Positions 1-64,000 of a DNA stretch of 64,000 nucleotides are shown piece by piece. Every line of letters begins with the position of its first letter. Within the stretch, counting starts at the first letter, position 1. A model generated the notes under the pieces. It was not told the origin of the DNA and did no database searches. It saw nothing but the letters and a program-made list of their open reading frames with translations. Position numbers and translations under genes: made by a program. The stretch is from Deferrisoma camini S3R1 (GTDB taxonomy: Bacteria; Desulfobacterota; Deferrisomatia; Deferrisomatales; Deferrisomataceae), in contig NZ_JAFN01000001.1 in the NCBI RefSeq assembly GCF_000526155.1, positions 392,824-456,823 on the forward strand. Direction: 5' to 3'.

Positions 1-70
1 GGCACTTCTCGCGGGGGGTTCGGCTTCCGGTGACCGCGGCGGTGATGATGAGCGGTTCCAACGCTTGCAT
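1..70 (-). CDS. Beta-keto acid cleavage enzyme (BKACE/DUF849), N-terminal fragment
   Basis: Only the first 23 codons lie in the window; the gene runs off the left edge. The translation from the ATG at 70 contains LIITAAVTGSRTP, which closely matches the N-terminal strand of BKACE (DUF849, 3-keto-5-aminohexanoate cleavage protein) enzymes, usually written K-hydrophobic-IITAAxTG. These are zinc TIM-barrel enzymes that condense beta-keto acids with acetyl-CoA. A GGAGG directly precedes the ATG, so the in-frame TTG at 61 is an alternative start with better spacing. It follows the RpiR-type regulator on the same strand after 44 bases, so the two are probably co-transcribed and the regulator may control it. 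Substrate cannot be inferred from this fragment. Confidence 0.62.
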   Translation of the reverse strand, partial: MQALEPLIITAAVTGSRTPREKC

Positions 71-114
71 CCTCCGGTGGCTGCGGGGTGCCGGAAGCCC
101 AGGGAAGGGGCCGG

Positions 115-972
115 CTACCCCTCTTCTTCAGGGTTCCAGTAGACGCTCTGCCGTTCCCAGATCTGTTCCCGGGCCTCGAGGGCCTTGAGCCCGTCCTCGC
201 CCCGCACCTCGCCCACCGCCAGCAGCAGGGCCTGGGCCAGGCTGATCGAGGCGGTGAAGCTCTCCACGTACCCGTCGATGCCGTAGGCCGCCGGCAGCAG
301 CACGTGGGCGTGGGGGGCCAGGGGGGAGTCGGGGCCGTCGGTGATGGCCACCACCGTGCCCCCCTGCCGCCGGGCCAGGGCCGCGCCCTCCACGGCGATG
401 CGGGTGTACCGGGGGAAGCTGATGGCCACCACCACGTCGCCGGGCGCCACCCGGGCGAACTGGTCCCACACGTCGGCCGTGCGGGGGGCCAGGAGCCTTG
501 CGTTCACGCCGAGGAACGACAGCCCCAGCTCCAGCACCACGGCCGTGGCGTGGGACATGCGCAGCCCGAACACCCACACCCTCTGGGCGCCGGCCAGCAG
601 GTGGGCGGCCTTCCAGAACTCGCCCTTGGGCATATCGGTCCAGGTCTCTCTGAGATTCTCGATGTCGCGGGAGAAGGACCGGGAGAGGGGGTCCCCGTGG
701 ATCGTGAACCGCTCCACGGTGGTGCGCCGGCCCACCAGGTTCTGGCGGAGCCGCCGTTGGAACTCGGGGTAGCCGGAGAACCCGGAGGCCTGGACCGCCC
801 GGATCACGGTGGACTCGCTGATCCCCAGGCGCTCGCCCAGCTCCCTGGCGGTGAGGTAGCTGGCCTCTTCGGGGTGGGCCTGGGCAAAGGCGAGCACGCG
901 GTCCCGGGGGCGCGAACGGCTGGGCAAGGCAGGAGCTCCTGCGCAAGGTTTGAGTTGCAGGAAATCCTGCAC
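115..972 (-). CDS. MurR/RpiR family transcriptional regulator (HTH plus SIS domain)
   Basis: A 285-aa predicted cytoplasmic repressor or activator. Residues about 25-90 form the RpiR-type helix-turn-helix (ARELGERLGISESTVI, then ASGFSGYPEFQ), and residues about 125-255 form a sugar-isomerase (SIS) fold (VWVFGLRMSHA, VVVAISFPRYTR, VVAITDGPDSPLAPHA), which in this family binds a phosphosugar or similar effector. Length matches the family. The GTG at 972 opens the frame, but it overlaps a possible promoter; the TTG at 927, preceded by AGGAG, is a plausible later start. The gene lies just upstream of the BKACE fragment on the same strand, so it probably regulates that catabolic gene rather than sugar metabolism; this is inference. 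Confidence 0.88.
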   Translation of the reverse strand: MQDFLQLKPCAGAPALPSRSRPRDRVLAFAQAHPEEASYLTARELGERLGISESTVIRAVQASGFSGYPEFQRRLRQNLVGRRTTVERFTIHGDPLSRSFSRDIENLRETWTDMPKGEFWKAAHLLAGAQRVWVFGLRMSHATAVVLELGLSFLGVNARLLAPRTADVWDQFARVAPGDVVVAISFPRYTRIAVEGAALARRQGGTVVAITDGPDSPLAPHAHVLLPAAYGIDGYVESFTASISLAQALLLAVGEVRGEDGLKALEAREQIWERQSVYWNPEEEG

Positions 973-992
973 ACGCCCGGGAGCGGTGTCAA
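964..992 (-). promoter_or_regulatory. Candidate sigma70 promoter for the RpiR-type gene
   Basis: Read on the minus strand there is a perfect TTGACA (992-987), a 17-base spacer and CAGGAT (969-964) as a weak -10. The -10 overlaps the GTG at 972, which favours the downstream TTG at 927 as the true start. Seen directly; not tested. Confidence 0.4.
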
Positions 993-1029
993 GGGAAAAA
1001 ACGGCGGTTCGCGGTGGGAGCCGGCCGGT

Positions 1030-1488
1030 TCAGCGCTTCTCCGCCAGACGGGCCTCCAGCTCGGCGATGCGGGCCTTGAGGGCCTCGATCTCCTGGGTGG
1101 GGGAAGGTGGGGGGGCCCACGGCCCCATCCAGGTCCGCCACACGCTCTCCATCTGCTGCTGGGCGTTTCGGTAGGCGGCCATGCCGGCCGAGAACACGCT
1201 CTCCAGGAACTGCTCGTAGGCCGACTCGCCGTACTGGATGAGCTGGTGGAGGAACCCCACCGGAAGGAGATCCCTGCGGTCCTTCTCCTCCTCCAGGATG
1301 ATCTGGGTGAGGATCACCTTGGTGAGGTCCTCTCCGGTGGTGGCGTCCACCACCTCGACGGTGTGCCCGTCCTTCACCAGTTCCGCGATCTGCCGAAGGT
1401 TCACGTACCGGCTGTTGCGGGTGTCGTAGAGCCGGCGGTTGGCGTACTTCTTGATCAGAATCCGTTCGGAGTCGTCCGGCTTGGTCAT
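1030..1488 (-). CDS. phaR: Polyhydroxyalkanoate synthesis regulator PhaR
   Basis: A 152-aa DNA-binding protein. Residues 9-70 carry the PHB_acc_N domain with the hallmark IKKYANRRLYDT and a YVNLRQIAELV segment, followed by the PHB accumulation regulatory domain around residues 75-115. The C-terminal 20 residues form a short coiled coil (EIEALKARIAELEA). PhaR proteins repress phasin and polymer genes and are released by binding to nascent polyhydroxyalkanoate. No phasin or polymer synthase gene is nearby. The ATG at 1488 is well supported by family alignment. The gene diverges from the kinase gene at 1668, and the 179-base gap contains a TTGCAA palindrome that could be part of an autoregulatory site. 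Confidence 0.93.
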   Translation of the reverse strand: MTKPDDSERILIKKYANRRLYDTRNSRYVNLRQIAELVKDGHTVEVVDATTGEDLTKVILTQIILEEEKDRRDLLPVGFLHQLIQYGESAYEQFLESVFSAGMAAYRNAQQQMESVWRTWMGPWAPPPSPTQEIEALKARIAELEARLAEKR

Positions 1489-1667
1489 GGAATCGTCCTC
1501 TCTTCGGGATCCGCCTCTTCACGCCCACAGGGAGCCCCGGAGCCTGCGGGTGAACTCATAAAGGTATCCATACCGCGTTGCAACATCGGGGGGAAGGGCC
1601 CCGCGCTTGAGTTTTTGCGGCGCACGGCCGTTCAGAAAACCTGGGTTCCCCGAACACGAGGCGTGGG

Positions 1668-3446
1668 ATGAAGGACGTCGGACCGTACCGGATCGTGGGC
1701 AAGCTGGGCCAGGGGGGCATGGCCACGGTGTACAAGGGGGTCCAGACCTCCCTGGACCGGCCCGTGGCCGTGAAGGTGATCGCCCAGAGCCTGGCCGACG
1801 ACCCCGAGCTGCGCGAGCGGTTCCGCCGGGAGTCGCTCATCATCGCCCGCCTGACCCACCCGAACATCATCCACGTGATCGACAGGGGGATCACCCGGGA
1901 CGGACGGCCGTACTTCGTCATGGAGTACGTGGAGGGCACGGACCTGGCCCGCCTCATCCGGGAAGGCGGGCTCGACACGAACCGAAAGCTGGACCTGATG
2001 ACCCAGGTCTGCAAGGCCCTGGCCTACGCCCACAAGAACGGGGTGATCCACCGGGACATCAAGCCGGGCAACATCCTGGTGGACCTGGACGGCAACGCCC
2101 GGGTGCTCGATTTCGGGATCGCCCAGTTCGCGGACGAGTCCCGGGTGTCGGACTCGACCCAGGCCGGGGTCGTGATGGGAACCCTGGCTTACATGTCCCC
2201 CGAGCAGAAGGTGGACAGCCGGGCCGTGACCCCGGCTAGCGACATCTACTCCCTGGGCGCGGTGATGTACGAGCTATTCACCGGCGGGAAGCCAGGCTCC
2301 CCGCCGAAACCGCCCTCGGCCCTGCGTCGGGACCTGCCGGAGGCCCTGGACGAGCTGATCCTCCGGTGCCTCGACCCCGACCCGGCCCGTCGGCCCCTCT
2401 CGGCCGACGTGGTGCGGGACCGGCTGCTGCAGATCCTGCGCGGCGCCCACATCGCGGGGGACCAGCGCCGGCGGGCCGGCCAGGGCATGGCCCGGATCGG
2501 GGAGAAGTTCGCCCTGCTCGACGTGCTCAAGGAGGACCGGTACGGCGCCGTGTACCTCTACGAGAACCGCGAGGACCACTCCCTGCTGGTCATCAAGCGC
2601 AAGCCCGCCGGCAGCCAGGGGTACACCGAGGCCCGCATGCTCACGGCGCTCCGGCACCCCAACATCGCCAGCGTGCTCGGCACCTCCCAGAACGATCAGT
2701 TCTACATCGTCGTGATGGAGTACCTGAGCGGCGGGTCGCTGCGCGACCGCCTGGTGCGGCCGCTGCCCTGGCCCGAGGCCGCCCGGATCGCCCGGGGCAT
2801 CCTGCAGGGCCTGGCCTTCGCCCACCGAAACCGGATCGTCCACGGCAACCTGAGGCCCTCGAACGTCCTGTTCGGGGAGCGGGGGGACGTCAAGCTCACG
2901 GACTTCGGCCTGGACGAGCACTACGCCGACCCCTCCGGCCCCCCCAACTGGTACGGCATCCGGGGCGAGGAGCGGTCGGTGCGCGCCGACCTGTTTGCCG
3001 TGGGGGTGATGCTCTTCGAGATGCTCGCCGGGCAGCGCCCCCGGTGGGACGGGGGCACGCTGGTCGAGACCGAGGGGTTCCAGGCCGCACCGCAGGCCCT
3101 GGCGGACCTGGTGCGCAGGCTGCTGGCGTTGGCCCCGGACGGCCGCCCGGCCACGGCCGATGCGGCCCTGGAGGTGCTGGAGCGCCTGGAGGAGGGCCCC
3201 GGCGAGGACACCGGGGCCCCCACCGTGGTGCTCGGGGCCGGGGAGGGCCCGGCCGCGGCCCAAGGGGCTGGCGCGGCCCGCGGGCCGGCGGCCTGGGGCC
3301 GCCGGGTGGGCATGGTCGCCGCCCTTGCCGGAGCCGCAGTCGCCGGGTACTGGGCCCACGCCCTGGTCTCGCGCTCGGCCCCCCCCGCCGTCCAGGCCCT
3401 GTACGACCAGGTGGCCGCCTGGGTGAAGGGGTGGCTGCCCGGGTGA
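1668..3446 (+). CDS. Tandem Ser/Thr protein kinase / pseudokinase, C-terminally membrane-anchored
   Basis: A 592-aa protein with two kinase folds. The first (about 5-260) is complete: Gly-rich loop GQGGMATVYKG, Lys in VAVKVI, HRDIKPGNILVD catalytic loop, DFGIAQ and the SPEQK segment. The second (about 285-505) keeps the Lys (VIKRKP) and DFG but has HGNLRPSN instead of HRD, so the catalytic Asp is replaced by Asn and it is probably a pseudokinase with a regulatory or scaffold role. An Ala/Gly-rich linker leads to one membrane segment near residues 545-565 and a short tail, placing the kinases in the cytoplasm. FHA and PP2C genes follow directly and probably form one signalling unit: kinase, phosphopeptide reader and phosphatase. 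Confidence 0.93.
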   Translation: MKDVGPYRIVGKLGQGGMATVYKGVQTSLDRPVAVKVIAQSLADDPELRERFRRESLIIARLTHPNIIHVIDRGITRDGRPYFVMEYVEGTDLARLIREGGLDTNRKLDLMTQVCKALAYAHKNGVIHRDIKPGNILVDLDGNARVLDFGIAQFADESRVSDSTQAGVVMGTLAYMSPEQKVDSRAVTPASDIYSLGAVMYELFTGGKPGSPPKPPSALRRDLPEALDELILRCLDPDPARRPLSADVVRDRLLQILRGAHIAGDQRRRAGQGMARIGEKFALLDVLKEDRYGAVYLYENREDHSLLVIKRKPAGSQGYTEARMLTALRHPNIASVLGTSQNDQFYIVVMEYLSGGSLRDRLVRPLPWPEAARIARGILQGLAFAHRNRIVHGNLRPSNVLFGERGDVKLTDFGLDEHYADPSGPPNWYGIRGEERSVRADLFAVGVMLFEMLAGQRPRWDGGTLVETEGFQAAPQALADLVRRLLALAPDGRPATADAALEVLERLEEGPGEDTGAPTVVLGAGEGPAAAQGAGAARGPAAWGRRVGMVAALAGAAVAGYWAHALVSRSAPPAVQALYDQVAAWVKGWLPG

Positions 3447-3522
3447 GGCCAAGTCGAGTTCAAACCGAGAGTTCTCGTGGGGCGGGGCAAGGGGTCCAAT
3501 GGCTTTGAACGCAACTTGGTAT
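3446..3522. repeat. Short TIR element, family A copy 1 (about 77 bp)
   Basis: Left end CCAAGTCGAGTTCAAA (3449-3464) is the imperfect inverted complement of the right end TTTGAACGCAACTTGG (3504-3519), 14 of 16 matching. The left terminus continues outward into the TGA stop of the kinase gene. The interior resembles the interior ends of the copies at 5579 and 42941. No coding capacity; looks like a non-autonomous element or a dispersed 3' hairpin. Confidence 0.7.
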
Positions 3523-3541
3523 GACGCCCCGACCCCACGAT

Positions 3542-3569
3542 GAACGGCCAACGACCAACGACGAACGGC
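3542..3569. repeat. Heptamer array, four units
   Basis: Four consecutive 7-base units (GAACGGC, CAACGAC, CAACGAC, GAACGGC) end 5 bases before the AAGGAG ribosome binding site of the FHA gene. Related to the CGACCAA/CGACCGA arrays at 36292 and 51372. Confidence 0.8.
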
Positions 3570-3586
3570 CCTACAAGGAGTTCCCC

Positions 3587-4243
3587 ATGGACCGGTGGCG
3601 CGTGTTGCTGGGTGACCGAGAGGTGGCTCGGTTCGATCTGCCCGAGGGCGGGGCGGTGGTGCTGGGCCGGGGCGCCGACGCCGACGTGCGTATCGACAAC
3701 CCCGCCGTGTCCCGGAGCCACTGTCGGTTGGTCCGACAGGGGGGACGCGTGCGGGTCGAGGACCTGGGAAGCCGCAACGGCACGTTCGTCAACGGCGTTC
3801 GGGTCGAGGGAAGCGCCCCGGTCGGCCCGGAGGACCGGGTCACTTTGGCCAAGTTCACGGTGCAGGCCGCGGCCGAGTCGGCCGACCCCGGAACCGATCT
3901 AGACGCCACCGTGGTGTTGGGGCGCGGGCCCGGGCCCGGGCGCTCCGCACCGCCCCGCCGCCTGGTGTGCCTGTCCGGCCGGGCCGAGCCGGAGGTGGTG
4001 GACCTGTCGGGGCGGGGGGTGGTGCGGGTGGGTAGGGGTTCGGAGTGCGAGGCGCGGGTGGGTGGGTTCGCACTCGGCCGGGTCCAGTTCACGGTGCTGG
4101 CCTCGGCCGACGGCCACGTGGTGGCCCACCGGGGCAGGTGGCGGGCGACCCGGGTGGCGGGCCGGAAGCTCGGCGGCGAGCCGGTGCGGCTCTCGCCGGG
4201 CGACGAGATCGCCGCGGGCCCGGTGCGGTTCCGGTACGAGTGA
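3587..4243 (+). CDS. FHA domain protein, second FHA fold degenerate
   Basis: A 218-aa cytoplasmic phosphothreonine-reader. Residues 5-95 form a canonical FHA domain: GRGADADVRID, then the ligand-contacting SRSHCRL, then GSRNGTFVNG. Residues about 130-218 look like a second FHA-type sandwich (VRVGRGSECEARV) that lacks the SxxH and NG signature, so phosphopeptide binding there is doubtful. The ATG at 3587 has AAGGAG at 3575-3580; an upstream in-frame ATG at 3521 lies in repeat DNA and is rejected. Between a Ser/Thr kinase and a PP2C phosphatase (3 bases to the next start), it most likely reads or presents their substrates. Confidence 0.9.
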   Translation: MDRWRVLLGDREVARFDLPEGGAVVLGRGADADVRIDNPAVSRSHCRLVRQGGRVRVEDLGSRNGTFVNGVRVEGSAPVGPEDRVTLAKFTVQAAAESADPGTDLDATVVLGRGPGPGRSAPPRRLVCLSGRAEPEVVDLSGRGVVRVGRGSECEARVGGFALGRVQFTVLASADGHVVAHRGRWRATRVAGRKLGGEPVRLSPGDEIAAGPVRFRYE

Positions 4244-4246
4244 CCC

Positions 4247-4966
4247 GTGCGGACCTGGTTCCGGAACCGACCCCCGGGGGGCTGGCGGGCCGCCGGCCTG
4301 ACCCACCCGGGCCGGGTGCGGCCCCACAACGAGGATGCGTTCGGGCTGCTGGAGCGCCCCCCCATGTGGGTGGTGGCCGACGGCATGGGGGGGCACGCAG
4401 CTGGCGACCGGGCGGCTCGGATCGCGGTGGCGGCGGTGGTGGGGGCGGTGTCCGCCGTCCGGCGGCCGGGGCCCGAGGCTCTGGTGGCCGCGGTGGAGAA
4501 GGCCCACCGGGCCGTGGCCCGGGACGCCGGGGCCGACCCGGTCCGGGCCGGAATGGGATGCACCCTGGTGGCCGCCCTGGCGGCCGGGCCCCGGCTCCAC
4601 GTGGTCCACGCGGGGGACTCCCGGTGCTACCTGCTCCGGGGCGGCGGCCTTCGGGTGCTCACCCGCGACCACTCGGCCGTGGCCGAGCTCGGGGACCGGT
4701 CGTCGGGGCTGCGCCACGTGGTGACCCGGGCCGTGGGGGTGGCTCTGGAGGCGGGCCCGGAGTACACGTGGGAGGGGGTGGAGCGGGGAGACCGGGTGCT
4801 GCTGTGCTCCGACGGGCTGTGGGGGCCCGTGCCGGCCGGTCGGATCGAAGGGCTCCTTCGCGAGAGCTCAGATCCCCTGTCGGCTTGCGAAGCCCTGATC
4901 GAAGCGGCCCTCGAGCGAGGCGGGCCGGACAACGTCACCGCGGTGGTGGCGTTCCGGGAGCGCTAG
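4247..4966 (+). CDS. PP2C-family Ser/Thr protein phosphatase
   Basis: A 239-aa metal-dependent phosphatase. Motifs in order: RPHNEDAFG near residue 26, metal-binding VVADGMGGHAAGD near 45, VVHAGDSRCYLLR near 120, LLCSDGLWG near 185 and GGPDNVTAVV near 225, covering the whole PP2C core with its manganese ligands. It should reverse phosphorylation by the upstream kinase. Starts at GTG 4247, 3 bases after the FHA stop, indicating translational coupling. Its TAG stop overlaps the stop of the convergent zinc-ribbon FHA gene on the same four bases (CTAG, 4963-4966). Confidence 0.93.
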   Translation: MRTWFRNRPPGGWRAAGLTHPGRVRPHNEDAFGLLERPPMWVVADGMGGHAAGDRAARIAVAAVVGAVSAVRRPGPEALVAAVEKAHRAVARDAGADPVRAGMGCTLVAALAAGPRLHVVHAGDSRCYLLRGGGLRVLTRDHSAVAELGDRSSGLRHVVTRAVGVALEAGPEYTWEGVERGDRVLLCSDGLWGPVPAGRIEGLLRESSDPLSACEALIEAALERGGPDNVTAVVAFRER

Positions 4967-5502
4967 CCCATCATCTCCACCCGGATCCGCAGCCGGGTGT
5001 TCCCGATCCGCACCTCGTCGGTCTCGCCCACGAACTCGGCCGTGGCGGTGCGCTCGTTCACGAACGTGCCGTTGGTGCTGCCCAGGTCCTTCACGATCAC
5101 CCGGTCGCGAACGCGCTCGATCTCCAGGTGGAGGCGGCTGACGAGGGGGTCGTCCACCCGGATCCCGGCGTCGCCGCGGCCCACGGTGACCCGGGGCTCG
5201 TCGAAGCTCAGGGTTCGAGCGGTGCCCTCCCGGGACACGATCTCCACGACCAGGCGGTAGGTCGCGCCGGCCATGCCCATGCGGGCCAGGTCGCTCACGT
5301 GGTGGTACACCGTGCCGTCGGGCACCGGGGGCGGGCCGGCGGGGCGTGGCTTGGGGGAGGAGGGCCGGTCGTGGAGGTGCTCCTGGACCACCGATACGGT
5401 ATCGCAGCGCTTGCACCGGTAGCGGGCGGGTCGGGGCGGGAGCTTCGCCGGGTCCACCCGCAGGGCGGTTTGGCACGAAGGGCAGACAAAGTAGCACGCC
5501 AT
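4963..5502 (-). CDS. FHA domain protein with N-terminal zinc ribbon
   Basis: A 179-aa protein. Residues 7-36 form a zinc ribbon of the MJ0042 type (CPSCQTAL, then CKRCD), followed by a Pro-rich linker, then an FHA domain at about 85-170 with VGRGDAGIRVDDP, SRLHLEI and GSTNGTFVNE. All phosphothreonine-pocket residues are present. It faces the kinase-FHA-PP2C cassette on the opposite strand with overlapping stop codons, so it is transcribed separately but probably belongs to the same network. Start ATG 5502 is set by the zinc ribbon, which begins at residue 7. Zinc ribbon plus FHA pairing is seen in deltaproteobacterial proteins; its partner is unknown. Confidence 0.88.
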   Translation of the reverse strand: MACYFVCPSCQTALRVDPAKLPPRPARYRCKRCDTVSVVQEHLHDRPSSPKPRPAGPPPVPDGTVYHHVSDLARMGMAGATYRLVVEIVSREGTARTLSFDEPRVTVGRGDAGIRVDDPLVSRLHLEIERVRDRVIVKDLGSTNGTFVNERTATAEFVGETDEVRIGNTRLRIRVEMMG

Positions 5503-5578
5503 GGGGTTCCTCCCCCGGCCCGAAGAGGTCAGCTACACCGCCCCCGGGGAAGCGAGCCTGTGTCTTCGACTGCGGGTC

Positions 5579-5658
5579 ATACCGAGTGGCACTCGAACAG
5601 AGAGCCCTTGCCCCGCCGGTTCAGGGGCCCGATCGCTTTGATGAACGCAACCTGGTAT
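5579..5658. repeat. Short TIR element, family A copy 2 (80 bp)
   Basis: Bounded by ATACCGAGTGGCACTC on the left and the inverted counterpart GAACGCAACCTGGTAT on the right. The right end supplies the last T, which with the adjacent CA forms the TGA stop of gltX read on the minus strand. Interior is shorter than in the 42941 copy. Confidence 0.7.
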
Positions 5659-7094
5659 CAGCCGGCCGCCCTGGCCCGGGCCATCTCCAGGGCCCGCTCG
5701 ATCCGCTCCAGGGCCCACTCCCGCCCCACCAGCACCAGGGTCTCGAAGATCCCCGGGCTCACCGTGGTTCCGGTCACGGCCACCCGGAGGGGCTGGGCGG
5801 CCTTGCCGATCTTGAGGGCGTGCTTGCCCTCCACCACGTCGAGGAACGCCCGCTCCAGGGACGCCACGTCCCACCGCTCCACGGCCCGGAACGCCTCGAG
5901 CAGGTCGGCCAGCACCGGCGCGATCGCGGCCTTCAGGTGTTTCTTCGCCGCGGCCGGGTCCACCTCGATCTCCCGCACGAAGTAGGGGGTGGCCTTCTCG
6001 GCAAACTCGGCCAGCGTCTTGCAGCGGGGCCGAAACGCCTCCACCAGCACCGCCAGCTTGCCGCGGTCGGCGGTGTCGTACCCCTTGCGCTCCAGAAAGG
6101 GTCTCACCAGGTCCACCAGCCGGTCCTGGGGGCACTCCTTGATGTAGTGGGCGTTGAGCCACAGGAGCTTGTCCTCGTTGAACACGCTCGCCGACCGGCC
6201 CACCCCGTCCAGGTCGAACAGATCGATCAGCTCCTGCAGGGAGAAGATCTCCTGGTCACCGTGGGACCATCCCAGCCGGGCCAGGAAGTTCACGAGGGCC
6301 TCGGGCAGGAACCCTGCGTCCCGGTAGGCCTCCACGCTCGTGGCACCGTGGCGCTTGGACAGCCGCTTCTTGTCGGGTCCCAGGATCATGGGCACGTGGG
6401 CAAACCGGGGCAGGGGGTAGCCCAAGGCCTGGTACAGCTGGATCTGGCGGGGGGTGTTGTTCAGATGGTCGTCGCCCCGGATCACATGGGTGATGCCCAT
6501 GAGGGCGTCGTCCACCACCACCACGAAGTTGTAGGTGGGGGAGCCGTCGGTGCGTAAGATCACCAGGTCGTCGAGCTCCTCGTTGTCGTAGACCACCTCC
6601 CCCTTCAGGAGGTCGGGAACCACGGTGGTGCCGGTCTGGGGGGCCTTGAACCGGACCACATGGGGCTTCGAGGGATCCACGTCGGTGCGGGCCCGGCAGG
6701 TGCCGTCGTACTTGGGCTTGCGGCCCTCGATCAGCGCCTTCTGCCGTTTGGCCTCCACCACCTCCGGCGGGCAGTCGCAGCGGTAGGCCTTGCCCTCCTT
6801 CAGCAGCCGTTCCACGTGCTCCAGGTACAGGCCGGTGCGTTGGCTCTGGAAGTAGGGGCCCTCGTCCCAATCGAGCCCGAGCCACCTCATGGACTCCAGG
6901 ATGGCCCGGGTGCTCTCGTCGGTGGAGCGCTCCCGGTCGGTGTCCTCGATGCGCAGCACGAACGTGCCGCCGTGGTGGCGGGCATAGAGAAAGTTGAACA
7001 GGGCGGTCCGGGCCCCGCCGACGTGCAGATGGCCGGTGGGGCTCGGGGCGAAGCGGGTCCGTACACCCGACATGGGGAACTCCTCCGATGTCAA
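5658..7094 (-). CDS. gltX: Glutamyl-tRNA synthetase
   Basis: A 478-aa class I aminoacyl-tRNA synthetase that charges tRNA-Glu. Near the N-terminus it has FAPSPTGHLHVGGART (HIGH motif) and TDRERS; the KMSKS-type loop is KRLSKRHG around residue 245, and an anticodon-binding domain fills the C-terminal third. The segment CDCPPEV around residue 107 resembles the Cys-containing insertion seen in many bacterial GluRS. Length matches the family. Start ATG 7094 follows GGAGG on the minus strand. The stop codon overlaps the end of a family A repeat. Whether it discriminates against tRNA-Gln cannot be judged here. Confidence 0.96.
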   Translation of the reverse strand: MTSEEFPMSGVRTRFAPSPTGHLHVGGARTALFNFLYARHHGGTFVLRIEDTDRERSTDESTRAILESMRWLGLDWDEGPYFQSQRTGLYLEHVERLLKEGKAYRCDCPPEVVEAKRQKALIEGRKPKYDGTCRARTDVDPSKPHVVRFKAPQTGTTVVPDLLKGEVVYDNEELDDLVILRTDGSPTYNFVVVVDDALMGITHVIRGDDHLNNTPRQIQLYQALGYPLPRFAHVPMILGPDKKRLSKRHGATSVEAYRDAGFLPEALVNFLARLGWSHGDQEIFSLQELIDLFDLDGVGRSASVFNEDKLLWLNAHYIKECPQDRLVDLVRPFLERKGYDTADRGKLAVLVEAFRPRCKTLAEFAEKATPYFVREIEVDPAAAKKHLKAAIAPVLADLLEAFRAVERWDVASLERAFLDVVEGKHALKIGKAAQPLRVAVTGTTVSPGIFETLVLVGREWALERIERALEMARARAAG

Positions 7095-7131
7095 CGAGAA
7101 AAGAAATGGCGGCCGGGGGACGAAACGAGAG

Positions 7132-7157
7132 CGGGCCTGCCCGGAAGAGCAGGCCCG
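7132..7157. terminator. GC hairpin between gltX and the MEMO-like gene
   Basis: CGGGCCTGC (7132-7140) pairs with GCAGGCCCG (7149-7157). It lies in the 69-base gap downstream of the MEMO-like stop on the minus strand. The trailing sequence is only moderately T-rich, so it is a weak intrinsic terminator or a simple 3' hairpin. Confidence 0.4.
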
Positions 7158-7163
7158 GCCGGG

Positions 7164-7964
7164 TCAGGCCACCACGATGCCGGCGTACCCCACGACCTGG
7201 CGGCGGTCGCCGCTGACGTCGCCCGAGGTGGCATACCGGACCAGCCTTGCGCCGGCAGCCCCAAGATCCCGGGCGGCCACGAGCATCACCGCCGTGGGTA
7301 CCACGCCGCACATTGTAATCCCATGGCGTTTCGTAGTGTCAAGCAGGCCCCGGGGGTCCAGCGCCAGCACGCAGTCGATCGCCATCCGGTCCTTGGATCG
7401 GGCCGCGTCCTCGGGCTCGTAGTGGCTCATGTCGCTCGAAGCCACCAGGAGCACCGGGTCGGGCCAGGACTCCACCACCCGGGCCACGGCCCGCCCCACC
7501 TCGGCGATGTCCCCGTAGGACCGCAGCATGAACGAGATCGGGACGATGCGCACGGCCGGGTTCTTCACCTGCAGAAACGGCAGCTGGACCTCCAGGGAGT
7601 GCTCGTGCACGTGGGCCAGGGTGTCCTCCTGGAGGATCGGGCAGGCGGCCAGGAGGGCCTCGGCCAGGTCCTCGGCCACGGGCACCGTGCCCAGGGGGGT
7701 GGCCCACCCCCCCCGCACCCACACCCCCGCCTCGGTGCCCAGCCCGGTATGATTGGGGCCGAGCAGGATCACGGTGTCGGGCACCCGCACGGCGCCGAAG
7801 GTGTGACCGGCCACCGCGCCCGAGTACACGTACCCGGCGTGGGGCGAGACCACCCCGATGGCAGGCTCCTCCGGCCCGGGCCCCAGGACCCGGGTGACCA
7901 GTTTCTCCAGGCGTGTGGGGTTTCCGGGATAGAACTGTCCGGCAACGGCGGGCTTGCGGATCAT
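7164..7964 (-). CDS. amrB: MEMO-like protein (AmmeMemoRadiSam system protein B)
   Basis: A 266-aa protein of the MEMO1 family, related to the class III extradiol dioxygenase fold. Conserved segments: MIRKPAVAGQFYPG at the start, SPHAGYVYSG, LLGPNHTGLG, HEHSLEVQLPFLQ, SSDMSHYEP and CGVVPTAVML, which together supply the conserved His/Asp/Cys metal-site residues. In bacteria MEMO usually sits beside AMMECR1 and a radical SAM enzyme; neither is within this window near it. Start ATG 7964 has GGAGGG at proper spacing; upstream in-frame codons run into heptamer repeats and are rejected. The biochemical function of the bacterial protein is unsettled. Confidence 0.9.
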   Translation of the reverse strand: MIRKPAVAGQFYPGNPTRLEKLVTRVLGPGPEEPAIGVVSPHAGYVYSGAVAGHTFGAVRVPDTVILLGPNHTGLGTEAGVWVRGGWATPLGTVPVAEDLAEALLAACPILQEDTLAHVHEHSLEVQLPFLQVKNPAVRIVPISFMLRSYGDIAEVGRAVARVVESWPDPVLLVASSDMSHYEPEDAARSKDRMAIDCVLALDPRGLLDTTKRHGITMCGVVPTAVMLVAARDLGAAGARLVRYATSGDVSGDRRQVVGYAGIVVA

Positions 7965-8006
7965 CGGGTTCCCTCCAGGCTCTGTGGCGGGGCCCCTTCC
8001 CAGTAA

Positions 8007-8041
8007 CTTCGGTCTACGGTCGTCGGTCGAAGGTCTTCGGT
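8007..8041. repeat. Heptamer array, five units
   Basis: Five 7-base units (CTTCGGT, CTACGGT, CGTCGGT, CGAAGGT, CTTCGGT). On the minus strand they read ACCGAAG, ACCTTCG, ACCGACG, ACCGTAG, ACCGAAG followed by TTAC. The array thus ends in ACCGAAGTTAC toward the MEMO-like gene, the same end sequence as the array at 36292. Confidence 0.85.
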
Positions 8042-8132
8042 CTCTTGGCCCCCAGGGCAAGTGCCTCTCGTCAACCCGGGGGGGGCTGTTGGGGCGTCCG
8101 CCCGCCTCACGGGCTGAGGCCCCTAAAAGATT

Positions 8133-8160
8133 TCTCTAGTCTCTAGTTTCTGGTCTCTAG
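8133..8160. repeat. Heptamer array, four units (TCTCTAG type)
   Basis: Units TCTCTAG, TCTCTAG, TTTCTGG, TCTCTAG in exact 7-base register, in the gap after the class V aminotransferase gene. The opening TTTCTCTAGTCTC recurs at 18731-18743. Confidence 0.85.
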
Positions 8161-8181
8161 CTCGTCCCGGACCAACGATAG

Positions 8182-9321
8182 TTACCCTTCCCGGTCGAGG
8201 CGCTCCAGGGCCGCGAAGAACCGCTCCAGATCCTCGGCGGTGTTGTAGAAGTGGGGCGACACCCGCACCCCCGGCCCCCGGGCCGCCACGAACACCCCTT
8301 CGGCGTGAAGCCCGGCGGCCAGGTCCGCCGGAGCCGTCCGGCGGGGCACGAAGGTCAGGATACCGCTTCGTTCCCGGGGCGCCAGGGGGGAGGCGATGGA
8401 GTAGCTCCGCTCCCGCAGCCCCTCGGCCAGCTCGCCCCATAGCTCCTGGACCCGGGCCCACACTCGGTCGATGCCCACCTCGAGCAGGAGGCGCGCGGCC
8501 TCGCCGAGGCCGTGGATCGCCACGGTGCTGGGGCTTCCGGCCTCGAACCGTGCCGCGTCCGGCCGCAGCTCGAACCGGATCCGGTCGAAGGCCATGGGGT
8601 CCCGGACCGAGTTCCACCCCACCTCGACCGGATGGAGCCGCTCCAGGGCTTCGGAGGAGAGGTACAGGATCCCGATCCCCTCCGGTCCGCACAGCCATTT
8701 GTGCCCGTCGGCCGCCAGGGCGTGGATGCCGAGCCGTTCGGGGGTGAGGGGGAGGCATCCCAGGGCCTGGATCGCGTCCACGAAGAGGAACACGCCCCGC
8801 TCCCGGCACATCTCACCCAGGGCCTCGAGATCGTTTCGAAACCCCGTGCCGTACTCCACGGCCGATACCGCGAGCATCCGCACCCCGGCCTGGGCGAGGG
8901 CCCGGCGGTAATCGTCCAGGTCGAGCCGGCCCCCGCGCTCAGGCACCCGGATCACCCGGACCCCCCGCCGGGCCAGGTTCATCCATGGGTACACGTTGGA
9001 CGGGAACTCGCCCTCGGGCACCACCACCGCGTCGCCCGGGTTCCAGGGGAACCCCTCGGCCACGAACGACACGCCCTCTGAGGTGTTCTTGACGAACGCC
9101 ACGTGATCGGGATGGGTGCCCAGGAGGGCCGCCGCGGCCTGCCGGGCCCGGCGGATGCCCTCGAGGAGCCGCCCGTACCGGAACGCCCCCCACTCGGCGC
9201 ACTCCCGCACGGCCGCCTCCATGGCTGCGGCCGCCCGGGTGGACAGGGGGGCCACCCCCGCATGGTTGAGGTAGGTGATCCGGCTCGAGACCGGGAACCA
9301 TTTACGCCAGGTGTCGTTCAT
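8182..9321 (-). CDS. Aminotransferase class V-fold PLP-dependent enzyme
   Basis: A 379-aa fold-type I PLP enzyme related to cysteine desulfurases and isopenicillin N epimerases. Visible: YLNHAGVAPLS at the N-terminus (substrate loop), VKNTSEGVS (phosphate contact), VFLFVDAIQALG with the PLP-ring Asp, and DGHKWLCGPEG with the Schiff-base Lys near residue 216. No Cys-containing flexible loop typical of IscS-type desulfurases is seen, so a selenocysteine lyase/epimerase-like or aminotransferase role is more likely than sulphur donation. Start ATG 9321 has GGAG six bases upstream. No iron-sulphur assembly genes adjoin it, so the substrate is unknown. Confidence 0.88.
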   Translation of the reverse strand: MNDTWRKWFPVSSRITYLNHAGVAPLSTRAAAAMEAAVRECAEWGAFRYGRLLEGIRRARQAAAALLGTHPDHVAFVKNTSEGVSFVAEGFPWNPGDAVVVPEGEFPSNVYPWMNLARRGVRVIRVPERGGRLDLDDYRRALAQAGVRMLAVSAVEYGTGFRNDLEALGEMCRERGVFLFVDAIQALGCLPLTPERLGIHALAADGHKWLCGPEGIGILYLSSEALERLHPVEVGWNSVRDPMAFDRIRFELRPDAARFEAGSPSTVAIHGLGEAARLLLEVGIDRVWARVQELWGELAEGLRERSYSIASPLAPRERSGILTFVPRRTAPADLAAGLHAEGVFVAARGPGVRVSPHFYNTAEDLERFFAALERLDREG

Positions 9322-9393
9322 GGAGAACTCCGGAAGGTCTCTTTCTCCCGAGCAAGGTGGGGAGTGCATCTGCCTTGTTGGCGGTTTCGCCCC

Positions 9394-9427
9394 AAAATAA
9401 ACGGCCCCGGCCTCGAAGGCCAGGGCC
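9394..9427 (-). terminator. Rho-independent terminator after the receiver-domain gene
   Basis: On the minus strand GGCCCTGGCCT and AGGCCGGGGCC pair (one mismatch) and are followed by GTTTATTTT. Lies 47 bases beyond the stop of the receiver-domain gene and before the aminotransferase start. Confidence 0.75.
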
Positions 9428-9473
9428 TGCTCGTCCCGGTTTCCGGTCCGTGCCGATCCGTGAAGATCTGTGG

Positions 9474-10763
9474 CTAACCCCCTCCCTCGGGCTCCTGCTT
9501 CAGACGCTCGATGGCCTCCTGGATCAGGCGCTCGGCCAGCTGGGGCACCACCTCCCACACCACCTTCTCCACCGTGGCCTGGACCAGGGGGGTCAGCGCC
9601 TCGGGCGAGAGGCTCCGCTCCAAGGCCTGCCGCACCGTGGTCTCGACCATCGGCTCCAGGGAGGCCGCGGTGGGCTCCCCACCGGGAGCCTCCCGGTCCC
9701 AGTCCGTCCGATGGGGCGGGGTGGGGCCGGGCTCCTCCCAGCCGGTGGGGGCCTCCTCGTACGCCTCGGGGGTCTCGGGAAACAGCGTCCCCTCTTCGGT
9801 CGGGGCGGCCTCGGCCCCCTCCGTTTTCGGCTCTTCGGCCTCGCCGGTGGGCGTCGGTTCCGCCCCCTCGAACGCTGGGGTCGAAGGCTCTGCTGGAGCC
9901 GGCGCGATGGGAATCTCGGGTCCGCTCTCGTCCTCGGCCGGCTCCAGGCCCTGCTCCGGGGCCAGGGACTCCAGCAGGTCGCCGATCTCGTCCGCGCCAT
10001 CGGCCTCCGCCAGCGGGAACGCCGCCTCGGCCCCCTCGTCGGCCGGCAGGGAGGCCAGCAGGTCCCCGATCTCACCGGGTTCCGTTTCGGTCGCGCTTGC
10101 AGGGGTGGAGCCCCCGCCCCCGGCGTCCAGGTCCAGGGGCTTCGCATCGGTTCCGTCCGGTTCCCCCTCATCCCCCAGGCTGAGGAGGTCGTCCAGCCCG
10201 AAGGCGGGCTCCTCCTCCAGAGGGGAGGGGGGCACCTCGATGGGCTCCAGGTCCTCCAGCAGCTCGAACTCGGAGAGGTCCTCCTCGTCAGACAGGTCGA
10301 TGATCTCCACCTCTTCCTCGGCCGCCGGCGGCACCGAGGGACCCTTCCGCGTTTCCGCCACGGGTTCGGTGGTCTCGAGCTCGAGATCGTCCATGCCGAA
10401 GCTCTGCATCTCGACGGCCTCCTGCAGCGCCCCGAGGAGTTCCTCGGAGGAGAAGGGTTTCGTCAGGGTGGCGGTGGCGCCGGCTGCCTCGGCCGCCGCC
10501 GGCGTGACCCGGGCCCCCATGAGCACCACGGGGGCCGCGCGGCTGGGGGAGACCTCGCGGATGCGGCGGCACACCCCGAACCCGTCCTCGTCTCCCAGGT
10601 CCACGTCGCACAGCACCACGTCGAACCGGCCGGATTGGAGCTTGTCCTCGGCCTCCTCGCCGGATGCGGCGCTCACCGCCTCCCAGGGTTCGCCGGCCAG
10701 GGCGTGCCGGACCGCCTCCTGGATCGTGGAGCTGTCGTCCACCACGAGAACCATTCGGGGCAT
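9474..10763 (-). CDS. Receiver-domain protein with acidic linker and PopZ-like C-terminal helices
   Basis: A 429-aa cytoplasmic protein. Residues 1-120 are a response-regulator receiver: VVDDSST acidic pocket, phosphoacceptor Asp in VVLCDVDLG near residue 51, conserved Thr/Ala region VVLMGARV and the Lys in TLTKPF near 100. Residues about 125-355 are a long acidic, Pro/Glu-rich disordered linker. The last 75 residues form paired amphipathic helices (LVQATVEKVVWEVVPQ then LAERLIQEAIERL), a pattern resembling the C-terminal oligomerisation region of PopZ/DUF2497 proteins; that comparison is mine. No DNA-binding domain exists, so output is likely by protein contact, perhaps polar localisation. 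No histidine kinase is adjacent. Confidence 0.85.
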   Translation of the reverse strand: MPRMVLVVDDSSTIQEAVRHALAGEPWEAVSAASGEEAEDKLQSGRFDVVLCDVDLGDEDGFGVCRRIREVSPSRAAPVVLMGARVTPAAAEAAGATATLTKPFSSEELLGALQEAVEMQSFGMDDLELETTEPVAETRKGPSVPPAAEEEVEIIDLSDEEDLSEFELLEDLEPIEVPPSPLEEEPAFGLDDLLSLGDEGEPDGTDAKPLDLDAGGGGSTPASATETEPGEIGDLLASLPADEGAEAAFPLAEADGADEIGDLLESLAPEQGLEPAEDESGPEIPIAPAPAEPSTPAFEGAEPTPTGEAEEPKTEGAEAAPTEEGTLFPETPEAYEEAPTGWEEPGPTPPHRTDWDREAPGGEPTAASLEPMVETTVRQALERSLSPEALTPLVQATVEKVVWEVVPQLAERLIQEAIERLKQEPEGGG

Positions 10764-10845
10764 GGGGTCTCCCTTGGTCCTGGGGCCGGCGAGCGGCCCC
10801 TTCCGGTACGTTTCGGCGTTTCCGCGGAAAACCTGAAGCCTGGGG

Positions 10846-11877
10846 CTAGAGGACCCTCCAGGGCTGGGGCATGAAGATCCGTTCGTACAGGAGCAGCGCG
10901 TAGCGGTCGGTCATGCCGGCGATGAAGTCGGCGGCCAGGTCCTCCACCTTCTCCCCGGGGATCGGCTGGGCCAGGTTCTCGAGAAACCAGTCCGGCCGGG
11001 CCACGAAGTGGCCGTAGAGCTCCTCCAGGATCTTCTTGGCCTTGATGAAGTCCTCGTGGACCTCGGGGTTGTCGTACACCCGCTCGTAGAGGAACTCCCT
11101 CAGCTCCAGGGCGGCCGCGTGGACCTCCTCGCCCATGGCGATGGTCTCCCAGTCCCGCCGCATGGTCTCGACAACCGTGTCCCGTACCATGGTGTCGATG
11201 CGCTGCCCATGGGTCTCCCCGAGGACCCGCGTCACCGCCGCCGGAATCTCGCTTCGCCCGATCACCCCCGCCCGCAGGGCGTCGTCCACGTCGTGGTTGA
11301 GGTAGGCGATCAGGTCGGCCACCCGCACGGCCTGGGCCTCGAGGCTCGCGCCGGAGGCCAGAATCTCGCCCCGGCCCTTGGAGTGGTGCAGGATCCCCTC
11401 ACGAACCTCGTGGGTAAGGTTGAGCCCCCGCCCGCCCCGCTCCAGCCGGTCCACCACCCGGAGGCTTTGCACCGCGTGATGGAACCCCCCGGGCCGCAGT
11501 TGCCGCAGTACCGTCTCCCCCGCGTGTCCGAACGGGGTGTGGCCCAGGTCGTGCCCGAGGGCGATCGCCTCCACCAGGCTCTCGTTGAGCCGCAGGGCCC
11601 GGGCGATGGTGCGGGCGATCTGGCTGACCTCCAGGGTATGGGTCAGTCGGGTCCGGTAGTGGTCCCCGGCCGGGGCCAGGAACACCTGGGTCTTGTGCTT
11701 GAGCCGGCGAAACGCCTTCGAGTGTAGGATCCGGTCCCGGTCGTGCTGGAAGCAGGTCCGCAGGTCGCAGGGATCCTCGGGCCGCACCCGCCCCCGCGAC
11801 CGTGCCGACCGCGCGGCCCGCGGATGGAGCTCCCGCTCCTCGGTCCGCTCGAGCATCTCTCTCACGCGAAGGTCCAA
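10846..11877 (-). CDS. dgt: dGTP triphosphohydrolase-like HD protein
   Basis: A 343-aa HD-superfamily enzyme, type 2 dGTPase-like, predicted to hydrolyse deoxynucleoside triphosphates to the nucleoside plus triphosphate. Signature segments: [47 protein letters not shown] (the HD metal ligands) and a C-terminal [12 protein letters not shown]. The chosen start is TTG 11877 because GGAGG lies six bases upstream on the minus strand; GTG 11865 and ATG 11856 are alternatives, and the family N-terminus (LxxREExEE then [13 protein letters not shown]) fits all three. A longer frame from 12036 enters non-conserved leader DNA and is rejected. Length fits the family. Confidence 0.92.
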
Positions 11878-12213
11878 CGTTTTCCTCCAAGGATGCGCAG
11901 AGTATCGCACCGGCCCTTTGAGGGCCAAGGGCCTTCTTCGGCCCCGGACCCCGAAAAATTTTTTGGAAGCCTCTAAAGGGATCTCTCCCATAGGACGATG
12001 AAAAAAATTGTCGTCCCGTGGGGCAAAGGCGGACAAGGAGATTTCACCATGCGTTCAGATCGTGACCCGAACCGGGACACGTGGACGATACGCGGTTCTG
12101 GGGTCGGTTCTCAGCCCCCCGCTCCCAGAGGGAACGGGGGGCTCGGTTTTTCTGTGAATGAGCATTCAGGTCCTCGTTCAGCCACTGCTAACCCACCCAC
12201 AAGGAGGTGCACC
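11878..12213. other. Divergent intergenic region (336 bp) with structured leader
   Basis: No gene I can support. It separates the minus-strand dGTPase-like gene from the first giant lipoprotein. It holds a palindromic A/T run (AAAAATTTTTT near 11954), an AAGGAG plus ATG at 12036-12049 whose frame runs into the lipoprotein, two hairpins (see 12064-12151) and the AAGGAGG ribosome binding site at 12201. No clear -35/-10 pair was found. Confidence 0.6.
12064..12151 (+). promoter_or_regulatory. Two-hairpin leader with terminator: candidate attenuator or riboswitch
   Basis: Hairpin 1: GACCCGAACC (12064-12073) pairs with GGTTC-TG-GGGTC (12094-12105), a 10-bp stem with a two-base bulge. Hairpin 2: AGCCCCCCG (12113-12121) pairs with CGGGGGGCT (12135-12143), with an inner TCCC/GGGA stem, then CGG and TTTTT (12147-12151), a terminator-like structure. 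The gene upstream is divergent, so there is no upstream plus-strand coding gene for this terminator to serve; it sits inside the leader of the lipoprotein gene. I found no match to the conserved bases of the cyclic-di-GMP class I riboswitch. Confidence 0.55.
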
Positions 12214-15200
12214 ATGAGAGAACGAGGGAGACATTCAGCGTGGATCGTCCTGCTGACGGTCTTGTTTTCGGCGGGGCTGTTCCTGTCCGCCTGTGGTGGC
12301 GGGGGGGGCGGCGGGGGCGGCGGCACGACCGTGGCCGACACCGGAGGGACCTCCGGTGGAGACTCGGGCGGCACGACCGGGGGCGACACCGGGAGCACCG
12401 CCGGCGACACAGGCGACACCGGAGGCTCTACAGGGGGAGATACGGACACGGGAGACCAGGGGACGACAAACCCCTACTCGGGGCTGGCCAAGCTGACCGG
12501 CGACGTGTCTCTGTCCGGTCTGAGCAGCGCCGATGCCAACAGCCTCAGCCGGGCGGCTGCGCGAGCCCGGGGAGGTCGGCGCGCAGCCCGGAGCCTGTAC
12601 GCCGCCCAAACGGATCTCACCACGGATGCCATCGTTAAGCTGTACGTGATGGACGAGAAGGGAGACCTCCAGGACACGGGCATCCAGGGGCAACTGGTAA
12701 CCGACCCGGAGACGGGCAAGGTCCAGTTCGAGTTCGACGGCGTGAAGGACGGCGTGGATTACATTGTCCGATACATGAAGGTCGTGGAGCGGACCGGTGA
12801 GAAGGCCCGGCTCCTGGAGATGAAGGCCCTGGCGAGCGTTCCCGAAGGGGTCACCGAGGCTCCTCCGGTGGAGGTCTCTCCGAAGGCGAGCGTGGTGACC
12901 GAGGCGCTCGTAGACGCGATCCTCCAGGCGACCGACGGCACCGGCATCGACAGTGAGATCATCGATCGGATCGTCACGGCCGTGAAAGACGCGATCGAGA
13001 CCATGGTGGAGCAGGGCGTGATCCAGATCCCGTCCATGGTCGTGGAGACCCCGCCCGAGGTGGCCGAGGTGGTCGAGCAGGCCGCCAACGGAGACGACAC
13101 CGGGCAGGAGCCGGTGGACACCTCCTCGCTGGACGAGGTGGAGAACGACAACATGGACGACGTCACCGGCGTGCTCCTGTCGGACGAGTCGGTGGACAAC
13201 GAGGTCTCGGCAGTGAAGACCGAGAAGAAGGCCGAGGAGTTCCAGCGCCTGGACACCTCCACCGAGGAGGGCAAGCGTGAGCTCATTCGCCGGGTGTTCG
13301 CGGAGCTGGTGGGCGACGACGACGTACCGGCGTTCATGGTCCAGTTCATGGCGGATCAGTACGTGGGCGGATGGAAGACGACCGTCCAGGACCTCCTGCC
13401 TGCCGTGATGAACGGCATCGAGTTCCGCGAGCAGGTCGACACCAGCGGGGTCACCGTGCCCTCCGTGCTCGAGCATTTCAGCACCAAAATGTCGGCCGTG
13501 TACGACCTGGTGGCCAAGCGGGAGGCCGGAACCGACCTGACCGAGGACGAGAAGAAGCAGCTCGCGGAGATCCCGCCGATCCTGCTGGGGCTGTTTCCGC
13601 CCGAGGAGAGCTCGGTCTGGACCGACCTCCAAAAGGACACGGAGCTCCAGATGCCCCAGGGGATCGCGTTCACGGTCTACCTGGTGGACGAGTTCCTGCC
13701 CGAGGTGCTGAACCTCGAGGCCACCTTCAGCGCCGAGGCGGACGAGAACGGGGTGGTCACGGCTGAGCGCGAGGACCCGTTCGACTTCAACCCCATGGCT
13801 CCCGGCTCCATCATGGAGCTGATGGGTTTCTTCTCGGAGGATCCGGAGAACCCGGGCCAGCAGATGTGGCAGCGCTACGATGTCGGGTACGACATCCACG
13901 AGATGTGGCTCTACCCGGGCCGCATGTGGGTGGATGACACCGGCCCCAACGGCGAGCCGATGGGATACGAGATCGACATCCTGAATGCGGGCACTTGTGT
14001 GAGCAACCTCTCGTACATGATCGAGATGATGCAGTCCGGCGGGCCCGCCGGCCCCGAGCCCGCAGGGCCTGGCGAGGACCTTCCCTCGATGGACGTGACC
14101 GTGATGCTCACCTACCCCAAAAGCGACGGAACCACCGGCCAGATCGAGCTGCTTCCGGAGCCCTGGGGAGACCCGTGGGGCCAGTGCTTCCGGCTGGATC
14201 CGTGGGCGGAGATGGACTTCCAGGCCCAGCCGGATCCGAACAATCCCCCGGAGCCAGACCCGGAGAGGATTGTGTCGGACTTCGCGTCGGGTGAGTACGT
14301 CGTAACGGTGGTGGACAACGCCACAGGCCAGGAGTACACGAAGATCTTCGATCGGAAGGTCATCACGGGGATGACGGACGCGTATCCTCGCATCACCACG
14401 CCTCTGGGGATGCCTCCGCCGCTTCCGGCTAACGCGAGCCCGGAGGAGATGGAGGAGAACAACCAGCTCTGGCAGGAGTACAACCAGCAGGGCGCCACCC
14501 GATTCGCGGCCAACGTGGACACCGACGGGGACGGCACGGACGACGCGGCCCGGATCACCGTGAAGTGGGAGGCCCCGGACGTGGACCTGCCCGAGGGCGT
14601 GAAGATCGGCTACCACCTCAACGTGGGCCGGAGCGCTTGCGCCACAGCCGTGGACGCGGACGACGACGGCTTTAGCAACTACGAAGAGATGCAGCTGGGA
14701 ACCGATCCGTGGAACCCGGAGAGCACGCCGGCCGAGCACCTGGCGGACAGCGACGGCGATGGGGTGGCCGACAGCATCGAGCAGGTGGCAGGGACCGACC
14801 CCGACGACGAGACGAGCTCGCCCGGCGAGGACTTCTGCCCCTGGTGGGACTGGGATCCGATCTACAGCACGTGGGACCGAAACAAGATCCTGTTCACCCG
14901 TGCCTTTACGATCCCCTATGACTTCCCGAAGCAGGACGTGACAGACCTGGATGCGTACCAGCTCGACGTGGCGGTGGTGTTCATCGATGCAGAGACGGGT
15001 AAAGAGCTGGGCCAAGGCGGCAATGCCCATGCAGAGTTCTTCGTGGCCGATCCCATCGACACGAACGCCGAGTTCGCGATCGAGGGTACGGTGAGCGTGC
15101 CCGACGACGGGTACCCGTACCGTGTGGCTTTGCTCAAGGAGGTCAACGAGTACAACCCGGACGCCTTGTTCGAGTGGGACAAGTGGAAGTACTCCCGGGA

Positions 15201-17049
15201 GGTGCTGGCATCGGCGACCGTGAGCCCGACGGACACCCAGTACACTCTCGTCGCCACCATCGGTGACCTCCTGAACCGGGAGGGAGACGCCTGGTTCAAC
15301 ATCGTCCTGTTCCGCGACGTCAACGACGATGGGGTGATCGGTGACCCCGACAGCGGCGACACCTGCTTTGACGACGGCGCCGGCAATATGGTGTGTGAGG
15401 ACCTGTGGTACCCCGCGCCCGGCAAAGAGGTCTGGTTCAACGCGTGGGGCGGTATGCTCACGGTGGAGTGGGACGAGTGTGGCGATCCTTCCGAGCCGTG
15501 CATGCACCAGTCCATGGTGATCACCGGAGCGCCCGACGACCCGAACGATCCCAACTCCTTGCAGACAGCTCCGGGCCCGGCCCTGGGCGTGGACTCGGAC
15601 TGGGACGGCCTATTTGACGGCGAAGAGGCCGAGATCGGGACGGATGAAACGTTGTGGGACACGGACAACGACGGCTGCTCGGACGGAGACGAGGTGAGGG
15701 AGGACTCCGATCCCCTAGACGCCTCGTCTGCCATGGACTGGTGCTCGTGGAACGCGGGAGCCATGCCTCCGCCCCCTGGTGAGGGTGAGTTCGTGGACGG
15801 CGCGGCCCTTTACGAGGTCAACTGCCAGCCCTGTCACCTGGGCATCGACAACACCACGGTGCAGGATCCGTCCCCAGAGGCCATTCGTGACGCTTTGAAC
15901 CAAGAGCAAAGCATGTACGAGCTGGGGTGGTTGACGGACGAGGACCTGCAGGCCATCTCCGCCGCGCTGAGCGGAGAGCCGATGGGCGAGCCCGGTGACA
16001 CGGACGGGGACGGCATTTTGGACGAGCAGGACAACTGCCCGATGGTGCCGAACCCGGACCAGGCCGACGTCGACATGGACGGCGTGGGCGACGCGTGCCA
16101 GGGTCAGCAGGGCACGGTTGGCGAGCCCGGCGACACGGACGGGGACGGCATTTTGGACGAGCAGGACAACTGCCCGATGGTGCCGAACCCGGACCAGGCT
16201 GACGTCGACATGGACGGTGTGGGCGATGCGTGCCAGGATCAGAGCACCGTTGGCGAGCCCGGCGACATGGACGGGGACGGCATTTTGGACGAGCAGGACA
16301 ACTGCCCGAACGCGTACAACCCCGGCCAGGAGGACATCGACCTGAACGGCGTGGGGGATGCCTGCGAGGCGCCGCCCGAGTCCGGAACACCGGGCACCCT
16401 GGACGGCGCGGCCCTATACGACAGCAACTGCGCCAGCTGCCACGGGGCGTTGGATCAGACGACCATCACGGACGCCAACCCGTTGGCTTTGGAGTTTGCC
16501 ATCGCCAATAACATGGGCGGCATGGGTACCCTGGCCGATTTGACGGAAGACTACTTTGCCGCCATCCTCGACGTGATCGACGGCGACCACGACGGGCTCC
16601 CGAACCGGGTGGAGACCGTGGACACCGGCACGGCGTTCGACGACCCCGATACCGACAGCGACGGCGTTGGTGATGGTCTGGAGGTGGGGTTGGGCTTCGA
16701 CCCGACGGACGCGGCCAGCCCCGGGGCCGCCCCGCCGTCCTCGGAGTCCGACCTGGTGGGCACTTGGGAAAACCTCGATCCGAGCGGGACCATCGTGTTC
16801 GAGACCGCCGTCTTCAACAGCGACAACACGTACCAGGTGAGCGGTACGGACCCGTCCGACGGTTCCACGTGGTCCGAGACGGGCACCTGGAGCCTGTCCA
16901 CCGATGGCACCACATTGACCACGGTGGTCAGCACCTCCACGGATCCGAGCTCCACGGCCGGGGAGACCGAGACGTTCTCCGTGGTCCTCCTCCCCGACGG
17001 GAGGGTGGTGTTGGACCTGTGGATGTTGTGGACTCCGGCGGGGCCGTAA
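12214..17049 (+). CDS. Giant surface lipoprotein with TSP3-type repeats and two cytochrome c-like motifs
   Basis: A 1611-aa secreted lipoprotein. The lipobox LSAC places the lipidated Cys at residue 27, followed by a poly-Gly and Gly/Thr/Asp tether (28-90). Helical and beta regions follow without recognised family. Calcium-type DxDxDG repeats occur at about 812-873, 1126-1172 and 1459-1507. Three near-identical thrombospondin type 3-like units ([13 protein letters not shown] then DGVGDAC) lie at about 1258-1386. Two CxxCH haem-attachment motifs flank them: CQPCH at 1204 and CASCH at 1406, each starting a mini cytochrome c-like segment (DGAALY, about 50 aa, distal Met). The last 99 residues are a beta-rich module ending VVLDLWMLW, shared with the 2969-aa lipoprotein. 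Start ATG 12214 has AAGGAGG. Function unknown; extracellular electron transfer or adhesion are guesses. Confidence 0.85.
15988..16370 (+). repeat. Three tandem coding repeats (135/132-bp period)
   Basis: Units begin at 15988, 16123 and 16255, each opening GAGCCCGG then GACGGGGACGGCATTTTG. Copies one and two differ at only a few bases; copy three diverges in its second half. Each encodes one TSP3-like calcium-binding unit. The near-identity at DNA level suggests recent duplication and possible length variation between strains. Confidence 0.9.
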
Positions 17050-17067
17050 GAGGACCCGCCCAAATCG

Positions 17068-17099
17068 ACCGGGGAGGCCTGCGGGCCTCCCCGGTTTTT
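17068..17099 (+). terminator. Rho-independent terminator after giant lipoprotein 1
   Basis: ACCGGGGAGGCC (17068-17079) pairs perfectly with GGCCTCCCCGGT (17084-17095) around a four-base loop, followed by TTTT. It ends only 17 bases before the metalloprotease start, so that gene is either transcribed by read-through or from a promoter inside the upstream coding region. The same stem core recurs at 27863. Confidence 0.88.
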
Positions 17100-17116
17100 C
17101 GCGAGGATAAGGGGAA

Positions 17117-18631
17117 ATGACGCAAAAGCGGTGGCGGTCTCTGATCGTTGGGATGTGTCTGGTGCTTCCGGCCGTCGTCCCTGCGGCCTCCTGGGGAGGC
17201 CGCTGCGCAACGGGGCTGAGGGGTGACAGACCGGGGCGTTTCGAGGCCGCCCGGCCGCTTCCCCGCCGTTCGGCCTTTCGGGGGGTGGCGCCGGTCCCCA
17301 CGAGGAACGCCACGGCCTTCGTCACAGAACACTTTCGGCTTCTGTGGGGCAACGAGTACGACCGGTCCGACCCGGACTGGGCCGACGCCGACGGCAACGG
17401 TCGGCCCGACTGGGTGGACGAGACGGCCACGGCTTTGGAGACTGCCTATGACGAGATGATCGCGCTGGGGTTCCCGTCACCCTACGGCGCCGACACCTAC
17501 TTCCTGGACGTGTACTTCGTCGACACGGGTCTGGAGGTGTGCAGCAGAGAAAACTATGACCCCGATTCCACCCCGTCGGATAAGGTGTGCATGACCGAGC
17601 TCGGTCCCGGTGCCTGGGTGGAGGTGTCGTTTGGGAAGGACGACTCCTCGTACTACGCCTACACCGAGATCGACAACGACTACGGCGTGGCGTACTTCGT
17701 GTTCAACGACGACTTCTCCCTGCACGCCGACGACGAGCGATCGGTCCTCCGGGCCACGGCCGCCCACGAGCTGTTCCACGCGGTGCAGCGCTCTCTCGGC
17801 TATCCCTGGGATGACGAAGTAGCCGTTCCGGATTCGCGCTGGCGAGACGAAGGATGGTGGTTCGAGGCTACGGCCACCTGGATGGAGGAGGTGGTAACCC
17901 CCGAGGTGGACGACTACGTGACCTACGTCCGCGAGTTCCTGGCGCACCCGGAGGACCCCTTGAACAGCCAAGACGGCCTGCACGAGTACGGCGCCGCCAT
18001 CTTCCCGGGGTTTTTGTGGCTGCGATACGACGGCCCGGATTTTTGGATCGAGGTGTTCTCGCGGGCTTATGACGAAGGGCTGGAAGTCGTCCTGGACGAT
18101 GCCCTTCTGGCGCGGGCCGGGGTTCCTTTGGGGGATGCCATAGCCACGTTCTGGACTCTTGCGGCCCACCCGGAGGATTTCTGGCCGGACGGAGAACGGT
18201 TTCGGGCCCCGGCGGTTCCAAGCCTGGCGCGGACCGCCTCGACCCTTCCCCTTACCTATGCCTCGTCCTCGTCTTCTGCTCCGGGGCGGTACGGCGCGAA
18301 CCTGTTCCGAGCCGAGTCGGCCCCCTCGGGGCTGGAAGTGTCCTTTTCTTCCCCCAATCCGGTCACGGCACGACTGGCGTTCTCCCGGGGGGGCGGGGCC
18401 TTCCGTCAGGTCGTCGAGGTGTCGGAAGGGGACACGCGGGTGGATATTCCGGGGTCCGGGCCTTTGTACGTGGCCGTGATGAACGAGGACTCCTCAGACT
18501 TGGAGTATTCCTTGGGTATAGTGCCCCAGACCTCGTCTTCGGCGTCGCAGCCCTCCTCAGACACCACGCCGGAGGCTGCGTCTGCCGGGGCGTCGGGAGG
18601 GTGTTTCTTGACGGTTCTGTCGCACCCATGA
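17117..18631 (+). CDS. Secreted zinc metalloprotease (MXAN_6640-like)
   Basis: A 504-aa exported protein with an N-terminal signal peptide (hydrophobic core LIVGMCLVLPAVVPAA). The catalytic HExxH is HELFHAVQ at 217-221, with a downstream Glu in WWFEATATWMEE near 250, the spacing of gluzincin-like peptidases. The region before it contains a DADGNGRPDWVDE acidic loop and DxDVYFVD strand typical of MXAN_6640-type putative metalloproteases. A Ser/Thr-rich linker near residues 470-495 ends in GASGGCFLTVLSHP: a Gly-Gly-Cys tail reminiscent of short Cys-containing C-terminal sorting signals, though no hydrophobic segment plus basic end follows. It sits between two giant lipoproteins and may process them; that is inference. 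Confidence 0.85.
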   Translation: MTQKRWRSLIVGMCLVLPAVVPAASWGGRCATGLRGDRPGRFEAARPLPRRSAFRGVAPVPTRNATAFVTEHFRLLWGNEYDRSDPDWADADGNGRPDWVDETATALETAYDEMIALGFPSPYGADTYFLDVYFVDTGLEVCSRENYDPDSTPSDKVCMTELGPGAWVEVSFGKDDSSYYAYTEIDNDYGVAYFVFNDDFSLHADDERSVLRATAAHELFHAVQRSLGYPWDDEVAVPDSRWRDEGWWFEATATWMEEVVTPEVDDYVTYVREFLAHPEDPLNSQDGLHEYGAAIFPGFLWLRYDGPDFWIEVFSRAYDEGLEVVLDDALLARAGVPLGDAIATFWTLAAHPEDFWPDGERFRAPAVPSLARTASTLPLTYASSSSSAPGRYGANLFRAESAPSGLEVSFSSPNPVTARLAFSRGGGAFRQVVEVSEGDTRVDIPGSGPLYVAVMNEDSSDLEYSLGIVPQTSSSASQPSSDTTPEAASAGASGGCFLTVLSHP

Positions 18632-18712
18632 GCTCGATCGCCGCTTCCTCGCTTCCCATTTCCCCCCTGCTCGGACCTTGTGCTGTGGGACCGGATTTCC
18701 GTCCCTAGTCCC

Positions 18713-18857
18713 TTGACAAACCCCGTATCATTTCTCTAGTCTCATGCCCCGGAGCCGCTACGTTGGATTCGTTGGCGGAGGGGAGGAATGGGGTGTGGCT
18801 GGGTGGGGTCCATAGTGAAAAGCGGATGCCTGGTCGGGAAACCGGCCAGGCATTTTT
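18713..18857 (+). promoter_or_regulatory. Leader of giant lipoprotein 2: promoter candidate, hairpin and GNRA-loop terminator
   Basis: A perfect TTGACA at 18713-18718 has a poor -10 (TAGTCT, 18737-18742, spacer 18). A hairpin follows (CCCC 18747-18750 with GGGG 18780-18783, enclosing CCGC/GCGG). Then ATGCCTGGTCGG (18826-18837) pairs with CCGGCCAGGCAT (18842-18853), one G-T pair, GAAA tetraloop, followed by TTTTT: a strong intrinsic terminator 45 bases before the ATG at 18903. It may end the metalloprotease transcript, or act as an attenuator if the TTGACA promoter is real. Confidence 0.55.
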
Positions 18858-18902
18858 ATTGATTCTAAGATAGCAAAAAACATTCTATCAAAGGAGGGGA
18901 TC

Positions 18903-21900
18903 ATGAGCGGGCGAGCGACGAGGATGGGGGTGCGTTGGCTTGTTGCCGTGGCGGCGGCCGTGGGGCTGACCGGTATCGTCTCGTGTGGAGGAGGCGGTGG
19001 AGGAGGCGGCGCGGGCGAGTCACAGACCGTCTCCTTCGAGGTCTCCGGCCAGGCGTTCGACGGGCCGCTGGCCGGCGCGACGGTGGTGGTGCGGAAGCCC
19101 GACGGGACGGAGTTGGCTACCGCCACCACGGGGCAGGACGGCACCTACTCGATCGAGGTGAAGGGTTATGAAGGGCCGTTCCTCGTGGAGGTTTCCGGTG
19201 GAACGGATTTGGGTCCGGACGGGACGGGCGGTACAGCCGACGACACCGCGAACACCGCCAGGTTCGAGGACATCGGCTATGGAACCAACGGAGCCACGGT
19301 GCTCGTGGCGCCCAACCCGGTGTTCACCATGGCCCGGGGATTCCTGGCGAACGGACTTGCCGGCGCCGGTCGAGACGCCGTCGCCCAGGCCCGTCAGCAG
19401 GCGGCCCAGGTGTGCGGGCTCGAAGCCGGTGACCTCCGGTCCTTCCCGTCGGAAGAGGTGGCGCGCCGTCGCATCCGTGCCCTGGCCTCTCTCGCAAAGA
19501 TGGCAAGAACGCGGGGCAAATCGGAATCGGTCCCGAGCTTCTTGCAGGAGCTGGCTGCCAAAGCGGGGAACCTCTCGTTGTTCTCCGAAAACTCGGCCGA
19601 GTGGTCGGAAACGTTTCGCTCCCAGGTTCTGGGCGCGGTCGGACTCTCCGAGACGCTGGCGCAGCAGGCCGCGAACGCGGAGGCCCGCCAGGCTTCCCGG
19701 GAAACGGGCATGCTCGTGTCAGGGGCGGTGAGGAGCCTGGCGACCGGCGCGGGAGTGGCTGGCGCCACGGTGACCGTGGAAGGGCTCGGGGTCAGCACCG
19801 TTACGGACGGCAACGGCGCCTTCGCCCTTTCCGTGCCTGTGGACGAGGGAGGCGAGCAGATCAAACTCACGGTGCGTGCAAACGGTTACGCGGAGAACCA
19901 GAAGGTGTTCTCGGCGGTGTCGGACGGCGGGGCCAACCTCGTGGTGGTGTTGAAGCCGGTCACGGTGATGACCGGGGTGAGTCTGTCGGGGCTGACGGCG
20001 GGTCGTCGTGGCGCGCGCATGGCCGGCGACTCGCTGGTGCTCGAGTCTCCGGACGGCTCGGTGCGGGTGAACATCCCGTTCCGCTCGCTTCGTCGCAGCA
20101 TGGCCCGGCATCTAGCGAGTCGTGGGCTCGGAGACCAGGCGGCGGAGTTCACCGCCGAGGTTACCTATGGAGACCCACTCCGGGAGAAGGAGATCTTCCC
20201 GGGCTCGTTCCGGGCGAAGGACTCCGAGGCCCGCGCCCGGTTGGCGGCCCGGGCGCCGCGAAGCGCGTTCCAGGGAGCGGAGGACGAGGTGAGCCTGGAG
20301 TCCGTGGCGTTCGTGAACATCCGCCTCAAGGACGAGCAGGGAAACGAGATTCCCGAACTGGACGAGCCCATGACCGTGCGCCTGCGCATTCCGGACGGCC
20401 TCCAGGCTCGGTACCTCGACCTCTACAACCGCGGTCAGACCGTGATCCCGTGGTACTCCTATGACGAGGAGCAGGGGATCTGGGTGCGCGAGGGTGAGGC
20501 GACGCTGGTGAAAGTGGCGGAGCAGGGCCAAGAGGTTATGTACGCCCAGGCCCAGGCCGAGCACTTCTCATGGTGGAACGTGGACTGGCCCATCATCACC
20601 CATGCGTGCATCGACGGTACGGTGCAAGACGCCGACGGAAACGTGCTGGCAGGCGCGTGGATCACGGCCGAAGGCGTGAACTACCAGGGCGCGAGCGACG
20701 CGATCACCGACGCCGAGGGGAACTTTCTCGTCCGGGTGCGCCGTGACGCGATCGTCCGGGTGTTCGTGACCGAGCAGGAGAATACAGCGGTGGAGGTGGA
20801 CACGGGCGCGGGCACCCAGGACAGCTGCGGTGAAGGCGTGCCCCTGTACCACGCGGGCATTCTGACTTTGCAGCGGGCACGGATCACGGGCCGGGTCGTG
20901 TGGGCCGGCAGCGACCCAGCCGAGCCGATCCAGTACGTGACCGTGCGGGCGTCCAGCGGGGCGGCGGCCGTGACCGGAAGCGACGGGACGTTCGAGGTTC
21001 CGGCCCCATCCGGTGAGGACGTCACGCTGGTGTTCGAGTACTGGGACCCGGATGCCTGGCAGTCGGTGCGCGCCACCCGAACCGTGGAAGGTGCCAACGG
21101 CGAAGTCGACTTGGGCGACGTGGCCCTGGAGCAGCCCACCGAGTGGGTCACCCTCGAGGGCACGGCCTACGTCCGTACCGGTGCCGGTACGGACGACGAG
21201 ACCACCGAGCCCGCCCGCTGGGCCTACCTCAACGTGGCCGGGTACGAGACCTGGACCGACGGAAACGGGCGGTACTCGGTGATGGTGCCCAGAGCACAGG
21301 ACGGCGTCTATGAGGTCTCCGGATGGGTGCGCTGGAGGTTCGATTTGACCACCCAGACCCAGGTCACGAAAGACGAGCCGGATGTGTACTTCGATGTCCA
21401 TCAGGTCACCTTGCTCGGCACAGTGCTCGTGGACGACGGCGCGGGCCCCGAACCGGCGGCGGGTGCAGAGGTCTGGACCGACACGGGGGCGTACACGACC
21501 ACCGATGAGAACGGCGGGTACGAGGTCCAGGTGGTCGCCGGGGTGGCGGCAGAGGTGACGGTGGCCTACTACGACGGCGTGTCCGGCCAGTGGATCCAGG
21601 ACAGCCAGGAGGTTGTGCCGGGCACCGAGGACACCCAGGAGGGCCCCTCCTTCGTGCTGCAGGTGGTGCGACCCGTGCGTGTCACGGGCCGGGTAACCTT
21701 TGGAGCGGGGTGCCCGGCGGCATGGGCCGGTCTTCTGACCTACGAGCAGGGGTGGACGAGCACCGACGGGGAGGGCCGGTACGAGGTGTACCTGCCCGCG
21801 GAGACGGATCAGAAGATCTTCGTGGTGTACGGTGACGACGAGGTGTGGACGGAAACCCTGAACCTGTTCGGCCGAACCGGCACGGTCGCGCACGACATCC

Positions 21901-24900
21901 AGATCGAGGGCGTGCAGGTCCCGCCCTCTGTGGAGGTGCAGGAGTACGCCGCGTCCGTGGTGGCCGGGGGAACGTGGCGAGCGACGCTCGTGGTACGCCG
22001 GTGCGGAACCGATCCGTTCACCTACCGGATGTCGGCCGATGGCGTGTTGGAGAGTCCCGCGACAGGCGATCTCGTTTTCACCGACGGAGAGGCCACGGTC
22101 GACCTGGAGATCGCCGTGCCCGAGTCGGCCGCCTCCGGCTGGCACGAGTTTCGTTTCGAGGTGCTCGACGCGGATGACAATGCGGTGGCGCAGAACTCGT
22201 TCTGGGTGCAGATCCGGGCAGCCGACGTGAACGAACCGCCTAGGGTCGAGGAGCTCATGGTGGCACCGTCCACGGTCATGCGGGGCCAGGAGGTCGAGGC
22301 GTGGGTCTATGCCTGGGACCCGGACTGGGACGGGTTGACGTTTGCGTGGACCTTGGAGCGCCGGAACCAGGACGGCGAGTTCGAATCGGTCGATGTGGAG
22401 CTGGGGGGTGACGCGTACGTTTCGGTCGACACCGGCGGACGGGAAGCCGGCGTGTATCGGCTCACCGTGGCGGTCTCGGACGGCGCGCAGACGGTGAGCC
22501 GGTCGGCCGAGTTCGAGGTGGTCGAGCCCACCCCGGTCGTCTGGTCCGTGGTGGCGGACCGAAGTCAGGCTACGGAAGGCGATGAGGTGTGCTTCGTGGC
22601 CTACGGGCGGAACCTGAGCTCCGTCTCGTGGACGGTCAATGCCGGCGATGTCGTAGAAGACGGCAATCAGTACTGCCACACGGTAACCTCCGGCGAGGTG
22701 GAAGCCGGCGAGCTCGTGGTGGAGGCGACCGCAGGAGGCTCGAGCGCGAGCGCCCGGATCTCTCTGTACCGGGATGCCGACGGAGACGGGCTGTCGGCCG
22801 CCAGGGAGTCGGAACTGGGAACCAGCGATACCGACCCCGACTCGGACGACGACGGCCTAACCGACAGCGCCGAGGTGGAGCGGGGCACCAACCCGCTGGC
22901 TGCCGACTCGGACGGTGATGGACTGTCGGACGGTACCGAAGTGGCCCAGGGCACCGATCCCCTGAACGACGACACAGATTACGACGGCATCAAGGACGGG
23001 GAGGACGAGTACCCCCGTACGCCCATGTCGTCCTCGTTCGGCGAGGCCAAGGCCTATCTCGAGGCCGGTGACGTGGCCGCGGCCCACGCGGTGCTCGCCC
23101 AGATGGACGAGGGAGGCACCCTTACCGACCCGGCGCGGGTTCTCTATGCCCTGACCACCGTCATGACGGTGGCCGAGGAGGCAAAGGACTCGGCCTCGCC
23201 GTTCTACGCCCTGCTCGATGCGCTGGGTCTCCAGGTGGTGGGGGACACGCTGCAAACCTATGACTTCTTGGACATGGGAGCAGGCTTGGGCGGCGCTTCG
23301 GGCATGGGACGGTCGGCACGCCTGGCTGCGGCGACAACCGCGGAGCAGTACCGGGCGGCGGCCGAGGAAGCGCTCGACAGGGTCGTGGCGGCTGGGGCCC
23401 TTCTGGACGCCGTGACCGGCCCGGTTTCTTTCACCGTCACGATCGAGGGGGCCGAGTACGAGGTGGACGACGCGGACGTGGAGTTGCTGGGCGCGGCTCT
23501 GGACTGGTGCGAGTTCCTGCTGCAGTTCGCGCTGGCCTACGACTATACGCACGACGAGACCCGGGGGCCGGTGTTCTCGTTGCTGAACCTCCAAGACCTG
23601 GTGTTGCGGAGCGATGCGGCCGACCGAATGGCTGCGGCCAAGCAGGCGTTCGTGGATGCGATCGACGGGCTGGAAGCGGCCCACGACGCCATGGCGGCGG
23701 AGACCGACGACCAGTCCGACGATCTCCTGACCCTCGTTCCCGAACTGGAGGGGTACTGGCCGTATCTCACCCAGACGCTGGATGCCCTGGTGGCCTCGGC
23801 CGAAGCGGCCGGGTTCACCCCGGTGCCGTTCTGGCAGCCCGGTGAGGAGGAGTTCACCAGTTTCAGGGACGACCCCGACACAGGGGAGACGATCGGAACG
23901 GCCCGGATCCCGCTGTATCTCCAGTACTTGAGCATCGACCTCTCCGCCCTTTTCGACGAGCCGTTCGACGGGGCCGGGTTGGCCGACGACGTGGCCGCCG
24001 GTCTGGTCAGCGTGACCTTCACGCCGTGGACCGGCTGGGACGGCAGCGTGTACTACGACCAAGACACCCGCATCGACGGAGATTCCTATCTCGCCGGCTT
24101 CATTGCCTCCGTGGTGGAGGACGTGGAGTTCCCGGGTGGCGGAGTGGAAGCCTACCTCTGGGCGGGCCCGAGCGGGCCGCGGCTGACGGACTCGTGGGAG
24201 GGCGGCCCGGCGACGGCGCTCGAACTTGTCGAGATGGGGCGGCCTGACCTCGTCACCCGCGCGGGCTACACGGCGGAACGGGTGGTTCTGCGCCCGGTGG
24301 CGAAGCTCGAGGGGGCGGCCATCTCGGTGGACGGGGACGACAGCGACTGGACCGGCGTCGTAGCTACGCCGCTCGGGGCGTTCGGTGAGGTGGCCCAGGT
24401 CGAAGCGAGCGACGGCATCTATCTGCTGATTCGGTCCCCGTACCTTTACGCCGGGTCGTGGGTGTCGCTGTCGTTCGGTCGGGCCGGCACCGCGGGGGTG
24501 GACAGATGGGTCTGGGGCATCGAGGTGTGGTCTGGCGGCGCCTACGTGTGGGGCCTCCCCGAAGAGGGCGTGGAGTCCGCCGTTGGCGATGGGGTAGTCG
24601 AGCTCTTCATCCCCTCGTGTGCCCTTGCCCTTGCGGCAGGCGACGGTCGCGTTTTTGTCCACGAAGCCTCCGCATGGGGCGAGCAGTGGGACGCCTCGGA
24701 CGTAACCGGGTGGCCACCCGAGTGGATCCTCGGGTACTCCCTGGCCGTGCCCCCGTGCAGCGCGGCGGGTGCCGACACGGACGGCGACGGGTTGACCGAC
24801 GACCAGGAGTCCTGGATCGGTTCCGACCCGAACGCCGCCGATACGGACGGCGACGGCCTTTCGGACTACGACGAGGTGATGACGTACGGGACGAGCCCAA

Positions 24901-27812
24901 GCAGCGTCGATTCGGACTGGGACGGGTACAGCGACAACGAAGAGGTGGCCGCGGGGGCGGATCCCAACGACTGGGAGAGCACGCCGGAGAACACGGGGCT
25001 TCGGTTCGGGTTCACCTATCTGCAGTACCGGAACCACGAGGATCCGTCGGACACGTATTCCCCGGACATGTTTCGGGCCTGGGCGGATCTGAGGCTGGAC
25101 GGCTCTCCCGTGTCCGAGTCGGACATCGCCGAGGTCGAGGTGCTCGACTCGGCCGACAACCCGGTCACGATGAACCCCTGGCAGTTCTGGGGCGACAGCG
25201 GGCACAGCTACTACAGCAGCGGGGGTGGGTGGAGGCTCTCCGACCCTTGGATCAACACCGGTGTGTACTTCAGCCTGCCGGATCTCCCCAGGGGAACCTA
25301 CACTCTTCGGGTGACGACGACCGACGGCCGAGTGGGTACCTACACGATCAACTTCCCTGGGCAAGTCGTTCTCCCCTATGTGCGGGATGTGGGCTATGAG
25401 TGGACCTCAAGGGGCCTCCGCGTCACCTGGACGAATCCGACGGCAGACCCCAACTGGGGCCAGGTGGACCGGATCATGGTGGTTCTCCTGGACCCCGACT
25501 GGGGGGACGTGCTGTACATCCCGGTGGACCCGACGCAGGAATCGTTCCTGATCCCGGCCAACGTGCTCGAGACCGTGGCCGAGTACGAGCAATTCCCGGC
25601 GCTCAAGCTGCAGATCCAGACCCGGGCCTATGACGAAGACAACGGCAACTTGAACTACGCCCGGGGCTACGCCAAGGCGGTCGACATCCCCTGGGCCTGG
25701 AACGATCCGATCGTGAGCTGGGCGTACATGCAGTACCGCAACTATCCGGACGATGCGAAGGACGGGGTGCGGGCCTGGATCGAGTTCGAAAAGGCCGGTG
25801 ATCCGCTGGGCCCGGAGGATTTTCGTTCGCTTCAGGTCGAGCAACCGTCGGGTAGTCCGGTTCCGGGGGGCGCCTGGGGCGATGCGGGCTTGGATGCGGG
25901 GGATTACTTGTGGCTCTCCTGCAGCGGAGGCGAGTGTTACTGGGATGGGACTCTGCGCACGTACGCCGGCTTCTTCTGGACGCTGGGCTCATCGCTCGAG
26001 GGGGGGCTCGATTACACCTTCACAGGTCAGTACGCAGGTGGCGGTTCGCTCGACTACTCGTTGAACTATCCCGGGGACGTCGTTCTTCCTCTGGTGACAA
26101 ACCTTTCGTCCGAGCGGCAGGCCGACGGCGGGGTCCTTCTGACCTGGTCCAACCCGGTGTCGGAGCCCAACTGGGGCGAGGTGGACCAGTTGCGGATCGT
26201 GGTGCTGGACATGGCGAACCCCGATGACCCGGCCGACATCGTTTACGCATGGGTTCCGCCGGACCAGGAGTACGCCGTGCTCCCCCCCGAGGTGGTGACC
26301 CAGATCCAGGCGATGGGAACGGGGCCGTTCCAGTGGATCGTGCAGACCCGGGCGTACGACGACGATGGGCACAACTACGCCCGCGGCTACTCGGAGCAGG
26401 CCGACCTGAACCTCACGTACACCGAGGGTTCCGTGCCCACCGACACCGACGGCGACGGACTGTCGGACTACGAGGAGATCACGGAGTGGTGGACGGTGCC
26501 GACCAATCCCGACTCGGACGGGGACGGACTCACGGATGGGGACGAGGTGAACGTGTACGGCACCCAACCGACGGTGGCGGATACCGACGGAGACGGGGTG
26601 ACGGACGGCGAGGAGGTCAACGCGGGCACGGACCCGATGGCCTGGGGCGAACGCCCGAGTCAGCGCCTGTCATCGGACTTCGCTTACGTGCAGTACCGCA
26701 ACTACGAGGACTCGTCCCGGAACGGGTTCCGTGCGTGGATCTCGCTGATGGACGGCGGGGTGTTCCCCCAGACGGGGGAGTCGATCTCGTACGCCCGATT
26801 GGAGGACTCCTCGGGCGCGTTCGTTAGCGACGCCTGCCAGTTCGTGGGTGCGGACTACGTGGTGTTCGACCCAACCGAGCAAACGACGGATGAGGGGCGT
26901 TGGGCCGGTTGCTGGTTCGACCTCACGGGGATGGACTTGGTCCCGGGAAGCTACCGGTTCAAGGTTACCGACCCCGATGGCGGAACGCTGGTGAGGGAGA
27001 CCACCATGCCGGAGGTCCGGTCGATGAACTTTGTGTCTTCCGCCAGCATGACCTACGAGTGGCAGCCCGACGGCAGTTTGACGCTGTCCTGGACGGAGCC
27101 GGAGGCTCCCAACTACGACGAGTTGCGCTTGGTGTTCCGCCGACCCGCTCCGTCGTGGGTGGACTTCTTCTACGTGCTTCATCTGGAAGGCACAAATTCG
27201 GTGACGATACCTGCGGATGTTGTGGAACTCCTGGATTCCTACTCCCCGGTTTCGGAAGGTTGGCTTTGGGAGATGCAGGGCCGAGCCTGGACGGACGACG
27301 GGGACAACTACGCGAGGAGTTACAGTAACCCCGTGATGATCACGACGGAAGATCAGGACGGAGACGGGATCAGCGACGACGAGGAGATGAGTCTCGGCAC
27401 AGACCCTGTCAATCCGGACACGGACGGGGATAAGGTGGGGGACGGCTTGGAGTTGACCCTGGGAACGGATCCTCTCGACGACACCGACCCGGGTGGGTGG
27501 ATTCCCACCGAGAACACGGAATTGGTGGGGATCTGGGAGCTTAGGGACGAGTTCGGAACGCTCAAGGTGAGCGTCGAGTTCAACCAGGATGGATCTTTCG
27601 TCATCGACCACGAAGAGTATGGCCCCTCAGAGGCGTGGTACCACGAGGAGGGCTCGTGGAGTCTTGCGGCGGAGGGCATCGAGATGACCTGGTCAAGCTC
27701 GACCGATCCCGACATCTCCGCGGGATCTTCCAGAATCCTTCCGGCAGTCCTTCTCCCCGACGGAAGACTGGTATTGGATTTGTGGATTCTTTTGTCTCCT
27801 TCGTCTCCTTGA
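18903..27812 (+). CDS. Giant surface lipoprotein (2969 aa) with carboxypeptidase-regulatory-like and calcium-binding repeats
   Basis: Lipobox IVSC gives the lipidated Cys at residue 28, then a poly-Gly tether. Residues about 40-1050 hold several carboxypeptidase regulatory-like beta domains (VSGQAFDGPLAGATV; IDGTVQDADGNVLAGA; VTGRVTFGAG). A PKD-like segment is near 1110-1210. DxDGDG calcium-type repeats occur at about 1289-1371, 1956-2025, 2510-2580 and 2816-2862. A largely helical block spans 1375-1650. Three related modules of about 225 aa, each opening with QYRN and FRAW/VRAW, lie at about 2036-2259, 2273-2502 and 2593-2810. The last 100 residues repeat the C-terminal module of the 1611-aa lipoprotein (LLPDGRLVLDLWIL). 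Start ATG 18903 has AAGGAGGGG. Likely an outer-surface adhesin or matrix protein; no enzymatic domain seen. Confidence 0.88.
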   Translation: MSGRATRMGVRWLVAVAAAVGLTGIVSCGGGGGGGGAGESQTVSFEVSGQAFDGPLAGATVVVRKPDGTELATATTGQDGTYSIEVKGYEGPFLVEVSGGTDLGPDGTGGTADDTANTARFEDIGYGTNGATVLVAPNPVFTMARGFLANGLAGAGRDAVAQARQQAAQVCGLEAGDLRSFPSEEVARRRIRALASLAKMARTRGKSESVPSFLQELAAKAGNLSLFSENSAEWSETFRSQVLGAVGLSETLAQQAANAEARQASRETGMLVSGAVRSLATGAGVAGATVTVEGLGVSTVTDGNGAFALSVPVDEGGEQIKLTVRANGYAENQKVFSAVSDGGANLVVVLKPVTVMTGVSLSGLTAGRRGARMAGDSLVLESPDGSVRVNIPFRSLRRSMARHLASRGLGDQAAEFTAEVTYGDPLREKEIFPGSFRAKDSEARARLAARAPRSAFQGAEDEVSLESVAFVNIRLKDEQGNEIPELDEPMTVRLRIPDGLQARYLDLYNRGQTVIPWYSYDEEQGIWVREGEATLVKVAEQGQEVMYAQAQAEHFSWWNVDWPIITHACIDGTVQDADGNVLAGAWITAEGVNYQGASDAITDAEGNFLVRVRRDAIVRVFVTEQENTAVEVDTGAGTQDSCGEGVPLYHAGILTLQRARITGRVVWAGSDPAEPIQYVTVRASSGAAAVTGSDGTFEVPAPSGEDVTLVFEYWDPDAWQSVRATRTVEGANGEVDLGDVALEQPTEWVTLEGTAYVRTGAGTDDETTEPARWAYLNVAGYETWTDGNGRYSVMVPRAQDGVYEVSGWVRWRFDLTTQTQVTKDEPDVYFDVHQVTLLGTVLVDDGAGPEPAAGAEVWTDTGAYTTTDENGGYEVQVVAGVAAEVTVAYYDGVSGQWIQDSQEVVPGTEDTQEGPSFVLQVVRPVRVTGRVTFGAGCPAAWAGLLTYEQGWTSTDGEGRYEVYLPAETDQKIFVVYGDDEVWTETLNLFGRTGTVAHDIQIEGVQVPPSVEVQEYAASVVAGGTWRATLVVRRCGTDPFTYRMSADGVLESPATGDLVFTDGEATVDLEIAVPESAASGWHEFRFEVLDADDNAVAQNSFWVQIRAADVNEPPRVEELMVAPSTVMRGQEVEAWVYAWDPDWDGLTFAWTLERRNQDGEFESVDVELGGDAYVSVDTGGREAGVYRLTVAVSDGAQTVSRSAEFEVVEPTPVVWSVVADRSQATEGDEVCFVAYGRNLSSVSWTVNAGDVVEDGNQYCHTVTSGEVEAGELVVEATAGGSSASARISLYRDADGDGLSAARESELGTSDTDPDSDDDGLTDSAEVERGTNPLAADSDGDGLSDGTEVAQGTDPLNDDTDYDGIKDGEDEYPRTPMSSSFGEAKAYLEAGDVAAAHAVLAQMDEGGTLTDPARVLYALTTVMTVAEEAKDSASPFYALLDALGLQVVGDTLQTYDFLDMGAGLGGASGMGRSARLAAATTAEQYRAAAEEALDRVVAAGALLDAVTGPVSFTVTIEGAEYEVDDADVELLGAALDWCEFLLQFALAYDYTHDETRGPVFSLLNLQDLVLRSDAADRMAAAKQAFVDAIDGLEAAHDAMAAETDDQSDDLLTLVPELEGYWPYLTQTLDALVASAEAAGFTPVPFWQPGEEEFTSFRDDPDTGETIGTARIPLYLQYLSIDLSALFDEPFDGAGLADDVAAGLVSVTFTPWTGWDGSVYYDQDTRIDGDSYLAGFIASVVEDVEFPGGGVEAYLWAGPSGPRLTDSWEGGPATALELVEMGRPDLVTRAGYTAERVVLRPVAKLEGAAISVDGDDSDWTGVVATPLGAFGEVAQVEASDGIYLLIRSPYLYAGSWVSLSFGRAGTAGVDRWVWGIEVWSGGAYVWGLPEEGVESAVGDGVVELFIPSCALALAAGDGRVFVHEASAWGEQWDASDVTGWPPEWILGYSLAVPPCSAAGADTDGDGLTDDQESWIGSDPNAADTDGDGLSDYDEVMTYGTSPSSVDSDWDGYSDNEEVAAGADPNDWESTPENTGLRFGFTYLQYRNHEDPSDTYSPDMFRAWADLRLDGSPVSESDIAEVEVLDSADNPVTMNPWQFWGDSGHSYYSSGGGWRLSDPWINTGVYFSLPDLPRGTYTLRVTTTDGRVGTYTINFPGQVVLPYVRDVGYEWTSRGLRVTWTNPTADPNWGQVDRIMVVLLDPDWGDVLYIPVDPTQESFLIPANVLETVAEYEQFPALKLQIQTRAYDEDNGNLNYARGYAKAVDIPWAWNDPIVSWAYMQYRNYPDDAKDGVRAWIEFEKAGDPLGPEDFRSLQVEQPSGSPVPGGAWGDAGLDAGDYLWLSCSGGECYWDGTLRTYAGFFWTLGSSLEGGLDYTFTGQYAGGGSLDYSLNYPGDVVLPLVTNLSSERQADGGVLLTWSNPVSEPNWGEVDQLRIVVLDMANPDDPADIVYAWVPPDQEYAVLPPEVVTQIQAMGTGPFQWIVQTRAYDDDGHNYARGYSEQADLNLTYTEGSVPTDTDGDGLSDYEEITEWWTVPTNPDSDGDGLTDGDEVNVYGTQPTVADTDGDGVTDGEEVNAGTDPMAWGERPSQRLSSDFAYVQYRNYEDSSRNGFRAWISLMDGGVFPQTGESISYARLEDSSGAFVSDACQFVGADYVVFDPTEQTTDEGRWAGCWFDLTGMDLVPGSYRFKVTDPDGGTLVRETTMPEVRSMNFVSSASMTYEWQPDGSLTLSWTEPEAPNYDELRLVFRRPAPSWVDFFYVLHLEGTNSVTIPADVVELLDSYSPVSEGWLWEMQGRAWTDDGDNYARSYSNPVMITTEDQDGDGISDDEEMSLGTDPVNPDTDGDKVGDGLELTLGTDPLDDTDPGGWIPTENTELVGIWELRDEFGTLKVSVEFNQDGSFVIDHEEYGPSEAWYHEEGSWSLAAEGIEMTWSSSTDPDISAGSSRILPAVLLPDGRLVLDLWILLSPSSP
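27792..27809. repeat. Two 9-base repeats forming the 3' end of the giant lipoprotein gene
   Basis: TTGTCTCCT and TCGTCTCCT in direct succession encode the final residues and abut the TGA stop. The paralogous C-terminus in the 1611-aa protein ends without this repeat. Confidence 0.6.
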
Positions 27813-27862
27813 TGCCGCAGAGTCGTTTGCCCTTGCTCGGGTTGTTACGCATGATGGTGATG

Positions 27863-27886
27863 CGGGGAGGCCGTTGGGCCTCCCCG
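27863..27886 (+). terminator. GC hairpin after giant lipoprotein 2
   Basis: CGGGGAGGCC (27863-27872) pairs with GGCCTCCCCG (27877-27886), loop GTTG. Same stem core as the terminator at 17068 but followed by GTCTCG rather than a T-run, so termination would be weak and read-through into the gene at 27907 is expected. Confidence 0.55.
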
Positions 27887-27906
27887 GTCTCGTGGTTGGG
27901 CGGCGC

Positions 27907-28560
27907 ATGAATCGGTTCGCCTCGCGCTCCGGCCGCTTGTGCCTCCTGGGGGGCGCGCTCGTGGCCGCGGCCGTGTGGGGATCCGCCATTTTTTGGGGCG
28001 GCGGGCGGACCGAATCCCCGGTCCGGCCTTTTTCCGGCATCCGCCAAGAGGTGACCGGCGTCCAGTACGTGGAAGAGGATCCGGCGCGGGGCACACGGCT
28101 GGTGGTGGAGGCGGCGCGGTCGGTGACCCGGGACGGGCGGGTGGGGAAGCTCTTTCGCACGCCCCTGAAGCCCGAGGTGACCCTTGAAGGGGTGCGGGTG
28201 GAGTTGTCGGACCGGCAGGGGCGCACGCTCCGGGCGCGGGCCGCGCGGGGGCGGCTCGATCCCAGGGTCTGGAGAGTGGAGTTGAAAGCCCCTCGCGAGG
28301 TGTCACTCGGCCGGACCCCGCTTCGGGCAGGGGTTGTTACGGTGGCGCGGGACGGCCGGGTTGGGTTTCCGCAAGGCCTGGGCCTGGAAACCGGGCCTCT
28401 GGCCCGCCGGTTCGAGGGCACGCTGGCCGAGTTGGAAGCGCTCGTGACCCAGGGGCCCCGGAGGGTGGCGGCCCCCCCGGCGAAATCGCGGCCGGAGCGG
28501 TTGACCCCCCAGGGACGCCCTGGTAGACTCCGGCGCCAACCGGAGACCGGGGGCCCGTAG
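27907..28560 (+). CDS. LptC-like periplasmic protein with one membrane anchor (tentative)
   Basis: A 217-aa protein with an N-terminal membrane segment (residues about 10-32, LCLLGGALVAAAVWGSAIFW) and a periplasmic beta-rich region of about 130 residues. The pattern of an initial VQYVEEDP strand, RLVVEAARS, then repeating short strands resembles LptC/YrbK proteins that bridge the LptBFG transporter to LptA in lipopolysaccharide export, but the similarity is weak and no lpt genes adjoin it. The C-terminal 40 residues are basic and Pro-rich, probably disordered. The ATG at 27907 overlaps no good ribosome binding site. It may instead be a surface-island accessory protein. Confidence 0.55.
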   Translation: MNRFASRSGRLCLLGGALVAAAVWGSAIFWGGGRTESPVRPFSGIRQEVTGVQYVEEDPARGTRLVVEAARSVTRDGRVGKLFRTPLKPEVTLEGVRVELSDRQGRTLRARAARGRLDPRVWRVELKAPREVSLGRTPLRAGVVTVARDGRVGFPQGLGLETGPLARRFEGTLAELEALVTQGPRRVAAPPAKSRPERLTPQGRPGRLRRQPETGGP

Positions 28561-28602
28561 GAGCATCGATGTCGGATCCGTTTCACCCCGCAACCCGAGA
28601 CG

Positions 28603-28637
28603 AAACCTTCTCCGCCCAGGCGAGAAGGTTTTTTTTT
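28603..28637 (+). terminator. Strong terminator upstream of pyrR (possible attenuator)
   Basis: AAACCTTCTC (28603-28612) pairs with GAGAAGGTTT (28622-28631), continuing into a run of T to 28637. It ends the upstream transcript; its position about 70 bases before pyrR also permits PyrR-type attenuation, although I do not see a clear PyrR binding loop. Confidence 0.85.
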
Positions 28638-28665
28638 GAGTTCGGGCGAGGCCGGTCCCCCCTCC

Positions 28666-28689
28666 AGCTTCCTAGCCTTCCAGCCTTCT
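28666..28689. repeat. Octamer array, three units, before pyrR
   Basis: AGCTTCCT, AGCCTTCC, AGCCTTCT in 8-base register, ending 17 bases before the pyrR ATG. Its units are the reverse complement of those at 36017. Confidence 0.85.
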
Positions 28690-28706
28690 AGCCAAAGGGT
28701 CCTCCC

Positions 28707-29270
28707 ATGGCCGAGACCTACCGCAGGGTGCTCCTGAACGCTGATGCCGTGCGCCGGAGCCTGGCGCGCATGGCTCTGGAGATCCTTGAGCGCAACCGGG
28801 GCACCCAGGGCCTGGCCCTGGTGGGGATCGTGCGCCGGGGCGACCGGCTGGCCCGCCGGATCGCCGATCACATCCGCAAGGCCGAGGGGGTCGAGGTGCC
28901 GGTGGGCCGGCTCGACATCACCCTGTACCGGGACGACCTGGGCCGCAAGGGGGCCCCGCCGCCCCTGGGGCCCACGGACATCCCGTTCTCCCTGGACGAC
29001 CGGGTGGTGGTGCTGGTGGACGACGTGCTCTACACCGGCCGCACGGTGCGGGCCGCGTTGGACGCCCTGGTGGACCTGGGCCGGCCCCGGGCCATCCAGC
29101 TCGCCGTGCTGGTGGACCGGGGACACCGGGAGTTGCCGATCCAGCCCGACTACGTGGGCCATGCCGAGCCCACCCGGCCGGAGGAGGAGATCGAGGTCCG
29201 GGTGGGCGACGACCCGTCCGACGACGCCGTGTTCCTGGTGGAACCGGGCTGGGACGAAGGGGAGGTCTGA
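28707..29270 (+). CDS. pyrR: Bifunctional pyr operon regulator / uracil phosphoribosyltransferase
   Basis: A 187-aa phosphoribosyltransferase-fold protein. The PRPP-binding motif [17 protein letters not shown] lies near residues 101-117, preceded by the basic [10 protein letters not shown] loop and [10 protein letters not shown], both PyrR hallmarks. In Gram-positives PyrR binds pyr mRNA in response to UMP and causes transcription termination; here the terminator and leader upstream are compatible with that but a binding loop is not evident. First gene of a tight cluster: pyrB starts 4 bases after its stop. Length is standard. Start ATG 28707 lies just downstream of an octamer array; no strong ribosome binding site is visible. 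Confidence 0.95.
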
Positions 29271-29274
29271 TCCG

Positions 29275-30213
29275 GTGGAGTTCCAGCGCAAGGACCTGGT
29301 GGCCATCGAGCCCCTGGCGCCCGAGGAGATCGTGCACATCCTCGACACGGCCGAGGGGTTCCTGGAGGTGTCGCGCCGGGAGGTGAAGAAGGTGCCGGCG
29401 CTGCGGGGCAAGACCGTGGTGAACGGGTTCTTCGAGCCGTCCACCCGCACGCGGCTCTCGTTCGAGATCGCGGAGAAGCGGCTCTCGGCCGACACCGTGA
29501 ACTTCTCGGCCTCCACCAGCTCGGTGAAGAAGGGCGAGACCCTGCTGGACACCGTGAGGAACATCGAGGCCATGGTGCCCGACGCGGTGGTGATCCGCCA
29601 CGGCGCGGCCGGCGCGGCCGAGTTCGTGGCCCGGCGGCTCGGGTGCTCGGTGATCAACGCGGGCGACGGCCGGCACGAGCATCCGACCCAGGCCCTGCTG
29701 GACCTGTTTACGATCCGTCGGCGCAAGGGCCGGATCGAGGGGCTCACGGTCACGATCGTGGGCGACATCGCCAACAGCCGGGTGGCCCGGTCCAACATCC
29801 ACGCCCTCACCAAGCTGGGTGCCCGGGTGCGGGTGTGCGGCCCGCCGACCATGCTGCCGCCCCAGGTGGAGCGGATGGGGGTGGAGGCCTACACCCGGGT
29901 GGCCGAGGCCGTGGCCGGAGCCGACGTGGTCATGGCCCTGCGCATCCAGAAGGAGCGCTTGGGCCGAGCCGTGTTCCCGTCGGACCGGGAGTACGCCCGG
30001 GTGTTCGGCCTGAACTCGCGGGTGCTCGAGGGGGCGGCGGCCGACGCGATCGTCATGCACCCGGGGCCCATGAACCGGGGGGTGGAGATCACCTCCGAGC
30101 TGGCCGACGGCCCCCGGTCGGTGATCCTCGAACAGGTGGAGCACGGGGTGGCGGTGCGCATGGCCGTGCTGTACCTGCTGTTGGGCGGCGGGAGGTCGGA
30201 ATGGACTTCGTGA
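29275..30213 (+). CDS. pyrB: Aspartate carbamoyltransferase catalytic chain
   Basis: A 312-aa transcarbamoylase catalysing carbamoyl phosphate plus aspartate to carbamoyl aspartate, the committed pyrimidine step. Carbamoyl phosphate-binding [11 protein letters not shown] is near residue 55, VIRHGAAG and [13 protein letters not shown] are near 105 and 135, and the aspartate-domain [11 protein letters not shown] is near 262. Start GTG 29275 has GGGGAGG nine bases upstream, inside the end of pyrR. No regulatory chain gene (pyrI) is in the cluster, so it is probably the unregulated or PyrC-associated type. The gene overlaps pyrC by 13 bases. Confidence 0.96.
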
Positions 30214-31520
30214 TCCGCGGCGGCCACGTGATCGACCCGGCCTCGGGCCTGGATGCCCCCCGGGACGTGGCCGTGGCCGAAGGAAAGATCCTGGCGGTGG
30301 AGCCCTCGATCGACCCGGGTTCCGCACCCGTGGTGGACGCCTCGGGCCTGTGGGTGCTGCCGGGGCTGATCGACATCCACGTGCACCTCAGGGAGCCGGG
30401 CCAGGAGTACAAGGAGGACGTGGCCTCGGGCACCCGCGCCGCCGCGGCCGGCGGGTTCACGGCGGTGGCGGCCATGCCCAACACCCGGCCGGTGAACGAC
30501 AACGCGGAGGTGACCCGGTACGTCTTGGAGAAGGCCCGCCGGCGGGGCGTGTGCCGGGTGTACCCGGTGGGGGCGATCTCCAAGGGCCTGCGGGGCGAGG
30601 ACCTGGCCGAGATCGGGGAGCTGGCCGAGGCCGGGTGCGTGGCCGTGACGGACGACGGCCACCCGGTGTCGTCGAGCCTGCTGATGCGCCGGGCCCTGGA
30701 GTACGCCTCGGCCTTCGGCGTGGTGGTGGTGAGCCACTGCGAGGACCTGGACCTGGCCCGGGGAGGGGCCATGAACGAGGGCCTGGCCTCGGCCTACCTG
30801 GGCCTGCCGGCCGTGCCGGCCGAGGCCGAGGAGATCCAGGTGGCCCGGGATCTGCTGCTGGCGCGCCGCACCGGCGGCCGGCTCCACCTGGCCCACCTGT
30901 CCACCCGGGGGTCCATGAAGCTGCTGCGCTACGCCAAGCGCATGGGCCTGCCGGTGACCGGCGAGACCGCGCCCCACTACTTCACCCTGACCGAGGACGC
31001 GGTGCGGTCCTTCGACACCCACGCCAAGATGAACCCGCCCCTGAGGGAGATCGCCGACGTGGAGGCCGTGCAGAAGGCCCTGCGCCGGGGCGTGGTGGAC
31101 GCGGTGGCCACGGATCACGCCCCCCACGCCCCGGACGAGAAGGAGGTGGAGTTCGAGGCCGCGCCCAACGGGGTGATCGGGCTGGAGACCAGCCTGGGGG
31201 TCACGCTGCGGCTGGTGCACCACGGCCTGCTGGATCGGGTGCGGGCCGTGGCCGCCCTGACGTGGGGGCCGGCCCGGGCCCTGGGCCTTCCCGGCGGCAC
31301 CCTTGCCCCGGGCGGGCCGGCCGACATCACCTTGGTGGATCCCGAGGTTCGGTGGACCGTGGACCCGGCGGCGTTCTTCTCGAAGTCGCGCAACTGCCCG
31401 TTCGCGGGCATGGACCTGCGGGGCCGGGCCGTGGGCACGATCGTGGGCGGGCGCACCGTGTATTGGAACGGCCGGATCCTGGCCGAGAATCTCGAGACCG
31501 CAGAGAGGCTTCCGACATGA
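30201..31520 (+). CDS. pyrC: Dihydroorotase (class I)
   Basis: A 439-aa amidohydrolase that cyclises carbamoyl aspartate to dihydroorotate. The metal ligands appear in [15 protein letters not shown] near residue 60, further His in VVSHCEDLD and [11 protein letters not shown], and the catalytic Asp in [12 protein letters not shown] near 305. Size and motifs match the long (class I) type that often associates with PyrB. Start ATG 30201 overlaps pyrB and has GGGAGG upstream. Its TGA overlaps the ATG of carA (ATGA, 31517-31520), implying translational coupling. Confidence 0.96.
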
Positions 31521-32650
31521 AGAAGGCGCTTTTGGCCCTGGCCGACGGCACCGTGTTCCCGGGCTGGTCCTTCGGGGCCGAGGGGACCACCGTGGGCGAG
31601 GTGGTGTTCAACACGAGCATGACCGGGTACCAGGAGGTGCTGAGCGACCCCTCCTACAAGGGCCAGATCGTGGCCATGACCTACCCGGAGATCGGCAACT
31701 ACGGCATCAACGAGGAGGACTACGAGTCCTACCGGATCCACGTGGAGGGGTTCATCGTCAAGGAGGCCTGGGAGGTGCCGTCCAACTGGCGGGCACGGAA
31801 GGGCCTGGGCGAGTTCCTGGCCGAGGAGGGGGTGGTGGGCATCCAGGGGGTGGACACTCGGGCCGTGACCAAGCGGCTCCGGGAACGGGGCTCCATGATG
31901 GGCGCGATCTCCACCGAGGTTTTGGACGCCGGCGAGCTCGTGGAGCGGGCCCGCTCGGCCCCGCCCATCGAGGGCCGAGACCTGGTGCGCGAGGTGACCT
32001 GCTCCGAGCCCTACCGCTGGGACCAGGGGGACTGGACCGTGGAGGAAGGGTACCGCAAACCCCGCGCCCCGGGCCGGTTCCGGGTGGTGGCCTTCGACTT
32101 CGGGATCAAGTACAACATCCTTCGGCTCCTGACCGAGGTGGGGTGCGACGTGACCGTGGTGCCCGCCTCGACCTCGGCCGAAGAGGTGCTGGCCCGCAGC
32201 CCCGACGGGGTGTTCCTCTCCAACGGCCCCGGCGACCCCCAGGGGGTGCCCTACGCAGTGGAGGCGGTGCGGGGCCTCCTGGGCAAGGTGCCGCTGTTCG
32301 GCATCTGCCTGGGCAACCAGATCCTCGGCCTGGCGCTGGGGGGCACCACCCACAAGCTCAAGTTCGGCCACCACGGCGCGAACCAGCCCGTCAAGGACCT
32401 GGCCACCGAGAAGGTGGAGATCACCAGCCAGAACCACAACTTCGTGGTCGACATGGAGAGCCTGCGGCGCTCCCCCCACGCGGACGCCATCGAGGTGACC
32501 CACGTGAACCTCAACGACCGCACGGTCGAGGGGATCCGCCACCGGGAGTTCCCGGTGTTCAGCGTGCAGTACCACCCCGAGGCGAGCCCCGGCCCCCACG
32601 ACGCCAAGTACCTGTTCCGCCGGTTCGTGGAGCTGATGGAGAAGGGGTAA
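31517..32650 (+). CDS. carA: Carbamoyl phosphate synthase small (glutaminase) subunit
   Basis: A 377-aa class I glutamine amidotransferase subunit that releases ammonia from glutamine for CarB. The N-terminal domain contains the conserved [18 protein letters not shown] and [15 protein letters not shown] segments. The glutaminase domain has [11 protein letters not shown] with the nucleophilic Cys near residue 263, and the His/Glu pair in [13 protein letters not shown] near 347. Length fits. It begins within the pyrC stop codon. Unusually, 135 bases of repeat-rich DNA, including two heptamer arrays, separate it from carB instead of the usual tight coupling. Confidence 0.97.
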
Positions 32651-32654
32651 GTTC

Positions 32655-32682
32655 GGTGACGGGTGACGGGTGACGGGTGACG
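32655..32682. repeat. Perfect heptamer array (GGTGACG x4)
   Basis: Four identical GGTGACG units start 4 bases after the carA stop. Perfect identity, unlike the degenerate arrays elsewhere, suggests a recent expansion. Confidence 0.92.
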
Positions 32683-32748
32683 CGCGTCCCCACGCTCCGG
32701 CCCCCGGCCCGCGGACCCCCGGCACCGACACGAGACCCTCGTCCCCCA

Positions 32749-32783
32749 ATTCCTGTCTTCTGCATTCTGATTCCTGGATTCTG
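32749..32783. repeat. Heptamer array (ATTCTG type), five units, abutting the carB start
   Basis: ATTCCTG, TCTTCTG, CATTCTG, ATTCCTG, GATTCTG in exact 7-base register, then ACATG containing the carB initiation codon. The array occupies the place of the ribosome binding site; no Shine-Dalgarno sequence is visible. Confidence 0.9.
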
Positions 32784-32785
32784 AC

Positions 32786-36046
<3,261 letters not shown>

Positions 36047-36144
36047 AAGGCTGGGAGGCATCGTCAGTCAGACCCTGCGGGACCCTACACCGGGGAAGGT
36101 AACGTTCGGTGGTGCGGGCACATTGCCGGCGGCGGGGCATGGGT

Positions 36145-36275
36145 TTCAGAAGCCAGATTTCAGCGGACAGAGGACAGGAAAATCCCGAAAAACAGCCTGG
36201 TTTTCTCGGGGACTTCTTCTAGGGTCATCCGACGCCTTCCTCCTGTCCACTGTCCTTCTGAATTCTGACCCCTGA
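36145..36275. repeat. Pair of inverted heptamer arrays flanking a hairpin
   Basis: Array one, 36145-36179: TTCAGAA, GCCAGAT, TTCAGCG, GACAGAG, GACAGGA. Array two, 36241-36275: TCCTGTC, CACTGTC, CTTCTGA, ATTCTGA, CCCCTGA. The second is an imperfect inverted complement of the first. Between them CCCGAAAAAC (36184-36193) can pair with GTTTTCTCGGG around AGCCTG. The region could fold into one long structured RNA or cruciform. No coding potential. Confidence 0.75.
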
Positions 36276-36291
36276 CACGGCCGAAGGCCCC

Positions 36292-36312
36292 CGACCGACG
36301 ACCAACGACCGA
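36292..36312. repeat. Heptamer array (CGACCGA type), three units
   Basis: CGACCGA, CGACCAA, CGACCGA followed by AGTTAC, 20 bases before the GTG start of the HepT-like gene. Same end sequence as the array at 8007 (minus strand). Confidence 0.85.
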
Positions 36313-36332
36313 AGTTACATGGGAGTCAACAC

Positions 36333-36758
36333 GTGGCGCTGGATCTGACGAGTCTGCGCAAGGCGGTGAGGGCCCTGGGGGATGTGCTCGACCGGTGCGA
36401 AGACGAGGCCGTGACCTCAGGGCTCGATCCCGTTACGAGAAACGCCCTGCGGGCGGGAGCGATCCAGCACTTCGAGTTCACCTTTGAGCTCTGCTGGAAG
36501 TTCATGCAGCGGTGGTTGCGGCAGAACGCCGAGAGCGAGGAGGCCGCCCGGCCCCGAACCCGCAAGGACCTCTTTCGCATGGCGGCCAGGTGGGGCCTGA
36601 TCGACGACCCGATACCGTGGTTCCGGTACGCCGAGGCCCGGAATCTCACATCCCACACCTACAACGAGGACGAGGCGGCCCGGGTGTACGCGGTGGCCCG
36701 GTCGTTCCTGGGGGACGCCCGGGCGCTCCTGGCCCGGTTGGAGCAGGCCAATGATTGA
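36333..36758 (+). CDS. HEPN-domain toxin-like protein (HepT / HI0074 family)
   Basis: A 141-aa all-helical protein of the nucleotidyltransferase substrate-binding (HI0074) and HEPN group. The RX4HXY motif of HepT-type ribonuclease toxins is present exactly as RNLTSHTY (Arg103, His108, Tyr110). It is followed by a minimal nucleotidyltransferase gene with an 8-base overlap, the standard arrangement of type VII HepT/MntA toxin-antitoxin pairs, in which the partner adds AMP to the Tyr of this motif. Start is GTG 36333 with GGGAG upstream. The pair sits between carB and later genes in repeat-rich DNA, consistent with insertion. Toxicity is inferred from family, not shown. Confidence 0.88.
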   Translation: MALDLTSLRKAVRALGDVLDRCEDEAVTSGLDPVTRNALRAGAIQHFEFTFELCWKFMQRWLRQNAESEEAARPRTRKDLFRMAARWGLIDDPIPWFRYAEARNLTSHTYNEDEAARVYAVARSFLGDARALLARLEQAND

Positions 36759-37053
36759 CCTGCCCGCCGCAGAGATCGAGGAGGTGCGGCGGCTGGTGGC
36801 CCGCCACCTGCCCGGACGGGAGGTGCGGGTGTTCGGGTCGCGGGCGGAGGGCTCTGCCCGGAGGTTCTCGGACCTCGATCTCGCGGTGGTGGGGCCTGCT
36901 CCCGACGAGGAGCTCGAAGCCCTGCGGGACGCCTTTTCCGAGTCGGATCTCCCGATCCAGGTGGACGTGGTGCGGTGGGAGGACCTCCCCGAGGGGATCC
37001 GCGAGGGCATCGGGAACCGGTTCGTGGTGCTCCAGGAGGCCGAGGGGCGGTGA
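36751..37053 (+). CDS. Minimal nucleotidyltransferase antitoxin (MntA / HI0073 family)
   Basis: A 100-aa minimal nucleotidyltransferase. The GSX10DXD catalytic signature is exact: GSRAEGSARRFSDLD near residues 30-44, with the third acidic residue in IQVDVVRW near 70. These proteins are AMP-transferases that neutralise the cognate HEPN toxin. ATG 36751 lies inside the end of the toxin gene, showing translational coupling. Its TGA (37051-37053) overlaps the GTG of the following TPR gene, so the TPR gene may share the transcript. Length is typical of the family. Confidence 0.9.
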   Translation: MIDLPAAEIEEVRRLVARHLPGREVRVFGSRAEGSARRFSDLDLAVVGPAPDEELEALRDAFSESDLPIQVDVVRWEDLPEGIREGIGNRFVVLQEAEGR

Positions 37054-39014
37054 CGAGAGGGGATTGGATCGGGCGGTTCCTGGGGCCCCCGGCGTTCGGG
37101 GGGGTGGTGGCTTCGCCCGGCCGCAGCAAGCACGGCGACAAGGTCCTCCGGTGTTGTCTCCAGGCCGCCCGCACGCTCGGGAGGGTCGCGCTCATCGCGG
37201 GCCTGGTCGTTTGGGCGTGGGGTGGCGCGTTCGCCGGCTCCCGCGAGCACCTGGAGGTGGGGCTCAAGGCCTATCGGGACGGGTTCCACGACCTGGCCGC
37301 CAAGGAGCTTCGAGCCTACCTGGAGGCCGAGCCATCGAGCCCCGACCGGGCCGAGATCCTGGATCTCTTGTTCCGGGCGGAGCTGGCCCGGGGGAACCCC
37401 GAGGGGGCCCGGGCCGCGCTGGAGGAGCTCGCCCGGCTGGGCCGGCCCGAGGCCGAGTACTGGCTGGGGTGGCTCGCCGTCCGCGAGGGCCGGGACGAGG
37501 AGGCCCTGACCCACCTCGCCCGGTATCTGAAGGCGGGTGGGGACCGTGTGGCCGACGCCCGGCTCCTGGCGGCCCGATCCTCGGCCGCACTGGGCCGGTG
37601 GAAGGAGGCCCAGGCCCACTACCGGGCGTTCCTGTCCGCAGCCCCCCGGGACGACTCCCGGCGCGCCGCTGCGTGGCTCGGTCTGGTGAAGGCCGCGCGG
37701 GAGGCGGGGGACCCGAAGGCGGTGGAGACCTTCGCCCGGGAGGCCCTTGGGGACCCCGCCCTTGCCGGCGCTCGGGAGGCCCTCCGGGGCCTCGCCCGGA
37801 CCGGCGCGGCCGCGGCGTCTACGCCCGAGGACCGGGCCTTCTTCTGGGGCCGGCTGGCAGCGTCGGCCGAGGACCCGGCCGACCGCGCCGAGGCCCTGTA
37901 CGAGCAGGGCCGGGCCCTGGCCGAGGCCGGAGAGCCCGAGGCGGCGGCCGGGGCCTTGGAGCGGTTCCTCGCGCTGGAGCCCCGGGGAGATCGGGCGGTC
38001 GAGGCCCGGCTGGTGCTCGCGGACGTGGCCCGGGCGCGGGGGGACCTGGGTGCTGCCCTCACGCACCTGGAGGGCGCGATCGCGGCCGGGGCGGCCGGCC
38101 GGCGCGCTCTCGATCTACATCGGGCCGCGTTCGCCCTGGCGTCGAAGCTGGGGGACGAGGGCCGGGCCGAGGCCCACGCCCGGGCGCTTCTGGGGGCGGC
38201 CGACGCCGTGTCCCGCCAGGAGGCGGACCGGGCCCGGTGGTTCCTGGCCGGCCGGGCGGCGGCCGCGGGCCGGGCCGAGGAAGCGGTGGGGCTGTGGGAC
38301 GCGATCGATCCGGCCGGCCCCCTGGGGCCGGCGGCCCGGCTCTCTGCGGCCCGGACCCTTCTGGACCGGGGGGATGCCGGGGGAGCCCTGAAGAGGGTCG
38401 AACCCCTGCTGGCCACGGCAACGGACCTGGAGCCGTGGCTGTTGGCCGTGGCCGCCGCCGAGGCGGCCGGGGACGAGGGGCGGGCCGGCCGGTTTTCCGC
38501 GGAGGTGGCGGCCCGGGTCCCGGCGGACCAGGCACCCGGCTGGCTCGAACGGGCCGTCGCCCACTTCGAGAAGGCCGGGGACCGGGCGCAGGCCCGGGCC
38601 CTGCGCGAGCGGCTGGCCACGGAGCACCCAGCCACGGCCGAGGGCGACCGGGCGGCCCTGGCCCTCCAGGTGGAGGCGTTCCGGGCCGAGGACTGGGCCG
38701 GGGTGCTGAGGTGGTCGGCCGCGGCCCGCAGGGCCGACCCTTCCGGCGCGGCCGAGCTGCGGGAGGCTGAGGCCCTCGTACGCACAGGGAAGAACGCCCG
38801 GGCCGCGGAGGTGTTGGAGGCCGTGGCCGGCCGACCCGGGCCCCACCGGGCCAGGGCCCTGCTGCGGCTCGGCACCCTGGCCGACGAGGCCGGCGACTTC
38901 GACCGGGCCCGGCAGCGGTACGAGGCGGCACTTGCCGCCGGGTTGCCGGACCCGGCCGGCCGGTGGGTGCGGAGGCGGTTGGCCGAGCTTCGGGAGGCCG
39001 GCCGTGGCCGATGA
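37050..39014 (+). CDS. Ala-rich TPR protein with N-terminal membrane/signal segment
   Basis: A 654-aa protein from GTG 37050, which overlaps the previous stop. A hydrophobic stretch near residues 47-65 (VALIAGLVVWAWGGAFA) after a basic region suggests a signal peptide or anchor with an unusually long n-region, so a later start is possible. The rest is a continuous array of helix-turn-helix TPR-like repeats, extremely rich in Ala, Arg, Glu and Gly (LEVGLKAYRDGFHDLAAKEL; GALERFLALEP; FDRARQRYEAALAAG). It is probably a periplasmic scaffold in an envelope complex. No specific family is recognised. The frame ends at 39014 and overlaps the rimI start by 11 bases. Confidence 0.8.
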   Translation: MTRGDWIGRFLGPPAFGGVVASPGRSKHGDKVLRCCLQAARTLGRVALIAGLVVWAWGGAFAGSREHLEVGLKAYRDGFHDLAAKELRAYLEAEPSSPDRAEILDLLFRAELARGNPEGARAALEELARLGRPEAEYWLGWLAVREGRDEEALTHLARYLKAGGDRVADARLLAARSSAALGRWKEAQAHYRAFLSAAPRDDSRRAAAWLGLVKAAREAGDPKAVETFAREALGDPALAGAREALRGLARTGAAAASTPEDRAFFWGRLAASAEDPADRAEALYEQGRALAEAGEPEAAAGALERFLALEPRGDRAVEARLVLADVARARGDLGAALTHLEGAIAAGAAGRRALDLHRAAFALASKLGDEGRAEAHARALLGAADAVSRQEADRARWFLAGRAAAAGRAEEAVGLWDAIDPAGPLGPAARLSAARTLLDRGDAGGALKRVEPLLATATDLEPWLLAVAAAEAAGDEGRAGRFSAEVAARVPADQAPGWLERAVAHFEKAGDRAQARALRERLATEHPATAEGDRAALALQVEAFRAEDWAGVLRWSAAARRADPSGAAELREAEALVRTGKNARAAEVLEAVAGRPGPHRARALLRLGTLADEAGDFDRARQRYEAALAAGLPDPAGRWVRRRLAELREAGRGR

Positions 39015-39465
39015 GGAGCCGGTCCGGATCGTGGAGGTGCCCCCCGCCCGGTGGATGGAGGTGCTCCGGGTGGAGTCGGCGAGCTTTGCCCACCCCTGGG
39101 ACCCCGGCACGGTGCACGAGGTGCTCCACAGCCGGTTCTGCCGGGCCCTGGGCGCCGAGGCGCCGGACGGCTCCCTGGTGGGGCACGTGCTGTACGCGGT
39201 GCAGGGGGGGCTGTGCCACGTGCTCGATCTGGCCGTGCTGCCCGGGTGGCGGCGCCGGGGCATCGGGACCCGGCTGGCCCGGGCGATGCTCGAGCGGCTG
39301 AAGGCCGAGGGGGTGGAGTTCTCGTTCCTGGAGGTCCGCGCCTCCAACGCCGGCGCCGAGGCGTTCTACCGGTCCCTTGGGTTCGAGCCGGTGGGCCGGC
39401 GCCCCCGATACTATCCGGACACCGGCGAGGACGCGGTGGTGATGGTGCGCCTTCTAGCCTCCTAG
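39004..39465 (+). CDS. rimI: Ribosomal protein S18 alanine N-acetyltransferase-like GNAT
   Basis: A 153-aa GNAT acetyltransferase. The acetyl-CoA-binding motif A is LAVLPGWRRRGIGTRLARAML at about 78-98 and motif B is LEVRASNAGAEAFYRSLGFEPVGRRPRYY, the characteristic RimI C-terminal pattern with the NxxAxxFYxxxGF core. RimI acetylates the N-terminal Ala of ribosomal protein S18. Start is GTG 39004 with GGGAGG six bases upstream, inside the TPR gene. The last residues (LLAS) and TAG stop fall in CCTTCT-AGCCTCCT octamer-like DNA, similar to the carB end. RimI is usually near tsaB/tsaD; here it is not, so a related GNAT is possible. Confidence 0.82.
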   Translation: MADEEPVRIVEVPPARWMEVLRVESASFAHPWDPGTVHEVLHSRFCRALGAEAPDGSLVGHVLYAVQGGLCHVLDLAVLPGWRRRGIGTRLARAMLERLKAEGVEFSFLEVRASNAGAEAFYRSLGFEPVGRRPRYYPDTGEDAVVMVRLLAS

Positions 39466-39501
39466 GGTATCGTTTCCGAAATCCCGTGGTTTTCCTAGGG
39501 A

Positions 39502-39658
39502 GTGGGGCTGGGGGCCCCTCCTTCGCTGAACGGCCTCGCAGGGGCCGCCTCGGCGCGGTTCGCTGCGGCGCGTGAGAGCACGCGCCGCGGCCGCACCGCT
39601 CGCGCCGGGCGGCCCGGGCTGCTCGGCCGTCGCGTTTCGTCGGAGCCCCCAGCCCCAC
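39502..39658. repeat. 157-bp element with perfect 14-bp terminal inverted repeats
   Basis: GTGGGGCTGGGGGC (39502-39515) and GCCCCCAGCCCCAC (39645-39658) are exact inverted copies. The interior is very GC-rich without a coding frame. Looks like a miniature inverted-repeat element. Confidence 0.65.
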
Positions 39659-39691
39659 CCACGCAATCCGCATACGTTTTTGCGAAACGGA

Positions 39692-39871
39692 AGCCCGCAT
39701 TATTCATGAGCGTTCGTCGCGAAACCGTCGAGTGTGCGTCAGATCGGGGCAAGCGCAGCGCCGAGGGGCGCAGGCGTACTGGACGGTACGTCGAGCCCCG
39801 AGGCGCGAGCACGCCCCGAGATGGCGTGCAATCGGCGGTTGCAGCAGAAGGCTTCATGAATAACGCGGGCT
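39692..39871. repeat. 180-bp element with near-perfect terminal inverted repeats
   Basis: AGCCCGCATTATTCATGA at 39692 is mirrored by TTCATGAATAACGCGGGCT ending at 39871, one mismatch. The closing CGGGCTAG also appears at 63860-63868, where an isolated end AAATGCGGGCTAG is found. Interior lacks a gene. Confidence 0.72.
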
Positions 39872-39887
39872 AGCCTTCCAGCTTTCC
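39872..39887. repeat. Octamer pair before pyrK
   Basis: AGCCTTCC and AGCTTTCC are followed by AGGAGG, the pyrK ribosome binding site, so here an array feeds directly into a Shine-Dalgarno sequence. Confidence 0.7.
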
Positions 39888-39899
39888 AGGAGGTTCCGG

Positions 39900-40682
39900 A
39901 TGGACGACCGGGCGTGGGTGGTGTACCGGGAAGCCCTCGGTGGGGAGTACTACCGGTTGCGGCTTCGGCCGGCCGAGCCGTTCGGGGCCGAGCCCGGGCA
40001 GTTCGTGATGCTCCAGGTGGGGGAGGGCATCGACCCCCTGTTGCGACGGCCGTTCAGCATCCATCGGATGGACCCCCTGACCGGAGGGGAGTTCGAGGTG
40101 CTGTTCCGGGTCGCGGGCCGGGGCACCTCCCTGCTGGCCCGCCGCCACGTGGGGGACCGGGTGGACGTGCTGGGACCCCTGGGCCGGGGGTTCACGTTGG
40201 ATGCCGAAGCCCCGGTCCTTGTGGGCGGGGGTGTGGGGGTGGCCCCTCTCCTGTTCCTGGCCGAGGCGTTCCTGGACCGCGGGGTGCGGCCCCGGCTCGT
40301 CCTGGGCGCCCGGTCCGACCGGGACCTGCTGTGCCACGGGGACTTCGCGTGCCTCTCGGTACCCTGCGAGCTGGTCACCGAGGATGGGAGCCTCGGCCGA
40401 ACGGGCCTGGTGACCACCCCGCTGGAGCACGCCTTGCGGGAGGCGGGGGGGGCGGCCCGGGTGTACGCCTGCGGCCCCATGCCCATGCTCCGGGCGGTGG
40501 CGGATCTGTGTGCGCGGCACGGGGTGGGCTGCGAGGTCTCCCTGGAGGCCCACATGGCCTGCGGGGTGGGGGCGTGCCTGGGATGCGTGGTGCCCGCGGC
40601 CGGGGGGGGGTACCTGAGGGTGTGCAAGGACGGGCCGGTGTTTCGAGGGGAGCAGATCGCTTGGAACGCCGAAGTGGGGTGA
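39900..40682 (+). CDS. pyrK: Dihydroorotate dehydrogenase electron transfer subunit
   Basis: A 260-aa FAD/[2Fe-2S] protein of the ferredoxin-NADP reductase superfamily that links type 1B dihydroorotate dehydrogenase (PyrD) to NAD. FAD-binding RRPFSIHRM is near residue 51, NAD-binding GGGVGVAPLLFLAEA near 111, YACGPMPML near 192, and the cluster Cys in CGVGACLGCVV with a later Cys (RVCKDGP). Start ATG 39900 has AGGAGG. It is unusual that the partner pyrD is not adjacent: a terminator (40807) and a convergent gene follow. pyrD must lie elsewhere, or PyrK serves another partner. Confidence 0.93.
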   Translation: MDDRAWVVYREALGGEYYRLRLRPAEPFGAEPGQFVMLQVGEGIDPLLRRPFSIHRMDPLTGGEFEVLFRVAGRGTSLLARRHVGDRVDVLGPLGRGFTLDAEAPVLVGGGVGVAPLLFLAEAFLDRGVRPRLVLGARSDRDLLCHGDFACLSVPCELVTEDGSLGRTGLVTTPLEHALREAGGAARVYACGPMPMLRAVADLCARHGVGCEVSLEAHMACGVGACLGCVVPAAGGGYLRVCKDGPVFRGEQIAWNAEVG

Positions 40683-40806
40683 GGGCCTCGGCCGAGAAAA
40701 TGCTTCCGGGACGAATTTTTTTCTAAAGCCGGGAAGGGAAGCGGCCGATCTTGGAACCCAGGGCCGGTGGCTAGCGCCCAGCCTCCTCTCTTCCTCCTCC
40801 TTTCGG

Positions 40807-40845
40807 AAACCGGGCCGTCCCCTTTGGGACGGCCCGGTTTCTTAT
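40807..40845. terminator. Bidirectional terminator between pyrK and the TPR gene
   Basis: AAACCGGGCCGTCCC (40807-40821) pairs perfectly with GGGACGGCCCGGTTT (40826-40840), loop CTTT, followed on the plus strand by CTTATT. It closes pyrK and the convergent minus-strand TPR gene, whose stop is at 40845. Confidence 0.9.
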
Positions 40846-41447
40846 TACGGCAGTTGCTTGCGGATCGCCTCGATCTCGGCCCGGATCTTCCCTGCCATCT
40901 CGGCCGGGGGCTTGCGCTCGAGGTAGCGCTGCCACGCCTTCATGGCGCCCTCGAGGTCGTTGAGGTCGTACCGGAGCACCACCCCCAGGTTCAGCAGGCT
41001 GTTCAGGTGGGACGGGTCCAGATCGGCGGCCCGGCGAAACTCCTCCACCGCCTTCTGGAAGTCGCCGATCCGTCGGTACATGATGCCCCGATCGGTGATC
41101 ACGTCGGGGTCGTTGGGGTCGAGTTCCAGGGCCTTGGTGTAGGCGTCGATCGCCTCCATGTACTGGTCGGTGTCGAAGTAGAGGTTCCCCAGCCGCACCC
41201 AGGCGGTGCGGTTGGTGGGGTCGTTCTTCAGGATGTTCTTGAGCTCCCGGATCTCCACGGTCAGGCTCCCCAAGGTGGACGAGGGGGGGGCCACGGCGGG
41301 GGCGGGCTGGGTCACCGGAGCGGGTCTAGGCCCTGGGGTGTGAGCCACGAAGTACCCCGACACGATGCCCACCACGAAACCCACCACCAGGCATCCAACG
41401 GCCCAGATGACGGCCTGATCCAGGTTCACCTTCTTGGGCTGCGACAT
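40845..41447 (-). CDS. Membrane-anchored TPR protein
   Basis: A 200-aa protein with one N-terminal transmembrane helix (residues about 12-36, VIWAVGCLVVGFVVGIVSGYF), a Pro-rich linker and three or four TPR units (RTAWVRLGNLYFDTDQY; AIDAYTKALELDPNDP; AVEEFRRAADLDPSH; then NLGVVLRYDLNDLEGA). It resembles short TPR proteins found in deltaproteobacterial envelopes that act as assembly scaffolds; no partner is indicated. Start ATG 41447 has GGGAGGAG upstream; longer frames to 42128 overlap the HD-GYP gene and are spurious. It diverges from the HD-GYP gene. Confidence 0.9.
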   Translation of the reverse strand: MSQPKKVNLDQAVIWAVGCLVVGFVVGIVSGYFVAHTPGPRPAPVTQPAPAVAPPSSTLGSLTVEIRELKNILKNDPTNRTAWVRLGNLYFDTDQYMEAIDAYTKALELDPNDPDVITDRGIMYRRIGDFQKAVEEFRRAADLDPSHLNSLLNLGVVLRYDLNDLEGAMKAWQRYLERKPPAEMAGKIRAEIEAIRKQLP

Positions 41448-41534
41448 CCGTACTCCTCCCTGAACGTGTTGCCGGGTCCAACGCCCGGCAGGGGCCGAGC
41501 GGGCCGCGAGCCGGGTTCCCGCGCGGGAAAGGGC

Positions 41535-41564
41535 TTGATACCCGCCCTTCCGGCAGGGTGTCAA
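41535..41564. repeat. Inverted repeat in the divergent TPR/HD-GYP region
   Basis: TTGATACCC (41535-41543) and GGGTGTCAA (41556-41564) form an 8 of 9 inverted repeat with a 12-base spacer, in the 193-bp gap between two divergent genes. On the minus strand it contains TTGACA, so it may be an operator over a -35 box. No T-run. Confidence 0.4.
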
Positions 41565-41640
41565 GTCGCGCCTCAAGGCTCGGCGGGCCGTGCCGATCCG
41601 TAAGGGAGGTTTGGGACGAGCGGCGTTCGAGGGGTCGACG

Positions 41641-42915
41641 ATGATCAAGAAGATCGCGGTGGAAGACCTGGAAGTGGGCATGTTCATCGAGGACTTCAAC
41701 GTCCCCTGGATGGACCACCCCTTCATGAGCAACAAGAAGAAGATCCGCAGCGCCAAGGAGATCGACCTCATCCGGGAGCACGGGATCCAGGAGGTGTACA
41801 TCAACACGGCCAAGGGGAAGGACAGCTCCCGGGCCGTGTCGGTGGAGGAGGCGGACGCAGAGGTCCGGCAGCGGATGGAGCAGGAGGTGGCCGCCAAGGG
41901 GGCGGAGGGCCCCCCGGTCCAGCTCTCCAAGGAACAGGCGGCCTTCGAGGAGGAGGTCCGGCGGGCCAAGGTGGTGTACGCCGAGGCCAAGGCGCTGGTG
42001 AAGGACCTGCTCCACGACGCCCGCATGGGCAGGAGCATCGACGGCGAGCGGGCCGCCCAGACCGTGGACAAGATGGTGGACTCGATCTTCCGCAACCCCG
42101 ACGCCATCACCAGCCTGTCACGGCTCAAGAGCTTCGACGACTACACGTTTCAGCACTCGGTGAACGTGAGCGTGCTGGCCCTGGCCCTGGGCCGGCACCT
42201 GGGGATCGTGAAGGAGGAGCTGCGGCGCCTGGGGGTCGGGGCGATCCTGCACGACGTGGGCAAGATGCGGGTGCCCGAGCAGATCCTGAACAAACCGGGC
42301 CGGCTGACCGACGAGGAGTTCGCCGTGATGAAGACCCACACGCTCCACGGCGCCAAGATCCTGATGGACACCCGCAACGTGCCCAACGAGAGCGCGGCCG
42401 TGGCCCTGAACCACCACGAGCGGTTCAACGGCCGGGGCTACCCCCGAGGAGTGGAGGGCATGGCCATCGGCAAGTTCGGCCTGATCGCGGCCATCGTGGA
42501 CGTGTACGACGCCATCACCTCGGACCGCGTCTACCACAAGGGCATGCCGAGCCACCAGGCCCTGCAGAAGATCTACGAGTGGTCCAAAACCGACTTCTAC
42601 CCGGTGTTCGTGCAGAAGTTCATCCAGTGCGTGGGCATCTACCCGATCGGATCGGTGGTGCGTCTGGACACGGGGGAGGTGGGGGTGGTGTGCCGCCAGA
42701 ACCACGCCGAGCTGATCCGGCCCTGGGTTCGGCTGGTGCGAAAGGCGTCGGGGGAGCCGTTCACCCCGCCTGTGGACGCGGACCTCACCCAGCCGGATCC
42801 CGAAGGGGAGAAGCCGTTCGCCCGGACCATCGCCACGACCCTGGAGGCCGCTCAGGCCGGGATCGACGTGGAAGCGGTGCTGGGGGTGGGGGGCGAGGAC
42901 CGGGCCGCGGCTTGA
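41641..42915 (+). CDS. HD-GYP domain cyclic-di-GMP phosphodiesterase
   Basis: A 424-aa protein. The N-terminal 110 residues are a DUF3391-type module (IAVEDLEVGMFIEDF). The HD-GYP domain covers about 150-330: FQHSVNVSVLALALG, ILHDVGKMRVPEQILNKPG (HD metal site), KTHTLHGAKIL, LNHHERFNGRGYPRG (GYP signature) and IVDVYDAITSDRVYH. All catalytic residues appear present, so cyclic-di-GMP hydrolysis is likely. No receiver or sensory domain is attached. ATG 41641 has GAGGGG upstream. With the pseudopilins and surface proteins in this window, a role in surface attachment is possible but not shown. Confidence 0.93.
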   Translation: MIKKIAVEDLEVGMFIEDFNVPWMDHPFMSNKKKIRSAKEIDLIREHGIQEVYINTAKGKDSSRAVSVEEADAEVRQRMEQEVAAKGAEGPPVQLSKEQAAFEEEVRRAKVVYAEAKALVKDLLHDARMGRSIDGERAAQTVDKMVDSIFRNPDAITSLSRLKSFDDYTFQHSVNVSVLALALGRHLGIVKEELRRLGVGAILHDVGKMRVPEQILNKPGRLTDEEFAVMKTHTLHGAKILMDTRNVPNESAAVALNHHERFNGRGYPRGVEGMAIGKFGLIAAIVDVYDAITSDRVYHKGMPSHQALQKIYEWSKTDFYPVFVQKFIQCVGIYPIGSVVRLDTGEVGVVCRQNHAELIRPWVRLVRKASGEPFTPPVDADLTQPDPEGEKPFARTIATTLEAAQAGIDVEAVLGVGGEDRAAA

Positions 42916-42940
42916 CCCCCGCTGAGGGGCGACCGGATTC

Positions 42941-43193
42941 ATACCGCAAACCGAGAGTCCTCGGGGCGCGGGGCAAGGGATCTGCCTCCGGCCGGGCGCG
43001 AAGCCGGGCATTGAGATCCGCCGCGCAGGCACGGGACGGGGGAGTTGGTTTCATTCCAACTCCGGAGAATGCGAGCCATCTCGTGGCTCGAACGCCGGCG
43101 GCTCTGCGCGGCGAGCTAAGGAGCCGCACCCGGCTCTCCGACAGGTCCCCCCCTGGGCTCAGGGGGCCAATGGCTTTGAACGCGACTTGGTAT
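42941..43193. repeat. Long TIR element, family A copy 3 (253 bp)
   Basis: Left end ATACCGCAAACCGAGAGT and right end TTTGAACGCGACTTGGTAT match the two ends of the 3446 copy; between them lies about 170 bp absent from the short copies. The interior holds CTGCCTCCGGCCGGGCGCGA and GCGGCGAGCTAAGG, shared with 63620-63770, plus small hairpins (GGAGTTGG/CCAACTCC). The last T of the element is part of the iorB stop codon. Confidence 0.75.
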
Positions 43194-43783
43194 CAGCCGC
43201 CGGTCCCCGCCAGGAACTCGTAGCCGGCGAAAAAGGCCTCGACCTCCTCGTCCGCCTCCCGGGGCCGCTCGGCCCGGAGCGCCAGCACCAGCTGGTCCCG
43301 GTCCACCACGTTGGACACGGCGGCCAGGGCGCCGGCCATCACGGCCCCCACGTAGGCCGGGGAGCCGTGGCGGCGGGCGAGCTCCAGGGCCGGGATCCAG
43401 AGCACCCGCTGTCCGCAGAACGCGGTCTCCACGGTTTCCCGGTCCGGGTACGCCTCGGGGCGAAACCGGGCCTCGTAGGGCCGGACCGCCTCGTCCGACA
43501 GCAGGGCGGTGCCGCCCGGTCGGAGGTAGGGGACCAGCTTCAGGGCCTCCATCCGTTCGAGGCCGATGACCACGTGGGCCGCGCCCAGCGGGACCTTGGG
43601 GCTGGGGCCGGCCGGGGTCCCGATCCGCAGGTGCACCATGACCGGGGCCCCCACCTGGCTGAGGCCCGACTGGCCCAGCACGCGCACGTCGTACCCCTCG
43701 CGCAGGGCCGCCCCCCCCACCACCCGCCCCAGGGTCACCACGCCCTGCCCCCCCACTCCGCAGGCCACCACGTCCAGGTTCAC
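43193..43783 (-). CDS. iorB: Indolepyruvate ferredoxin oxidoreductase beta subunit
   Basis: A 196-aa gamma-domain subunit of the 2-oxoacid:ferredoxin oxidoreductase superfamily. Signature GVGGQGVVTLGRVVG near residue 9, then VRVLGQSGLSQVGAPVMVHLRIG, and LLSDEAVRPYEARFRPE. Together with IorA it decarboxylates aryl pyruvates to aryl-acetyl-CoA with reduction of ferredoxin, in aromatic amino-acid catabolism or synthesis. Start GTG 43783 overlaps the iorA TGA as GTGA, with GGAGG upstream. The stop codon is shared with the edge of a family A repeat. Tightly coupled to iorA. Confidence 0.93.
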   Translation of the reverse strand: MNLDVVACGVGGQGVVTLGRVVGGAALREGYDVRVLGQSGLSQVGAPVMVHLRIGTPAGPSPKVPLGAAHVVIGLERMEALKLVPYLRPGGTALLSDEAVRPYEARFRPEAYPDRETVETAFCGQRVLWIPALELARRHGSPAYVGAVMAGALAAVSNVVDRDQLVLALRAERPREADEEVEAFFAGYEFLAGTGG

Positions 43784-45672
43784 GGGACCCGCCTCCTCGA
43801 CCGGATGCGCCGGCGGATCGCCCGGTGGGGGCACGCCTCGGCGCACAGCCCGCACCCCAGGCACCGGTCGGCGTCGATGCGGACCCCGGCCGAGCCGTCG
43901 CCGAGCTCCAGGGCCGGGCAGTTGACCGCCTCGAGGCACGAGGGCCGGCACCGGTCCGGGCCCACGCACCGGTCGGACCGCACCTGATACGGAATCACCA
44001 CCCGGGCCGTGGACCGGCGCACGCACGGCGCCTCGGCCACCACCACCTGCACCCCGGGGGATCGCAGGGCCGTGGCGAGCACCCGCGACAGCCGGCGGGT
44101 GAAGTAGGGCAACGTCTTGCGCACCCTTCGCACCCGGGCGGCCCGGGCGAGCTCCTCGATGCTCAGGGGCTGGGCAGGGGCTCCGGGGGTGGGGCGGTGT
44201 TGGGTGGGGGAGGGCTGGAACCCGGTCATGGCCGCGTGGTGGTTGTCGAGCACCAGCACGGTGAGCCGCACGTTCTTGCTGGCCGCGTTGAGCAGCGGCG
44301 GGATCCCCGCGTGGAAGAACGTGCTGTCCCCGATCACGGCCACCACCGGCGCGTCGACGCCGGCCCGCACGAACCCTTCGGCCACCGCGATGCTCGAGCC
44401 CATGGCCACCTCGGTCCGACACAGGTTGTGGGGCGGGTTCATGCCCAGGATGGTGCAGCCGATGTCGCCGGTGACGATCACGTCGTCCTTCCGGTACCCG
44501 GCCCGGGCGATGGCCCTCTCCAGCGCCACGTAGGCCGAGCGGTGGGGGCAGCCCGGGCAGAAGGTGAGAAGCCGGGGCGGCAGATCCGGCGGGGGGTCCA
44601 CCGGCCGGGGGGGGGCGCGGCGCTGGGGCTCCCGGTCCAGCAGGTGGTCCAGGGCGGCCGACACAACGTCCGGGTCCAGGTCGCCCACCTCGGGCGTGAG
44701 CCCTTGGCGCTTTCCGAGAATCCGGGGGGGGCGCGGCAACTCGGCCGCCAAGGACCGGACCCGCTCCTCGATCAGGGGATCGAGCTCCTCCACCACCAGC
44801 ACCCGCCGGCACCGGCTCAGAAGACCCAGGATCCGCTCCTCGGGCAGGGGGTGCACCACGGCGATCCGCAGCAGGTGGGGCCGCTCGGCCTCGGGCAGCC
44901 TCTCCACGGCCTCGGCCACGTAGCCCCACACCGAGGCCGGCGCGATCACGCCCACGTCCCGACGGCCCGGGACCTCCTGGTTCCACGGGTCCAGGAGCCT
45001 GGCGGCCTCGGCCATCCGGGCCAGGGCCTGCCGGTGCTGACGCCGGCACCGGGCCGCGCCGGCCTTCGTGTACCGGTCGATGTCGAACGGGACCCGGGGG
45101 GTGCGGCGGCCCCGTTCCGGGGGCTCGAGGGTCACCGGGCCCCAGGTGTAGGCCGTGGTGGTGGTGCCCCGGATCAGAACCGGGGTGCCGGCCGTCTCGG
45201 AGACCTCGAACGCGTGGCGGGCCATGCGGCGGGCCTCGTCGGGGTCTCCCGGCTCCAACATGGGCAGGAACGCCAACCGGGCGTAGAGCCGGCTGTCCTG
45301 CTCCACCATGCCGTAGTAGGCCCCGGGATCGTCGCCCACGTACACGACCAGACCCCCCACGGTGCCGGACGTGGCGACCGAGAGCAGGGTGTCGGAGGCC
45401 ACGTTGAGCCCCGACATCTTCATGGCCACGAAGCTGCGAAGACCGGCCCAGCTGTGGCCGGCCGCCACCTCCAGGGCCACCTTCTCGTTGACCGCCCACT
45501 CCACCGTCAGCTGTTCCGTGGCCTGGGCCAGCAGGTACTCGATGGCCGGGGTGGCGGGGGTGCCGGGGTAGCCGGTGGCCAGTCGGGCGCCGGCTTCGAG
45601 CACGCCCCGGGCGCACGCCTCCACGCCGAGCAGGGCCGACGGCGCCGGGGAAGAACCGGGGTCAAGGGACAA
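43780..45672 (-). CDS. iorA: Indolepyruvate ferredoxin oxidoreductase alpha subunit
   Basis: A 630-aa TPP- and iron-sulphur-dependent enzyme. N-terminal pyruvate-binding domain: GVLEAGARLATGYPGTPAT, VEWAVNEKVALEVAAGHSW and MKMSGLNVASD. TPP domain: FCPGCPHRSAYVALER and GDIGCTILGMNPPHNL, then VIGDSTFFHAGIPPLLNAA with the Mg/TPP Asp. C-terminal ferredoxin region: first Cys group CVGPDRCRPSC...NCP, modified from the canonical CxxCxxC, and a canonical CLGCGLCAEACPH. Length matches IorA. First gene of the iorAB operon; ATG 45672 has AAGGAG-like sequence upstream. Substrate (indolepyruvate, phenylpyruvate or hydroxyphenylpyruvate) cannot be set from sequence. Confidence 0.95.
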   Translation of the reverse strand: MSLDPGSSPAPSALLGVEACARGVLEAGARLATGYPGTPATPAIEYLLAQATEQLTVEWAVNEKVALEVAAGHSWAGLRSFVAMKMSGLNVASDTLLSVATSGTVGGLVVYVGDDPGAYYGMVEQDSRLYARLAFLPMLEPGDPDEARRMARHAFEVSETAGTPVLIRGTTTTAYTWGPVTLEPPERGRRTPRVPFDIDRYTKAGAARCRRQHRQALARMAEAARLLDPWNQEVPGRRDVGVIAPASVWGYVAEAVERLPEAERPHLLRIAVVHPLPEERILGLLSRCRRVLVVEELDPLIEERVRSLAAELPRPPRILGKRQGLTPEVGDLDPDVVSAALDHLLDREPQRRAPPRPVDPPPDLPPRLLTFCPGCPHRSAYVALERAIARAGYRKDDVIVTGDIGCTILGMNPPHNLCRTEVAMGSSIAVAEGFVRAGVDAPVVAVIGDSTFFHAGIPPLLNAASKNVRLTVLVLDNHHAAMTGFQPSPTQHRPTPGAPAQPLSIEELARAARVRRVRKTLPYFTRRLSRVLATALRSPGVQVVVAEAPCVRRSTARVVIPYQVRSDRCVGPDRCRPSCLEAVNCPALELGDGSAGVRIDADRCLGCGLCAEACPHRAIRRRIRSRRRVP

Positions 45673-45739
45673 GGAGCCTCACCTCCGATGGGTAGGCTGG
45701 CGAAAGGCGCCCTTAGGTAGCACAGCGGGGTTTTCCGGG

Positions 45740-46930
45740 TCAAACGCCGGCCGCCAGGCGCCGCACGTGGAACAGGGCTTGGTGGCAGGCCCGCTGGGCG
45801 TCGAAGGCGTCGCCCCGGAGGACCGGCAGCGACCGAACCCGCGCCCCAGGGGGGGCGGTCACCCCGATCCAGACCCGGTCGGCGGCCGCGGCCGGGACGA
45901 GCTCGTCCTCCCGGGCCACGCACACCCCCACGTCGGCCCGGAACCACCGGGCGGCCCGCCGGGCCACGGCGAGACAGCGCGCCTCGGGGGTCGGGCCGGC
46001 GGCCCGGATCCGGCCGGGCCCGAGCACCATGCCGCCCCGGAAGGCTGGGGCGCCGGTTCCGCGGAGCCACGACGCCAGGGTGCCGGCCGAGAACCCCTCG
46101 GCCACGGCCAGGGTCCATCCGGCGGCCTGCGCGGCCCGCAGGGCCACGACCGGGTGGGTCTCGTCGTCCGCGCCGAACACGAACTTGGCCAACCGGGCTC
46201 GGACCTCGGTCTCCACCCGGGCCAGGCGCTCCGCTGCCTCGTGCTCGGTCGCCCCCCGGGCGGTCAGCACCACCCGCACCTCCCCCGGCGAGGAGAGCAG
46301 CGCGACCTGGGCGGGCGACGAGCCGGCCATGAGGTCCCGGAGACGCTCGCCCACGGCGCTCTCCCCCAGCCCCGACAGCCGAAGCACCCGCGTGGTGGCC
46401 GCGCCCAGGCCCAGGCGCTCCCGCAGCCGGGGAAGGACCCAGGACCGGAACAGGTTCTTGAGCTCCCTGGGCACCCCCGGCAGGGCCACGACCCAGGCCC
46501 CGCGGAGCACCAAGGCGAATCCCGGCGCCGTGCCCCATGGGTTGGGGATCGGCTCGGCCCCTGCCGGGATCTCGGCTTGGACCCGGTTGGAAGGGGGCAT
46601 CTCGCTACCCAGCCGCTCGAAGACCCGGCGGACCTCCTCCAGCAGCTCGGGCCGCAGCTCCAGGGGCACGCCGGCGGCCCGGGCCACCCCGGCCCGGGTG
46701 CGGTCGTCCTCGGTGGGGCCGAGCCCCCCGCTCAAAAGGACCAGGTCGCCGGCGTCGGCGGCCCGGACCACGGCCTCGGCAATGGCTGCCTCGTCGTCGT
46801 CCACCACCCATTTGCGGGCCACCCTCACCCCCAGGGGGGCCAGGGCGCGGGCGAGCCAGGGGCCGTTGGTGTCGACCCAGCGGCCCAGGAGGAGTTCCGA
46901 ACCGATACAGACGAGTTCCGCGCGGGGCAT
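45740..46930 (-). CDS. cinA: CinA-family protein with altered deamidase site
   Basis: A 396-aa two-domain protein. Residues 1-170 form the MoCF/COG1058 domain (CIGSELLLGRWVDTNGPWL; LLSGGLGPTEDD; IPNPWGTAPGFAL), which in some CinA proteins is an ADP-ribose pyrophosphatase. The C-terminal PncC domain normally carries AESCTGG with the catalytic Ser; here the segment reads VAEGFSAGTLASWLRG, so the motif is substituted and deamidase activity is doubtful. Start ATG 46930 is set by the conserved N-terminus. It lies 67 bases upstream of iorA on the same strand reading away from it. Function may be reduced to the N-terminal activity. Confidence 0.88.
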   Translation of the reverse strand: MPRAELVCIGSELLLGRWVDTNGPWLARALAPLGVRVARKWVVDDDEAAIAEAVVRAADAGDLVLLSGGLGPTEDDRTRAGVARAAGVPLELRPELLEEVRRVFERLGSEMPPSNRVQAEIPAGAEPIPNPWGTAPGFALVLRGAWVVALPGVPRELKNLFRSWVLPRLRERLGLGAATTRVLRLSGLGESAVGERLRDLMAGSSPAQVALLSSPGEVRVVLTARGATEHEAAERLARVETEVRARLAKFVFGADDETHPVVALRAAQAAGWTLAVAEGFSAGTLASWLRGTGAPAFRGGMVLGPGRIRAAGPTPEARCLAVARRAARWFRADVGVCVAREDELVPAAAADRVWIGVTAPPGARVRSLPVLRGDAFDAQRACHQALFHVRRLAAGV

Positions 46931-47082
46931 GGGTTTCGCGGGTCCTCCGAAGGGGGGCGGCTCCCGGCTGCGGGCGGAAGCCGCCTGGCGATGTGCCCGA
47001 CAGCATGCTAGCATGGGTTGCGACCCCCGGGCGAACGCCGCCCGGGCGACCCCCCCCGGCTCCCGGGGAACGGAACGGCGAC

Positions 47083-47391
47083 ATGGCGGGCAAGGTGGTG
47101 TACGTGGACTTTCGCAAGCGGGGGCAGCCCCGATCCGGGTTCGGGGGCGGACCCCGGTTCGTGTTCGCCGTGTTCCTGGTGGTCCTCCTGCTCGAGTTGC
47201 TCGTCGTGGCCGCCTGGCATCCGGCCAGCATCGGGTCGGCGTTCTTCGGGCCGACCGTCATCGCCGTGGCCGTGGTGGTCACGGTGGGGGTGCGCCGGCT
47301 CACCGCCCGGTACCAGGTGCGGCGGTTGTACCGTTCCACCCTGGGCCGCGCCGCCCCCCGCCGGGGGAGCTCGGACCGCACCCTCCATTGA
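47083..47391 (+). CDS. Small membrane protein, two predicted transmembrane helices
   Basis: A 102-aa protein I do not recognise. A short basic N-terminus (VVYVDFRKRGQPRSGF) precedes two hydrophobic helices at about 27-47 (FVFAVFLVVLLLELLVVAAW) and 53-70 (FFGPTVIAVAVVVTVGV), then a strongly basic tail of 30 residues, so both ends are probably cytoplasmic. ATG 47083 is the only reasonable start, though its ribosome binding site is weak. It is 29 bases before the LOG-family gene and probably in the same transcript. Codon use is similar to neighbours. A possible extended -10 (TGCTAGCAT, 47006-47014) lies upstream. Confidence 0.65.
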   Translation: MAGKVVYVDFRKRGQPRSGFGGGPRFVFAVFLVVLLLELLVVAAWHPASIGSAFFGPTVIAVAVVVTVGVRRLTARYQVRRLYRSTLGRAAPRRGSSDRTLH

Positions 47392-47420
47392 CCACTCCCC
47401 GACCGCATCCCCGGAAAACC

Positions 47421-48458
47421 ATGCCGCAACCCCTTCGCTTCTCTCGGACCAACGGGCCGGTGGACGACGCCATCGACCGTCTGATCGACCTGGTGGGCCC
47501 CGTGCATCACCCGGACCTCGTGAGGGAGATGATCCTGGCCGCCCTGAAGGCGGGGCAGGAGACCTCGGACCGGGGAGATCTGCGCCTCATGAACATCAGT
47601 CTCAAGGAGATGCGGTTCACCTCGAAGGTGTTCGGCCCGTACCGGGGGGTGCGCAAGGTGACGGTGTTCGGGTCGGCCCGCACGAGGCCCCAGGAGCCCA
47701 TCTACGCGATGGCGCGTGAGTTCGGCCGGGCCTTGGCCCGGGCGGGCTACATGGTGATCACGGGCGGTGGGCCGGGAATCATGCAGGCGGCCCACGAGGG
47801 GGCCGGACCGGAGATGTCGTTCGGCGTGAACATCCGGCTTCCGTTCGAGCAGCGGCCGAACCCGGTCATCGAGAAGACCCCCCGCCTGATCACCTACCAC
47901 TACTTCTTCAACCGGAAGGTGGCGTTCCTCAAGGAGGCCCATGCGGTCGCCCTGTTCCCCGGAGGGTTCGGCACCCTGGACGAGGCCATGGAGACCCTCA
48001 CCCTGGTGCAGACCGGCAAACAGCCGCCCATCCCCCTGGTCCTGATCGACGAGCCGGGGGGTACCTACTGGGACCGCTGGATCCGGTTCTTCGAGCGGGA
48101 GCTCCTGGGCGACGGGTACATCAGCCCCAGCGACCTCCTTCTGTTCCAGCGGGCGGGATCCGTGGAGGACGCCCTGGGGATCATCCAGAGGTTCTATCGC
48201 CGGTACCACAGCCTTCGGTACGTGAACGGCCGGCTGGTGCTGCGGCTGACCGAGCCGCTGCCGGCCGGAGCGGTGGAGCGGCTGACCCGGGAGTTCGCCG
48301 AGATTCTGACGCCGGGTGGCACGATCACCCCCTCGGGGGCCCTGCCCCAGGAGGCGGACGAGCCCGAGATCCACCACCTTCCCCGCCTGGTCGTGGATTT
48401 CGTGAAGCGGGACTTCGGCCTGCTCCGGAAGATGATCGACCGGATCAACGGGTTCTGA
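47421..48458 (+). CDS. LOG-family protein (TIGR00730-like Rossmann fold), long form
   Basis: A 345-aa cytosolic protein. The core (about 75-255) holds the lysine-decarboxylase-like nucleotide fold: VTVFGSARTRPQEP, VITGGGPGIMQAAHEGA and ALFPGGFGTLDEAMETLTLVQ, giving the PGGxGTxxE active-site motif of cytokinin riboside 5'-monophosphate phosphoribohydrolases and related nucleotide 5'-monophosphate nucleosidases. Extra N-terminal helices (about 70 aa) and a C-terminal extension of about 90 aa, ending FGLLRKMIDRINGF, make it longer than plant-type LOG (about 200 aa). Start ATG 47421. It is followed after one base by a penicillin-binding protein gene, implying co-transcription. Substrate is uncertain. 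Confidence 0.88.
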   Translation: MPQPLRFSRTNGPVDDAIDRLIDLVGPVHHPDLVREMILAALKAGQETSDRGDLRLMNISLKEMRFTSKVFGPYRGVRKVTVFGSARTRPQEPIYAMAREFGRALARAGYMVITGGGPGIMQAAHEGAGPEMSFGVNIRLPFEQRPNPVIEKTPRLITYHYFFNRKVAFLKEAHAVALFPGGFGTLDEAMETLTLVQTGKQPPIPLVLIDEPGGTYWDRWIRFFERELLGDGYISPSDLLLFQRAGSVEDALGIIQRFYRRYHSLRYVNGRLVLRLTEPLPAGAVERLTREFAEILTPGGTITPSGALPQEADEPEIHHLPRLVVDFVKRDFGLLRKMIDRINGF

Positions 48459-48459
48459 G

Positions 48460-49716
48460 ATGGACTGGTGGTCCGATCTGGAGCGGCACGCCCGCCAGCG
48501 TCGCCGCCGCAAGCGTAGGTGGGCGGCCGCGGCGTTCGCGGGGATCGTGCTGGCCGGCCTGGGGGGGATGTGGCTGGCCCCGCGCTTCGAGACCCCCGGC
48601 CCGAGCCCCCGGCCCGAGCCGCCTCCGGTGGTCTCGACGTGCCGCGACGTGCTGTGCCGGATCTCCTGGCCCTCCCCCCGCTGGGACGAGGGCGAGGGGG
48701 TGTACGAGCAGTGGGTGGCCGGCCACCGGGTGGTGTACACCCTGGAACGGGAGCTCCAGGAGGAGGCCCTGGCCGTGTTCCAGAGGTACCGGGTGCCCTA
48801 CGGCGCGTTCGTGGCCGTGGACCCCGCAACCGGCCGCATCCTGGCCCTGGCCGAGTACTCCCGCCAGGAGCCCGGTCTCAACGACTTTTGCCGCCGGGCC
48901 ACGTACCCGGCGGCGAGCCTGATCAAGGTGATCACCGCCTGCGCGGCCCTGGAGACCGGAAAGGTCTCGCCGACGACCCGGGTCCGGTTCGAGGGGAGCC
49001 CGTACCGGCTCTATCCGCGCAAGATCTCGCCCTCCAACCGGTGGAGGGAGAACAACGTGCACACCCTGGCCGAGGCCCTGGCCCTGTCGAACAACGTGGT
49101 GTTCGGAAAGGTGGGCGCCGACGTGGTGGGGAGCCGGCGGCTCCAGAAGGCCCTGGAGGCGTTCGGCTTCAACCGGGAGATCCCCTTCGACTTTCCGCTC
49201 CAGCCCAGCCGCGCCACGGTGCCCGAGGATCGCTACCCCCTGGCCCGAACCGCGGCGGGGTTCGGCGAGGTCTACCTGAGCCCGGTGCACGCGGCCCTGA
49301 TCGCGGCCGCCGTGGGCAACGGGGGGGTGATGATGCGGCCGTACGTGGTGGACCGGATCGAGGACGCCGGGGGCGAGGTGGTGTACCGGGCCTCGCCGGC
49401 GCCCTGGCGCCGGGCGGCGCCCCAGGCGGTGGCCCGCGAGGTGGCCCGGATGATGCGTCGGACCGTGACCCGGGGCACCTCGGCCAAGGTGTTCTACCGC
49501 TACGCCCGGCGGCTCCGCAGGGAGGTGGGCGTGGCGGGCAAGACCGGCAGCCTCACCGGCGACGACCCCCCGGGCAAGTACGAGTGGTTCATCGGGTTCG
49601 CCCCGGTCGACCGGCCGCAGATCGCGGTGGCGAGCCTGGTGGTGAACCAGGAGCTCTGGCACATCAAGGGGACCTACGTGGCCCAGGCCGTGATGAAAGA
49701 GTTCTTCGGGATGTGA
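48460..49716 (+). CDS. Penicillin-binding protein transpeptidase domain protein
   Basis: A 418-aa inner-membrane enzyme with one N-terminal membrane anchor (about 24-41) and a periplasmic transpeptidase domain. The three active-site motifs are present: SxxK as ASLIK near residue 152, SxN as SNN near 210, and KTG as GKTGSLTG near 362. Between the anchor and the catalytic domain is only a short region (VDPATGRILALAEYS), with no dimerisation or glycosyltransferase domain, so it is smaller than class B PBPs such as FtsI and nearer to the short PbpA-like or BlaR-type group. It should cross-link or modify peptidoglycan. It begins one base after the LOG gene. Confidence 0.9.
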   Translation: MDWWSDLERHARQRRRRKRRWAAAAFAGIVLAGLGGMWLAPRFETPGPSPRPEPPPVVSTCRDVLCRISWPSPRWDEGEGVYEQWVAGHRVVYTLERELQEEALAVFQRYRVPYGAFVAVDPATGRILALAEYSRQEPGLNDFCRRATYPAASLIKVITACAALETGKVSPTTRVRFEGSPYRLYPRKISPSNRWRENNVHTLAEALALSNNVVFGKVGADVVGSRRLQKALEAFGFNREIPFDFPLQPSRATVPEDRYPLARTAAGFGEVYLSPVHAALIAAAVGNGGVMMRPYVVDRIEDAGGEVVYRASPAPWRRAAPQAVAREVARMMRRTVTRGTSAKVFYRYARRLRREVGVAGKTGSLTGDDPPGKYEWFIGFAPVDRPQIAVASLVVNQELWHIKGTYVAQAVMKEFFGM

Positions 49717-49719
49717 GCC

Positions 49720-50250
49720 ATGGCAAAGGCTGAGGGGAGGGAGCCGAGGCCCTCCATCGAGATCCGGGAGATGGAGATCGACGACCTGGCCGCCGTGTAC
49801 CACCTGGGGGAGAGGGTGTTCACGGCCGAGGTGCCGAACCTCTACCGCACCTGGGACGAGTACGAGGTCACCGGGCTGTTCCACACCGAGTCCGACCTGT
49901 GTCTCGTGGCCGAGGACCGCAGGACCGGGACGATGGCCGGGTTCGCCATGGGCACCACGGTGTCGAAGCCCCGGTCGGCCTGGACGTACGGGTACCTGGT
50001 CTGGATGGCGGTGGACCCCAGCTACCAGAAGGGCAGGGTGGGGGAGAGGCTGGTGCAGCGGTTGGCCGAGCGCATGGCCGACCACGGGGTGCGGATCCTC
50101 ATGGTCGACACCGACGCCAACAACGACGCAGCGCTGCGGTTCTTCGAGTCGCTGGGGTTTGAGCAGCCCCGGCCGCACGTGTTCCTGAGCATGAACCTCG
50201 ACGAGCTGCGGGAGCAGCGCAAAAGGCGAAGGAGCCATGGAATCCGGTGA
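49720..50250 (+). CDS. GNAT family N-acetyltransferase
   Basis: A 176-aa acetyltransferase. The acetyl-CoA motif is VDPSYQKGRVGERLVQRLAE near residues 98-117 and the second conserved region is VDTDANNDAALRFFESLGFEQ. N-terminal strand IEIREMEIDDLAAVYHLGERVF is typical of the fold. Substrate unknown; the following M20 hydrolase, with a 14-base overlap, suggests the two act on a common metabolite or peptide. Starts 3 bases after the PBP stop in the same probable operon. Confidence 0.88.
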   Translation: MAKAEGREPRPSIEIREMEIDDLAAVYHLGERVFTAEVPNLYRTWDEYEVTGLFHTESDLCLVAEDRRTGTMAGFAMGTTVSKPRSAWTYGYLVWMAVDPSYQKGRVGERLVQRLAERMADHGVRILMVDTDANNDAALRFFESLGFEQPRPHVFLSMNLDELREQRKRRRSHGIR

Positions 50251-51319
50251 GATCCGGGAGGAGCGGCTGCGGGAGCTGTTCTGGTCGTTGGTGGAGATCT
50301 ACAGCCCCTCCGGAAAGGAGGAGGCGGCCCTGGCGTACCTCGAGGAGTTCCTGTCCGAGCAGGGCTGCCCCTACGGGGTGCAGCCGGTGGACGAGGACCG
50401 GTACAACCTGCTCCTGGGCGATCCGGAAGCCGCCGTGGTGCTGGTGGGGCACGTGGACACGGTGGACGCGTGGGACCTGGAGGACTACGGCCCCCGGGAT
50501 CTCGGCGGGGGCTGGATCGGCGGGCTGGGCACGGCCGACATGAAGGGGGGGTGCGCCGCCATCCTGGAGGCGTACCTGTGCCTGCGTGCCCAGGGCCAGG
50601 GCCGGAAGGTGGGTGTGGCCCTGGTGGTGGGCGAGGAGGAGGACGGAGACGGCGCCGCTGCGTTCCTGGGCGAGTTCCGGCCGGGTCGGGCGGTGGTGGG
50701 GGAGCCCACCGATCTGGCCCTTTGCACCGGACACTACGGGTACCTGGAGGTGGAAATCTCGGCCGAGGGCCGACGGGCCCACGCCAGCGTGCCCGAGCGG
50801 GGCCGCAACGCGGCCGAACGGCTTCTGACCGGCTTGACCGCCCTCATGGGGGCCTCCGAGTTCTCGGGGGCCGGGGCCGACGCTCCCGTCCTGAACATCC
50901 GGCATCTCGAAACGGCCAACCCGGGATTCGCCGTGCCGGCCCGGGCGGTGGCGTGGGCCGACATCCACGTGCCGCCCGGCGTGGACCTGGGGCGGGTGCG
51001 GGCCGCCGTGCTGCGGGCCCTGGCCGGCACGGACGGCCTGCGGGTGGATTTCGAGACCGAGGACCCCGGCTACTCCCTGCCGGCAGACGACCCCTTGGTG
51101 GGGGTGTTTCGCCGGGTGGGGGGCGAGGCGGTGGGGGTGTTCCGGAGCCACAGCGACGCCAACCGGTTCCACCGGTGCGGGGTGCCCACGTTCGTCCTGG
51201 GGCCCGGCAGCCTGGAGTTCGCCCACGCCGAGGAGGAGCGGGTCCGGTGGGGCCAGGTCGTGGAGGCGGCCCGGTTCTATCGGGACCTGTGCCGCGGGGT
51301 GCTGGAATCTTGCGCGTAG
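50237..51319 (+). CDS. M20 family metallohydrolase (ArgE/DapE/LysK-like)
   Basis: A 360-aa zinc hydrolase. Metal ligands appear as GHVDTVDAW near residue 73, GLGTADMKGGCAA near 97, the catalytic EEEDGD near 135, and GEPTDLALCTGHYGYLEV near 155; the lid domain holds GRRAHASVP. The C-terminal His is in FAHAEEERV near 337. The GEPTxL plus short length is closest to [LysW]-lysine/ornithine hydrolase and acetylornithine deacetylase types. No other lysine or arginine genes adjoin. ATG 50237 has AAGGAG and overlaps the GNAT gene, indicating coupling. Confidence 0.9.
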   Translation: MESGEIREERLRELFWSLVEIYSPSGKEEAALAYLEEFLSEQGCPYGVQPVDEDRYNLLLGDPEAAVVLVGHVDTVDAWDLEDYGPRDLGGGWIGGLGTADMKGGCAAILEAYLCLRAQGQGRKVGVALVVGEEEDGDGAAAFLGEFRPGRAVVGEPTDLALCTGHYGYLEVEISAEGRRAHASVPERGRNAAERLLTGLTALMGASEFSGAGADAPVLNIRHLETANPGFAVPARAVAWADIHVPPGVDLGRVRAAVLRALAGTDGLRVDFETEDPGYSLPADDPLVGVFRRVGGEAVGVFRSHSDANRFHRCGVPTFVLGPGSLEFAHAEEERVRWGQVVEAARFYRDLCRGVLESCA

Positions 51320-51325
51320 TCGGGG

Positions 51326-51413
51326 GGCTGGTAGGCTGGAGATCGATGTCGTCCCGCGGGTCATCGCCTTTCGACCAGCGACCGACGACCAACGACCGAA
51401 GACCGACGACCGA
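51326..51413. repeat. Octamer pair and six-unit heptamer array
   Basis: GGCTGGTA and GGCTGGAG at 51326-51341, then CGACCAG, CGACCGA, CGACCAA, CGACCGA, AGACCGA, CGACCGA at 51372-51413. The latter ends with AGTACTA. Located between the M20 hydrolase stop and the acidic small protein start. Confidence 0.88.
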
Positions 51414-51473
51414 AGTACTATCCGTACCCCACCGGTGGAATGTGGGCCGGGGAGCCGGCCGGAAGGACGTGAG

Positions 51474-51851
51474 ATGACCGAGGAAGTGATGCTCTACGAC
51501 GTGGAGGAGGCCGCCCGGGAGGTCGCCGAGCGAACCGGTCTGGCAGTGGAGGCGGTGGAGGAGATCCTGGAGGCCGACTTCCTGTTCCACTGCGCCCTGG
51601 GGGTGTACGAGATCCCGGACGACGACGAGGGCCAGGAGTTCATGGACGAGGTGCGAAAGCTGCAGCAGGCCCACGCGGACCTGGTGCCCCCGGCGGGCAG
51701 CGACCTGGACGGCATCGAGGACCTGGAGGACCGGTTGGTCACCTTCGCCGCCCGGTTGACCGGCGCCGAGCCCGCCACCATCGAGGAGGTGCTCGACGAG
51801 CACATCCTCTATCTGGAGGAGAAGGGGTTCATCGAGCCCGAGGAGGACTGA
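51474..51851 (+). CDS. Small acidic protein of unknown function
   Basis: A 125-aa, strongly acidic, mainly helical protein that I do not recognise. It begins MTEEVMLYDVEEAAREVAE and contains an EEILEADFLFHCALGVYEIPDD segment and a terminal EEVLDEHILYLEEKGFIEP helix. No Cys pair, membrane segment or nucleotide motif. The ATG at 51474 follows GGAAGGA at good spacing. It converges with the PP-loop gene, 39 bases apart. Composition (many Glu/Asp, few Lys) suggests a soluble regulator or adaptor. Confidence 0.72.
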   Translation: MTEEVMLYDVEEAAREVAERTGLAVEAVEEILEADFLFHCALGVYEIPDDDEGQEFMDEVRKLQQAHADLVPPAGSDLDGIEDLEDRLVTFAARLTGAEPATIEEVLDEHILYLEEKGFIEPEED

Positions 51852-51890
51852 CCCCCCGAGGCCGAAGGAAAGGGGGGGGCGGGCCGACCC

Positions 51891-52934
51891 TCAGCCCGCC
51901 CCCGCGCTGCAGGCCTTGCCGCTCGCCTGCGGGTGGTGGCCGATCCGCAGCTCCAGCAGCTCGGGGTCGGCCAGCGGTCCTTCCACCGCGAGGGTGTCCA
52001 CCTGCTCCCCCCTCTGGGCCCTGATGGTCCCGCGGTCCCGGTGGGCGTAACGCAGGAGGATCCGTCCCACGGTCTGGAGATCCTCCGGGGTGGGGGCCTC
52101 CCGAAGCAAAGCGTACGGCCCCTTGAAGTCGTCGCCGCGCACGAGCACGTCTTCGTCCCGCGCCCCCCGTTCCAGCCCCTCGTTCTCCCCCTGGTTCCGG
52201 CCCACCACCACCTTGAGCCCCGGCCGGATCCGGAAGTGCCGACCGGTGCGCAGGAGCCGCACGTCGGCCAGGTCGTAGTCGGGCTTGTGCTCGAACAGGT
52301 CCTTGAGCTTGGCGGCGAAGTCCGGGTCGGTGAGCAGGCACCCCCCTGCCGGGCACGGGTAGTCCGTCACGCCCAGATCGGCCGCCAGGCGGATCTGCTC
52401 CTTGCGGGACCGGCCCCGGATGGCCAGGAGCTTCTCCCGGTCGACCCAACCCTCCTTCTCGGGGATCGTGGGCTCGAAATGGTGTGCCGAAAGGGGGCGC
52501 AGCACCAGGCCCTCGGTGCCGCTCTCGCGCTCGATCAGCTTCAGGATCGGGCGGCGCTGGCTCATGGGGCGCTGCCCCAACACCTCGCCGGTCACGAGGA
52601 ACCGCGCCCCCTCCTCCTCCATGAGCTCCCGGGCTTCCCGGTGCATGAAGATCCGGCAGTCGATGCAGGGGTTCAGTCCCCGCCCGTACCCGTGCTTGGG
52701 GTTCTCCACGATCTTCAGGTACTCCATGCCCTTGTACCGCACCCGGATCGGGATCCCGAACTCCCGGGCCACCCGCAGGGCCTCGTGCTTACACGAGCTC
52801 GTCTTGGCCGTGCAGTTGCAGAAGGGGGTCATGAAGTTGAGGGCTACGACCTCGATGCCCTGGTCCAGCATCATCTTCACGGCCAGGGTCGAGTCGAGCC
52901 CGCCCGAGAGCAGAGCGATCGCTTTCACCGACAT
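51891..52934 (-). CDS. PP-loop ATP pyrophosphatase, tRNA thiolation-like
   Basis: A 347-aa protein. The PP-loop is ALLSGGLDSTLAVKM near residues 7-21, followed by FCNCTAKTSSCKHEA, NPCIDCRIFMHREA near 88 and FLVTGEVLGQRPMSQRR near 112. CPAGGCLLTDPDFA near 190 supplies further Cys. This arrangement of adenylation loop plus clustered Cys is that of sulphur-transferring tRNA modification enzymes related to MnmA/ThiI, often labelled thiouridylase-like in deltaproteobacteria; the exact nucleoside is unknown. C-terminal domain (about 230-347) is beta-rich and ends in a Cys-containing tail. ATG 52934 fits family N-termini. Confidence 0.85.
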   Translation of the reverse strand: MSVKAIALLSGGLDSTLAVKMMLDQGIEVVALNFMTPFCNCTAKTSSCKHEALRVAREFGIPIRVRYKGMEYLKIVENPKHGYGRGLNPCIDCRIFMHREARELMEEEGARFLVTGEVLGQRPMSQRRPILKLIERESGTEGLVLRPLSAHHFEPTIPEKEGWVDREKLLAIRGRSRKEQIRLAADLGVTDYPCPAGGCLLTDPDFAAKLKDLFEHKPDYDLADVRLLRTGRHFRIRPGLKVVVGRNQGENEGLERGARDEDVLVRGDDFKGPYALLREAPTPEDLQTVGRILLRYAHRDRGTIRAQRGEQVDTLAVEGPLADPELLELRIGHHPQASGKACSAGAG

Positions 52935-52946
52935 GGGTCGCCTCCG

Positions 52947-52976
52947 AAAGAAAGCGTCCCCGGCTCGCTGGGACGC
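52947..52976 (-). terminator. Terminator of the pseudopilin operon
   Basis: On the minus strand GCGTCCC and GGGACGC pair around a nine-base loop, followed by TTTCTTT. It lies 110 bases beyond the stop of the giant pseudopilin and just upstream of the PP-loop gene start. Confidence 0.75.
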
Positions 52977-53085
52977 CCGCGTGGTCCGTTCGGCGTCCCC
53001 TCCCCGTCCGGGGAGGGTTGCCGAGTGGGTGGATCGATTACAGGGTAGACGAAGGCAACCGTTCGTGTAAAGAAATCACCCGGGT

Positions 53086-56000
53086 TCAGGGGGAGACCGG
53101 GATCTCCACTGGGCCGGCCGGGCACCCGGCCCAGTCCCCCCTCACGACCAGCGTGCCCGGGGTCGCCGGGGTCACCTGGGCTCCGACGACCTGGGCCGCC
53201 CCGTCCGGGGTCACCGACCAGGTGAATCGGTCGGTCCAGTCCTGACCGGCCGGCCCCGTGGCCGACACGGTGAACGCGACGCCCACCCGGGCCGAGGGGG
53301 ACGAGGCGGCCGTGGCCACCTCGGGGCAACGGGGGGTGAGCACGGCCGGGCCCGCGGTGCACGGTGCCGCGCCCATGCGGGCCTCCACGGTGCGGGGCCC
53401 GGGGCGGTCGAGCACCAACTCCCGTCCGGCCAGGTCGGAGCCGTCTACCGAGAAGTCGTAGCGGGCCGTGAGGTCGTCGCCGGCGTCGAGCACCGAGAGC
53501 TCGACCCGGTCTCCCACGGCCGGGTCGGTCGGGGTGAACACGATCCCGGCCGCGGGGCAGCTCACCGCCAGATCCAGGCCGGCCGCGCACCCGTTGGTGT
53601 CCTGGGCCTCGACCCGGGCCGCCCCCGGGGTCAGGGCCTCCAGCTCCACCGTGGGGCCCAGGTTCGCGGCGACGGTCACCACCGACGGCGTGTCCACGGT
53701 CCACAGCGGGGTGCCGTGGAGCCCCACGGCCGACACCACGGCCCGGTCCCCGGGCCGGAGCCCCGCCGGAGGGCTCATCTCCAGGCGCAGCCCGCAGGAG
53801 ACGACCACCTCGGACTCGGCCACGCATCCGGCACCGTCCGTGGCCCGAACCGCGGCCGTGCCCTCGGCCCGCGCCTCCACGGCCCCGGTTGGGTCCACCA
53901 GGGCGACCGAGGGGTCCAGGCTCTGCCACACCGGCGTGCCGTCGGCCCCTGTGGCGGCCAACGTGCCCAGGTCGCCGGGCGCCAGGGACAGGGCTGGGGG
54001 ATCCACCCGCAGGCCGCAGCAGCGGGTGCACAGCTCGGGCCTCGAACCGTTCCACGTGGGGTCGTACCAGATCACCGCGCCCCCCTGGTTGTCCAGGCCC
54101 TTCTCCGCCGTGATCACTCCGTACCAACGCCAGGCGCCCGCGAACCGGACCACCCCTTCGACGTACAGGGCGGCCCGGGCGTGGACGCCGAGGTCGCCGG
54201 CCGGCGACGGCGTGGAGCCGGGCGGCACCCCCAGGGGGAGCTCGTCGCGTGTCGGGGGAGCGGTGGCCTCGTCGTACCGGGCGTCCGCAGGGGCGGGCAC
54301 GGCCGCGGGCACCGCCCGGGTCGGCCCGGGGGTCTGGAACGCGACGTTGCCGGCCACGTACACGAGCCCCTCGGTGAAATAGTCGCCGGTGACCTGGTAG
54401 GTGGGGAGGTCCGAGGCGCCGGCAGCATCGAGTAGGGCGCCGGACCGAAGGCCGGCGGGCGCGTCGATGAACACGAACCGGCCGTCGTAGAGGGGGGTCG
54501 CCCCGCCCGGGCCGGGCAACCCGGTGAGCTCCTGGAACCCAGCCACGGCGCCGGTGCGGGGGTTGCGCAGGAGCCCCCCCCCGACGGGCTCCCAGTACAC
54601 GCCCCGCGCCCGGGCGAGGAGCTTGAGCCGGTCGTAGTCGAGGCGCGAGGCGAGCCCGGCGGCGCCGGGCACGTTCTGGAACACGTTGGGGTGGGCCGTG
54701 CTCACGGAAGCACCCGACCCGCCCGGCACGAACGGCTGGTCCATTTCACCGGTCGGGGTCAGTGCGGCGCCGCCCACGAAGACGCCGCCTCCCACGTATA
54801 CGTTGAGGAACCGGTCGGTCCGGGAGGTTCCCAGGAGGGGGGCGGCCGGATCCTTGGCGACGAGGACCGGCGCCGGGGGGAGCCTCCAGTCCCCGCCCAC
54901 GACCGCGTCGCCGCCGTGGACGGTCACGGGGCCGGTCCAGTCCCCAAAGGTGGCGGCCGGCAGGACCAGGCACAGGGGCAGGGGCGGCACCAGCAGGGCC
55001 TCGGCCACGCAGTTGCGGTCGGTCGGGTCGTCCGGGTCGAAGTAGGTCGCCCGCACCGTGACCACCCGGTCCGACGGGGCGTACAGACGCCCGCTGCCGG
55101 CGGTGTCGGTGGGGTCCTGGGTCACCACGAGGCTCCCCTGGAAGTAGGGGCTGTCCGTGGCCGGGGTGCCGTGGACGTCCACCTCGAAGAGGTCCGGCCC
55201 CTCCTCGTCCAGCACGGTTCCGTCGGTGTCGAGCACCTGTACCACCAGCCCCCGGGTGGAACCCACGGTGCGCTGGATGTCGTCGGCCGCGTAGTCCCGG
55301 CGGTTCTGATCGCAGTCCTTCACCCGGAAGAACACGGTGTTGCCGTCTGCCGCGCACAGAGGGGTGTCCTCGGCCCGGGGTCGGTTCGGCACGGCACCCG
55401 GGTTGTCGGCGACCGGGCTGATGAGGATCTCCGAGCAGGTGGTGTCCACCGAGACCGGCTCCGAGGCGCAGCTCACCCCCCCCTTCGCGGAGGAGGTGGC
55501 CTGGTCGGGGACGTAGGCCTCGATCCGAAACCCGTCGCCGGTCTGGGCCGAGCCCAGGTACAGCGGGAGCCGGGCCGTCTGGCCCGCGCCGGCCGCGGAA
55601 AAGGTGACCCGCGCCCGCTGGACCGGGCGGTTGCGGTCGAAGCTGGGCAGCCCCAGGCTGCCGGCGCGGGGGACGACCACGAGCTCCACGGTGGTGCCGG
55701 CCGGCACGCACTGGGTCACGAGGACGTCCATCTGGCCTTCGCAGGCCCGGTTCCAGCTGGTCACGGCCGTGCCGGACGCGTCGAGCACCCGCACGCCGCA
55801 GCCGGTGCACGGCGCGACGTGCACCGGCAGGATCGAGGGGCCCGACGGGGACCAGGTGGGCGTGAGCCGGAGCGTCGGGGCATAGGGGATGCCCCCCACC
55901 GAACAGGTGGGGGGGAGATAGGCCACGCTGAAGGTGCCGGGGGTCACGGCGCCCGGGTCGGGCCGGACCACGTCCACGGGATCGGGGCTCAGGGTGGCCC

Positions 56001-57738
56001 GGTTTCCCGGCGAAGAGATCGCGCCTTGATCCGTGGCCGGGCCGGTCTGGGGAACCAGCTCGGCCCGCACCGACTCGCCGGTGCCCGTCAGGGTCCAGAG
56101 GGCGTTGCCGCAGGCGTCCTCCACGCCGAAGGTGTCCACCACGGGAACCGTCGGATCGGGGCAGTCCGTGAACGCGGTGGACGGGATGTGGGCGGTGGGG
56201 CCCAGGAGCCGGTGGGGCGGCAGGATCACCTCCACGTCCACCCGGCCGCTCAGGGTGTCGGTCTGGATCCACGCCGGAAACCGGTTGGGGTCGGCCGGGG
56301 AGCGGGGCACGGCGTACCGGCTGTAGTCGTCCGAGCGCGAGCGGTACACCAGCACCCCCGACGGCTGGTCCAGGGTGCGGGGCTCCAGGGTCCCGAACTC
56401 CGGGTCGGGCCTGATCTCCAGCTGGGCGGGGTGGGCGGCGGCGTCGGCCGGGTCCACCATCCGGTCGCAGGCGTCCAGGATCCGGAACCCGGTCTGCCCC
56501 TCGCCCCCGCAGCTGGGCACCTCCAGCAGCGCCAGGTCGAACGCGACCCGCTGGGGCAGCCCCGGCCCCACGGTGGCGGTCACCGTGACCTGGCGCGGGG
56601 TGCACGCCCCGAAGGGGGTCAGGAGGGTGGGCGGCTCGGCCGTGCGCGCGGTCACGGTGTACGTTCCCTCGGGCAGATCGGCGCAGCCGGGAGGCCACAC
56701 CTCCTGGGCCTGCACGTATCCGTCCGCGTCCGTCACGGCTTGGGACGAGGCCAGCGCGACACCGTGCCCGCTGGGGCCGGCCAGGGTGAACCGCACCGTG
56801 CGGCCCTCCTCCGGCGCGGAGCCCCGGAGCACCCGGAACCGTACCGGGGTGGTGGTCCCCCGCAGGTCCGGAGCCCGGAACGGGCCCAGGGTCGAGGCCG
56901 GCACGACCCTGGGGCAGTCCCAGAGGTTCCGGGGGGCCACCGACGTGACCAGCCGGGTCTGGCGCGCCCCACCGGGCCCTGGGAACCGGGGATCCGGCCT
57001 GGGCGGTTCGGTCACCACCCGTATCTCGATGCGTCGGATCAGGGCCTCCAGGGGTTCTCCTGCGGCCAGACGGGGGCTGGTGGTTCGGTCCACCCGATCG
57101 AGCCACTCCTCGGTGCCGTTGCCGTCGAAGTCTCCCCAGTACCGAAACAGGGGGCCGGCTCGGTCGGGGTCGGCGATCAGGAGGGCCACCGCCTGGTCCG
57201 GCCCACCGTTGATCTCGCGCATCAAGGTGAAGAAGTCCTCCCCCGACCGGCGCACCAGGCGGTACCGGTAGGTCTCGGCCGGGGAGCCGGCGTAGGTGCC
57301 GGGGGGGAACGTGCCGTAGGGGTCCCTCGGGCCGGCCCCGGGGACGGTGGCGCCCGGGGCCTGGGCGTCGTGGTCGGCCGACAGGTCGGCCGTGAACGTG
57401 ATCTCGTTCTCGTGGGCCACCAGAAACCGGGGTTGCCCGCCCTCCACGTCGGCCCCGGCGCCGAGGCTCATGAGGGCCCGCGAGAGCTCATCCACGGCGA
57501 CCCTGGCGTTCTGGCGCGCGTCCGCCACGTCCTCCTGCACCCGGTAGGAGCGTTCCTGCACGAGAAACGCCTGGTACAGCAAGGAGAGGAAGATCCCGGC
57601 CACGGCCAGGGCGACCAGGAGTTCCACGAGGGTGAACCCGCTCCGCGCGCCGCGTCCCGGCCGGGGGGCCCTGCCACCCCCGGGGAACCGTCGCCGGCGG
57701 GAGTCCGCGAATCCACGCAACGCGATCCTAGTCCTCAT
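53086..57738 (-). CDS. Giant PilW-like pseudopilin (1550 aa) with Ig-like C-terminus
   Basis: A type IV pilin-like N-terminus, with a 34-residue basic leader ending RSG then FTLVELLVALAVAGIF; Glu at mature position 5 and Gly at -1 fit prepilin peptidase and N-methylation. A PilW/GspJ-like region follows to about residue 270. The rest is a very long extracellular part with many Cys: beta-sandwich segments, a central Gly/Pro-rich region (about 985-1230) and at least two bacterial Ig-like repeats (SLDPSVALVDPTG; WTVDTPSVVTVAANLG) from about 1240 to the end. Usual PilW is about 300 aa, so this is a pilin fused to a large adhesin-like body. It overlaps the upstream pseudopilin gene by 11 bases. 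GGAGGG precedes ATG 57738. Confidence 0.85.
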   Translation of the reverse strand: MRTRIALRGFADSRRRRFPGGGRAPRPGRGARSGFTLVELLVALAVAGIFLSLLYQAFLVQERSYRVQEDVADARQNARVAVDELSRALMSLGAGADVEGGQPRFLVAHENEITFTADLSADHDAQAPGATVPGAGPRDPYGTFPPGTYAGSPAETYRYRLVRRSGEDFFTLMREINGGPDQAVALLIADPDRAGPLFRYWGDFDGNGTEEWLDRVDRTTSPRLAAGEPLEALIRRIEIRVVTEPPRPDPRFPGPGGARQTRLVTSVAPRNLWDCPRVVPASTLGPFRAPDLRGTTTPVRFRVLRGSAPEEGRTVRFTLAGPSGHGVALASSQAVTDADGYVQAQEVWPPGCADLPEGTYTVTARTAEPPTLLTPFGACTPRQVTVTATVGPGLPQRVAFDLALLEVPSCGGEGQTGFRILDACDRMVDPADAAAHPAQLEIRPDPEFGTLEPRTLDQPSGVLVYRSRSDDYSRYAVPRSPADPNRFPAWIQTDTLSGRVDVEVILPPHRLLGPTAHIPSTAFTDCPDPTVPVVDTFGVEDACGNALWTLTGTGESVRAELVPQTGPATDQGAISSPGNRATLSPDPVDVVRPDPGAVTPGTFSVAYLPPTCSVGGIPYAPTLRLTPTWSPSGPSILPVHVAPCTGCGVRVLDASGTAVTSWNRACEGQMDVLVTQCVPAGTTVELVVVPRAGSLGLPSFDRNRPVQRARVTFSAAGAGQTARLPLYLGSAQTGDGFRIEAYVPDQATSSAKGGVSCASEPVSVDTTCSEILISPVADNPGAVPNRPRAEDTPLCAADGNTVFFRVKDCDQNRRDYAADDIQRTVGSTRGLVVQVLDTDGTVLDEEGPDLFEVDVHGTPATDSPYFQGSLVVTQDPTDTAGSGRLYAPSDRVVTVRATYFDPDDPTDRNCVAEALLVPPLPLCLVLPAATFGDWTGPVTVHGGDAVVGGDWRLPPAPVLVAKDPAAPLLGTSRTDRFLNVYVGGGVFVGGAALTPTGEMDQPFVPGGSGASVSTAHPNVFQNVPGAAGLASRLDYDRLKLLARARGVYWEPVGGGLLRNPRTGAVAGFQELTGLPGPGGATPLYDGRFVFIDAPAGLRSGALLDAAGASDLPTYQVTGDYFTEGLVYVAGNVAFQTPGPTRAVPAAVPAPADARYDEATAPPTRDELPLGVPPGSTPSPAGDLGVHARAALYVEGVVRFAGAWRWYGVITAEKGLDNQGGAVIWYDPTWNGSRPELCTRCCGLRVDPPALSLAPGDLGTLAATGADGTPVWQSLDPSVALVDPTGAVEARAEGTAAVRATDGAGCVAESEVVVSCGLRLEMSPPAGLRPGDRAVVSAVGLHGTPLWTVDTPSVVTVAANLGPTVELEALTPGAARVEAQDTNGCAAGLDLAVSCPAAGIVFTPTDPAVGDRVELSVLDAGDDLTARYDFSVDGSDLAGRELVLDRPGPRTVEARMGAAPCTAGPAVLTPRCPEVATAASSPSARVGVAFTVSATGPAGQDWTDRFTWSVTPDGAAQVVGAQVTPATPGTLVVRGDWAGCPAGPVEIPVSP

Positions 57739-58684
57739 GGCCGACCCTCCAGCTCGTCACGGCCTGCTCGGGGAGCCCGGTCCGCCGCACGACCATCTGG
57801 GCCAACCCCCGGCTGCGTCCCACCAGGCTGGGGCTCACCACCCGGTACTCGCCGGGACCGCCGGCCTCGGCCCGCACCGAGGCGCGCCCCGTGCCCCCCG
57901 ACACCGGAAAGTCGCGGTCCCAGGTGTCGGCGGAGCTCGAGTCCGCGTCCCCGGGGGGCGCGGTGCCCGCGGCGAGCGACGCGATCCAGGGGTGGCGCCC
58001 CATGCGGTAGGGCCCGGAGCCGGGGGCGGCGTCGAGTCGGAGGATCACCGTGCCGGCCACCGAGTTCCGGTCGGAGGTCACGACCCGGTAGGCCCGGTCG
58101 TCTGCGTCCCAGACGACCCACCCGTCCCAGGTTCCGGGGGGAGAGACCACCGCCCAAGCCGGGTCGGTCACCTCCAGGTCGGTGCCCGACACCGTTGCGG
58201 CCGGGATCTCCCGTACCAGGAAGAAACGGCCCGCCGCCGGCGTTCCGGCCGCGGCGGCGAGCCGGAACCGGGCCGCCCCCCGGGGGCCGGAGCAGTCCTG
58301 CACCGCGTAGGCCGTGGCCGAGGCGTCGTAGAGGGTGAACCCGGTGTACAGGCACGAGACGGAGTCCCAGGGCACGGCGGGAAGGATCGGGGTCAACGCG
58401 GGCACCTCGACGGCGCCGGGGGCGGCAGCCGTGGCCGCCCCCAGTTTGCCCCAGCCCCGGGCCACGTAGTACCGGGCCTCCTCCAGGCCGGCCTCGGCCA
58501 CGTAGGCGGCCGTTCGGGCGTCCCGGTCCCGGGCGCTGATCTGCACCTCGAGGGTGGTGGACTGGATCGCGGCCGCCCCGAGCATGCTCAGGATGGCCAA
58601 GAGCATCATGGTGGTCGCCAGGGCGAAGCCCTCGCGGGACGAGGGGGGGGACGAACGGCTCCGGTGGCGGGCGAAAGGATCCAT
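57728..58684 (-). CDS. PilX-like minor pseudopilin
   Basis: A 318-aa protein with a pilin-type N-terminus: basic leader ending SREG, then FALATTMMLLAILSML, and a TTLEVQISARDRDARTAAYVAEAGLEEARYY helix, the PilX_N pattern. Position 5 of the mature part is Thr instead of Glu, as is common for PilX-type proteins. The remainder is a beta-rich domain of about 230 residues. ATG 58684 has GGGGAGG close upstream. First gene of the two-gene pilin operon; no fimT, pilV, pilE or pilY1 homologue lies beside it, so the operon is incomplete compared with canonical minor-pilin clusters. Confidence 0.85.
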   Translation of the reverse strand: MDPFARHRSRSSPPSSREGFALATTMMLLAILSMLGAAAIQSTTLEVQISARDRDARTAAYVAEAGLEEARYYVARGWGKLGAATAAAPGAVEVPALTPILPAVPWDSVSCLYTGFTLYDASATAYAVQDCSGPRGAARFRLAAAAGTPAAGRFFLVREIPAATVSGTDLEVTDPAWAVVSPPGTWDGWVVWDADDRAYRVVTSDRNSVAGTVILRLDAAPGSGPYRMGRHPWIASLAAGTAPPGDADSSSADTWDRDFPVSGGTGRASVRAEAGGPGEYRVVSPSLVGRSRGLAQMVVRRTGLPEQAVTSWRVGHED

Positions 58685-58850
58685 GGGCCTCCCCGGTGCC
58701 CCCGAAGTCTCCGCGTCGTGCGGCAAAGGGGAGGGCCGTCCGTGCCGGTCGGTCGTGGGATCGTCCCACCCTACCACGGGGGGGCGGGCGTGCAACCCCC
58801 GGTGGTTTCGATCGAGCCGTCGGTTTCGTGCTATTAGTATTTGGATTCCT

Positions 58851-58866
58851 AGCCCCCCAGCCTCCC
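58851..58866. repeat. Octamer pair upstream of the XdhC-type gene
   Basis: AGCCCCCC and AGCCTCCC, preceded by ATTCCT and followed by GGCGG; degenerate form of the AGCCTTCT arrays. Confidence 0.55.
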
Positions 58867-58888
58867 GGCGGAAAAAAGGAGAGAAGCC

Positions 58889-59659
58889 GTGGCGACCGAC
58901 CTTTGGGAGAGGGTGTGCGATCTGTTGGAGCAGGGGCGGAGCGCCTGCCTCGCCACCGTGGTGGCCTCGGAGGACGAGGGGCGGGTGGGCCGGCGTCTGC
59001 TGGTGCTTCCGGGCGGCCAGGTGGAGGGGACCACGGGGCTGCCGGAGTTGGACCGGCAGATCGCCCGGGCGGCAAGCGATGCGCTCGCGGATCTTCGGCG
59101 GGGGTGGGTGGAGATCCCCGAGGGACACCGGGTGTTCCTGGACGTCCTGGCCCCGGAGGCCTCGGTGCTCGTGTGCGGGGCCGGTCACATCGCGGTGCCG
59201 TTGGCCGAGTTCGCGCGGACGGTCGGCTTCCGGGTGACGGTTCTGGACGACCGGCCCGACTTCGCCCATCCCGACCGGTTCCCCGGCTGCCACGTGATCG
59301 CCCGGGATTTCCGGGAGGCCCTGGCCGAGATGCCCTTGGGCCCCCACTGGTACGTGGTGGTGATCACCCGGGGTCACGAGCACGACGCCGAGTGCCTGGA
59401 GGCGGTGCTCCGCCGGCCCACGGCTTACGTGGGGTTGATCGGGAGCCGGCGGCGGGTGGGGTTCGTGCTGGAGATGCTGGGCCGCCAGGGGATCCCCCAG
59501 AGCCGACTCCGGGATGTGTTCACCCCGATCGGCCTGCCCATCGGGGGGGAGAGCCCGGCCGAGATCGCCCTGTCGATCGTGTCGGAGCTGGTGTGCGTGC
59601 GGCGGAAGGGACCGGGGCAGGCGCGGGTGCTCCGTCGGGCCGTGGAGGAAGGGTCATGA
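58889..59659 (+). CDS. XdhC-family protein with C-terminal Rossmann domain
   Basis: A 256-aa protein. The C-terminal part (about 88-245) is the XdhC_C Rossmann domain: VLVCGAGHIAVPLAEFA, VTVLDDRPDFAHPDRFPG, VVVITRGHEHDAECLEAVL and VGLIGSRRRVGFVLEML. The N-terminal 85 residues retain a reduced XdhC_CoxI region (ACLATVVASEDEGRVGRRLLVLPGG) without the GSVGGGC segment. XdhC proteins deliver and sulphurate molybdenum cofactor for xanthine dehydrogenase-type enzymes. Start is GTG 58889 with AAGGAGA. The next gene encodes the missing CoxI module, overlapping by ATGA. No molybdoenzyme is adjacent. Confidence 0.88.
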   Translation: MATDLWERVCDLLEQGRSACLATVVASEDEGRVGRRLLVLPGGQVEGTTGLPELDRQIARAASDALADLRRGWVEIPEGHRVFLDVLAPEASVLVCGAGHIAVPLAEFARTVGFRVTVLDDRPDFAHPDRFPGCHVIARDFREALAEMPLGPHWYVVVITRGHEHDAECLEAVLRRPTAYVGLIGSRRRVGFVLEMLGRQGIPQSRLRDVFTPIGLPIGGESPAEIALSIVSELVCVRRKGPGQARVLRRAVEEGS

Positions 59660-59985
59660 CCGACCGGGAGATCTTCGAGAAGGTGGTGGAGCTGCGCAGC
59701 GCCGGGGTGGAGGCGTGCCTGGCCACCGTGGTGGGGGCCGGTGGGTCCACCCCCCGGGAGGTGGGGGCGAAGATGATCGTGTGCGCCGACGGCACCACCT
59801 ACGGCTCGGTGGGGGGAGGGTGCGGCGAGAGCCAGGTGAAGAGCGCGGCCCTCCGGGCGCTGCTGGTCACGGGGCGGCCCGAGCTCGTGGAGGTGGACCT
59901 CACCGACGACCTGGGCACCCGGGGGGGCGACGTCTGCGGCGGGCGCATGTGGATCTTCGTGGAGCCCCTGCAAAAGAAAGGGTGA
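59656..59985 (+). CDS. Stand-alone XdhC_CoxI domain protein
   Basis: A 109-aa protein that is only the N-terminal XdhC_CoxI module: GVEACLATVVGAGGSTPREVGAKM, then GSVGGGCGESQVKSAALRAL and CGGRMWIFVEPL, including the conserved Cys in GGGC. Its ATG overlaps the previous stop (ATGA, 59656-59659), so both parts are made together and probably form a complex equal to a full XdhC. Ends at 59985, 37 bases before the convergent small conserved gene. Confidence 0.87.
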   Translation: MTDREIFEKVVELRSAGVEACLATVVGAGGSTPREVGAKMIVCADGTTYGSVGGGCGESQVKSAALRALLVTGRPELVEVDLTDDLGTRGGDVCGGRMWIFVEPLQKKG

Positions 59986-60022
59986 CCCCGCGGGCGCGGA
60001 GAGGCACCCCCCTGCCCCGCCG

Positions 60023-60376
60023 TCAGTCGGTACGGTTCTTCCTCGGCCCCGGAAACGCGATCACCTTGGGCTTTGCCGGCGGGGAATCGGGCCGCTCCTC
60101 CGACACCGCCTCCTGGGGCTCCCCTCGGAACGCGGCCGGCTCGGGGAGCCGCTCGATCCGGATCGGAGTGCCGCCCATGGTGAAGGGGTCGCCGTCGATC
60201 TGAGACGGCTCCAGGATCCATGTCATCTCCTGGAGCGGCACGGTGAGCACCGTGAACCGGATGCGTCGCCATCCCACCTTCACGTCCGGGAGGATCTCCT
60301 CCACCCGGCCGAAAAAGGCGGGTCTGTCTTCCACGTGCACGAGAATCACGTCGCCCGGCTGGACGCGGGTATCCAT
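60023..60376 (-). CDS. Small conserved protein of unknown function
   Basis: A 117-aa protein I cannot place in a family. Residues 5-80 look like a compact beta-barrel (VQPGDVILVHVEDRPAFFGR; VKVGWRRIRFTVLTVPLQ; MTWILEPSQIDGDPFTM), and the tail is Pro/Lys-rich and disordered, ending PRKNRTD. The conserved phrase EMTWILEPSQIDG suggests a real, selected protein. Last gene of a coupled minus-strand cluster, 6 bases after the CYTH gene. Confidence 0.7.
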   Translation of the reverse strand: MDTRVQPGDVILVHVEDRPAFFGRVEEILPDVKVGWRRIRFTVLTVPLQEMTWILEPSQIDGDPFTMGGTPIRIERLPEPAAFRGEPQEAVSEERPDSPPAKPKVIAFPGPRKNRTD

Positions 60377-60382
60377 GGCTCG

Positions 60383-60868
60383 TCACTCCTTCGGTTCGGG
60401 GGGCGGCGGGGGGATCCGGCCGGTGCGGGCCAGGGCGGCGTTCTGGAACCGGGGATGATCCGTGACCTCCTGACCCACCCACGGAGGCAGTTCGGGGGTC
60501 TCGTCGGGGGTCCGAAGCTCCACCTCGGCCGTGACGAGGCCCCGGAACGGCTCGGCGAACACGTCCACCTCCCACACGTGGCCGCCGTGCAGAACCAGGT
60601 GGCGGGTCTTCCGGATGACGGTGGTGCCTTCGACCCGCAGCTCGATGAGCGCCCGGGCCGCCTCGGCGGGGATGCTGAGGTTCACCTCCCGTCGGGCCCG
60701 AAGCCCGGGGCCCTTCACCGTGAGGACCCCCCGCTCTCCCTCCAGCCGCACCCGGACCACCGGCTCGAACCCCAGATAGGCCTGTTCGATGCGGACCCCC
60801 CGGGGCAGGGCCGGAAGCGCCGCCGGGTTGACGAGGAACTTGCGTTCGTACTCCCATTGGATCTTCAC
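60383..60868 (-). CDS. CYTH domain protein (class IV adenylate cyclase / triphosphatase-like)
   Basis: A 161-aa tunnel-fold protein. The ExExK signature is EYERKFLV near residues 6-13, followed by EQAYLGFEPVVRVRLEGERGVLTVKGPG and the acidic strand TAEVELRTPDE, giving the expected alternating basic and acidic residues of the metal-triphosphate tunnel. Short CYTH proteins hydrolyse tripolyphosphate or thiamine triphosphate, and some are adenylate cyclases; which applies is unknown. Start GTG 60868 overlaps the DUF1848 stop as GTGA. The Pro-rich tail is unstructured. Confidence 0.9.
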   Translation of the reverse strand: MKIQWEYERKFLVNPAALPALPRGVRIEQAYLGFEPVVRVRLEGERGVLTVKGPGLRARREVNLSIPAEAARALIELRVEGTTVIRKTRHLVLHGGHVWEVDVFAEPFRGLVTAEVELRTPDETPELPPWVGQEVTDHPRFQNAALARTGRIPPPPPEPKE

Positions 60869-61734
60869 CCCAACGCCTCCTGGGTAGGGTCGTGGGCCCG
60901 GTGCCGGGCCAAGGCCCGGTCCCTGGCGTGGGTCGCGTAGCAGTACAAGCAGCCGTGCACGCACGTGTCGTAGGCCCCGATGTCCACGGACGGGGCGCAC
61001 CGGCAGGCCGTGCGCTGCCCGGGGTCTTTGGGCGCGGCCGCCTCCACGCCCCACAGGCGCCGGAGCCACCGCCCGTCGATGCAGGCGCCCGGGGGGATGC
61101 CGGCGTCCTCCAGGTCCTCACAGCAGGTGCGCATCGGGATGCCGTGGCGGGCGGCGATGCCCGCGAGGTCCCGGGTGAGCTCGGCCCCGCCTTCGGTGTG
61201 CACGCGCAGACCCGCGCGCCGGAACCGCCCCTCCGGGGCCCGGTAGGGGTCGTACAGGCTCAGGATGCACCGGTCCACCCGGCCGGAGAGCCGGCCGGCC
61301 AGGCGCTCGAAGTTGCGGCGGTGCCACGCCGGGTCGATGCCCAGCTCGGGCACGAACAGCACCGGATCGTAGCGCCAGGCCACCCGCCGGGCCCCCAGTT
61401 GCCGCGACAGCTCCTCCAGGCCGGCGAGCGCGGCCCGCAGAGGGGGGGCGTGGGGTTCGAGCTCCGGGGGGTACCCGGTGACCGTGACCAGCCAGACCGA
61501 CCGGATCCCCCTGCGCTCCCACTCCCGGAGGTCCCCGAGCAGCGGGCCGGGGGTGCGGGTCCACAGAACCAGGGCGTCCATCGTGCCGGCGGGCGGGGGC
61601 CGCAGGTCCACCGTGCGAACCAGGGAAGGCCGGAACGGGTGGACCACCCGGGCGCGGCCCTGGGCCAGCCGCTGCCGGAGCCAGCCAGGGTACAGGGCCG
61701 GGACGTCGGTGCGGCGGCTGGCCGACACGATCAC
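60865..61734 (-). CDS. DUF1848 protein with Cys cluster
   Basis: A 289-aa protein. It opens with the DUF1848 signature VSASRRTDVPALYPGWLRQRL and contains VVHPFRPSLVRTVDL, DALVLWTRTPGPLL, LVTVTGYPPELEPH and RYDPVLFVPEL. The C-terminus has CCEDLE, CRCAPSVDIGAYDTCVHGCLYCYA; the final CxxxCxxC resembles a radical-SAM cluster placed at the C-terminus, as this family is thought to be, though function is unknown. Start GTG 61734 overlaps the upstream CPBP gene as GTGA. Part of a four-gene coupled unit. Confidence 0.88.
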   Translation of the reverse strand: MIVSASRRTDVPALYPGWLRQRLAQGRARVVHPFRPSLVRTVDLRPPPAGTMDALVLWTRTPGPLLGDLREWERRGIRSVWLVTVTGYPPELEPHAPPLRAALAGLEELSRQLGARRVAWRYDPVLFVPELGIDPAWHRRNFERLAGRLSGRVDRCILSLYDPYRAPEGRFRRAGLRVHTEGGAELTRDLAGIAARHGIPMRTCCEDLEDAGIPPGACIDGRWLRRLWGVEAAAPKDPGQRTACRCAPSVDIGAYDTCVHGCLYCYATHARDRALARHRAHDPTQEALG

Positions 61735-62291
61735 GGCCGCCTCCACGAAAGGAGGAGGAGCCCCACGGCGTTGACCACGAAGTGGGCCACCATGGGGGCC
61801 AGGAGCCCTCCCGTGGCCAGCGCGGCCTGGCCCAGCACCAGACCGGCCACGAACGCCCACACCCCCCAGGGCCACAGCCCGTCCCGGGGGACCCAGTGGG
61901 CGAGGCCGAACAGGGCCGACGACCCCCACAGCCCCAGATAGGGGAGGAGAATGCCCCGAAACACAAGCTCCTCGGCGAAGGCGCTCAGACCGGCCAGCAG
62001 AACGGCGTCCACAGGGTGCAGGCCCCTCACCAACCGGGCCAACAGGGCGTCGAGCCTTCGGCCCCACCGGGTGAACCGGGTGGCCGCCTGCCCGGCCGCG
62101 GTGAGCAGGGCGCCCAAGGCGAGACCCCAACCGGCCCCGGTCGACGGGGCCGACCCGAGCAGGAGGGCGCCGTGGTGGGGCTGCCCGTAGCGCACGAGCG
62201 GGGCGTGCAGGTGGGGCAGGATCAGGAGCGCCACCACCGATGCCGTGGCATAGGCAAACGCCGCCGGAGTCAAGGGGGATCTGGGGGCCAC
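61731..62291 (-). CDS. CPBP-family intramembrane metalloprotease
   Basis: A 186-aa, multi-pass membrane protein. The Abi/CPBP motifs are present: EELVFRG with the Glu pair and Arg near residue 115, FGLAHW with its His near 136, and HFVVNAVG with His and Asn near 172. Four to five hydrophobic helices flank them. These enzymes cleave within membranes (CAAX-type, or bacteriocin self-immunity). GTG 62291 is the chosen start but no strong ribosome binding site is visible, and a downstream TTG is possible, so the N-terminus is uncertain. First gene of the coupled minus-strand cluster. Confidence 0.85.
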   Translation of the reverse strand: MAPRSPLTPAAFAYATASVVALLILPHLHAPLVRYGQPHHGALLLGSAPSTGAGWGLALGALLTAAGQAATRFTRWGRRLDALLARLVRGLHPVDAVLLAGLSAFAEELVFRGILLPYLGLWGSSALFGLAHWVPRDGLWPWGVWAFVAGLVLGQAALATGGLLAPMVAHFVVNAVGLLLLSWRRP

Positions 62292-62429
62292 GGTGTCCAA
62301 TGGATCCGCTCGGGTTCGTCCGGGTTCAAGGGAGTCGGAGAAGCGACCGAATGTACCGTTGAGCCCTGCGGGGAGCAAGCCCCTGCCCCCGCCGGAAGGA
62401 GACGCCACCCCGGGGAGCGGAGGTGCCGG

Positions 62430-62831
62430 GTGTTCAGATGGGTTCGGAGACGGCGGGCGGTGCGGCGACGGCGGGGAAGGGGCGCGTCGGGGTGCAGGGG
62501 GTGCGGCATCTGCTGCGACCTCTACGGCCACCAGCTTCGGGCCACCCGCGCGGACCTGGAGCGGTGGAACCGGGAGGGCCGCGCCGACCTTCTGGCCCGG
62601 GTGGGGGAGGACCAGCGAATATGGTGCGATCCCCTCACCGGGGAGCCCCTGCCGGACTGCCCCTTTCTGGAACGCACGGGCCCGGAAGAGGCCCGGTGCC
62701 GCATCCACGCGACCAAGCCCGAGGTGTGCCGCCGGTACCCGACCCCGGCCCACGGGGGCAGGTGCGTGCGCGGGGTGAAGATCGATCCGGAGCCCGGGGG
62801 CCCGACCCGTGGACCGGGCAGGCCCGAGTGA
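62430..62831 (+). CDS. YkgJ-type Cys-cluster protein
   Basis: A 133-aa protein. After a very basic N-terminus (RWVRRRRAVRRRRGRG) it has CRGCGICCDLYG, then CPFLE, RCRIHATKPEVCRRYP and a last Cys (GRCVRGV), the conserved CxxxCC...CxxH...C pattern of the YkgJ family, probably binding zinc or an iron-sulphur cluster. GTG 62430 is chosen because GGAGG lies six bases upstream. It ends 27 bases before the QueG-like gene and probably shares its transcript. Confidence 0.85.
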   Translation: MFRWVRRRRAVRRRRGRGASGCRGCGICCDLYGHQLRATRADLERWNREGRADLLARVGEDQRIWCDPLTGEPLPDCPFLERTGPEEARCRIHATKPEVCRRYPTPAHGGRCVRGVKIDPEPGGPTRGPGRPE

Positions 62832-62858
62832 ACGGCCAGCGAACGAAAGGAGGAGCCC

Positions 62859-63548
62859 ATGGACGAGACGACATGGTTGGAGGAGACGGTTCGGGATCTG
62901 GGAGCCGACCGGGTGGGCGTGGCGGACCTGGATGCGGCCCGGGGGCTCGAGGCCCAGCCCCGGGACCTGCTGCAGCCCTATCCACGGGCGGTGGTCTACG
63001 CCGTCCGGCTCCCCGGCGCGGCCGTGGAGACCTGTCTGGAGGGACCGACGCCCGAGTACGCCCACTGCTATCGGGTGGCCAACGAGGAGTTGGACCGGAT
63101 CGGGTTCGCCGTGGCCCGGGCCCTGGAGCGCAGGGGGCACCGGGCGCTCCCCCTGCCGGCCTCGCAGCTGCTGGACCGGGAGCGGCTCACGGGCCACGTG
63201 TCCTACAAGGCCCTGGCACGGCTCGCGGGGCTGGGGTGGCAGGGGAAAAGCCTGCTGCTCGTGACCCCCGAGTTCGGCCCGCGGGTGCGGCTGGGCGTGG
63301 TGCTCACCGACGCCCCGCTTCCGGCGGGGCGGCCCGTGCCCAACCGCTGCGGCTCGTGCACCGCCTGCGTCGACGCCTGCCCGGTGGGGGCGATCCGGGG
63401 CGTGGGGACCGAGGACCACTACCGGAGCCGGGAGGAGGCCGTGGAGTTGTCCCGGTGTGCGGAAGCCTGCTTCGGGTTCGCCGCGCGGCCCCACATCGAG
63501 AAGCCCATCTGCGGGGTGTGCGTGAGGGCCTGCCCCTGGGGGGCGTGA
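62859..63548 (+). CDS. QueG-like 4Fe-4S double-cluster protein
   Basis: A 229-aa protein related to epoxyqueuosine reductase QueG and reductive dehalogenase-type ferredoxins but shorter than QueG (usually above 300 aa). Residues 10-130 keep the cobalamin-binding-domain-like start (LGADRVGVADLDAARGL, LLQPYPRAVVYAVRLPG, YKALARLAGLGWQGKSLLLVTPEFGPRVRLG). Two clusters follow: CGSCTACVDACPVGAI and CGVCVRACPWGA. The C-terminal HEAT-like domain of QueG is absent. The ATG at 62859 has AAAGGAGG. Such truncated homologues exist in anaerobes and act as electron-transfer or uncharacterised reductases. Confidence 0.88.
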   Translation: MDETTWLEETVRDLGADRVGVADLDAARGLEAQPRDLLQPYPRAVVYAVRLPGAAVETCLEGPTPEYAHCYRVANEELDRIGFAVARALERRGHRALPLPASQLLDRERLTGHVSYKALARLAGLGWQGKSLLLVTPEFGPRVRLGVVLTDAPLPAGRPVPNRCGSCTACVDACPVGAIRGVGTEDHYRSREEAVELSRCAEACFGFAARPHIEKPICGVCVRACPWGA

Positions 63549-64000
63549 GTTCGCCCGGAGGGCTGGGAGGCTATTGACCCGGCGACAAAATGGGCCCGTT
63601 TCCTTGGAGGCGGGGCAACGGACCTGCCTCCGGCCGGGCGCGAGTGCGGCATCCGATCGCCGCGCCGTCTTATGCCGCCGCTTACCCGTCGATCCAGGCC
63701 ACGATAGCGGAAACCTCGGGATCCGGCGGCGATCCGGGCGTTCGGAGGGCGCGGCGAGCTAAGGGGCCGCACCCGGCGCTCCACCAGGCCCCCACCCCGT
63801 ACTCACCAAGGGGAAGGGGGCACGGGCCTGGCCATACTTTCGTTGGAATTAGTAAAAATGCGGGCTAGCGGGGCGAAAAAAATGGCCGAGGCACGGGAAA
63901 GGAGGGAAACCGTGCCCCGGCTAGAGGGGTTCGCGTCGGGTTGGGTCAGCCAGTCAGGCTCCGACGCTGTGGGTTTCGGTTCGGCCGAGGGGGGACGAAA
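63549..64000. other. 452-bp right-end region with family A-like core; no certain gene
   Basis: Contains an octamer pair (GGAGGGCT, GGGAGGCT at 63557-63572), segments shared with the 42941 element (CCTGCCTCCGGCCGGGCGCGA near 63622 and GCGGCGAGCTAAGG near 63750), and an isolated AATGCGGGCTAG end at 63857-63868 like the 39871 element. A GGCACGG/CCGTGCC hairpin (63891-63917) precedes a possible GTG start at 63912. Confidence 0.55.
63912..64000 (+). CDS. Possible 5' end of an unknown gene (running off the window)
   Basis: GTG 63912 follows GGAGGG at suitable spacing and the frame stays open to the window edge (29 codons, VPRLEGFASGWVSQ...). No similarity recognised, and the GTG lies in the arm of a hairpin, so this may be chance. 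Confidence 0.2.
   Translation, partial: MPRLEGFASGWVSQSGSDAVGFGSAEGGR

Follow-up and report, generated by a model that had tools for sequence, protein, structure and literature searches.

The question raised by this locus is what an intrinsic transcription terminator is doing directly ahead of the start codon of a giant lipoprotein gene (ATG 12214), whose 1611-residue product carries a signal peptide with a lipobox. The terminator sits in the divergent gap between this gene and a dgt-like gene, within the 64,000-nucleotide stretch of Deferrisoma camini S3R1 DNA that was analysed as a whole and is referred to here as the window (Table 1). The best reading, to which we assign a probability of about 0.62, is that the terminator lies in the lipoprotein gene's own 5′ leader and would act there as an attenuator, a brake on the production of an expensive surface protein; an insulator is the main rival, and a riboswitch is disfavoured. 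Relatives were compared through two genomes of the same genus, G001 and G002, that contain both the lipoprotein orthologue and its upstream region, and through a more distant orthologue in G003. At its other end, the giant gene's own terminator (17067-17117 region) finishes only ~17 nt before the ATG of the next gene at 17117, which may depend on read-through of that terminator.

Table 1. Features of the divergent gap and of the comparable region before the second giant lipoprotein gene (window positions).
Feature	Position	Strand	Remarks
dgt-like HD phosphohydrolase gene, divergent	10846..11877	-	Start near 11877
Probable sigma-28-like promoter, TAAAG-N15-GACGATG	11974..12000	+	Boxes 12/12 identical in G001; expected transcription start near 12006-12010
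Leader ahead of the terminator, including hairpin 1 (12067-12107)	12008..12109	+	Not conserved: 80/102 against G002, 42/102 against G001
Shine-Dalgarno sequence AAGGAG of the upstream reading frame	12035..12040	+	Shine-Dalgarno sequence in all three genomes
Possible upstream reading frame across the terminator	12049..12213	+	Continues into the lipoprotein frame in this genome and in G002; ends in G001 at a TGA directly behind the T-run
Intrinsic terminator: hairpin 12110-12146 and T-run TTTTT 12147-12151	12110..12151	+	-27.6 kcal/mol; also present in both congeners
Inverted repeat TGAATGAGCATTCA, possible operator	12155..12168		One of three genome sites within one mismatch
Possible stem formed around the ribosome-binding site by CCTCGTTC 12172-12179 and GAACGAGG 12220-12227 (codons 3-5)	12172..12227	+	Pairs per genome (three genomes): 8/8/6
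Giant lipoprotein gene, 1611 aa, TSP3 repeats, cytochrome c-type haem motif	12214..17049	+	Orthologues in congeners
Comparable arrangement ahead of the second giant lipoprotein gene (18903-27812): promoter TTGACA-N18-TAGTCT 18713-18742, leader, terminator 18825-18854 and T-run	18713..18858	+	G002 conservation

The original prediction described a bulged hairpin and then a terminator-like hairpin with a T-run, 62 bases ahead of the start codon, and both folding and a custom terminator scan confirmed this arrangement, with 62 bases lying between the end of the T-run at 12151 and the ATG. Hairpin 1 is bulged, with 15 interrupted pairs and a stability of about -21 kcal/mol, and the hairpin that follows is compact, G+C-rich and has its T-run immediately 3′, the features that define an intrinsic (Rho-independent) terminator. 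When the segment 12040-12160 was folded against shuffled sequences, a z of -2.43 was obtained and 3 of 200 shuffles folded equally well. The standard terminator scan omitted 12110-12151, which the custom scan ranked among the strongest intergenic terminators. As had also been claimed, the structure cannot terminate the upstream dgt-like gene, because that gene lies on the minus strand; the minus-strand face of the hairpin has no T-run.

The position of the promoter determines which transcript the terminator belongs to. The boxes of the sigma-28-like element are kept base for base and with identical spacing in three genomes, and in G001 their complete identity contrasts with a spacer of equal length that matches at only 5 of 15 positions (Fisher P = 0.0004). 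Compared with the sigma-28 consensus, TAAAGTTT-N11-GCCGATAA, which is that of E. coli (PMC2859248), the element at 11974-12000 agrees at 5/8 and 6/8 positions and has a spacer of N12, one base longer. FliA is encoded in the genome, another box with N15 spacing precedes the gene adjoining fliA, and canonical sigma-28 spacing is found before a CheY-like gene and a chemotaxis receptor-like gene. At the latter (genome 2559089-2559285), the canonical sigma-28 promoter is followed directly by a strong terminator and then by the gene. No sigma-70-like site scored well anywhere on the plus strand of the gap, and between the terminator and ATG 12214 the best site reached 1.3 bits, a score that 98% of shuffles equal or exceed; the scoring weights were E. 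coli-like frequencies, which recover the TTGACA-type promoters of trpS, of the Moco-riboswitch gene and of lipoprotein gene 2 at 12.2-13.3 bits. The conserved element is therewith likely to be the lipoprotein gene's promoter and, if it is taken as such, the terminator falls inside the gene's own leader, which is its most likely location.

The alternative placement is that of an insulator, in which the terminator would stop stray transcription from the dgt side and the gene's promoter would lie in the conserved 60 nt past it, perhaps controlled at the TGAATGAGCATTCA repeat. The stretch 3′ of the terminator (12152-12201) is indeed well conserved, at 48/50 positions in G002, the leader ahead of the terminator is unconstrained, and the repeat resembles sites adjoining other genes, since the other two near copies in the genome, TGAATGAACATTCA, each adjoin the start of another gene. 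Even so, this explanation is unlikely: it has no recognisable promoter past the terminator to draw on and leaves the conservation of the upstream box without a reason. The inverted repeat also resembles TetR-type operators.

Comparison with the congeners separates the terminator from the RNA that precedes it. The terminator is identical at 39/42 positions in G002 and 26/42 in G001, where the diverged sequence still forms a hairpin of -22.4 kcal/mol followed by a T-run, about equally far from the ATG; the stretch 11961-12007 is likewise identical at 43/47 positions in G002. Conservation is lowest between the probable promoter and the terminator, where 32-48% of positions match G001. Over 12008-12109, identity to G002 is 78% against 75% at third codon positions, which is about neutral, and identity to G001 is 41% against 82% at the third codon positions of a lipoprotein gene that is 91% identical overall; the 100 nt preceding the terminator therefore evolve at the neutral rate or faster in these two comparisons. 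Hairpin 1 is not conserved (47/61 positions in G002 and 29/61 in G001). The terminator is thus maintained while the RNA ahead of it drifts. A search for the same fold upstream of homologous lipoproteins, as the original prediction had proposed, accordingly bore out the terminator in G001 and G002 and failed for hairpin 1, and the G003 orthologue is preceded only by a 5-bp hairpin of -8.9 kcal/mol; the leader terminator is not general among genes of the same kind in other genomes.

This pattern, of a drifting leader before a kept terminator, argues against an aptamer and against treating hairpin 1 as such. A metabolite riboswitch of a new class, with hairpin 1 as part of the aptamer and the terminator as expression platform, might be suspected from two stacked hairpins and a T-run near a start codon, and is nonetheless extremely improbable: aptamer-side sequence and fold differ between congeners, no conserved aptamer fold was found upstream of the terminator, and the three lipoprotein leaders described below have no common sequence recognisable by eye. 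The observation that no known riboswitch class is recognisable agrees with the Rfam search, which gave no match at the gathering score in the 64-kb window or at related loci and only chance-level matches at E up to 10. A further rival is an independent trans-acting small RNA (about 12008-12151) that ends at the terminator, the lipoprotein gene then being reached only by incidental read-through. A promoter-like box and a terminator do bracket ~140 nt, and UpsM, before the dcw cluster of R. sphaeroides, provides a precedent (PMC5089854), yet the body of such an RNA is nearly unconserved even within the genus and no further copy of the leader was found in the genome, so we regard this possibility as very unlikely. 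The original prediction had left open an attenuator, a riboswitch platform and the end of a small leader RNA. The first of these, an attenuator-type leader terminator, is favoured because the sole promoter-like element is upstream and conserved and because similarly placed terminators mark recognisable attenuators; the riboswitch is not supported, and a small leader RNA remains compatible because premature termination would release an RNA of ~140 nt.

The similarly placed terminators come from a survey of 1.26 Mb of the genome, comprising 928 genes from a simple custom gene caller with approximate starts, in which a strong terminator within 130 nt of a start and unexplained by a nearby same-strand gene was flagged. 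Few genes have a compact terminator this near the start without an explaining upstream gene, and those that do include recognisable attenuators before trpS, a DAHP synthase-like gene and a permease-like gene with a Moco riboswitch. The trpS leader (genome 1233185-1233515) encodes a Trp-rich peptide (WWWRW) ahead of a terminator, a classical attenuator; the DAHP synthase-like gene (genome 2549840-2550170) has a Phe/Tyr/Trp-rich leader peptide and a terminator upstream; and the Moco/tungsten riboswitch (Rfam RF01055, 61 bits), with its terminator, precedes an ABC permease-like gene (L096 17225-17327, minus strand). Within the window, a terminator also stands 76 nt ahead of the start of a pyrR/phosphoribosyltransferase-like gene (28603-28707) and may be either a pyr attenuator or the preceding gene's terminator.

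Also flagged were three lipoprotein genes of 1537-2969 aa: the gene at 12214, the second giant gene of the window and one at 2.674 Mb. Together they make up three of the five lipoprotein genes with a Gly-rich lipobox in the 1.26-Mb sample (P = 2e-4, a post hoc value to be treated with care). The second giant gene (2969 aa) has a sigma-70-like promoter, a leader of ~85 nt and a strong terminator ~45 nt ahead of its ATG, promoter and terminator both being conserved in G002. The third (1537 aa, with Laminin_G/PKD domains; L082, near 2674332, minus strand) lies downstream of a selD-like gene and has a terminator of -38.7 kcal/mol 55 nt ahead of its ATG. No promoter was found after the terminator of the third gene, and the second has only a weak sigma-70-like site there (10.2 bits, P = 0.30), which also counts against the insulator.

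How an attenuator of this kind could be released is suggested by a feature absent from the earlier account, an ATG at 12049 with a Shine-Dalgarno sequence that is in frame with the lipoprotein gene. A frame of this type, starting at leader position ~41-48, runs through the terminator in three genomes, though shuffled leaders contain one by chance in 9-17% of cases. There is no protein-level constraint on it (13 nonsynonymous versus 4 synonymous codons) and it would fuse to the lipoprotein in two genomes. The possibility that the lipoprotein itself begins at ATG 12049, with a longer N-terminus, was rejected: in G001 the frame is interrupted by a stop codon, and the differences fall evenly across the codon positions. 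A trp-type leader peptide was likewise rejected, the sole Shine-Dalgarno frame crossing the terminator and having no codon bias, as was a conserved pairing of an antiterminator with the 5′ arm of the terminator, which is possible by eye here and in G002 (CGTGGGGC, ~12019) and absent in G001. No frame crosses the terminator of the third lipoprotein gene, so this is no general rule.

The terminator and its upkeep in three genomes are read directly from the sequence, as are the conserved box upstream and the lack of a recognisable promoter downstream or of a conserved aptamer; we infer that termination is partial or conditional. In the attenuator model, RNA polymerase would start near 12008 at the sigma-28-like promoter and much transcription would end at ~12151, giving an RNA of ~140 nt, with only read-through polymerases yielding the 4.8-kb mRNA. 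Translating ribosomes would cover the hairpin, and read-through could therefore depend on coupling of translation to transcription: a ribosome on the frame from 12049, close behind the polymerase, would keep the terminator hairpin from forming. This ribosome-coupled step is the likeliest release route, though taken by itself it is rather doubtful, and it is uncommon for an attenuator that carries its own sensor to have a nearly unconstrained leader ahead of its terminator. The stem around the ribosome-binding site, which encloses the Shine-Dalgarno sequence and the ATG, suggests a possible second, translational layer of control; the chance of at least 8 pairs is 1.5%, and no covariation was found in it across the three genomes.

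Control by a leader terminator is of an ordinary kind, and the site fits this broad known kind and not a described class. There is good documentation of premature termination in 5′ leaders, in some cases with a link to upstream frames (PMC7815308, PMC8297930). Trp-type leader-peptide attenuators, of which clear cases precede trpS and the DAHP synthase gene here, have the same order of promoter, leader with a translated frame, intrinsic terminator and gene, whereas the lipoprotein leader has neither a codon-biased peptide that stops before the terminator nor a conserved antiterminator pairing. In E. coli mdtUJI (PMC7815308), translation of an upstream frame decides read-through, as is proposed for the lipoprotein leader, but that system is Rho-dependent with a conserved uORF, in contrast to an intrinsic terminator crossed by a frame of unconserved sequence. 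UpsM shares an intrinsic terminator in a long 5′ leader and a possible small RNA product; its release by a leader terminator is documented by RNA data and it is found across the Rhodobacteraceae (PMC5089854), while the lipoprotein leader is unconserved in sequence. Processive antitermination by a specialised NusG of the RfaH/LoaP type similarly serves very long genes or operons and was rejected, since only one NusG-domain (PF02357) gene, and hence no specialised paralogue, was found in the genome.

Biosynthetic and resistance genes are familiar cases of control by leader terminators, giant exported lipoproteins much less so. It is conceivable, if quite unlikely, that in this lineage the genes for giant surface lipoproteins have a leader-terminator brake in common, with a leader sequence that turns over quickly and, as its sole need, a ribosome that follows the polymerase closely; a 5-9 kb gene would then be read only with sufficient translation capacity. 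Attenuation of three such genes in one genome, if it occurs, would point to a common regulation of cell-surface proteins that are costly to make, in a lineage that has been little studied.
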